Below the pieces are notes generated by a model that had not been told where the DNA came from, made no database searches, and saw nothing but the letters and a program-made list of their open reading frames with translations. Below, piece by piece: positions 1 through 40,806 of a stretch of 40,806 nt of DNA (its first letter is position 1; each line of letters opens with the position of its first letter). Made by a program: the position numbers and the translations under genes. The stretch comes from Lachnospiraceae bacterium (GTDB lineage Bacteria; Bacillota; Clostridia; Lachnospirales; Lachnospiraceae), in assembly GCA_024695605.1 (NCBI GenBank), contig JAILHW010000155.1, positions 1 to 40,806 on the forward strand, written 5' to 3'.

Positions 1-91
1 GTATCTTACGTGCGAGCACGACGATTCGGGCTGATGCCCCATATCGACTGTGAATAGTAACACTGCAAAACATCAAATTGTGCTCGAGCAC

Positions 92-120
92 TTGAATTGT
101 TCAGGTAAATGTGAGATAAT
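92..120 (+). promoter_or_regulatory. Putative sigma-A-type promoter TTGAAT-17-GATAAT upstream of the 213..689 membrane protein
   Basis: -35 TTGAAT (92-97), 17-nt spacer, -10 GATAAT (115-120); palindrome GTGCTCGAGCAC (80-91) directly abuts the -35. Confidence 0.45.
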
Positions 121-212
121 AGAGCTGTATTTTGGGGTAAAGAGAGATAATTCAATATCGGATATGGTTTGTTCGCAACAGTTGTTTGTCTTATCTTTTT
201 TAGGGGGACGCT

Positions 213-689
213 ATGAAAGATACCGCAAAAAGACCAATGCAAGCTCAGACACACGTGGGAGGATATCATGGGGATCTGATGAAGAAGCATGAATTCTTCG
301 CCCATAAGATGCACAAAAAGCAGCTTTTGCATCTGCATTTATCCTGTACGGTGTTTTATTTCATCGTACTGATGTCGGTGTTTCTGCCCGGCCATATCAC
401 CAATATGTTCACCTACCTTCTGGGGGTGGGGAAGTTTTTGAATATGTTCCCCAATGTCTGGATCGATTATCTGTTGGTTATACTCTTTGCAGCCTTTATA
501 CAGGTCAGCAAGAGCCGGATCGCCAGCGTAATGCTCTTTGCCTATACCGGTGTGGATTGTCTGTATAAGTATTACAGCTTCCACAGGATCGAGGGCGTAT
601 GGCCGCTGCTGGTAGCAGGCTATCTGGTTACCCTGACCTTTGAGATGAACAAGGCATGGCAGCAGTACCAGAATACGGGAATCGTTTAA
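213..689 (+). CDS. Small multi-pass membrane protein of unknown function (158 aa)
   Basis: Uninterrupted ORF with AGGGGG upstream of the ATG; hydrophobic segments (YFIVLMSVFLPGHITNMF, WIDYLLVILFAAFI, VWPLLVAGYLVTLTF); followed by a terminator. Confidence 0.65.
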   Translation: MKDTAKRPMQAQTHVGGYHGDLMKKHEFFAHKMHKKQLLHLHLSCTVFYFIVLMSVFLPGHITNMFTYLLGVGKFLNMFPNVWIDYLLVILFAAFIQVSKSRIASVMLFAYTGVDCLYKYYSFHRIEGVWPLLVAGYLVTLTFEMNKAWQQYQNTGIV

Positions 690-701
690 AAAGCGCAATA
701 T

Positions 702-733
702 AAAAACGGATGGGAGATCTCCCATCCGTTTTT
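702..733. terminator. Bidirectional intrinsic terminator
   Basis: Perfect inverted repeat AAAAACGGATGGGAGATCTCCCATCCGTTTTT between convergent genes. Confidence 0.85.
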
Positions 734-753
734 CTTTGCTGTTTTGACGACTT

Positions 754-924
754 TTATGCCTCAGAGATAGCGCCAACCGGGCATCCGCCTTCGCAAGCAC
801 CGCAATCGATGCAGGCAGCCTCGTCGATCTCAAACTTGCCGTCTCCCATGCTGATCGCTCCTACGGGGCAGGTGCTCTCGCAGGCACCGCATGCTACGCA
901 AGCATCACTGATCACTCTTGCCAT
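754..924 (-). CDS. 2[4Fe-4S] ferredoxin (56 aa)
   Basis: Two CxxCxxCxxxCP motifs: CVACGACESTCPVGAIS and CIDCGACEGGCPVGAIS; start taken at MARV with AGGAGGTATAGG upstream. Confidence 0.95.
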   Translation of the reverse strand: MARVISDACVACGACESTCPVGAISMGDGKFEIDEAACIDCGACEGGCPVGAISEA

Positions 925-1102
925 TTTCCTATACCTCCTGTTTTCATTTATACTCATTGAAGCTGTAAGCTGGGTTTGCCCTAACTTACTTTAATAGTGT
1001 AACACATTTACGGGGAAACACAAGGAAATTTGTGTTTCCCTTTTATTTTTCGGGTAGATTTGCTAAAATGTTTAGTTGATGAGAGCAATAAATGATCGTT
1101 TT

Positions 1103-4100
1103 TTACTTGTTCATTTTGATCTCGTTTTTGATCTCTTTGTGATTGTCGTTTTGCAGATCGTTATTTCCGTTGTTCTTGTGCTCCAGCTTATTCTGTGCGG
1201 CTTTCAGGCCTTCTTTATGGAAGTCCTCGGCAAGAGACGAAAAGGAGCGATAACCGATGGCAAAGTCCCTCAGGACAGACTGCTTAAGGACAGGAGGAAG
1301 GCATTTTTTGAATTCCTCGGACTGGCTGATGGTTTTGATCTGTTCCCTGTAGCCTTCTTTGTTCTGGGGGCGAAGTGCATTATAGGTTTTACTGTGATTA
1401 CTGTTCAGCAGTTCATCCAGCGAAATGGCAGCCAGGGCTTCCCGTGCCTTCTGCTGCTCCTGAGGGCTTAAGGCGGAGGGCTCCTTGAAGCTTAATTCGT
1501 TTAAGACCTTCACAGCCTCCATAGCTCCCTGGGCACTGTTTTTCTGCAGCTGGTTTTCTCCGTTTTCGATGCTGGATTTGAAACGCTGGTTTAAGAGTTT
1601 GGCTTGACTGTTTGCAGCCTGCTGCCAATTATAGCGTTTGTCCTCGGCTTTCAGAAGAGCCTCCATTCGTTCCAGAACCTCTTCGTTTTTCTTCATGGCG
1701 CTGATCCTGCGTTTGGATTTTTCATCGGCATTCTCGCCCATCTTGTTCTGGCGTTGTTTTCTCTTATAGTAATCGCCTATGGATCCTTTTGCCGCAGCGA
1801 TCTTTGCCTGAAGATCCCGGATCGCCGCCCTGTTTTGATCAAGGTCGTTATCATCCCTGTTTTTCAGGAAACCGGTGTATGCCTTGGAAAGGGATTCCAG
1901 ATCCTTCTGGGCTTTGGAATACTCACCGCTTCCCAGATGAACATTTCTGGTGGCCTCGTCTGCAAGACGGATACAGGAACTAAGATCATTATCAATACTC
2001 CGTGCCTCTTCCTGTTGCAAGATCTCCGGTGCATAGTCTTTCAAAAAGGCATCCCGGGTAGCTTTCATATATTCTTTTTGTTCGGGCTTTGCGTCCTCGG
2101 GAAGAGCAAGATAGAGGGAAGCCAGTTTATTGGCCATCATATTGTATCCTTCGGTGCCCATATCCTCGGGATGATTCATAAGCACCTGCAGATAGGTTTT
2201 CTGTACGGCTACCAGCGCCAGCGGGGTCACCTTTTCCTTTTTCCGGCTTGCTGTTTTGATGACATAGTCCGAACGTTCTATGATGTTCAGATAGTCGGGC
2301 TTATGGTTTTTGATGTAAGCGGCGCCGTCCAGGGAAGGGCCGATCTCTCTTCCGTACATATCAAGCTGGGGAAGGCCGGCGATCATGGCATTTAAGTTAC
2401 GATCCTCATCCTTTACCACCAGCAGGTTTCGGATAGTATCCTCCCACATGATCAGATCTTCGTGTGTGCGGCCTACATATTCCAGGGGGTGAAGCCGGCC
2501 GATTTCGTTTAGCATCATACTGGTGGATACGTGGTTGGCGATGGTCTGTGCCATGGCAAGATTATCCGCCTGCAAAGTCGGATCCGCTTCCAGTACGCTG
2601 GGGCCCACAATGGCTCTGGCAAAGCCGTAGATGGGGCCGTGCAAACGAAGCTCATCTGCTTTTCTTCTCATTTCTCCTTCGGCAAAAAACAGATCCACGC
2701 TGTCCTTGAAATTCAGATTCCTGGTAACCTCCGTGAAGGTGTAGGGTTTCATATTTTCCATGGTGGAGGTGATCACGGAACCGGTGGGATTCTTCAGATA
2801 GTCCTCTACCTCAATATTATTTAATTCCAGATTACGATAGATCAAAAATACCGCGTTGATCTGGGAGGTAGTCCGAAACTTTGTGGTCATATCCGTGGGG
2901 ATATCGGAGTTGCGAATGGAATCCATGTTACCGGGATAGAGTTTTTCATCCTTGCTGAAATATTTCTCGGCAATTTGGTGAAGCTGCTGCATATCCTCGT
3001 AGGTCTTTTTATACTCTCTGCCGGCAGCCAGGATCTGATCGGCATTGCCGCTCTCCATGGCTGCTTCCATGGCCTTTTGTTTTTTAATGAGCTTTCTGTA
3101 GGCATATTCCTTATTCAGGTCTTCACCGGTGCCAAGGCCGTCCGCCTTCATGTTCATTTCCTTCATCTTATTAAGCATCAGACGAAGGCCCTCTTTTGTC
3201 TGATCACTCAGGGTGATCTTCTTTTGAAACAGGGTTTCCAGCGTTTTTTCCTTGCCCTTGTTTATGACTACGTAATCATTGCGGAGGTTATGGTGCTGAT
3301 GAGAGAAGTTTACAAGCTCACCATTCATAAACTTATCCATATGCCCTTCCGTGACAGCTGTGGAGGCAGCGTTTTCCACGTCCATATGGTCCTGTTCCTG
3401 GGCCTTGCACTCATCTCTGGCATTGTCTTTAAGACCTGTGATGTGATCGCCCGCGAAGGTCAGAAGATCTTTATATTCTTCATCATCTTTGTACTTGTCG
3501 GGAGCGTTTTGGATGAGCTGCTGTGCCAAAGCCCGCTTGGGGTAAGTATATTGCTCGCTGATGTCCGTATCGATGATATCCTTGTAGGCTTCGACCTCAT
3601 CAGCGATCTGCGCTGCTGCCTCCGGGGGCATATTTGCCTCCAACTCTTCAAAATAGACAAGCGTCTCCTCGGCCTTTATGCTTTTCATGGCATAGGTGTG
3701 CATGGCAATGCACCAGATCTTGTCATAAACATCCGTGGGAAACTTTCCGGCGTTTTTCTGATCCGTTACATAATTTAAGACGGTATACTTATTTTTCAGG
3801 AAATCGGTTTTTTCCTGCTCTGACTTTAAGTTCTCCGGCAGAAGCTCAGGGTGCTCCTGAAGATGGCTTCTGAAAAGGTTGAAAAGGCTATTATCCAGAT
3901 GGGATCCGCTGGTAACTTCATTCATCCTTTCTTCGCCGATGGCTTTTTTCAGGGCATCCTCCATCTGCTGCCGGGAAAAGGGATAGTTTTGCACACGGGT
4001 TTCGATGAAATGCAGTTTTCTGCCAGCTTTTCGTTTGGCTTTCAGCTGATCCAGATACTCTTTGGTCTGTGTGACCTTATCCGGCATTGCCTTTTTCTCC

Positions 4101-4153
4101 AGTGCAGTTATATTATCTTTGCACTGTTTATAAAGATCGGTTAATCGTCCCAT
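1103..4153 (-). CDS. Large, predicted mostly helical cytosolic protein of unknown function (~1016 aa)
   Basis: Long ORF; start at MGRLTDLYK preceded by AAAGGAGAGAAAACC; charged, heptad-like sequence without obvious signal peptide or TM segment. Confidence 0.75.
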   Translation of the reverse strand: MGRLTDLYKQCKDNITALEKKAMPDKVTQTKEYLDQLKAKRKAGRKLHFIETRVQNYPFSRQQMEDALKKAIGEERMNEVTSGSHLDNSLFNLFRSHLQEHPELLPENLKSEQEKTDFLKNKYTVLNYVTDQKNAGKFPTDVYDKIWCIAMHTYAMKSIKAEETLVYFEELEANMPPEAAAQIADEVEAYKDIIDTDISEQYTYPKRALAQQLIQNAPDKYKDDEEYKDLLTFAGDHITGLKDNARDECKAQEQDHMDVENAASTAVTEGHMDKFMNGELVNFSHQHHNLRNDYVVINKGKEKTLETLFQKKITLSDQTKEGLRLMLNKMKEMNMKADGLGTGEDLNKEYAYRKLIKKQKAMEAAMESGNADQILAAGREYKKTYEDMQQLHQIAEKYFSKDEKLYPGNMDSIRNSDIPTDMTTKFRTTSQINAVFLIYRNLELNNIEVEDYLKNPTGSVITSTMENMKPYTFTEVTRNLNFKDSVDLFFAEGEMRRKADELRLHGPIYGFARAIVGPSVLEADPTLQADNLAMAQTIANHVSTSMMLNEIGRLHPLEYVGRTHEDLIMWEDTIRNLLVVKDEDRNLNAMIAGLPQLDMYGREIGPSLDGAAYIKNHKPDYLNIIERSDYVIKTASRKKEKVTPLALVAVQKTYLQVLMNHPEDMGTEGYNMMANKLASLYLALPEDAKPEQKEYMKATRDAFLKDYAPEILQQEEARSIDNDLSSCIRLADEATRNVHLGSGEYSKAQKDLESLSKAYTGFLKNRDDNDLDQNRAAIRDLQAKIAAAKGSIGDYYKRKQRQNKMGENADEKSKRRISAMKKNEEVLERMEALLKAEDKRYNWQQAANSQAKLLNQRFKSSIENGENQLQKNSAQGAMEAVKVLNELSFKEPSALSPQEQQKAREALAAISLDELLNSNHSKTYNALRPQNKEGYREQIKTISQSEEFKKCLPPVLKQSVLRDFAIGYRSFSSLAEDFHKEGLKAAQNKLEHKNNGNNDLQNDNHKEIKNEIKMNK

Positions 4154-4300
4154 GGTTTTCTCTCCTTTGTATATCAATCTGAAATGATTTTTTTCGTTAC
4201 ATCTATCATACAGGAAAATAGGAAAAATGGTTGCATAAATTGTAAGAAATCGGAAAAAATGCTATGATAGTACTATCATCAAAAAAAGCGAGGTATGCGT

Positions 4301-5080
4301 ATGAACGGAAGGATCCATTCTTTGGAAAGCTTTGGAACCGTGGACGGACCCGGTACCAGATTTGTGGTCTTTGTGCAGGGATGTCCCATGCGGTGTGCGT
4401 ACTGTCATAATCCGGACACCTGGCCCATGAACGGCGGGGAGGAGATGAGCCCGGAATACATCATAGAACAGTATGAGCGCAATGAGCCCTTTTACAGAAA
4501 TGGAGGCGGGATCACGGTGACCGGTGGAGAGCCGCTGATGCAGCCGGATTTTCTCATCGACCTGTTTACACTGGCCAAGGAAAAAAATATCCATACCTGT
4601 ATCGATACTTCGGGGATCGCTTATTCCCCTGACAATGCTTTTATCAAGGAGAAGCTTGACCGTCTGATGCCCCTGACGGATCTGGTGATGCTGGATATCA
4701 AGCATATCGATCCCGAAAAGCATTTGTGGCTGACAGAGCAGAAGAACGATGGTATCCTGGCCTTTTGCTCTTATCTGAATGAAAAGAAGGTGGATATGTG
4801 GATCCGCCACGTTGTCGTACCGGGTATCACGGATGATGACAAGTACCTGTATGATCTGGGATATTTCATCGGACAGTTTACGAATCTCAAGGCCCTGGAT
4901 GTGCTCCCGTATCATGATATGGCAAAGCCCAAGTATGAAAAGCTGGGCATGGAGTACAAGCTCAAGGATACGCCGCCTATGGACAAGAAAAAGCTGGTGG
5001 AGAAAAAGCAGGTCATCCTGAATGGGATCAAAAAGCGAAGAGCCGAGATGCCCGATGTATTTCCTCCAAAGCAGTCATGA
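4301..5080 (+). CDS. pflA: Pyruvate formate-lyase-activating enzyme (radical SAM)
   Basis: GTVDGPGTRFVVFVQGCPMRCAYCHNPDTW with the CxxxCxxC cluster motif and GGEPLMQ; SD GAGG favours the ATG at 4301 over 4295. Confidence 0.95.
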   Translation: MNGRIHSLESFGTVDGPGTRFVVFVQGCPMRCAYCHNPDTWPMNGGEEMSPEYIIEQYERNEPFYRNGGGITVTGGEPLMQPDFLIDLFTLAKEKNIHTCIDTSGIAYSPDNAFIKEKLDRLMPLTDLVMLDIKHIDPEKHLWLTEQKNDGILAFCSYLNEKKVDMWIRHVVVPGITDDDKYLYDLGYFIGQFTNLKALDVLPYHDMAKPKYEKLGMEYKLKDTPPMDKKKLVEKKQVILNGIKKRRAEMPDVFPPKQS

Positions 5081-5086
5081 TGATAA

Positions 5087-5121
5087 AAAAATCCCCTGTT
5101 CGCAAGGAACAGGGGATTTTT
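5087..5121. terminator. Bidirectional intrinsic terminator between convergent pflA and the split pfl operon
   Basis: AAAAATCCCCTGTT-cgcaagg-AACAGGGGATTTTT. Confidence 0.9.
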
Positions 5122-5141
5122 ATTGCCTGATCGGCTATTTC

Positions 5142-5384
5142 TTACAGTGACTCATGGAACGTACGGGAAATAACGTCGTTCTGCTGCTCCTGTGTAAGCT
5201 TTACAAAGTTAACTGCATAGCCGGATACACGGATGGTCAGCTGGGGATAGTTCTCAGGATGCTTCTGAGCGTCCAGAAGAGTCTCCCTGTTGAGTACGTT
5301 TACGTTTAAGTGATGGCCGCCCTTGGTTGCATAGCCATCCAGAAGATTTACCAGGTTTGTTACCTGAGCTGCATTTTCTGCCAT
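5142..5384 (-). CDS. Stand-alone PFL glycyl-radical domain protein (80 aa, GrcA-like)
   Basis: [56 protein letters not shown] contains the PFL glycyl-radical motif RVSGYAV; SD AGGAGGAAAGAAAA before ATG. Confidence 0.93.
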
Positions 5385-5403
5385 TTTTCTTTCCTCCTGT
5401 TTT

Positions 5404-5607
5404 TTATTCTTGTCCGTCCAGTCCCTCGTGGAGGGTAGGAACGCTGCAGGCAAGCGGATTGGTCGAGCAATCAACACATCCCATGGTCTCTACGTTTTTA
5501 GAGCCCGCAAGAGTCTCGTCCACATCTACGTTTACGTGGCCGACGCCTTTTTCCATCCCGCCGTCAAGCTGTCTGATCAGATCGTCGATCATTTGGTTTT
5601 CATTCAT
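5404..5607 (-). CDS. 67-aa Cys-containing degenerate paralog of the PFL glycyl-radical domain
   Basis: [33 protein letters not shown] aligns with the N-terminus of the downstream 80-aa protein; SD AGGA upstream; ends 19 nt before the next start codon. Confidence 0.75.
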
Positions 5608-5629
5608 GCACTTGTCCTGCCTTTTCGAT

Positions 5630-5747
5630 GAAATACATGTTTCAAACTCGTAAACCCGTGCTTTGCACTTACTGTCTGCTTCGCAGACGGTTTACTCGTG
5701 ATGCCGCCGGAAAACCAAATGCTCATTTCATTCGCACTTGGTTTTCC
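5630..5747 (-). other. Structured intergenic RNA between the PFL core and the small PFL-domain ORFs
   Basis: GGAAAACCAA/TTGGTTTTCC stem (5709-5718 / 5738-5747); GTAAACC/GGTTTAC (5650-5656 / 5689-5695) enclosing GTGC-TTT-GCAC and GTCTGC-TTC-GCAGAC; GAAA/TTTC at 5630-5643. Confidence 0.6.
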
Positions 5748-5760
5748 ATTGCTGCGGTTC

Positions 5761-7803
5761 TTATTTGCTAAGATCCAGTTCGATGTCGCCTGCGAATACC
5801 TGATCCTCTTTACCAAGAGCATTCGGGATGATAGAGAAGGTATTGGAGATACCATCCTGTGCATACTCGAACGGAAGCTTGGATACGGAAGAAAGGGATG
5901 CAACTGCACCGTGGGTATCACGACCGTGCATCGGGTTAGCACCGGGTGCGAAAGGCTGGCCTTTCTTACGTCCGTCAGGAGTGTTACCGGTTGCCTTACC
6001 GTAGGTTACGTTAGAGGTAATGGTCAGAACGGACATGGTGGTGAAGCCGTTTCTGTAGGTATGATGACGACGAAGCATGGTCATGAAGGTCTCTACCAGG
6101 TCATGAGCCATCTTGTCTACTCTGTCATCGTCATTACCGTATTTCGGGAACTCGCCTTCGGTCTTGAAGTCAACAATGATGCCGTCCTCATCACGGATCG
6201 GGGTAACCTTCGCATACTTGATAGCGGACAGGGAGTCAGCTACTACGGAAAGTCCTGCGATACCCGTTGCGAAGTAACGAAGTACGTCTCTGTCATGAAG
6301 AGCCATCTGAGCTCTCTCATAGCAGTACTTGTCATGCATGTAGTGGATGATGTTCAGGGTATTTACATAAACATCTGCAAGCCATTCCATCATATCGGTG
6401 AACTTGGAGTATACATCATCATAATCCAGAGGGCCGTCACCTTCTACAGGACGATACTTGGGACCAACCTGTTTCTTGGTAACCTCATCGATACCACCGT
6501 TCAAAGCGTACAGCAGGCACTTAGCAAGGTTTGCACGAGCGCCGAAGAACTGCATCTGCTTACCGATTACCATGGAGGATACGCAGCATGCGATACCATA
6601 GTCATCACCGTGGGTCACTCTCATCAGATCATCGTTCTCATACTGGATGGAAGAGGTCTTGATGGACATCTTAGCGCAGAAACGCTTCCAGTTCTCAGGA
6701 AGTCTGGTGGACCAAAGAACAGTCAGGTTCGGCTCGGGAGCGGGACCTAAGTTGTTCAGAGTGTTCAGATAACGGAAGCTGCTCTTGGTAACCATGTGAC
6801 GTCCGTCAACACCAACACCGCCGAGGGACTCGGTAACCCATACCGGATCGCCAGCGAAGATCTGGTTGTACTCGGGAGTACGAGCGAATTTTACGCAGCG
6901 CAGCTTCATGATGAAGTGATCTATGAACTCCTGAATCTGCTCCTCGGTAAAGGTACCGTTCTTCAGATCTCTCTCTGCATAGCAGTCGATGAAGGTAGAG
7001 GTACGTCCAAGGGACATAGCAGCACCATTCTGCTCCTTTACAGCGGAAAGGTATCCGAAGTAAGTAGCCTGGATAGCTTCCTGTACGTTCTTAGCAGGTC
7101 TGGAAATGTCGCAGCCGTAGGAAGCAGCCATTTCCTTCATCATCTTCAGAGCTATCATCTGCTCGGAAAGCTCCTCACGAAGACGGATCACATCATCGGT
7201 CATAACGCGGCCGGTGGAATCCTTCTGTGCCTGCTTATCCTCGATCAGTCTGTCGATACCGTAAAGAGCGATTCTTCTGTAGTCGCCGATGATACGGCCA
7301 CGGCCGTAAGCATCCGGAAGACCGGTGATAACATGAGAGGAGCGGCAAGCTCTCATCTCAGCATTGTAAGCATCAAAGCATCCTGCATTGTGAGTCTTGC
7401 GATGTACGGTGAAGAACTCGGAAATCTCAGGATCAACGGTATAACCATTGTCAGCGCAAGCCTTCTCTGCCATACGGATTCCGCCGTAAACCTGCATAGA
7501 GCGCTTGAAAGGCTTGTCAGTCTGGAAACCTACGATGGTCTCCTTGGATTTGTCAAGATAGCCGGGGCCATGGGATGTGATGGTGGAAACCACTTTGGTA
7601 TCCATATCAAGCACGCCGCCTGCTTCTCTCTCCTGCTTGGTCAGGTCCATAACCTGTGCCCAAAGGTCCTTGGTGTTCTGGGTGGGGCCGGAAAGGAAAG
7701 AATCGTCGCCGTCGTACGGAGTGTAGTTCTTCTGGATGAAGTCACGTACGTTGATCTCGTCTTCCCATTTACCGCCAGTAAAGCCGTTCCATTCTTCTCT
7801 CAT
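5761..7803 (-). CDS. pflB: Pyruvate formate-lyase catalytic core, naturally lacking the C-terminal glycyl-radical domain (680 aa)
   Basis: [13 protein letters not shown] start with AGGAGG upstream; active-site Cys pair in [27 protein letters not shown]; ends [27 protein letters not shown]. Confidence 0.95.
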
Positions 7804-8196
7804 TGGTAAATGCCTCCTATAAATGTATTTTTTTGCAGTGATCCCAAAGTCAGGAATCATTACTGTTCTAATTCAGAAGTATAATAGATTTGGAAAGACA
7901 AAGTCAAGGCGGGGAAATGTTCTTTTTTATATACATATTATAAGGAAAAGAGTGCGAAAACGGTTTCTTTCGTGAAATGTGACGAAGGAATCTGTATTTT
8001 GTATACAACAAATGGTGGTTTTTCGTTACTTTTGTACAAGGATTAGTGGATAAAAGGGGATAAATGGCAGATTGAGGATCCGGCGCGGCCGAAAAAAGAG
8101 AAAAAATGGCGCTTTAAGGCAGGACAATATTGACCCCGAAAGGATAGTTTGTTATGATATCGCAAACGAATACTATAAAAAAGTGAGGTATAAACG

Positions 8197-8397
8197 ATGG
8201 CACATGAAGCTGTAAAAAGAGATATGACCATTGCCGAGATCATGGTAAAGGATCCGAATGTGGTACCGATCCTGCTTTCCACCGGAATGCACTGCATCGG
8301 CTGTCCGGCTTCCCAGGGTGAGACCCTTGAGCAGGCGGCTATGGTACACGGCATCGACATTGACGATCTGATGGATGCGATCTATAACGCAGAGTAA
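8197..8397 (+). CDS. DUF1858-domain (hybrid-cluster-associated redox disulfide type) small protein
   Basis: [56 protein letters not shown]: CxxC and the typical DUF1858 pattern. Confidence 0.88.
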
Positions 8398-8403
8398 GAA
8401 CAA

Positions 8404-8440
8404 AAAAAGCACCCGAAGCCCAGAAGGCCGGGTGCTTTTT
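8404..8440. terminator. Bidirectional intrinsic terminator
   Basis: AAAAAGCACCCG...CGGGTGCTTTTT. Confidence 0.88.
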
Positions 8441-8455
8441 CAATGCTATGATCGA

Positions 8456-9220
8456 TCAGATCTTCGAAAGCGCTTCGATGGTATTGTCCTGCAGGATCAG
8501 ATCGAAATGCTCCTGCATATAGGAGATCCTGGAAGCGTTTACGCTTGTTACATGTCCGAACTCGGTAGCGGCATTATAGACTCTGGCAAATTCCTTTTGT
8601 CCCATGCTGCCGGAGGAAAGCAGAAGCTGATACGCGCCCTTCGGCTTGCGGTACAGCGTAGCAGGCTCGCTGTAGAAGGCCTTAACGCTTTTGGCAAAGG
8701 ATACCAGATTGCTCAGGCTGTCGCTCTCTAGGATGCAAAGGATCTTTTCCTCTTTTTCCGATGCATCGCCGGCGCTCTCTCCGGATCCGGTATCGGACTG
8801 GTTTTGACGCCGTTCAAAGGAAGCCTTGACCTCCTTGAGCATATTGATCATGCCCTCTGCAAGCTCATTGATGCTGCCGGGTGCATTGTCACCGGAGAAG
8901 GGCAGGATGCCCTCGGTTTCACTGTTATGCACAGAAGGGGCAAACCTTGAAAAGCGGGTATCCAGCTCTTCCGGGTCCTCCACCTTGGTGATGATCAATA
9001 CGATGCAGTCGGAACTGACCGGAATGGCTTCGATCACAAGGGGGATGTCCTCCGCTTCAAAGCCGCATTCATATTCTGCCTGCCGCATCATATCGCGGAA
9101 CAGGTTTTTTGCTTTTTCTGAGCCGTATGCCAGCTCACTGATCTTCAGTTGTCTGTTGGCCAGATCGTCGCCCGTCAGGGTGCAGCGGATCTGTCTGTCA
9201 TTTACACGTTCTATCTTCAT
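8456..9220 (-). CDS. mecA: Adaptor protein MecA-like
   Basis: MKIERVNDRQIRCTLTGDDLANRQLKISELAYGSEKAKNLFRDMMRQAEYECGFE, and a C-terminal domain typical of MecA; SD GGGAGGTGAATGAT. Confidence 0.88.
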   Translation of the reverse strand: MKIERVNDRQIRCTLTGDDLANRQLKISELAYGSEKAKNLFRDMMRQAEYECGFEAEDIPLVIEAIPVSSDCIVLIITKVEDPEELDTRFSRFAPSVHNSETEGILPFSGDNAPGSINELAEGMINMLKEVKASFERRQNQSDTGSGESAGDASEKEEKILCILESDSLSNLVSFAKSVKAFYSEPATLYRKPKGAYQLLLSSGSMGQKEFARVYNAATEFGHVTSVNASRISYMQEHFDLILQDNTIEALSKI

Positions 9221-9463
9221 ATCATTCACCTCCCGCATATAAAAAAACCGGGACAACATGGAAAGATTCTGTCTGTTTCTTATTGTTTATATCGTTCACA
9301 GAAGCCGTGTGGATAAGGTTTCTGTCACTTATATTTTAATTCGAAATACAGTGTTCGTCAAGTTGACGCCCTTTCCGTCATAAATCTTTCACAATTTCGG
9401 GTATGCAAAATTGTGGAAGATTCATGAAAATGACCGGTCTGAGAGAAAAGTGGCCGAAAGCGC

Positions 9464-9493
9464 TTGCAAGGAGAAAAGCCATGTGTATATAAT
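9464..9493 (+). promoter_or_regulatory. Strong promoter TTGCAA-18-TATAAT in a large intergenic region
   Basis: TTGCAA ggagaaaagccatgtgta TATAAT (TATAAT at 9488-9493), no ORF start until 9840. Confidence 0.55.
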
Positions 9494-9839
9494 GCGCTTA
9501 AGAGAAGCGCCGGCCACTCGGCATCGGGAGGGAGGCGTTTGCAAAGAAGCGGATGAGTCCTGCGGACGCGCGGGCCGTCCTCACAATGAATCACGGAAGA
9601 TTTTTTCTAGAGAAATTGATTTCCGTTCTTTTGGGTAAGCGATCGGGTTTACCTGATGTCACTTGCCACCGGTTCGGTGGAATATTCACAAAATATTTTT
9701 TTACCAGTTTTGTTTTCACTAAGATGCATGGTTTGCGTTTCTCTTATGGCGTTCTTTCCTATTATGATTTCACGGGAATTTGGGAAGTTGGCCAATTACA
9801 GATGAGCTAGCAGGTATTAGACCGGAAAGGAAGGACAAT

Positions 9840-10163
9840 ATGGCTTCCGATGTCGTAATGATGGAAGATGATCCCTCCTGGCAGGATGTGATGGAGCTGA
9901 TCCGGGAACTGAAGCGTTCCGCGGATCTGCAAAAGCAGCTTACGGATAAGCTGGAAAAGGCAATCCACAGGCATCCCCGGAAGGATGACCAGGGAAAGGC
10001 GTGCATGGAAACAAGCAGGTATGTTTCCGGCGCCTATATGCCTGATTACATTCTGGATGAAAGAGGGTTTATCGTCGATGTGATCCCCGACAGTGTCCGG
10101 GTTCCTTACAGAAGAAAGGACAGTGACGAACCGGACGGGGAGGATGCTGATAAAAAGCAATGA
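9840..10163 (+). CDS. Hypothetical protein (107 aa)
   Basis: MASDVVMMEDDPSWQDVMELIRELKRSADLQKQLTDKLEKAIHRH...; SD GGAAAGGAAGG upstream. Confidence 0.6.
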   Translation: MASDVVMMEDDPSWQDVMELIRELKRSADLQKQLTDKLEKAIHRHPRKDDQGKACMETSRYVSGAYMPDYILDERGFIVDVIPDSVRVPYRRKDSDEPDGEDADKKQ

Positions 10164-10191
10164 AGTAATAACGAAAGAATAACGAAGAAAA

Positions 10192-10250
10192 GGGGTTCCG
10201 ACCTGAAATCAGGATTTTCGTGTCAGTCGCAGATACAGGAACCCCTGTTT
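10192..10250 (+). terminator. Long-loop intrinsic terminator or terminator-like leader
   Basis: GGGGTTCC (10192-10199) / GGAACCCC (10238-10245) then TGTTTTT; nested CCTGAAATCAGG hairpin in the loop. Confidence 0.6.
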
Positions 10251-10351
10251 TTCGTGGCAAAAAGCGGTTTTGGAAAAATCACTTGTCAGATAGGAAGATA
10301 ACCTTTAGAATGTTATTTGTTGGAATGAAGGCAGTAACAGCGGAGAGATCG

Positions 10352-12271
10352 ATGAGAGAGAATAACCGGAATCGAAAATCGAAACATGAGTTTTTGGAAT
10401 TCTTTTCGGACGCCGGCGATTTTGACGAAGAAGAAAAACGTCAGCAGCGAAGAGAAGAGAGAATAGAGAGAAGACAGCAAAGAGAGCAAAGAGAGCAAAG
10501 ACAGCAAGGCCGGCAAAGCCGACAGGTACAAAGAAGACCGGAGGGCAGACAAAGAAGAAGATCCTCCGGACCTTCCAAGGGACCTGTACTGGTAGTTTTG
10601 TTTTTTGTTCTCATTTTTGTGATCGTAGCGGCCCTGGCAGGGAAAAAGCTGATGGAAAGATGGTCCTATTCCAAAGAGACCATGGACCTGACAGAGTACT
10701 ACAAGATCAGCGGCGCCGAGGATGTGCCCGTGATCATGGAGCAGGGCGTCTCCGATCTGCGCGCCTTGCAGCGGGACGGCAATCTTTATCTGCCCCTGGA
10801 TTTTGTACAGGCAAGACTGAACAGCAAGTTCTTTTATGATAAGAAGGAACGGGTGATGATCTTTACCACACCGACCCAGATCTACGTCTTCCCGGAGAAC
10901 AGCAGCGAGTACCAGGTGGATGGCGAGAGCAAAACGGCGGACACCGTTATCTGGGTGATGCGCGATGAGATGCCGCAGCTGGAGATCGGATTTTTGGAGC
11001 ACTTTTCCAACTTTGTATGGCAGCGCTTTGAGGATCCTTTGAGACTGACCCTGTCTGTACAGGATTATACGCAGCAAAGCGCGGAGATTTTGAAGGATAC
11101 ACTGATCAGATACCAGGGCGGGATCAAGAGTGATGTGCTCAGACAGATTTCGGCAGGGGAAAAAGTGGCGGTCCTTGAGACCATGGAGGAATGGTCGAAG
11201 GTGAAAAGTGAGGACGGCATCGTCGGCTATGTGGAGAATAAAAAGCTCTCCGATGCAGCCGAGGAAAGCATCAGCGTTCCCATTCAGATCACCCAGCCCG
11301 AATATCCTTCGCTGGTTCGGGATCACAAGATCAATATGGCCTGGCACCAGGTGACCAGCAAGGTGGCAAATGATACCATCTATGATCTGCTGGCCAATAC
11401 CAAGGCGGTCAATGTGGTCTCACCCACCTGGTATTTCCTTTCGGACAATGAGGGCGGATTTACCTCCATCGAAAGCGGAGAGTATGTTTCCGCCATGCAT
11501 GATAAGGGCATTGAGGTCTGGGCCCTTATCGATAACTTTACCAACGACGTGGATATCGCGCAGATCTTGTCCTGCCTGACCAACAGACAGCGCCTGATCG
11601 AGGCACTGACACAGTCTGTGACAGCAGTGGGAGCGGACGGCATCAACGTGGATTTTGAGCTGGTACCAAGGGAAGCCGGCGAGGACTATGTGGAGTTCAT
11701 CAGGGAGCTTTCCATCGCCTGCAGGAAGAACAATCTGGTGCTTTCCGTTGACAACTATGTGCCCACGGAATACACCGATTACTATAACAGAAAAGAGCAG
11801 GGACAGGTTGCAGACTACGTTGTGATCATGGGCTATGACGAGCATTACGGCGGGTCCCAGGAAGCCGGAAGCGTGGCGTCTCTTGGCTATGTTCAGCAGG
11901 GCATTGAAAAGACCATCGCCGATGTGCCGGCTGCCAAGGTGATCAACGGCATTCCCTTTTATACGAGACTTTGGAGAAGCTCCGATGCTGGCGTGGAATC
12001 CGAAGCGCTGACCATGCCGGTGGCAAAGCAGGCCATGGAAACCAGAGGCATCACACCGGAGTGGGACGAGACGACCTCCCAGTACTATGCCGCTTTTGAA
12101 GAAGAGGGCAAGCAGTGCCAGATCTGGATGGAGGAATCCGAGAGCATTCGTGCCAAGCTTCGTGCCATGAGCCAGTTTAACCTGGGCGGCGTTGCAGAGT
12201 GGAAATTAGGGCAGGAGCTTCCGGTGGTTTGGGATGAGATCGAAAGCTACATGAACGGAAGCCTGCAGTGA
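10352..12271 (+). CDS. Membrane-anchored GH18-family (YaaH/chitinase-like) protein with copper-amine-oxidase-N-like and SH3b-like regions
   Basis: GADGINVDFELVP (GH18 DxxDxDxE-type motif); VVIMGYDEHYGGSQEAGSVA; single TM (GPVLVVLFFVLIFVIVAALAG) after an Arg/Gln-rich N-terminus. Confidence 0.85.
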   Translation: MRENNRNRKSKHEFLEFFSDAGDFDEEEKRQQRREERIERRQQREQREQRQQGRQSRQVQRRPEGRQRRRSSGPSKGPVLVVLFFVLIFVIVAALAGKKLMERWSYSKETMDLTEYYKISGAEDVPVIMEQGVSDLRALQRDGNLYLPLDFVQARLNSKFFYDKKERVMIFTTPTQIYVFPENSSEYQVDGESKTADTVIWVMRDEMPQLEIGFLEHFSNFVWQRFEDPLRLTLSVQDYTQQSAEILKDTLIRYQGGIKSDVLRQISAGEKVAVLETMEEWSKVKSEDGIVGYVENKKLSDAAEESISVPIQITQPEYPSLVRDHKINMAWHQVTSKVANDTIYDLLANTKAVNVVSPTWYFLSDNEGGFTSIESGEYVSAMHDKGIEVWALIDNFTNDVDIAQILSCLTNRQRLIEALTQSVTAVGADGINVDFELVPREAGEDYVEFIRELSIACRKNNLVLSVDNYVPTEYTDYYNRKEQGQVADYVVIMGYDEHYGGSQEAGSVASLGYVQQGIEKTIADVPAAKVINGIPFYTRLWRSSDAGVESEALTMPVAKQAMETRGITPEWDETTSQYYAAFEEEGKQCQIWMEESESIRAKLRAMSQFNLGGVAEWKLGQELPVVWDEIESYMNGSLQ

Positions 12272-12287
12272 TAAGAGAGGAGATACC

Positions 12288-13334
12288 ATGGAAGAGAAAA
12301 AAGAAGTGACGGAAACGACGGTAGGGGGCGAGAGCACCGAAAAGAAGGTCATGCTCTCCGGGATTCAGCCCAGCGGGGATCTGCACCTTGGCAACTATCT
12401 CGGAGCCATCAAGAACTGGGCGGACCGGGTGAATGAATTTGAGTGCTACTATTTTATGGCGGATCTGCATACCATTACGGTGAGACAGGATCCCGCCGAG
12501 CTTCGCAGACGGTCACTGGAGATGCTGGCACTGTACATCGCCTGCGGATTGGATCCGGAAAAGAATACCCTGTTTTTACAGTCCCATGTTCCGGCGCATG
12601 CGCAGCTTGGATGGGTGCTTGACTGCTATACCATGTTCGGCGAGCTTGGCCGTATGACCCAGTTTAAGGACAAATCCGAAAAGCATAAGGACAATATCAA
12701 TGCCGGACTGTTCACCTATCCTTCTCTGATGGCAGCGGATATTCTGCTGTATCAGCCGCACTACGTACCCGTGGGTGAGGACCAGAAGCAGCACGTAGAG
12801 CTGACCAGAAATCTGGCGATTCGTTTCAATAACATTTACGGAGATGTGTTCCGGGTTCCGGAGCCTTACATCAGCAAGGTGGGAGCCAGGATCTACGGCC
12901 TTTCCACACCGGGGCAGAAGATGTCCAAATCCGCGCCGGAGGGCTGCGTCTTTTTGATGGATGAGCCGGATGTGATCCGCAAGAAATTCAAGAGAGCCGT
13001 AACGGATTCCGATACCGAGCGCTGCGTACATTTTGACCGCGAAGCAAAGCCCGGCGTTTCGAATCTGATGAATATCTACGCAACCGTTACCGGCAAGAGC
13101 TATGAGGAGATCGAGAAGGAATTTGAAGGTCAGGGCTACGGCGTCTTCAAGCCGGCAGTCGGTGATGCAGTGGTATCCCTTCTTGCGCCGATCCGCGATG
13201 AAGCAAAGCATCTGATCGCGGATAAGGCATACCTGAACGATATCTACAAACAGGGCGCTGAGAAAGCATCCTATATTGCAAATAAGACGCTTCGCAAGGT
13301 CTATAAAAAGGTCGGTTTTTATCAGTTAAAATAG
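12288..13334 (+). CDS. trpS: Tryptophanyl-tRNA synthetase
   Basis: SGIQPSGDLHLGNYLGAIKNW (HIGH-like), KMSKSAP. Confidence 0.97.
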   Translation: MEEKKEVTETTVGGESTEKKVMLSGIQPSGDLHLGNYLGAIKNWADRVNEFECYYFMADLHTITVRQDPAELRRRSLEMLALYIACGLDPEKNTLFLQSHVPAHAQLGWVLDCYTMFGELGRMTQFKDKSEKHKDNINAGLFTYPSLMAADILLYQPHYVPVGEDQKQHVELTRNLAIRFNNIYGDVFRVPEPYISKVGARIYGLSTPGQKMSKSAPEGCVFLMDEPDVIRKKFKRAVTDSDTERCVHFDREAKPGVSNLMNIYATVTGKSYEEIEKEFEGQGYGVFKPAVGDAVVSLLAPIRDEAKHLIADKAYLNDIYKQGAEKASYIANKTLRKVYKKVGFYQLK

Positions 13335-13348
13335 GATGACATTGACGG

Positions 13349-14527
13349 GTGATGAAATTGGCAGCAGGCAGTGAAATGAAAGAAACCATATGGTGGAAGA
13401 TCGGAGATCCTCCGGGACAGGATGCGATCCTTAAGCAGGCCGGAGAAATCTTACAAAACGGAGGGCTGGTAGCCTTCCCCACGGAAACGGTTTACGGACT
13501 CGGAGGGGATGCCTTTAATCCGGCATCCTCAAAGAGGATTTATGCTGCCAAGGGTAGACCGTCTGACAATCCGCTCATTGTACATATCTGCAGGCTGTCG
13601 GATCTGGAGAAGACAGCCGTTTCTATTCCCAAAGATGCCTACCGGCTGGCAGAAGCCTTCTGGCCAGGTCCGCTGACGATGATCCTGAAAAAGACAGCCG
13701 CTTTGCCTTCTGAGACAACAGGCGGCCTGGACACCGTAGCCGTCCGGTTCCCGTCCCATCCGCTGGCACAGGCACTGATCGATGCCGCAGGCGGTTTTGT
13801 TGCCGCACCGAGTGCTAACACCTCCGGGCGACCATCCCCTACAGTCGGAAAATATGTATATGAAGACCTCTGCGGCCGGATCGATATGCTCATCGATGAC
13901 GGGCAGGTGGGGCTGGGATTGGAATCTACCATCGTGGATCTGACAGAGGATCATCCCATGATCCTGCGTCCCGGCTTTATCACGGAAACGATGCTGCGAA
14001 GCGTCCTTGGCGACGTCAGCCTGGATCCTGCCCTTTTGGAAAAGCAAAAAGCGCCTGATCTGGATCCGCAAAAGACGCAGGATCAGGCGGATCTAAAAAG
14101 CGGGATGCCGGCGCATTCGGCACATACTCATACAGGGCCGAAGGCACCGGGTATGAAATATAAGCACTACGCCCCGAAGGGGGAAGTGATCATCTTTGAG
14201 GGGGATGAGGAAAAAGTTAGCGAACGCTTACTTTATGAGTTACAGAAAGATCAAAAAAACGGCACCAGATCCGGAGTCATCTTATCGGAGCGGATGCTGG
14301 AGAGATTACAGAGGGGAAAGAAGGAGACGCTTGCTGATTCCGTAAAGTGTCTCGGAAGCAGCGATGATACGCAGGCTATGGCCCATATGCTGTTTCGCTT
14401 TTTGCGGGAGTTTGATGATGAGGGGATCCAGCGCATCTATGTCAGGGCCGTTGCCCAGGAAGGGCTTGGGCTGGCGGTTATGAACCGCTTGAAAAAGGCG
14501 GCGGGAGGCCGGATCATTTCCCTGTAA
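13349..14527 (+). CDS. L-threonylcarbamoyladenylate synthase (Sua5/YwlC type)
   Basis: GGLVAFPTETVYGLGGDAFNPASSKRIYAAKGRPSDNPLIVHI; C-terminal Sua5 domain after APGMKYKHYAPKGEV. Confidence 0.95.
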   Translation: MMKLAAGSEMKETIWWKIGDPPGQDAILKQAGEILQNGGLVAFPTETVYGLGGDAFNPASSKRIYAAKGRPSDNPLIVHICRLSDLEKTAVSIPKDAYRLAEAFWPGPLTMILKKTAALPSETTGGLDTVAVRFPSHPLAQALIDAAGGFVAAPSANTSGRPSPTVGKYVYEDLCGRIDMLIDDGQVGLGLESTIVDLTEDHPMILRPGFITETMLRSVLGDVSLDPALLEKQKAPDLDPQKTQDQADLKSGMPAHSAHTHTGPKAPGMKYKHYAPKGEVIIFEGDEEKVSERLLYELQKDQKNGTRSGVILSERMLERLQRGKKETLADSVKCLGSSDDTQAMAHMLFRFLREFDDEGIQRIYVRAVAQEGLGLAVMNRLKKAAGGRIISL

Positions 14528-14544
14528 AGTTTGCTGTTAAGAAT

Positions 14545-17220
14545 TTATATGGTTTCGTTTTCGGGAGGAAATTCCAGGATTTCCTCCTCTTTTATTGCCA
14601 TAGAATCCCCCAGCAGATCAGGATCTGCCTTCAGGGTATTGGTGATGGTCTCATACATGGTCATGATGGTCTCATGGTTTTTTTGCAGCAGTTTTTCATC
14701 TCCATCCTTTGCGGCTGCTTCCGAGGCGGCTGCCAGCTCGGACAACTGCGTAGCACCGATGGATTTGGAGGTGCTTTTTAAGGAGTGTACATAGATGCCG
14801 TAGTTCTCCCAGTCTTTAGTCTCGAAACCGGTTTTCAGATTCTGCGTCTTTTCCTCCGACTCCTCCGCGTAGGCTCTAAGGAGCTCCTTATACATCTGCA
14901 TATCGTTTGCACTGAAGGTAAGGCCCTGGGCTGTATTGACGCCGATGGCTTCCAAAGCTGCCAGGAGTCCGGTGGCATTTGTGTTTGCGGCATCGCCGGG
15001 GGGCTTTGGAGCATTTTCCTGCTTCTGCTTTTCCACCTTTTCCGGAGGAAGGTATTTTTGCAGCATTTTTTCCAGTTCGGCGCCGTCTACGGGCTTCATC
15101 ATATAGTCGGAAAAGCCCAAAGAGATATACCGGTCTTTGGCACCGCTGACCACATCGGCGGTCAGGCAGATGATGGGCGTGTTTTGATTCCTGCCTTTTT
15201 TGGAGTCCCGGATCTGTTTCATGGCTTCGGTTCCGTCCATCACAGGCATACGCTGATCCATCAGGATCACGTCATATTCGTTTTCATCACAAAGCCGGAT
15301 GCTTTCCTGTCCCGTCAGTGTGGTATCGATCTGCATTCCCGTTTTTTTCAACAGATTTTCGATGACAACAATATTCATCTTGGTATCATCCACCACAAGA
15401 ATGCGCGCCTTCGGTGCGTGGAAGGATTCTTTGTAAACGTCGTATTCCTTCACTTCTTCGATGGCCTTTTTGTAATCGCCCAGAGGCGTCATATTTTCGA
15501 TCTTCTGTCTGAGGGTAAAGGAGAATACACTGCCTTCTCCGTAGACGCTCTGTACCTCCAGTTTACTGCCCATCAGCGCCAGGAGACGTACGGTAATGGC
15601 CATACCCAGGCCCGTGCCTTCGATGTTCCGGTTTTTATCCACATCCAGACGCTCAAAGGATTGGAACAGCTTTTCCATATCCTCCTGTCTGATACCGATA
15701 CCGGTGTCCTTCACTTCGTAGTAGATCAGCATACTGCCGTCTTTTTCCTGCTTCTCTTTTGCCTGCATGGTAAAGGTGACTGTACCTTTTTTCGTATATT
15801 TGACGGCGTTGGTCAGAAGGTTGATGATCACCTGGTTGATACGGGTATCATCACCGTTAAGTTCTAAAGGAAGGGTCGGGTCGATACAAAACTCCAGCTT
15901 CAGGTTTTTGGAAGCCGCCCGCTTGGAAATGGCATTCATAAAGTAGGCGATCTGATCACTGACGCTGTAGCGGATGGGCAGAATCTCCATTTTTCCGTCT
16001 TCGATCTTGGAAAAATCCAGGATACCGTTGATGAGTTGGAGCAGGTTGTGTCCGGACTGCTTGATGTTTTGGGAATAGCCCTGGATCTGCTTGTTTTCGG
16101 ATTCCCGCAGGATCATCTCGTTCATGCCGAGGATGGCGTTGATGGGCGTACGGATCTCATGGGACATATCGGCCAGAAACCGGCTCTTGGCACGGCTTGC
16201 TTCGTCCGCAGCCTGTTTTTCCAACCGAAGGACCTGCTGGCGGTATTCCGTTTCCTGCTTGTTGAGCCTGTCCAGTACGCGGGAAAGAAAGATGGCGATG
16301 ATAAAGGCGATCAAAGCTTCAAAAATTGTGGTGATCACGAAGCTTCGCATCAGGGAAGCAACGCCCTCCTGCAGTTCGCTTTGGCTGGTGGCAAAGCATA
16401 CATACCATCCGGTGTTGGTCATTTGGGAGGTAACGATCCCTCTGGTGATGCCGTCATAGTCCTTGACGAACACCATATCATCGGAGTGGGCATTCACCGC
16501 GTTCACCAGATCCTGGTAGGGAGCATCCGGCGCATCCATAATGTAATAAGGAACATCTTCATATTCATAGAACTTGTTGGGATGCACCAGCATTTTCAGG
16601 TTCTGGTCCATCAAAAATGCATAGCTGTTGTTCTGGGTGTTGGCGGAGTTGATGCGGTCCACCAGGGTATCCACAAAGATGTCCGCGGCCAGTACGCCCA
16701 AAAGAGTACCGTCGGAAGAATAGACCGCTTTGGAAATGGTGATGACGGGCCTTCCGGTGTCGGAATCCAGATAAGGAGCGGCGTAGTAGAGCTCCCCGGT
16801 CAGAGCCGAGGTGGTGTACCATTCTCTTTCGTGGACGAAATCCACGGAGCCGTCTGCCAGAAAGTCGGAGGCGCATACCATAAAGTTGTTGGGGTAGGTA
16901 AAATAGACGTCATACACGTAGCCGTTCTTATTGAGCAGCTCATTGCTGTGCTTCAGATATTTATGAAAGGCATCATAGTCCTGGGAGGAGATATTATTTA
17001 CGGCGATCTCTGCAGCCAGCGTATCGATGATCGTGGCATTGGTATTGACCCAGGATGTCAGTTCAAGCGCATACTTCTGCGCAGCAACCTCGTAGTTGTC
17101 CTCAAGCTGCAGTGTCAGGCTCTGTTTTGCTCGCTGGTAGCTGATCAGGGATACCAGAGTAGAGCTTCCCAGAACTACCAGTACGATCATGATTGTCATC
17201 TTGGCGCGTAAACTTTTCAT
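14545..17220 (-). CDS. Hybrid sensor histidine kinase: extracellular Cache-like sensor, HisKA-HATPase, REC, HPt
   Basis: ADMSHEIRTPINAILGMNEM; RILVVDDTKMN...DVILMDQRMPVMDG; HPt VHSLKSTSKSIGA; two TM segments flanking the sensor. Confidence 0.93.
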   Translation of the reverse strand: MKSLRAKMTIMIVLVVLGSSTLVSLISYQRAKQSLTLQLEDNYEVAAQKYALELTSWVNTNATIIDTLAAEIAVNNISSQDYDAFHKYLKHSNELLNKNGYVYDVYFTYPNNFMVCASDFLADGSVDFVHEREWYTTSALTGELYYAAPYLDSDTGRPVITISKAVYSSDGTLLGVLAADIFVDTLVDRINSANTQNNSYAFLMDQNLKMLVHPNKFYEYEDVPYYIMDAPDAPYQDLVNAVNAHSDDMVFVKDYDGITRGIVTSQMTNTGWYVCFATSQSELQEGVASLMRSFVITTIFEALIAFIIAIFLSRVLDRLNKQETEYRQQVLRLEKQAADEASRAKSRFLADMSHEIRTPINAILGMNEMILRESENKQIQGYSQNIKQSGHNLLQLINGILDFSKIEDGKMEILPIRYSVSDQIAYFMNAISKRAASKNLKLEFCIDPTLPLELNGDDTRINQVIINLLTNAVKYTKKGTVTFTMQAKEKQEKDGSMLIYYEVKDTGIGIRQEDMEKLFQSFERLDVDKNRNIEGTGLGMAITVRLLALMGSKLEVQSVYGEGSVFSFTLRQKIENMTPLGDYKKAIEEVKEYDVYKESFHAPKARILVVDDTKMNIVVIENLLKKTGMQIDTTLTGQESIRLCDENEYDVILMDQRMPVMDGTEAMKQIRDSKKGRNQNTPIICLTADVVSGAKDRYISLGFSDYMMKPVDGAELEKMLQKYLPPEKVEKQKQENAPKPPGDAANTNATGLLAALEAIGVNTAQGLTFSANDMQMYKELLRAYAEESEEKTQNLKTGFETKDWENYGIYVHSLKSTSKSIGATQLSELAAASEAAAKDGDEKLLQKNHETIMTMYETITNTLKADPDLLGDSMAIKEEEILEFPPENETI

Positions 17221-17315
17221 AGATACCTCACAAAGTGCCGGATGATGGGGGCAGGACTATGCATAGTCAGAAATATTATACACAAAGAGAAGGGGTTTCA
17301 CAAGGGGAGCAGGCT

Positions 17316-17344
17316 TTGACAGGGCATGGGGAATGTAGTAAGAT
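17316..17344 (+). promoter_or_regulatory. Promoter TTGACA-17-TAAGAT upstream of rpiB
   Basis: TTGACAgggcatggggaatgtagTAAGAT. Confidence 0.6.
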
Positions 17345-17506
17345 GAGACTGTGAGTTTGCCAAAGCCCAGTGGGATCGAGCACGGAGACATTGCTATCAC
17401 AACACAGTGGGGAACAATCCGTACTTCCACGGCTGGCGACGGAATCATAATATGATAGAATATGCCGTTACATCAAAAATATATCGAAGGACAGGAGGAG
17501 ATACCT

Positions 17507-17935
17507 ATGATAGCGATCGGTAGTGATCATGGCGGATTTGAACTGAAGGAAAAGGTAGTGGCACATTTAAAGGAGCGCGGCTTTGAGGTCAAGGATTTCG
17601 GAACCTATGACAAGGCCTCCTGTGATTATCCGGTATTCGGACGTGCCGTGGCAAAGAGCGTGGCAGCGGGGGAAGCGGAAAAGGGTATCGTGATCTGTAC
17701 CACGGGACTGGGCATTTCCATGACAGCCAACAAGGTAAAGGGCATCCGCTGTGCGGTATGCGCGGATACGGTTTCCGCAAAGCTGACGAGACTGCACAAT
17801 GATGCCAATGTCCTTTCCATGGGAGCCGGAATCATCGGTGAAAATCTGGCGATCTCCATCGTGGATACCTTCCTGGATACGGCATTTTCCGGTGAGGAAA
17901 GACACCAGAGAAGGATCGATCAGATCGAAGAGTGA
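17507..17935 (+). CDS. rpiB: Ribose-5-phosphate isomerase B
   Basis: MIAIGSDHGGFELKEKV...; CTTGLGISMTANKVKGIRCAVC; SD AGGAGG. Confidence 0.95.
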   Translation: MIAIGSDHGGFELKEKVVAHLKERGFEVKDFGTYDKASCDYPVFGRAVAKSVAAGEAEKGIVICTTGLGISMTANKVKGIRCAVCADTVSAKLTRLHNDANVLSMGAGIIGENLAISIVDTFLDTAFSGEERHQRRIDQIEE

Positions 17936-17949
17936 TCTGTTTTTTTGAT

Positions 17950-18180
17950 CTAACGCATGATCTCGGGATTGTCCGTTCGACCAAGCAGATAATCGATGGA
18001 GCAGTTGAAGTGATCGGCAAGTCTGATCAATGTCTGCGTCGGAATGTCCCGCTTTCCGAGCTCATAATTGGAATAGGCAACCTGGGTACAGCCCAGTATG
18101 TTAGCCATCTTTTGCTGCGTCATATCTGCATCCTCGCGAAGATCCCTGATATGACGGTATCTAAGCTGTTCACTGTCCAT
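17950..18180 (-). CDS. XRE-family HTH regulator (76 aa)
   Basis: IRDLREDADMTQQKMANILGCTQVAYSNYELGKRDIPTQTLIRLADHFNCSIDYLLGRTD. Confidence 0.92.
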   Translation of the reverse strand: MDSEQLRYRHIRDLREDADMTQQKMANILGCTQVAYSNYELGKRDIPTQTLIRLADHFNCSIDYLLGRTDNPEIMR

Positions 18181-18203
18181 CGTACACCTCCAAAACGCTT
18201 TGG

Positions 18204-18446
18204 CTACTCGTCCTTCAGAAGATTCTCGACGGAAACCTGCAGAGCCTTCGCAAAAAAACACAATTCAAAATCCGGTACTACGCGACCGCCGGTTTCTGTT
18301 CTGGAGACGGCTTTCTGCGTCAGATCAAGCCCCAAAAGCTGCAAAGATGAAGCAAGCTGCTCTTGCGACATTTTGGCAGCTTCTCTGTATTTTCTGATAT
18401 TCAATCCCGATATGTTACAACGGTTGTTGTACTTGTATAGCTTCAT
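18204..18446 (-). CDS. XRE-family HTH regulator (80 aa)
   Basis: IRKYREAAKMSQEQLASSLQLLGLDLTQKAVSRTETGGRVVPDFELCFFAKALQVSVENLL. Confidence 0.88.
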   Translation of the reverse strand: MKLYKYNNRCNISGLNIRKYREAAKMSQEQLASSLQLLGLDLTQKAVSRTETGGRVVPDFELCFFAKALQVSVENLLKDE

Positions 18447-18592
18447 GCGACATCTCCTGCGAATGTATGGTTTTGAGGGAGTTTTTGGAATATCCCAAAG
18501 ATGGATATCCTCATTGACAATAGCAAAAGATGTCTGGCAGAATTATCCCAATGATGACTTATTGGACTAAAAATCCAAAGGCGCCGCCCTTT

Positions 18593-18621
18593 TTGACAGA
18601 ACAGGGCAAATGTAGTAAGAT
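18593..18621 (+). promoter_or_regulatory. Promoter TTGACA-17-TAAGAT upstream of upp
   Basis: TTGACAgaacagggcaaatgtagTAAGAT; 13-nt identity AATGTAGTAAGAT with the rpiB promoter. Confidence 0.6.
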
Positions 18622-18685
18622 AGGCCAAGTGGAGCTTATTGCAAAGCTCCGAAACAGAGAAGGCAATCAGGAGGGTATGAAAACG

Positions 18686-19315
18686 ATGGGAAATGTATTT
18701 ATCATGGATCATCCGCTGATCCAGCACAAGATCGGTTACATCAGAAGAAAAGAAACGGGAACCAAGGATTTCAGACAGACCATCAGTGAGATCGCAGTAC
18801 TGATCTGCTATGAGGCGACCAGACATCTGCCTTTGGAGGACGTGGAGATCGAAACCCCGATCTGCAAGACCACTGTCAAGGAGCTCAAGGGCAAGAAGCT
18901 GGCAGTCGTACCCATCCTGCGTGCAGGTCTTGGTATGGTTGATGGCATCCTGACCCTGATCCCGGCTGCAAAGGTGGGACATATCGGTCTGTACCGTGAT
19001 CCGGTTACCATTGAGCCTGTGGAATACTATTGCAAGCTTCCAGAGGACTGCCAGGAGAGAGAGGTATTCGTGGTAGATCCCATGCTGGCTACCGGCGGTT
19101 CTTCCTCCGCGGCCATCCGCATGCTGAAGGAAAAGGGCTGCAGAAACATCCATTTCATGTGCATCATCGCTGCTCCCGAGGGCATTGAGAGAATGCAGAA
19201 GGATCATCCCGATGTGGATCTTTACATCGGTGCTCTGGATGAAAAGCTGAACGAGCACAGCTATATCGTACCGGGTCTGGGAGATGCGGGCGATCGTATC
19301 TTCGGAACCAAGTAA
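18686..19315 (+). CDS. upp: Uracil phosphoribosyltransferase
   Basis: [55 protein letters not shown]. Confidence 0.96.
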
Positions 19316-19363
19316 GCCGGATGGGTTGATTTCCGAACACAGAAACCGATATAGGATAAGAGG

Positions 19364-19855
19364 ATGAAGATGAAAAAAAGAGAAGACTACATCTCCTGGG
19401 ATGAGTATTTTATGGGCATTTCCGTTTTGTCGGGAATGCGCTCCAAGGATCCCAATACCCAGGTGGGAGCCTGTATCGTAGGCAAGGACCACCGGATCCT
19501 TTCCATGGGATACAACGGCTTTCCCAACGGATGTGCCGATGAGGATTTTCCCTGGGACCGGGAAGGGGAGGAACTTGAGACCAAGTACCCTTACGTCACC
19601 CACGGAGAGATGAATGCCATCCTCAATTACAGAGGGGGCGGAAATCTGGAGGGAACCACCCTGTACGTTTCCCTGTTTCCTTGTAATGAGTGTGCAAAAG
19701 CCATCATCCAGGCGGGGATCAAAAAGGTGGTTTACGACAGCGACAAATACAATGGTACACCCTCCAATACGGCGGCCAAAAAGATGTTTGACGCTGCCGG
19801 TGTGGAATATCAAAAGTACCAAAGAGCCGGACGGGAGATCCGGATCGAAGTATAA
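19364..19855 (+). CDS. dCMP deaminase / ComEB-like deaminase
   Basis: SKDPNTQVGACIV...THGEMNAI...LFPCNECAKAI zinc-deaminase motifs. Confidence 0.93.
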   Translation: MKMKKREDYISWDEYFMGISVLSGMRSKDPNTQVGACIVGKDHRILSMGYNGFPNGCADEDFPWDREGEELETKYPYVTHGEMNAILNYRGGGNLEGTTLYVSLFPCNECAKAIIQAGIKKVVYDSDKYNGTPSNTAAKKMFDAAGVEYQKYQRAGREIRIEV

Positions 19856-19894
19856 AAATACGAACGACGGCAGACAAAATAGTAAAGGCGGAAC

Positions 19895-21199
19895 ATGATA
19901 GGGCAGACAACCGCAAGTACAAAAAGGAATAAAAAAACCGCTTGGCTGGCACTGTTTATGGTGGCAGCCTTGAGTGTTTCTGCCCTTGCCGAGGAGCCGA
20001 CAGTGGATGTCAGCAACACGGATATCACCAACCTGGTAGGTGGAACCTCCGGGGGCGGTGAGCCGGAGGTCAGTTCACAGCCGGTCTATGATAGCGTGAT
20101 CAGCCGCTATTTTGAACCGACCCAGGAATCCATGACAGCCAAAAAGCTGCAGGATGCCAGAAATGATAAGGCCAATGCCGAAAAGGGACTGACCCAGGCC
20201 AATGACGATCTTGAGGAGCTGGAGACGGAAAGCGATGATGTCAAGACCTATCTGATCCAGGTGGATTCCAAGCTCCAGCAGGCGAACCGGAAGCTTTTGG
20301 AATATGAGGAGCTGGTAGAGGAAAAAGAGCGCAGCATCGAAAATGCCGACAAGCAGCTGAAGGAAACCCGTGAGGCCCAGGAAAAGCGTATGAAAAATAT
20401 GCGCGGCCGCATCAAATACATGTATGAGCAGGGAAGTGAATCCTACATCGATATCCTTTTGACCTCTCGCAGCTTTTCCGACTTTTTGAATAAGGCAGCT
20501 TACTTTGAGAGCATCAACCAGTATGACAGAAAGATGCTGAAGGAATACTCCAAAACACAGGTGAAGGTCAGCGAGCAGGAAACGGAGCTGATCGAACAGA
20601 AGGAGACCCTGGAGGTACTTCGTGAGGAATGCCGGGAAAAAACGGCCGAGGTATATCAGGAGGTGATCGCTGCCAGTGCTTCGCTGAGTCAGTATACGGA
20701 AGAGATCGCCCAGAAGGAAGCCCAGGCGCTGGCCTATGAGCAGGAGATCGCAGAAAAAGAGGATGATATCGCCTTTTTGCAGGAGCAGTATAAAAAAGAG
20801 CTTGCCCTTTCCATGGAATCCGCTTCCATGGGGAGCAGGGATTTGTCGGATGTAGTCTTCGGAAACGGAGATCTGGATCTGATGGCCGCCATCATCGAAT
20901 GCGAGGCAGGCGGTGAGAGCTATACCGGAAAGGTAGCGGTCGGAGCCGTGGTATTAAACCGCGTGCGCAGTCCGAAGTTCCCCAATACCGTTCTGGAGGT
21001 ACTGATGGCGCCGAGACAGTTTTCACCCGTTGGCAGCGGACGGTTTTCCATGGTGCTGGCAAGAGGCGCCAACGCATCCTGCTATCAGGCGGCAGCAGAT
21101 GCCATGGCAGGCGCATCCCCCGTTGGCAACTGCCTGTTCTTCCGTACGCCCATCCCCGGCCTCGTAGGCCAACAGATCGGCGGGCATATCTTCTACTAA
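19895..21199 (+). CDS. Coiled-coil plus SleB-type cell-wall hydrolase
   Basis: N-terminal hydrophobic segment, long coiled coil, C-terminal LMAAIIECEAGGESYTGKVAVGAVVLNRV...FSPVGSG (Hydrolase_2/SleB pattern). Confidence 0.9.
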   Translation: MIGQTTASTKRNKKTAWLALFMVAALSVSALAEEPTVDVSNTDITNLVGGTSGGGEPEVSSQPVYDSVISRYFEPTQESMTAKKLQDARNDKANAEKGLTQANDDLEELETESDDVKTYLIQVDSKLQQANRKLLEYEELVEEKERSIENADKQLKETREAQEKRMKNMRGRIKYMYEQGSESYIDILLTSRSFSDFLNKAAYFESINQYDRKMLKEYSKTQVKVSEQETELIEQKETLEVLREECREKTAEVYQEVIAASASLSQYTEEIAQKEAQALAYEQEIAEKEDDIAFLQEQYKKELALSMESASMGSRDLSDVVFGNGDLDLMAAIIECEAGGESYTGKVAVGAVVLNRVRSPKFPNTVLEVLMAPRQFSPVGSGRFSMVLARGANASCYQAAADAMAGASPVGNCLFFRTPIPGLVGQQIGGHIFY

Positions 21200-21226
21200 G
21201 CAAATTGCATAAGCCGCGCAGAATGT

Positions 21227-21277
21227 AAAAAATCAAGTGCCGGGTATGCTTGCATACCAAGGCACTTGATTTTTTTA
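21227..21277. terminator. Bidirectional intrinsic terminator
   Basis: AAAAATCAAGTGCC-GGGTATGC-tt-GCATACC-aa-GGCACTTGATTTTTTT. Confidence 0.9.
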
Positions 21278-21288
21278 TATTCTATGAG

Positions 21289-21332
21289 GCGCCGCAGGCG
21301 CTGGTTCTTGATGAGCGCAGCGAGTCAAGAAC
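21289..21332. repeat. Double palindrome (short intergenic palindromic element)
   Basis: GCGCC-GCA-GGCGC (21289-21301) followed by GTTCTTGA...TCAAGAAC (21304-21311 / 21325-21332). Confidence 0.55.
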
Positions 21333-21343
21333 AAAGCGTCCCC

Positions 21344-22000
21344 TTATTTCTCAAACCTCTCCAGATACCCCTGCTTTTCTGCAAAGCTCCCATCATAAAT
21401 CTGCCGAAGTGTCTGATCCACGATCCGAAGAGTCGCAGCAACGCAGTCCTGCGTTAAGAGGCCTTTTTCCAATGCTTCGGAGATCTCGTCCAGATCCACC
21501 ACCTTTACAAACCCGTCGGGGTAGATCAGAATATCTGCCAGAAGATCGGTAACGATCAGGCTCGGAGAAAAGGCGCTGTCCTCTTCCTTTTTGGATTGCT
21601 GCTTCGTCTCATAGAGCCGCATCGCAGTCTCGATGGGATGCAGTATCGCCTCTTTTTCCGAGGCACCAAGCTGATCCGGAACCGGATAGTTATCAAAGCT
21701 GATATCGTAGGGAGCATCTGAAATCTCGGGCTTTTTTCCGCCCTCTGTGAAGCACAGATCCGCCCGGATGATGTCAATATACCAATAGACAAGGGAGTTG
21801 TCCTCCCGGTAGAATTTGCTGACCTTGATGCCGTCATCAAAGAAAAAAGCGGAGATGCCGTGATGGAGATTCTTTTTCGGACGCAGCGCGCTCCAGGTCG
21901 TGATCAGGCAGTCATCGGCAAAGGAGATCATGGTATCGTCCCCCAGCAGGATGCATTCTTTCGGGATCAGTCTGCGGCGATATAAGTCAAAGGGTCTCAT
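21344..22000 (-). CDS. DUF402-domain protein
   Basis: MRPFDLYRRRLIPKECILLGDD...KFYREDNSLVYWYIDIIRAD...LIVTDLLADILIYPDGFVKVVDLDEISEALEKGLL; SD AAGGAGG. Confidence 0.85.
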   Translation of the reverse strand: MRPFDLYRRRLIPKECILLGDDTMISFADDCLITTWSALRPKKNLHHGISAFFFDDGIKVSKFYREDNSLVYWYIDIIRADLCFTEGGKKPEISDAPYDISFDNYPVPDQLGASEKEAILHPIETAMRLYETKQQSKKEEDSAFSPSLIVTDLLADILIYPDGFVKVVDLDEISEALEKGLLTQDCVAATLRIVDQTLRQIYDGSFAEKQGYLERFEK

Positions 22001-22132
22001 AGGCGCCTCCTTGTAATCTGAAGTTTGCAAAGCGTTTGAAAATGCTCTCTCTGAAAACTAGAATATAATATCGACGGCGGATGCGCAAGATAAAACATTT
22101 TCGGATTCCGTCAGAAAATTTCGGCAACTTCC

Positions 22133-22161
22133 TAGACAGAATCGGGAAAAGTAGGTATAAT
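22133..22161 (+). promoter_or_regulatory. Promoter of the ATP synthase operon, TAGACA-17-TATAAT
   Basis: -10 ends 8 nt before the annotated ATG of the first gene. Confidence 0.7.
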
Positions 22162-22169
22162 GGAACAGT

Positions 22170-22466
22170 ATGAAAAAAAATGAGTATGACAGGGGCGTCT
22201 ATCGGTCCCTGGCAATGATCACCCAGTTTGGGATCTATATGATCGTTCCCATCCTGATGTGCGGGGCTCTGGGCCTTTTTTTGGACAAGAAGCTGGGAAC
22301 GGGCTATCTGGCGATTCTTCTGTTTTTCATCGGAGCGCTGGCGGGATTCCGCAATATCTATCTGTATTCCAAGAAGATCTTTTCGGAAGGCGGAAAGAGC
22401 AGAAGAGATCTGGAGCGGGAAAAGAGAAGGGAAGAAAAGGATCAGCAGACAGGACAGGATGTATGA
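22170..22466 (+). CDS. AtpZ/AtpI-family small membrane protein
   Basis: MITQFGIYMIVPILMCGALGLFLDKKLGTGYLAILLFFIGALAGFRNIYLYSKKI; first gene of the atp cluster. Confidence 0.88.
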   Translation: MKKNEYDRGVYRSLAMITQFGIYMIVPILMCGALGLFLDKKLGTGYLAILLFFIGALAGFRNIYLYSKKIFSEGGKSRRDLEREKRREEKDQQTGQDV

Positions 22467-22984
22467 AGCAGTGGCTGGGACGCTTTTTTCAAATGAGTGA
22501 TGTACTGGATGAGCTGCTTTGCGGGATCCTGCTTTACGGACTGGTCTGCCAGGCGGGGCTGCTATTATTTCAGAAAGCGGCACTCTATCACAGCATCGGG
22601 CTTTGGATCGGGATCGTGCTTGCGGTTTTGGGAGCTTTTCACATCACCTGGACGCTGGATAAGATCCTGGATCTTGGAGCGGAGGATGCGGTCAAGAAAA
22701 GCAGATCCTATGCGGTTCTTCGATACGGCCTTGTATTGATCGTGCTGGGCATTCTGATGATCGTAAATCGGGCCAATCCCCTGACAGCCTTTCTGGGGCT
22801 GATGGGACTGAAGGCAGGAGCCTACATTCAGCCGACGATCCACAAGGCCGCGGTGAAAATGGGACTCAAGCAGGAAATACAAAAACCGCTTTTGACCCCC
22901 GAGGAGGTGGACGAGCTGATCGCTGCCGAAAAGGGGAAAAAGAAGGAACAGAAGCAAGAACAAGAAGTACAAGAAAACGAGTGA
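22463..22984 (+). CDS. atpI: ATP synthase subunit I-like membrane protein
   Basis: MKQWLGRFFQMSDVLDELLCGILLYGLVCQAGLLLF...; ATGA overlap with the preceding gene; precedes atpB. Confidence 0.7.
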   Translation: MKQWLGRFFQMSDVLDELLCGILLYGLVCQAGLLLFQKAALYHSIGLWIGIVLAVLGAFHITWTLDKILDLGAEDAVKKSRSYAVLRYGLVLIVLGILMIVNRANPLTAFLGLMGLKAGAYIQPTIHKAAVKMGLKQEIQKPLLTPEEVDELIAAEKGKKKEQKQEQEVQENE

Positions 22985-22995
22985 GGTAATAACGT

Positions 22996-23715
22996 ATGAA
23001 TCAGGGAGTTTTGCTGGCGGCAGATTCCGGTGTGGATTTTTTTATCCACAAGATTTTTTCTTATGAGCTGTTCGGGCAGGAGGTTTGGATCACCACCTCC
23101 CATGTCTGCATTCTCATCGTAATGCTGATCCTCATCATCTTTGCGCTGATCGCGAATGCGACCATGAAGAAGGCAAGTGATGTGCCCACGGGCTTTCAGA
23201 ATGTTGTCGAGCTGATCGTGGAGATGCTGGACAATATGCTAAAGACCAATATGGGCTCTCATGCGCACCAGTTTGCCAACTATATCGAGACGGTTTTCAT
23301 TTTCATTCTGCTTTCGAATATTTCAGGTCTTTTGGGACTGCGTCCGCCCACAGCGGATTACGGTGTGACCTTCCCGCTGGGCGTGATCACCTTTGTTCTG
23401 ATCTTTGTCAATAAGATCCGTTACCAGAAGGTCAGCGGCTTTTTGAAGGGACTTTGCGATCCCTGGCCCATCTGGGCACCCATCAATGTGATCGGTGATG
23501 TGGCTGTGCCCATCTCCCTGTCCCTGCGTTTGTTTGCAAATGTGTTGTCCGGGACCGTTATGATGGCGCTGGTTTACGGACTTTTGAAATGGGTGGCTCT
23601 GTTCTGGCCCGCAGCACTGCACGTTTACTTCGACCTGTTTTCGGGTGCGATCCAGACCTACGTGTTCTGTATGCTGACCATGACCTACATCTCGGATGCC
23701 ATCGGAGAAAAATAA
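22996..23715 (+). CDS. atpB: F0F1 ATP synthase subunit a
   Basis: SLSLRLFANVLSGTVMMALVYGL (conserved Arg helix), NYIETVFIFILLSNISGLLGLRPPT. Confidence 0.95.
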   Translation: MNQGVLLAADSGVDFFIHKIFSYELFGQEVWITTSHVCILIVMLILIIFALIANATMKKASDVPTGFQNVVELIVEMLDNMLKTNMGSHAHQFANYIETVFIFILLSNISGLLGLRPPTADYGVTFPLGVITFVLIFVNKIRYQKVSGFLKGLCDPWPIWAPINVIGDVAVPISLSLRLFANVLSGTVMMALVYGLLKWVALFWPAALHVYFDLFSGAIQTYVFCMLTMTYISDAIGEK

Positions 23716-23745
23716 ATCACGGAAACTTACGGTTTTGCAATGTAA

Positions 23746-24054
<309 letters not shown>

Positions 24055-24094
24055 GAAGACAGCACATACACTTTAGGAAAAGGAGGCAAAAGGC

Positions 24095-24658
24095 TTGAAT
24101 ACAGCAGTAGATACGGCTATGATTCTGGCTTCCGCAGAGCAGACGACAAGACTGTTCGACCTGGATCTTCAGCTGCTGCATGATGCAGTGCTGATGATCG
24201 TGGCGATCTTTGTTCTGATGCTGATCATGGGTCGGTTCCTGTTCAATCCTGCAAGGCAGTTTCTGGCTGCCAGAAGCGAGCGGATCAAAAATGATCTGGA
24301 TACGGCATCCAAGGAAAAAGCAGATGCCCTTGCGCTGAAGGAAGATTATGAGACCAGGATCAGTGAGATCGACAAGCAGGCAGAGCAGATTTTGAGCGAT
24401 GCCAGAAAGCGTGCGCTTGCCAATGAGGCAGACATTCTGGCAAAGGCCCGTCAGGAAGCGGACCGCATTGTGGAAAATGCCGCTAAGGAAGCAGAGCTTG
24501 AGAAGCAGAAGGTTGCGGATCAGGTTAAGACAGAGATGATCAGCATCGCATCCATGATGGCGCAGAAGGTAGTTTCCGCCAACATTGATACGACGATCCA
24601 GAACAGCCTGATTGACGAGACCTTAAAGGAAATAGGTGAAGATACATGGCTAAGCTAG
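24095..24658 (+). CDS. atpF: F0F1 ATP synthase subunit b (TTG start)
   Basis: MLIMGRFLFNPARQFLAARSERIKNDLDTA...; AGGAGGCAAAAGGC before TTG. Confidence 0.93.
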   Translation: MNTAVDTAMILASAEQTTRLFDLDLQLLHDAVLMIVAIFVLMLIMGRFLFNPARQFLAARSERIKNDLDTASKEKADALALKEDYETRISEIDKQAEQILSDARKRALANEADILAKARQEADRIVENAAKEAELEKQKVADQVKTEMISIASMMAQKVVSANIDTTIQNSLIDETLKEIGEDTWLS

Positions 24659-25197
24659 TTTCGAAAACATACGGCGAGGCATTATTTGAGCTGGCGATCG
24701 AGGAGAATAAGCTGGATGATTTTCTGCAGGAAGCGCAGCTTGTGCTGAAGCTGATCGATGAAAATCCCGATTTTTCCAAGCTGATGAACCATCCCCGCAT
24801 TGATATGGAGGAAAAGGTGAAGGTGGTGGAAAATGTCTTCGGCAGCAATCTTTCCAAAGAGATCACCGGACTTTTGCGGCTCATCGTGCAAAAGGACCGC
24901 TATGGTGAAGTGGAAGAGATCCTGGGCTGGTTCATCCGTCAGGTGAAGCAGGAAAAGGGGATCGGCGAAGCGTTTGTAACCAGTGCGGCGCCGCTTTCGG
25001 ATGCGCAGAAAAAGCAGATCGAGGCCAGACTTTTGGAAACCACCTCTTATCGCGAGATGGAGATGCATTTTGAAGTGGATGAGGCGCTGATCGGCGGTCT
25101 TCGGATCCGGATCAAGGACCGGGTTGTGGACAGCAGCATCCAGAGCCGTCTTGCCGATATGAAGAGTGAGCTTATGAAGATACAACTTGCGCAGTAG
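24646..25197 (+). CDS. atpH: F0F1 ATP synthase subunit delta
   Basis: MAKLVSKTYGEALFELAIEENKL...LIGGLRIRIKDRVVDSSIQSRLADMK. Confidence 0.95.
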   Translation: MAKLVSKTYGEALFELAIEENKLDDFLQEAQLVLKLIDENPDFSKLMNHPRIDMEEKVKVVENVFGSNLSKEITGLLRLIVQKDRYGEVEEILGWFIRQVKQEKGIGEAFVTSAAPLSDAQKKQIEARLLETTSYREMEMHFEVDEALIGGLRIRIKDRVVDSSIQSRLADMKSELMKIQLAQ

Positions 25198-25215
25198 TGC
25201 AGTCAGTAACGATAA

Positions 25216-26742
<1,527 letters not shown>

Positions 26743-26782
26743 CGATCGGCAAACAGAAATCATAAGGAACAGGTGAACGCAT

Positions 26783-27658
26783 ATGGCTTCCATGAGAAGT
26801 ATCAAGCGGCGCAGGGAATCCGTTCAGAGCACGCAGCAGATCACCAAGGCCATGAAGCTGGTATCCACGGTGAAGCTGCAGCGGGCCAAGGCAAGAGCGG
26901 AGCAGTCCAAATCCTATTTTCATAACATGTATGACACGGTCAGGGCGATTTTGGTCAGAGCGGGAAGCATCCAGCATCCCTATCTGAACATTCCCGAGGG
27001 CAGGAAAAAAGCGGTGATCATGATCACATCCAACCGCGGACTTGCCGGAGGCTACAACTCCAACGTGATCAAGCTTCTGACAAGAAGCACGGAGTTTACG
27101 CCGGAGAATACCGTTGTCTATGCCATCGGTAAAAAAGGAAAGGATTCCCTTAAGAAAGCCGGCTTTGAGATCGCAGGAGATTATTCCGATGTGATCGAGG
27201 AACCGATCTATGTAGATGCAATGACGATCGTAAAGGACGTACTTACGGACTTTGCCGAGGGTAAGATCGGAGAGATCTATCTGGCCTATACGGCATTTAA
27301 AAATACCGTATCCCATATCCCCACGGTGCTTCAGCTTTTACCGGTGGATCCGGAGGGAAGCGGTGTGGAAGAGGATGAAAACGGGAGACCGGCCGACAAG
27401 CTTCTGATGAATTTCGAAATGGATGATGAGGAAGCGATCAGTCTTTTGATCCCCAAGTATATGTCCTCCCTTGTTTTCGGTGGTATGGTAGAGGCCATTG
27501 CCAGTGAGAACGGAGCCCGCATGCAGGCAATGGATTCCGCAACCAGCAATGCCGAGGATATGATCAGTGCCCTTTCACTGCAGTATAACAGGGCACGTCA
27601 GAGCTCCATCACACAGGAGCTGACGGAGATCATCGCAGGTGCGGAAGCGATCAGCTGA
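26783..27658 (+). CDS. atpG: F0F1 ATP synthase subunit gamma
   Basis: MRSIKRRRESVQSTQQITKAMKLVSTVKLQRAK; ITSNRGLAGGYNSN; RQSSITQELTEIIAGAEA. Confidence 0.97.
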   Translation: MASMRSIKRRRESVQSTQQITKAMKLVSTVKLQRAKARAEQSKSYFHNMYDTVRAILVRAGSIQHPYLNIPEGRKKAVIMITSNRGLAGGYNSNVIKLLTRSTEFTPENTVVYAIGKKGKDSLKKAGFEIAGDYSDVIEEPIYVDAMTIVKDVLTDFAEGKIGEIYLAYTAFKNTVSHIPTVLQLLPVDPEGSGVEEDENGRPADKLLMNFEMDDEEAISLLIPKYMSSLVFGGMVEAIASENGARMQAMDSATSNAEDMISALSLQYNRARQSSITQELTEIIAGAEAIS

Positions 27659-27678
27659 TACAGAAAAAGTGTTCATAG

Positions 27679-29097
<1,419 letters not shown>

Positions 29098-29118
29098 GGA
29101 ATTCTACGGGAGAGCACT

Positions 29119-29526
29119 ATGGATAACGAAAAGGCATTTGCATTAAGGATCATTACGCCGGACCGCGTCTTTTATGAAGGCAACGTCGAGATGGTGGAGC
29201 TGAATACCACCGAGGGCGAGATCGGCGTATTAAAAAACCATATTCCCCTGACGGTGATCGTCAAGCCCGGAATCCTGACCATCACCGAGGAGGAGGGCAG
29301 TGTGGAGGAAGCGGCGCTGCATGAGGGCTTTGCCACCATCCTTCCGGACCAGATGACCATTATGGCAGAGATCATAGAATGGCCGGCAGAGATCGATCTG
29401 GAACGTGCCCAGGCGGCGAAGCAAAGGGCGCAGGAGCGGATCGAGAAAAACGATACGGAAACGGACATCGCCCGTGCCCAGACGGCATTGCAGAGGGCGG
29501 TCTGCAGAATAGAAGCTTCCAAGTAA
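29119..29526 (+). CDS. atpC: F0F1 ATP synthase subunit epsilon
   Basis: LRIITPDRVFYEGNVEMVELNTTEGEIGVLKNHIPL. Confidence 0.95.
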   Translation: MDNEKAFALRIITPDRVFYEGNVEMVELNTTEGEIGVLKNHIPLTVIVKPGILTITEEEGSVEEAALHEGFATILPDQMTIMAEIIEWPAEIDLERAQAAKQRAQERIEKNDTETDIARAQTALQRAVCRIEASK

Positions 29527-29543
29527 AGCAGATAGTGTAAGAT

Positions 29544-29580
29544 GGCGCATTCGGACAGATTGGTTTCGGATGCGCCTTTT
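29544..29580 (+). terminator. Intrinsic terminator at the end of the atp operon
   Basis: GGCGCATTCG...CGGATGCGCCTTTT. Confidence 0.65.
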
Positions 29581-29591
29581 AGGATAGCAGG

Positions 29592-32129
29592 ATGAAAAAA
29601 CTGATCATCAAGACAATCTATGCCATATTGATCTTTGTGGCGGCCATTTTTGTGATCGACCATGTGATGAACAGGGAGAGCGTGGATATGACTGCGGATA
29701 TGCAGCCGGCCACCTTTCCCCTTGTTTATGTGATGCAGGGCCAGAACCGGATCAACTGTATGCGCGGTACGGTGGCGGAAATGGATCCGGCCTTTGTTTA
29801 TGAGGGTGTTACCCCGGTAGATGCAAAGCAGAGGGTCCTGTCTTTTGAGATCGACGCCTATGAAAATCACATATCGGCATTATCCTATGAGGTGCGAAAT
29901 ACCGGCGGCGACAGACTGGTGGAAAACGGAGAGATCACGGACTTTACAACAGACAACGGGCTTGTTTCCTTTTCCGTGACCCTCAAGGACCTGTTGCAGA
30001 TCGGACAGGAGTATATCTTTCGTCTGAAAGTCTCCGGCGGCAGCGTTTCCAACATTTATTACGATACCAGGATCTGCCTGTTGGAGCAGATCGAAAACGC
30101 CGATCAGGTCATTGCATTTGCCCTGGATTTTTCCGAGCGCACCTTTGACAAGGAGCGGGCCAGGGAGCTGACCACGTACCTGGAGTCCAATGAGGAGGGA
30201 GATAACACCACCTTTGCGAGGGTCAATATCCACTCCAGCTTTGCGCAGATCACCTGGGGCGGTTTGGAGGTCCGCAGGTTTGAAAGTCCCGCGATCTATC
30301 TGCAGCGGATCAATCCCTATGTGGCGGATGTGCGGCTTAAGTACAAGCTGGTGTTAAAGAACGGGCTTTATGAGGAGTCCTATCATGTTATAGAGGATTA
30401 CCAGCTGCGCTTCGGAAAGGAGCGTCTGTATCTGCTCGGGTTTGAGCGCAGCATGAACCAGATTTTTGAGCCGCACGGAGAGGTCTTTTCCAACAACAAG
30501 ATCTCCCTCGGGATCACGGATCCGGACAGCGTTCAGATCGTGGAGAGTGAAGACGGAAACGTATTCGCCTTTGTGAAGGAAAACTCGCTGTTTGCCTTCA
30601 ATACCAGCGATAACAAGACGACGCGCGTGTTCGGCTTTTATGATGAGGATCATTATTCGGAGCGGGATACCTATGACGGGAACGATATCCGCATCCTTTC
30701 CATCGATGAGACGGGCAATATCCGGTTTCTTGTCAGAGGCTACATGAACCGCGGGGAGCATGAGGGCAGTGTGGGGGTTGCCTGCTATTATTACAACAGC
30801 ATGATGAATACTGTAGAGGAAGAGGTTTATATCCCCTATGCGACCTCGGCGGAATATCTGAAGCTGGGGATGGGAAAGCTGGCCTATGCCAATTCCTCCA
30901 ATAAGCTCTTTATCCTCATCAGCGGCAGTCTGTACCGGATCGATCTGACGGACAAGTCCTATGAGGTGATCCAGGAGGGCCTGAATTTCGGGACCTATGA
31001 GGTCAGCGAGGACAAGCATCTGGTGGCCTTTTGCGAGACCTCCGAGGACGGAAAACAGACAGCCTTAAAGCTTTTGAATCTGGCAACGGGAAAGAGCAGC
31101 CGGATCGAAGGCCCTGAGGGCGGACAGATCAGGCCCCTTGGCTTTGTGGGAGAGGACCTGGTTTACGGAACTGTGAAAAAGAGCGATATGATCACGGACG
31201 AGCTGGGCGGCAATGTGCTTCTGATCTCTACCGTCATCATCCAGGATGAGCACGGCACGGTGCTCAAGACCTATGAAAAGCCTGGGATTTATGTGACGGA
31301 TGCTACGGTGACGCCTTCCCAGATCACGCTGGAGCGCGTGGTGAAAAATGCGGACGGCCAGATCGTAAAGGATGCGGATGATTACATCATGAATGATGTG
31401 GTAAAGGCGCAGACCCAAAACTCCATCGAGGTCGTGGCGACCCAGAATATGGAAAAGATCGTACAGATCGCCATCCGGTCCTCCCTGTCTGCCAGCAAGA
31501 TGAAGGTATTAACGCCCAAGCATGTGCTGTATGAGGGACAAAGACAGCTGTTTCTGGAAAACAGAGAGGTCAGAAGGAAGGCCTATTATATCTACAATGT
31601 AGAGGGACTTCGTTCCATGCAGACGGATGCCGGGGAAGCGATCCGGGAGGCAGAAGAGCTGGGTGGACGCGTTTTGGACGATAAGGGCAAATGCATCTGG
31701 GAGAAATCCTCAAGAAGCCGCGTGCACCAGATCGATACTATTCGGGAAACGGCTCCCGCTGCGGGAAGCAGCATTGCGGGCTGTCTGGATGTGATGCTGA
31801 GCCATTACGGCGCCAATGTGAGCAGCCAGACCCTCATTGAAAGAAGAGAGAGCATCAGGGAGATCCTTTCCAAGAATCTTCCGGAGCATGAAGTGCTCAA
31901 TCTGAAGGGGTGCTCTTTGGAAAGTGCTTTGTATTTTATAGGCAGGGATATGCCTGTGATGGCCCTTTTAAATGACGGCAGCGGGGTTTTGATCGTGGGC
32001 TACAATGAGCAGAATACCATCCTCTATAATCCCATCACCGGAAAGATCAGTAAGATGGGAATTAACGATTCCACGGAGTTTTTTGCAGCTAACGGAAACG
32101 AATTCATTACCTGTGTTGCGCATGACTAA
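29592..32129 (+). CDS. Membrane-anchored protein with propeller-like repeats and a degenerate C39-peptidase-like C-terminus
   Basis: N-terminal TM (LIIKTIYAILIFVAAIFVIDHVM); C-terminal SSIAGCLDVMLSHYGANVSSQTL...MPVMALLNDGSGVLIVGYNEQNTILYNPITGK. Confidence 0.7.
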   Translation: MKKLIIKTIYAILIFVAAIFVIDHVMNRESVDMTADMQPATFPLVYVMQGQNRINCMRGTVAEMDPAFVYEGVTPVDAKQRVLSFEIDAYENHISALSYEVRNTGGDRLVENGEITDFTTDNGLVSFSVTLKDLLQIGQEYIFRLKVSGGSVSNIYYDTRICLLEQIENADQVIAFALDFSERTFDKERARELTTYLESNEEGDNTTFARVNIHSSFAQITWGGLEVRRFESPAIYLQRINPYVADVRLKYKLVLKNGLYEESYHVIEDYQLRFGKERLYLLGFERSMNQIFEPHGEVFSNNKISLGITDPDSVQIVESEDGNVFAFVKENSLFAFNTSDNKTTRVFGFYDEDHYSERDTYDGNDIRILSIDETGNIRFLVRGYMNRGEHEGSVGVACYYYNSMMNTVEEEVYIPYATSAEYLKLGMGKLAYANSSNKLFILISGSLYRIDLTDKSYEVIQEGLNFGTYEVSEDKHLVAFCETSEDGKQTALKLLNLATGKSSRIEGPEGGQIRPLGFVGEDLVYGTVKKSDMITDELGGNVLLISTVIIQDEHGTVLKTYEKPGIYVTDATVTPSQITLERVVKNADGQIVKDADDYIMNDVVKAQTQNSIEVVATQNMEKIVQIAIRSSLSASKMKVLTPKHVLYEGQRQLFLENREVRRKAYYIYNVEGLRSMQTDAGEAIREAEELGGRVLDDKGKCIWEKSSRSRVHQIDTIRETAPAAGSSIAGCLDVMLSHYGANVSSQTLIERRESIREILSKNLPEHEVLNLKGCSLESALYFIGRDMPVMALLNDGSGVLIVGYNEQNTILYNPITGKISKMGINDSTEFFAANGNEFITCVAHD

Positions 32130-32165
32130 CTAAATAATTGCTTAAAGCTAACAAAAATGTTGCGA

Positions 32166-32230
32166 TTGACTAACCGTAAGGTCTTTTGCTATACTTCCAC
32201 ACACCGAAAGCTCTTTCGGTGTGTTTTTTT
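32166..32230 (+). promoter_or_regulatory. Promoter TTGACT-18-TATACT overlapping an intrinsic terminator hairpin
   Basis: -35 32166-32171, -10 32190-32195; hairpin ACACACCGAAAG-CT-CTTTCGGTGTGT (32199-32224) plus T-run. Confidence 0.6.
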
Positions 32231-32336
32231 CTTTTCATTCCCGCAAACAGCATCCATGTTTCGTTGCTTAAACAGACGGGTGCAGTCTGCCCATTTCCCT
32301 GACAAGACAAACAGAAACAAACAGAAAGGGAAAAAT

Positions 32337-35054
32337 ATGAATGCAGTAAAGTACAAAAGAAGGCATGCGTTTTTGCATGCTGTTTCGGCCCTGTCCTTTG
32401 GGCTTGCATTATCTATAGGCTTATCCATATGCTGCCATCCGGTTTATGCGGATTCTGACAGCACGGTCCTGACAGAAGAAGCGGTGTCTGAGAAGTTAGC
32501 AGAGGCATCGGTGTCAACAGAGCCGGAGAAGTTCGCAGATCCGCTTGAGTTCACAGGTGCAGCAGAGTTGGCAGAATCAGCGGAGACAGCAGAGGCAGCA
32601 CAAGTAGCAGAGTCGGCTGATTCAACCGAGTCAGCAGAGGAGATCCTGTCACCAGAGGGTGCGGCCACAGGCTGTTTTACAGCCAAAAGCGGCAGCTTTA
32701 CCCTAAAGACCGTCAATACAGACAGCGGAGCTGCCCAGACCCACACGGTCACAGTGACGGTGGACAAGACCGTCGATCAGAGGGAAAAAACCCAGACCTG
32801 CAAGTATTCGGTCACTTCAACGGGCAACTGGCAGACGGTTCCCTTCAGCGACGGCAAAAAGATCTTCGGAATGAAGCTGTCGGATGGCACAAAGTCCAAT
32901 TATTTTTATACCCTCTATGACCGGCTGAACCTGCCGAAGCCCAAGGGATATATCGTCTCCTCCGCCGCGGTTTCCGGTAATTACAATGCGGCCTCTGACA
33001 AATACAAGATGGGCGTTGAGGTCAGATGGGACCACAGCAATTCCGGCGGTACCGGAAACAATATCACCAGCGGCTCCTACTTTGACCAGACGCTGCTCAA
33101 CGAGTATGCGCCGGTGTTTGGTCAGAACGATCAGCGCTTTACCAACATCTATGAAACAGAGGGTGTTGTCAAGCTGCTGCTTCTGACGAGCTGCCGCAAT
33201 GCAGGACTCAGACTGGACTGTCAGGAGTCCGGTACGAAGAACATGACGGTGACGCTCAACTATACGCCCGCGGAGTACTATGTCAATTTTGACTCCCAGG
33301 GGGGAAGTGCCTGCGCGCAGGCCAAGGTGAAGTACGACAACGATCTGTATCTGCCAACCCCCTCGAAAAAGGGATATGTCTTTACCGGCTGGTCCGGAGC
33401 GGGTCTGACCCAGAGCAAGGGTACGGTCAAAAATCTGACTGCCACCAATCAAAAGGTGCTGGATCTGACCGCCGGATGGAGCCCCATCAGCTATACGGTG
33501 ACCTATGACAGCAAGGGCGGCAGCAGCGCCGGAGCAACGACTGCCACCTATGACAGATCCTTTGTACTGCCTGTGATCTCGCGGACCGGATACCAGTTTT
33601 TGGGATGGTCCGGGGGCGGTCTGTCCGGGGCGACCGGAACCGTTATCAACCTGACGGATGTCAACGGCGGAAAGGTTTCTCTGACCGCAGGCTGGAGTCC
33701 TGTCAAATACAGGATCGTGCTGCGGGAAAACGGAGGCACTCCCTGCGATAGCATCGATATTTCCTATGATGAGGAGGCAGAGCTTCCCATCCCAACCAGA
33801 GAAGGCTACGAATTTCTGGGCTGGTCCGGTGCGGGGCTTGTGAAGAAAACGGGGAAGGTGAAAAACCTGAGCGTGTACCAGGATACAGAGGTTGAGCTGA
33901 CCGCGGAATGGGAAAAGATCCCGGAGCCGGAGCCCGAGCCTGAGGAGGATGAAACCCTGAAGGATATCGACAGGAAGCTTGATGATCTGATGGAGAAAAA
34001 GGACGATGGCCAGGGCACACAGGTCAACGAGTACTACAACACCTACGGTATGACCAGCCAGCAGGCCAAGGCATGGCTGGAGTATCTGATCGGCGGCGGC
34101 TCGGTACGGCTGAAGATCGACGGCGTGGATTTCGAGCTTGTCAAGAATGATGACGGTACCATCTCCATTAAGCTGGCGGATATGGGCAATGCCAAAAGGG
34201 TGGTGATCCCCAATGAGATCACCATCGGAGAGGTCTCCTATCCCATTACCTCCATCGCAGCCTTCTGCTTCAAAAACAACGATAAGCTGGAGGAGGTCGT
34301 ACTGGGCAATCACGTGCTTCGGATCGAGGAGTCAGCCTTTGAAAACTGCAAACATCTAAAGCAGGTTACCTTAAACGACGGTCTGGTCGCCATCGGAGAC
34401 AGAGCCTTTTTCGGCTGCACCGCCCTAAAGCAGATCGAGCTGAAAAAGGGCATTCAGTCGATCGGAAACAGTGCCTTTGAGGCAAGCGGTCTGTCGGGCA
34501 CGCTGACGCTGAATGAGGGACTTTTGTCTGTCGGGAAAAGAGCCTTTTATGACTGTAAACTCTTAGAGCATCTGTACATCAGTGCCAGTCTGCTGCAGAT
34601 CGGGGACCGGGCCTTTTCTCGCTGCACGGCCTTAAAGACGGTTACCCATGCACCGCATCCCGAGCTCTTAAAGATCGGCAAACAGGTCTTTATGTCGGAT
34701 ACGGCGCTGCTTCGGGTGCAGATCCCGGAAAAGCTGCAGCTGATCAGCAGCAAGGCGTTTTTTGGCTGCAGTGGGCTTTTGAAGGTAAAAGGCATGAATG
34801 CCGTGGACCGCATCGGGGACCGGGCGTTTGAAGGCTGTCGGTCTCTTCGTTCGATCACCCTTCCGGGCAAGCTTCAGCAGATCGGGAAAAAAGCCTTTTA
34901 TAAATGCAAGCGCCTAAAGAAGGTCACCATCCGGTCCAGGATCCTGTCCCGCGTTGGAAAACAGGCCTTTGTGAAATGCTCCAAAAAGCTGAAGTTTCAG
35001 GTGCCAAGGAACAAAGGTGCGCGCTATCAGAAGCTCATGAAGGGAAAATACTAA
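32337..35054 (+). CDS. BspA-like surface protein: signal peptide, InlB-type B-repeats, LRR_5 repeats
   Basis: YYVNFDSQGGSA...GYVFTGWSGAGL; YTVTYDSKGGSS...GYQFLGWSGGGL; YRIVLRENGGTP...GYEFLGWSGAGL; then IGDRAFFGCTALKQIEL-type LRR_5 repeats. Confidence 0.9.
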   Translation: MNAVKYKRRHAFLHAVSALSFGLALSIGLSICCHPVYADSDSTVLTEEAVSEKLAEASVSTEPEKFADPLEFTGAAELAESAETAEAAQVAESADSTESAEEILSPEGAATGCFTAKSGSFTLKTVNTDSGAAQTHTVTVTVDKTVDQREKTQTCKYSVTSTGNWQTVPFSDGKKIFGMKLSDGTKSNYFYTLYDRLNLPKPKGYIVSSAAVSGNYNAASDKYKMGVEVRWDHSNSGGTGNNITSGSYFDQTLLNEYAPVFGQNDQRFTNIYETEGVVKLLLLTSCRNAGLRLDCQESGTKNMTVTLNYTPAEYYVNFDSQGGSACAQAKVKYDNDLYLPTPSKKGYVFTGWSGAGLTQSKGTVKNLTATNQKVLDLTAGWSPISYTVTYDSKGGSSAGATTATYDRSFVLPVISRTGYQFLGWSGGGLSGATGTVINLTDVNGGKVSLTAGWSPVKYRIVLRENGGTPCDSIDISYDEEAELPIPTREGYEFLGWSGAGLVKKTGKVKNLSVYQDTEVELTAEWEKIPEPEPEPEEDETLKDIDRKLDDLMEKKDDGQGTQVNEYYNTYGMTSQQAKAWLEYLIGGGSVRLKIDGVDFELVKNDDGTISIKLADMGNAKRVVIPNEITIGEVSYPITSIAAFCFKNNDKLEEVVLGNHVLRIEESAFENCKHLKQVTLNDGLVAIGDRAFFGCTALKQIELKKGIQSIGNSAFEASGLSGTLTLNEGLLSVGKRAFYDCKLLEHLYISASLLQIGDRAFSRCTALKTVTHAPHPELLKIGKQVFMSDTALLRVQIPEKLQLISSKAFFGCSGLLKVKGMNAVDRIGDRAFEGCRSLRSITLPGKLQQIGKKAFYKCKRLKKVTIRSRILSRVGKQAFVKCSKKLKFQVPRNKGARYQKLMKGKY

Positions 35055-35089
35055 TATCCCACGTGACACCATACGTCTTTGGCTTTGTA

Positions 35090-35146
35090 TTGCCTGTCAG
35101 CCGGCCCTGTGATATAGTTTTATCCGGGGCGCTGACAGGCTTTTTC
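35090..35146 (+). promoter_or_regulatory. Promoter TTGCCT-17-TATAGT nested in an intrinsic terminator
   Basis: -35 35090-35095, -10 35113-35118; terminator arms GCCTGTCAG (35092-35100) / CTGACAGGC (35132-35140) then TTTTT. Confidence 0.6.
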
Positions 35147-35169
35147 TGTGCGGCCGCGGTGGTGTCAAA

Positions 35170-35946
35170 ATGGAACAAAAAAAGTTTTCACTCAATCGAA
35201 ATCAGATCAAATACATTCTGATCGCAGCTATGCTCATCGATCATATCGCCTGGGGATTTGTCAGGTACGGACAGCCCGGGTATTTTTCCATGCATTTTAT
35301 CGGGCGCCTGACAGGTCCCTGTATGGCTTATTTTCTGGCCGAGGGATACCTTCACACGTCGGATTTTAAGAAATATGCACGTCGGCTGGGCATCTTTGCC
35401 CTGTTGTCCTGGCCGGCCTTTGTCTGGTTTGAGTACGGCGCACTGCCCCTGTCTCTCAGGGATGGCTATGTTGCAACGCCGAAGGGCGCATTTGGCTGTT
35501 TTCTTTCGCACAGCCGGAAGACGCTTTTGTTTTATCCCAGATTCGGGGTGATCTATACCCTGTTTTTGGCGCTGCTGGCTTTGTATCTGTTCGATCGGAT
35601 CGACCTTCCGCCCCTTTTGCGGGAAGGGGGGATCGTCGGACTCGGATGCTTATCCCTCTTCGGGGACTGGGCGGTCTATGATCTGCTCTTTGCCCTTTGC
35701 TTTCACAGATTCCGCAAGGAGCCGAAAAAGATGTGGCTGCTATATGTCATTTTGTCATTTTGCAGCTTTTCCTACAACGGATTTACACAAAAAGGACTGT
35801 TTCAGCTGGGCATGCTTCTGGTCCCCGTGCTCCTTTTTTTCTATGACCAAAAGCCCGGCAGCAGGCATCCCTTTCACAAGTGGTTTTTCTACTTCTTTTA
35901 TCCCCTTCATCTGCTGCTTTTAGGATGGATCCGCTGGCGTATGTAA
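35170..35946 (+). CDS. TraX-family membrane protein
   Basis: LNRNQIKYILIAAMLIDHIAWGFV...FIGRLTGPCMAYFLAEGYLHTSDFKKYARRLGIFALLSWPAF. Confidence 0.88.
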   Translation: MEQKKFSLNRNQIKYILIAAMLIDHIAWGFVRYGQPGYFSMHFIGRLTGPCMAYFLAEGYLHTSDFKKYARRLGIFALLSWPAFVWFEYGALPLSLRDGYVATPKGAFGCFLSHSRKTLLFYPRFGVIYTLFLALLALYLFDRIDLPPLLREGGIVGLGCLSLFGDWAVYDLLFALCFHRFRKEPKKMWLLYVILSFCSFSYNGFTQKGLFQLGMLLVPVLLFFYDQKPGSRHPFHKWFFYFFYPLHLLLLGWIRWRM

Positions 35947-35960
35947 ACACCGAAAAGTCA

Positions 35961-35989
35961 TTGAGAAATGGCGAAAGACAGGGTATAAT
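35961..35989 (+). promoter_or_regulatory. Promoter TTGAGA-17-TATAAT upstream of the solute-binding lipoprotein
   Basis: TTGAGAaatggcgaaagacagggTATAAT. Confidence 0.6.
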
Positions 35990-36026
35990 ATAGGGTGAGT
36001 GTTTATACCCGGGAAGGTGTTTTGCA

Positions 36027-37367
36027 ATGAAGAAAAATACTTGGACCATGATCGGCGCGTTCCTGCTTTGCATCCTGTTTTTGTCGGGGTGCAGGGATCA
36101 AAGCGGCGATATCATCGCGGAGGAAAGAAATATCGAATCCCACAAGGAGGCTGCAGCGGATTTCGATCCCGATTCCGATACAGTCAGAGCATTGGTGGAT
36201 GCGACCACAGAGCCGGTGCATCTGACCATGTGGACCTCAGAGGACGATCAGGATATGACCCGCAGCATTGCGGAGTCCTTTACCGCACTTTTTCCCAAGG
36301 TGGACCTGAAGATCACGGTAGGGATCGAGGAGGAGCCCTTGATCCAGTCTGCGGTTTTGGCGGATGTGGAGCATGCAGCCGACGTTTATACCTTTGTGGA
36401 TGACCAGATCGAAGCGCTTGTGGAGGGTGGGGCTCTTTCTCCCATCAAGTCTTATTTCAATTATGATCCCAGAGATGTCAATGTCCCCTCTTCCGTTGAA
36501 GCGGCCAGTGTGGATGACACCCTGTATGCCTATCCCATGACGGCGGATAACGGCTATTTTCTGTATTACGACAAATCCTTTTTTTCCAAGGAAGACATCG
36601 AATCGCTGGATACCATGGTGGATATCGCGGCCAAGGAGCACAAAAAGGTCGCCATGCATCTGTCCAACGGCTGGTATCTGTATTCCTTCTTCCGGGGCGG
36701 CGGCTGCATTCTGAAGCGGGATGGAGAGAATAACAGCTGCGACTGGGACAGTGAAAAGGGGGAGGCGGTCGCAAACGCCATCGCCGGATTGTGCCGGACC
36801 GGAGCCTTTGTCAATATGGACGATGCCACTATGACCGAGCAGCTGGGTGAAGGACAGATCGTTGCGATGATCAACGGCACCTGGCGGGCGGCGGATGTGC
36901 AGCAGATCTGGGGAAGCCGGCTAGGTGTTGCACAGCTTCCCGAGTTTACGGTGGGCGAAAGAAAGGTGCAGATGGCGTCCTTTTCCGGATGCAAGCTGGT
37001 GGGGATCAACCCCTACAGCGACCATGTGGAGTGGGGAAAGCTGTTTGCGGAATATCTGACGGATGAGGACAACCAGATCCGACGGTTTGAGGACAGAAGG
37101 TTGGGGCCCTCCAATGAAGGGGCGCAGGCATCCTCCGGTGTCCAGCTGGATCCGGTGATCGTTGCGCTGACAAAGCAGTCACTGTATGCGTACCCGCAGA
37201 GAGTGGGCAGCAGCTACTGGGATGCCGCAGCATGGCTGGGCGAGGAGCTTTCAAAAAGCCCGCAGCGGGATGAGATCCCGGCGCTTTTGCATACTGCCGC
37301 AGAGACGATCCGCACCGGCACACCGATGGAAACGGAAACAGAGGAAAATAAAGAGGCAGGAGACTGA
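36027..37367 (+). CDS. Extracellular solute-binding lipoprotein (ABC sugar-binding type)
   Basis: Lipobox LLCILFLSGC; VHLTMWTSEDDQDMTRSIAESFTALFPKVDLKITVG; MINGTWRAADVQQIWGSRLGVAQLPEF. Confidence 0.88.
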   Translation: MKKNTWTMIGAFLLCILFLSGCRDQSGDIIAEERNIESHKEAAADFDPDSDTVRALVDATTEPVHLTMWTSEDDQDMTRSIAESFTALFPKVDLKITVGIEEEPLIQSAVLADVEHAADVYTFVDDQIEALVEGGALSPIKSYFNYDPRDVNVPSSVEAASVDDTLYAYPMTADNGYFLYYDKSFFSKEDIESLDTMVDIAAKEHKKVAMHLSNGWYLYSFFRGGGCILKRDGENNSCDWDSEKGEAVANAIAGLCRTGAFVNMDDATMTEQLGEGQIVAMINGTWRAADVQQIWGSRLGVAQLPEFTVGERKVQMASFSGCKLVGINPYSDHVEWGKLFAEYLTDEDNQIRRFEDRRLGPSNEGAQASSGVQLDPVIVALTKQSLYAYPQRVGSSYWDAAAWLGEELSKSPQRDEIPALLHTAAETIRTGTPMETETEENKEAGD

Positions 37368-37374
37368 GGTTTCG

Positions 37375-37980
37375 ATGGAAAGTGTTTACGGAAACTATGA
37401 ACGGGATCTGGAGCGGGTCCTGGGATTTTTGGAAGAACAGCTGGAGCAGGCGAACAGAGAAGCCCATGAAAGGACCGGAGAGTATCTGTATGAGCACATC
37501 CTGGGCCGGATCAAATCCGAGGAGAGCATGCGGGAAAAGTGCCGGCGAAGGAATCTTCCGCAGACCTGGCAGAGTGCGCTGTTTGAATTAAAGGATGCCA
37601 TCGGGATCCGTGTGGTCTGCTCCTTTGTGGAGGATATCTATACACTTCGAAAAGCCTTCGAGGGCTTTGAAAACTGCAGGATCGTCGAGGAAAAGGATTA
37701 CATCCGCCATGCAAAGCCCAACGGCTATCGGAGCTATCATCTGATCCTGGAGATCGATGACTCCATGCATGAGGAGGGACCCGGCAAGCTCTTTGCGGAG
37801 ATCCAGCTTCGTACCATTGCCATGGATTCCTGGGCCTCACTGGAGCATAAGCTCAAATACAAGAAGAATATCAAAAACCAGGAAATGATCGGACTCGAGC
37901 TCAAGCGCTGCGCGGACGAGCTGGCAGGCTGCGATCTTTCCATGCAGACCATCCGCGATCTGATCAGACAGTCGGAGTAG
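37375..37980 (+). CDS. Small alarmone synthetase (RelQ/YjbM-like, RelA/SpoT domain)
   Basis: LKDAIGIRVVCSFVEDIYTLRKAF; HAKPNGYRSYHLILEI; FAEIQLRTIAMDSWASLEHKLKYKK. Confidence 0.92.
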   Translation: MESVYGNYERDLERVLGFLEEQLEQANREAHERTGEYLYEHILGRIKSEESMREKCRRRNLPQTWQSALFELKDAIGIRVVCSFVEDIYTLRKAFEGFENCRIVEEKDYIRHAKPNGYRSYHLILEIDDSMHEEGPGKLFAEIQLRTIAMDSWASLEHKLKYKKNIKNQEMIGLELKRCADELAGCDLSMQTIRDLIRQSE

Positions 37981-38017
37981 AGCACCGGCAAAAGGAGACA
38001 GACGGAAAGGAACAGAT

Positions 38018-38959
38018 ATGCTATCGATAATCGTACCCTGCTATAATGAACAGGAGGTACTTCCACTTTTTTATGAGACGCTGACCCGGGAAATGAAGAA
38101 TGTGGGATGTCCCTATGAGGTGCTTTTGATCAACGACGGCTCCAGGGACGATACCCTGAAGCTGATGACAGAGCTGGCCGAACGGGATGAGCGCATCAAA
38201 TACTACTCCTTTTCCAGAAACTTCGGAAAGGAGGCCGCCATGTACGCGGGCTTTACCAACGCCAAGGGAGACTATGTGGTGGTGATGGATGCGGATCTGC
38301 AGGATCCGCCAAGGCTCCTGAAGCAGATGTGGGAGATCCTTTCCACCGGGGAATATGACAGCGTAGCCACCAGACGCTCGGACAGAAAGGGCGAGGCCCC
38401 CGTCCGCAGCTTTTTTGCCAGAAAGTTTTACCAGATCATCAACCGGATGTCGGATGCGGATATCATGGACGGCGCCAGGGATTTTCGGATGATGCGCCGC
38501 GAAATGGTGGAGGCCATCCTTTCCATGACCGAGTACAACCGCTTTTCCAAGGGGATTTTCGGCTGGGTGGGATTTAGGACCTGCTGGCTGGATTTTGAGA
38601 ATGAAAAAAGAGCGGGCGGCAGTACCAAGTGGAGCTTCTGGGGGCTCTGCCGCTATGCGATTGACGGGATCATCAATTTTTCCCAGTCACCCTTATCCTT
38701 TGCCTCCTGGAGCGGGATCTTTATGACGATGCTGGCCTTTGTGATGCTCCTTTTTGTGGTGATCCGAAAACTGATCTTCGGGGATCCGGTGGCAGGCTGG
38801 GCCTCGACCATCAGTGTGATCATTTTTATCGGCGGACTGCAGCTGTTTTCCCTGGGGATCATGGGACAGTACATTGCCAAGATCTATATGGAGACCAAGG
38901 ACAGACCGCACTTTATCATATCCGAATCCAATGATGAGGATGTTAAAAAAATACGCTGA
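38018..38959 (+). CDS. Family 2 glycosyltransferase (DPM1/GtrB-like) with two C-terminal TM segments
   Basis: LSIIVPCYNEQEVLPLFYETL; VVVMDADLQDPPRLLKQMWE; KRAGGSTKWSFWGL. Confidence 0.94.
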   Translation: MLSIIVPCYNEQEVLPLFYETLTREMKNVGCPYEVLLINDGSRDDTLKLMTELAERDERIKYYSFSRNFGKEAAMYAGFTNAKGDYVVVMDADLQDPPRLLKQMWEILSTGEYDSVATRRSDRKGEAPVRSFFARKFYQIINRMSDADIMDGARDFRMMRREMVEAILSMTEYNRFSKGIFGWVGFRTCWLDFENEKRAGGSTKWSFWGLCRYAIDGIINFSQSPLSFASWSGIFMTMLAFVMLLFVVIRKLIFGDPVAGWASTISVIIFIGGLQLFSLGIMGQYIAKIYMETKDRPHFIISESNDEDVKKIR

Positions 38960-38984
38960 GAACTGACAAAGCAGAGGTTTTTCT

Positions 38985-40211
38985 ATGAGATTGTTACTTG
39001 CAGAAGATGAAAAGGAAATGTCCAGGGCAGTGACCGCTGTGCTGGTAGCCAACGGCTATGAGGTGGATGCGGTCTATGACGGTGAGCAGGCTCTGGAAAA
39101 GGCCAGACAGAACGCCTACGATGCCATGATCTTTGACATCATGATGCCGAACATGGACGGGATGACAGCCCTTCGGGAGATCCGCTCAGCGGGGGATGTG
39201 ACGCCTGTGATCTTTTTGACGGCCAAATCCGAGCTGGATGACCGGGTGGAGGGGCTGGATGCCGGAGCGGATGATTATCTGACAAAACCCTTTGCCATGA
39301 AAGAGCTTTTGGCGCGGATTCGTTCAATTACCAGACGACAGGGCGAGGTGACGGACAACACGTTGGAATTTTCCAATTTGAAACTAGACCGGGCAACGTT
39401 TATTATGTCTACAGAAACGGATTCCATTCGTCTGGCAAACAAAGAGTTTCAAATGCTGGAAATGCTGCTGCAAAATCCCGGACAGATTATTTCTACGGAG
39501 CAGTTTATGGATAAAATCTGGGGATATGACACGGAAACGGAACTAAACGTCGTTTGGGTATATATTTCCTATCTGAGAAAAAAACTTTCTAAAGTAAATG
39601 CAAAAGTGGTTATCAAGGCTGCCCGTGGTGTGGGCTATCTGGTGGAGGGAGATAATGAATGGCTGCAAAGTATAAGAAATCAGATTTCCCGTCTTTCTTC
39701 TCTCACAGAAAAACTGGTATTTTTGTCCCGTATGGATGAGGAAAACACCAAATTGGAAATGCAGGAGTTTTCGCTGTCAAAAACAGTAACGGAGGTGGCA
39801 GAATCCTTCCTTCCTGTTGCCAGGGCAAGGGAGAAGGAGTTGGATATTTTTGTGGAAGAGGGGATTTCTTTTGTTGGAAATGAGGGTACTGTTTCACAAT
39901 GTGTATCCCTTTTGGTGGATAACGCTATGAAGTATTCTAATGATGGTGGAAAAATCCGGGTTTCTCTAAAAAGAAGTGCAAAAAACAAAAAGGAAATTCT
40001 GGTTTTTAATACGGTGGATGAAATTGAAGTGGGAAACCATGATGTGCTTTTTGAGCGGTTTTATCGTTCGGATGCCTCCAGAAGCACCAAAACGGGAGGA
40101 CATGGTATTGGACTTTCTGTGGTAAAGGCGATAGTGACAGCCCATAGGGGAAAAGTGACAGCGGAAAGTAAAGACAGTACTTCCATTGAGTTTCGGATAA
40201 TACTGCCCTAA
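38985..40211 (+). CDS. Fusion of OmpR-family response regulator (REC + winged helix) with a histidine-kinase C-terminus lacking the H-box
   Basis: REC: LLLAEDEKEMSRAV...DIMMPNMDGM...DDYLTKPFAMKELLARIR; wHTH: YISYLRKKLSKVNAKVVIKAARGVGYLVEGDNE; HK: WLQSIRNQISRLSSLTEKLVFLSRMDEE...LVDNAMKYSNDGG...GGHGIGLSVVKAIV. Confidence 0.9.
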   Translation: MRLLLAEDEKEMSRAVTAVLVANGYEVDAVYDGEQALEKARQNAYDAMIFDIMMPNMDGMTALREIRSAGDVTPVIFLTAKSELDDRVEGLDAGADDYLTKPFAMKELLARIRSITRRQGEVTDNTLEFSNLKLDRATFIMSTETDSIRLANKEFQMLEMLLQNPGQIISTEQFMDKIWGYDTETELNVVWVYISYLRKKLSKVNAKVVIKAARGVGYLVEGDNEWLQSIRNQISRLSSLTEKLVFLSRMDEENTKLEMQEFSLSKTVTEVAESFLPVARAREKELDIFVEEGISFVGNEGTVSQCVSLLVDNAMKYSNDGGKIRVSLKRSAKNKKEILVFNTVDEIEVGNHDVLFERFYRSDASRSTKTGGHGIGLSVVKAIVTAHRGKVTAESKDSTSIEFRIILP

Positions 40212-40248
40212 GTATGGCTTCGGAAGTGTGAGAGGGAAAAGAGAGAAA

Positions 40249-40806
40249 ATGATTCGAATTGCGATTGTGGAGGATAGCAAGGACGACCGGAAAGAATTGA
40301 AATCCTTTTTGGAAAGATATGAAAGGGAAAAGAAGTGCGCTTTAAAAATAACGGAGTTTGACAGCGGTATAAATTTTATCGAAGAATATAAACCGGAGTT
40401 TGACCTTATTTTTATGGATATTAGTATGCCCCATATGAATGGTATGGATGTGGCGAGAAAACTTCGAAATAAGGATACAGGAGTACAGTTAATTTTCCTT
40501 ACCAGTCTGGCAAAATACGCGGTGGAAGGCTATGAGGTAAATGCCAGAATGTTTCTGGTGAAGCCGGTTAGCTATCTGAGAATCTCCATAGAAATGGATA
40601 AAATAGCAACGGCATATAATAGCAGACTTTGGGAGAATTTACTCTTAAATACAGTAGAGGGCATGGTAAGGGTAAACCTCGGTTCCATATACTATATTCA
40701 AAGCGACAAGCATTATGTGGTGTTTCATACGGACATGGGAGACTATCGCGTTCGAGGGAAACTCAGCAGTTTTGAAAGTGCATTAGATGAAAAACATTTT
40801 GCCAGA
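40249..40806 (+). CDS. LytTR-family response regulator (partial, runs off the window)
   Basis: Own translation: MIRIAIVEDSKDDRKELKSFLERY...FDLIFMDISMPHMNGMDVARKLR...LNTVEGMVRVNLGSIYYIQSDKHYVVFHTDMGDYRVRGKLSSFE; no stop to window end. Confidence 0.92.
   Translation, partial: MIRIAIVEDSKDDRKELKSFLERYEREKKCALKITEFDSGINFIEEYKPEFDLIFMDISMPHMNGMDVARKLRNKDTGVQLIFLTSLAKYAVEGYEVNARMFLVKPVSYLRISIEMDKIATAYNSRLWENLLLNTVEGMVRVNLGSIYYIQSDKHYVVFHTDMGDYRVRGKLSSFESALDEKHFAR

Follow-up and report, generated by a model that had tools for sequence, protein, structure and literature searches.

What is a gene for a 67-aa protein doing between the two parts of a split pyruvate formate-lyase (PFL)? PFL is a main pyruvate-cleaving enzyme of strict anaerobes, and oxygen destroys it via its glycyl radical. 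Many gut bacteria make it in separate pieces. We analyzed a stretch of 40,806 nucleotides from a Lachnospiraceae bacterium (contig JAILHW010000155.1, positions 1 to 40,806; hereafter, the window), in which the ORF lies between a PFL core that has no radical domain and GrcA3, which supplies the glycyl radical on a separate chain. An initial annotation, made from the sequence alone, had read the ORF as a degenerate copy of the radical domain that had lost the radical glycine and gained thiols, and had suggested a placeholder or chaperone, an oxygen-protection plug, or a redox sensor. The features of the locus are listed in Table 1.

Table 1. Features of the split-PFL locus, in window coordinates.
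Feature	Position	Strand	Remarks
PFL core, split	5761..7803	-	680 aa from MREEW; ORF open to 7860
67-aa Cys-tail subunit of split PFL (proposed)	5404..5607	-	ATG start 5605-5607
GrcA-like helix-strand module, residues 1-32 (proposed docking module)	5512..5607	-	hhalign versus GrcA3 alignment
Cys tail, residues 39-64	5416..5493	-	pN/pS 0.093; motif also fused to PFL cores elsewhere
GrcA3, autonomous glycyl-radical subunit, 80 aa	5142..5384	-	NF038360 159.1 bits versus cutoff 158
Terminator-like site 3' of GrcA3	5087..5121	.	perfect 15-bp inverted repeat, common to convergent activase gene
PFL-activating enzyme (radical SAM)	4295..5080	+	convergent; TIGR02493 293 bits

The PFL core aligns to E. 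coli PFL as far as residue ~681 and GrcA3 aligns to residues 680-758, so the enzyme is cut exactly at the start of the radical domain. The active-site Cys pair of the core, C406/C407 (IACCVSS), is encoded at 6583-6588, and the radical Gly of GrcA3, in RVSGYAV, at 5220-5222. We scanned positions 5050-5800 for terminator-like sites and found only the one 3' of GrcA3, with none between the core, the 67-aa gene and GrcA3, which fits a single transcript of the three genes. Between the core and the 67-aa gene, the sequence can also pair in a 14-bp inverted repeat (5709-5747; loop of 11 nt), which is not terminator-like, and Rfam gave no match in window positions 4000-8500. We note several neighboring features: the gene of a 66-aa DUF1858 protein lies upstream of the PFL core and points away from it (8197-8397), a DUF1858-like-looking gene also lies 3' of the activase in another split-PFL locus (L207), and a 1024-aa ORF whose family is not obvious on reading (1103-4177) adjoins the activase gene. 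The window's own genome holds a second, 94% identical GrcA3 gene (G000:C246:23832-24071; L209 5830-6075), and stand-alone GrcA3 copies away from any PFL core also occur in several relatives (L210-L215); the stand-alone second GrcA3 is possibly a spare radical subunit.

We examined the conservation of the ORF. Homologs of the 67-aa protein are present in about 100 of 397 Lachnospiraceae genomes, about a quarter (E<1e-10). In one-per-species genomes, 304 loci were confirmed, among them those of the named strains Eisenbergiella tayi DSM 26961 and Acetatifactor muris DSM 23669. Beyond the family, the gene occurs elsewhere in the order and, within the rest of the class, in a few families; no homolog was present in 199 further genomes of the phylum, and plasmids and phages gave no match. 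Its frame is nearly always open, with a few shortened copies. In 29 ungapped coding sequences, pN/pS was 0.18 over residues 1-28 and 0.093 over the tail (residues 39-64), with 0.55 in the linker that joins them; the Cys tail is under stronger purifying selection than the GrcA-like part. Selection and conservation together rule out a pseudogene or chance ORF, and the existence of the gene, as called in the initial annotation, is borne out by its homologs, its open frames and pN/pS values of 0.09-0.18 in its two conserved parts. A non-functional remnant of a duplicated radical domain would explain the loss of the radical Gly segment, but we regard it as extremely improbable given such a low tail pN/pS over highly diverged synonymous sites and the retention of the gene in hundreds of species.

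The surroundings of the gene are equally constant. In the best 80 loci, the preceding gene encodes a PFL core in 79 cases and the following gene encodes GrcA3 in 79, and the activase gene is usually near; two loci depart from this, one at a contig end (L039) and one with no core by the pattern used (L097). Split PFL thus adjoins a gene with conserved cysteines in many genomes, the adjacency that the initial annotation had named as a sign of function. No named family had been recognized at that stage, and we found none: the 67-aa protein has no Pfam match up to E 10, PF01228 (Gly_radical) included, and no NCBIfam family, scoring 17 bits against NF038360 (cutoff 158). A PDB profile search with the protein returned nothing relevant and no such small subunit, and a literature search, confined to open-licence papers, turned up no description of the subunit or of its Cys tail.

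The protein consists of two parts of different origin. The first, residues 1-32, shares its ancestry with the beginning of GrcA3 (hhalign 96%, E 4.6e-9), in agreement with the N-terminal alignment proposed initially. The C-terminal alignment, of PTLHEGL with SRTFHESL, did not hold, as the profile alignment stops at residue 32; from about residue 39 onward we detected no similarity to the radical domain, and the PTLxxGxD sequence taken for a radical-domain end belongs to the Cys tail, which occurs without radical-domain sequence. The radical motif RVSGYA is absent. Hence the protein is, as suggested, a thiol-bearing paralog of the radical domain, matching its first part and deprived of the radical Gly segment, but it is more than a degenerate radical domain, because its C-terminal half is an independent, more conserved Cys module that is fused to cores elsewhere. 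In its start and its operon, the 67-aa protein is like GrcA3/GrcA (YfiD; NF038360, TIGR04365), and both it and GrcA (YfiD) are thought to bind PFL by a helix and a barrel strand; unlike GrcA3, it is without the RVSGYA radical loop and the C-terminal helix, and has a dithiol tail instead. The strand in residues 1-32 is a putative one, assigned by likeness to strand y-beta1 of YfiD, which has been proposed as a substitute for PFL barrel strand beta10 (PMC8683613).

We aligned 12 diverse homologs to define the tail. V39, D46, C47, A53, C54, P57 and L59 are invariant and T58, G62 and D64 nearly so (a few residues of the first module are also invariant), with C47 and C54 spaced as Cx5-6C. The motif of the tail reads DC-x4-6-AC-x-x-P-[TN]-L-x-x-G-x-D. 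In the window, C44 is encoded at 5476-5478, C47 at 5467-5469 and C54 at 5446-5448. The CxxC pointed out in the initial annotation is not deeply conserved: C44, which completes it, is clade-specific and confined to nearer relatives, and it is C47 and C54 that are invariant in the 12 sequences. In two lineages (L015 and L016) the homolog terminates directly after a CxxC, so that the dithiol is kept and the PTL end is gone.

Small Cys-containing subunits with Fe-S clusters exist among glycyl-radical enzymes, and those of benzylsuccinate synthase and 4-hydroxyphenylacetate decarboxylase (BssB/BssC, HpdC) are encoded with their enzyme, as is the 67-aa protein. A metal- or Fe-S-binding accessory subunit of this kind could use C44, C47 and C54 plus a fourth ligand in the window's clade. 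However, only two Cys are invariant, no other His or Cys is conserved near them, and versions with just the CxxC or a single Cys occur. The 67-aa protein also differs from BssB/BssC and HpdC in having no cluster-type motif and in being built on a radical-domain paralog. A cluster takes four Cys ligands, where one 67-aa chain offers two invariant ones, and only a dimer could supply them. With no Fe-S match in Pfam or NCBIfam either, we consider metal binding unlikely.

The same tail is also found without the small gene. In split-PFL genomes that have no adjacent gene, Cys tails are fused to the C-terminus of the core (e.g., GDCANMACNIPNIEESID, LDCPDEACRIPNLMEGLD and DGCGDMACKVPTLHKGIDD), as they are in other families of the class (DCDNGACSSPTLFEGLD), and one fused group reads PDCACCEPN, a CACC without the PTL end. 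The fused tail takes up at the point expected for the start of a radical domain. Tails on a protein of their own come with the GrcA-like module, and tails fused to the core do not have it. Two split PFL cores without a radical domain have been solved (PDB 38la and 38lb, both 'Formate acetyltransferase'), so that, together with the NCBIfam model for GrcA3, split PFL as such is already known and is being studied by others. The 38la_A core terminates at SLGKE, without a tail, and 38lb_A continues for ~43 residues past the core, with the readable part ..FGECDMCEMKELDDVS; the 38lb depositors may have seen a tail. What is novel is a radical-domain paralog that has come to carry a dithiol tail, the latter being a feature of split PFLs in general.

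We took a census of 140 Lachnospiraceae genomes, 56 of which encode split PFL. A tail with at least two Cys is present in 56/56: as an adjacent gene in 34 (shortened to the terminal CxxC in 2), fused to the core in 20, and as an unlinked gene in 2 (G008 and G160). Association of the tail with split PFL is thus near universal in the family, and the position of the 67-aa subunit in this system is well supported. The core itself carries a Cys tail in 20 of the 22 genomes without the adjacent gene versus 0 of the 34 with it (p 3e-13, a value that ignores relatedness). The small gene occurs in 36/56 split-PFL genomes and 0/83 others; one incomplete MAG (G012) has the small gene, with GrcA not found. 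At the class level, no tail was detected on three split PFLs (G611, G673 and G574; two of these genomes are near complete) and a fourth has CC only (G614), and a phylum-level split PFL (G813) shows just one Cys, within NFACSEPN. Split PFLs without a detected tail imply that the tail is not strictly required for split PFL.

These distributions bear on two further explanations. The protein could be a peptide precursor, or have some other function unrelated to PFL catalysis, and sit in the operon by chance: it is short and Cys-containing, its N-terminus is leader-like, and unlinked copies exist (L182, L181, L188 and L009). Against this stand the fusion of a like tail to PFL cores, the near-perfect co-occurrence with split PFL, and the absence of the small gene from the sampled non-split-PFL genomes other than the incomplete MAG, which together make it very unlikely. 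In two species of one genus, the unlinked copy (L182 6596-6901; L181 3-299) lies directly upstream of a MoxR-type AAA ATPase-looking gene. Alternatively, the protein could be a competitive placeholder without chemistry, its module filling the radical-domain slot of one protomer to give half-of-sites activity or a silenced core, with the Cys incidental. In favor of this explanation, the module is homologous to the radical-domain segment from which a barrel strand comes (PMC8683613); yet the fused tails have no module and retain the Cys, so the shared feature is the tail and not a plug, and we find a placeholder distinctly unlikely. The three functions suggested initially are all conceivable; the fusions favor a role at the PFL core over a free-standing redox sensor.

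To see how the two layouts are distributed among cores, we built a tree from 69 PFL cores. Split PFLs stand apart from intact PFLs (support 99/97). A single clade of fused-tail cores is rejected (p-AU 3.8e-5), and fused and separate tails have thus interchanged repeatedly; the main fused group requires at least 5 changes on supported branches and 9-10 on bootstrap trees. Six independent pairs could be drawn on supported branches, with the core tail in the expected direction in 4.8 of them on average and never in the opposite one (p 0.06; too few pairs for significance alone).

We propose that the 67-aa protein is a third subunit of split PFL, which docks on the open barrel and brings a dithiol tail to the active site, a reading that we hold with moderate confidence. 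Residues ~1-32 would imitate the first helix and strand of the radical domain and attach to the open PFL barrel at, or close to, the binding site of GrcA3. The C-terminal ~26 residues would form a flexible dithiol tail (C47/C54, plus C44 in the clade) with the conserved P-T-L-x-x-G-L-D end, and would reach the active site with its Cys pair C406/C407. A tail fused to the C-terminus of the core would have no need of the docking module; since the module accompanies only separate tails, the simplest reading is that it is a docking device in place of a covalent tether. That the fused tail starts at the radical-domain start, and that the module imitates the first helix and strand of that domain, would both bring the tail to the opening of the barrel, close to C406/C407.

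The proposed chemistry draws on ribonucleotide reductase. Class I ribonucleotide reductase belongs to the ten-stranded barrel superfamily of PFL, has active-site Cys, and uses a C-terminal Cys pair to reduce its active-site thiols. The tail of E. coli NrdA, C754-ESGA-C759-KI (CESGACKI), was confirmed against PDB entries. PFL tails such as CGDMACKVPT and CPDEACRIPN resemble it over ~8 residues, sharing a Cys pair, Ala before the second Cys and [IV] two positions after it; this is a resemblance only, and could reflect convergence or chance. Split PFL has a conserved C-terminal Cys pair, as does NrdA, with C47/C54 invariant and the tail fused to the core in 20/56 genomes. Given that the reductase tail reduces active-site thiols, the likeness leads us to suggest a dithiol arm at the PFL active site. 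The PFL tail differs in its conserved PTLxxGLD end and in that it can sit on a separate subunit, and we know of no reductase partner for it. PFL chemistry is redox-neutral and turnover requires no external reductant, and a redox tail would therefore serve protection or repair. It might act as a thiol-redox guard that reduces oxidized active-site thiols or gives hydrogen to quench a stray radical, and the small subunit may hold a core that has no GrcA3 bound in a protected, resting form. More tentatively, GrcA3 and the paralogous dithiol domain could be exchanged at one barrel site, so that an active radical state alternates with a thiol-guarded, oxygen-safe state through a swinging Cys arm like that of ribonucleotide reductase; such an exchange is possible but far from probable.

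A different use of the same docking module would be assembly or activation, in which the module either holds the open barrel or serves to recruit GrcA3 or the activase. The Cys would then make a structural disulfide or a contact and would not act on the active site. The module and the operon position suit such a factor, as does the conservation of the P-T-L-x-x-G-x-D end beyond the Cys. E. coli PFL residues 696-733, together with the disordered YfiD N-terminus, are required for YfiD binding and activation (PMC8683613), and split systems may need a replacement. However, both Cys are among the best conserved residues, and the dithiol outlasts the PTL end both in the two genomes with the tail cut to a terminal CxxC and in the CACC fused tails; we judge an assembly factor rather unlikely. 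Returning to the dithiol subunit, AlphaFold models of in-frame read-throughs of the Eisenbergiella tayi proteins were of low confidence (core plus small protein, 752 aa, mean pLDDT 50.4; core plus small protein plus GrcA3, 843 aa, mean pLDDT 45.8), probably owing to shallow, close alignments.

A conserved thiol tail on nearly every Lachnospiraceae split PFL would be an unrecognized component of an enzyme central to fermentation, and might explain how these gut bacteria shield or reset it. It also suggests a device common to the PFL and ribonucleotide reductase branches of the barrel superfamily, and since fused and separate forms both occur in nature, the idea can be tested directly. We note two families of related small proteins. 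Proteins of ~65-90 aa that are unlinked to pfl and have a weak version of the helix-strand start (L267-L276; L179, 2012-2257; L180, 2400-2612) end in a nearly invariant YHHGRCDVGSP[WF]AKG; they have no Pfam family and occur in 10/90 Lachnospiraceae genomes, 9 of them with split PFL. A second family, with the tail KCCxxYGR.ANETVGLLDMYTD and likewise unlinked to pfl (L176-L178 and L262-L264; L176 1953-2261 on the reverse strand, L177 2055-2372, L178 2015-2275), is found in 3/90 genomes, all with split PFL.
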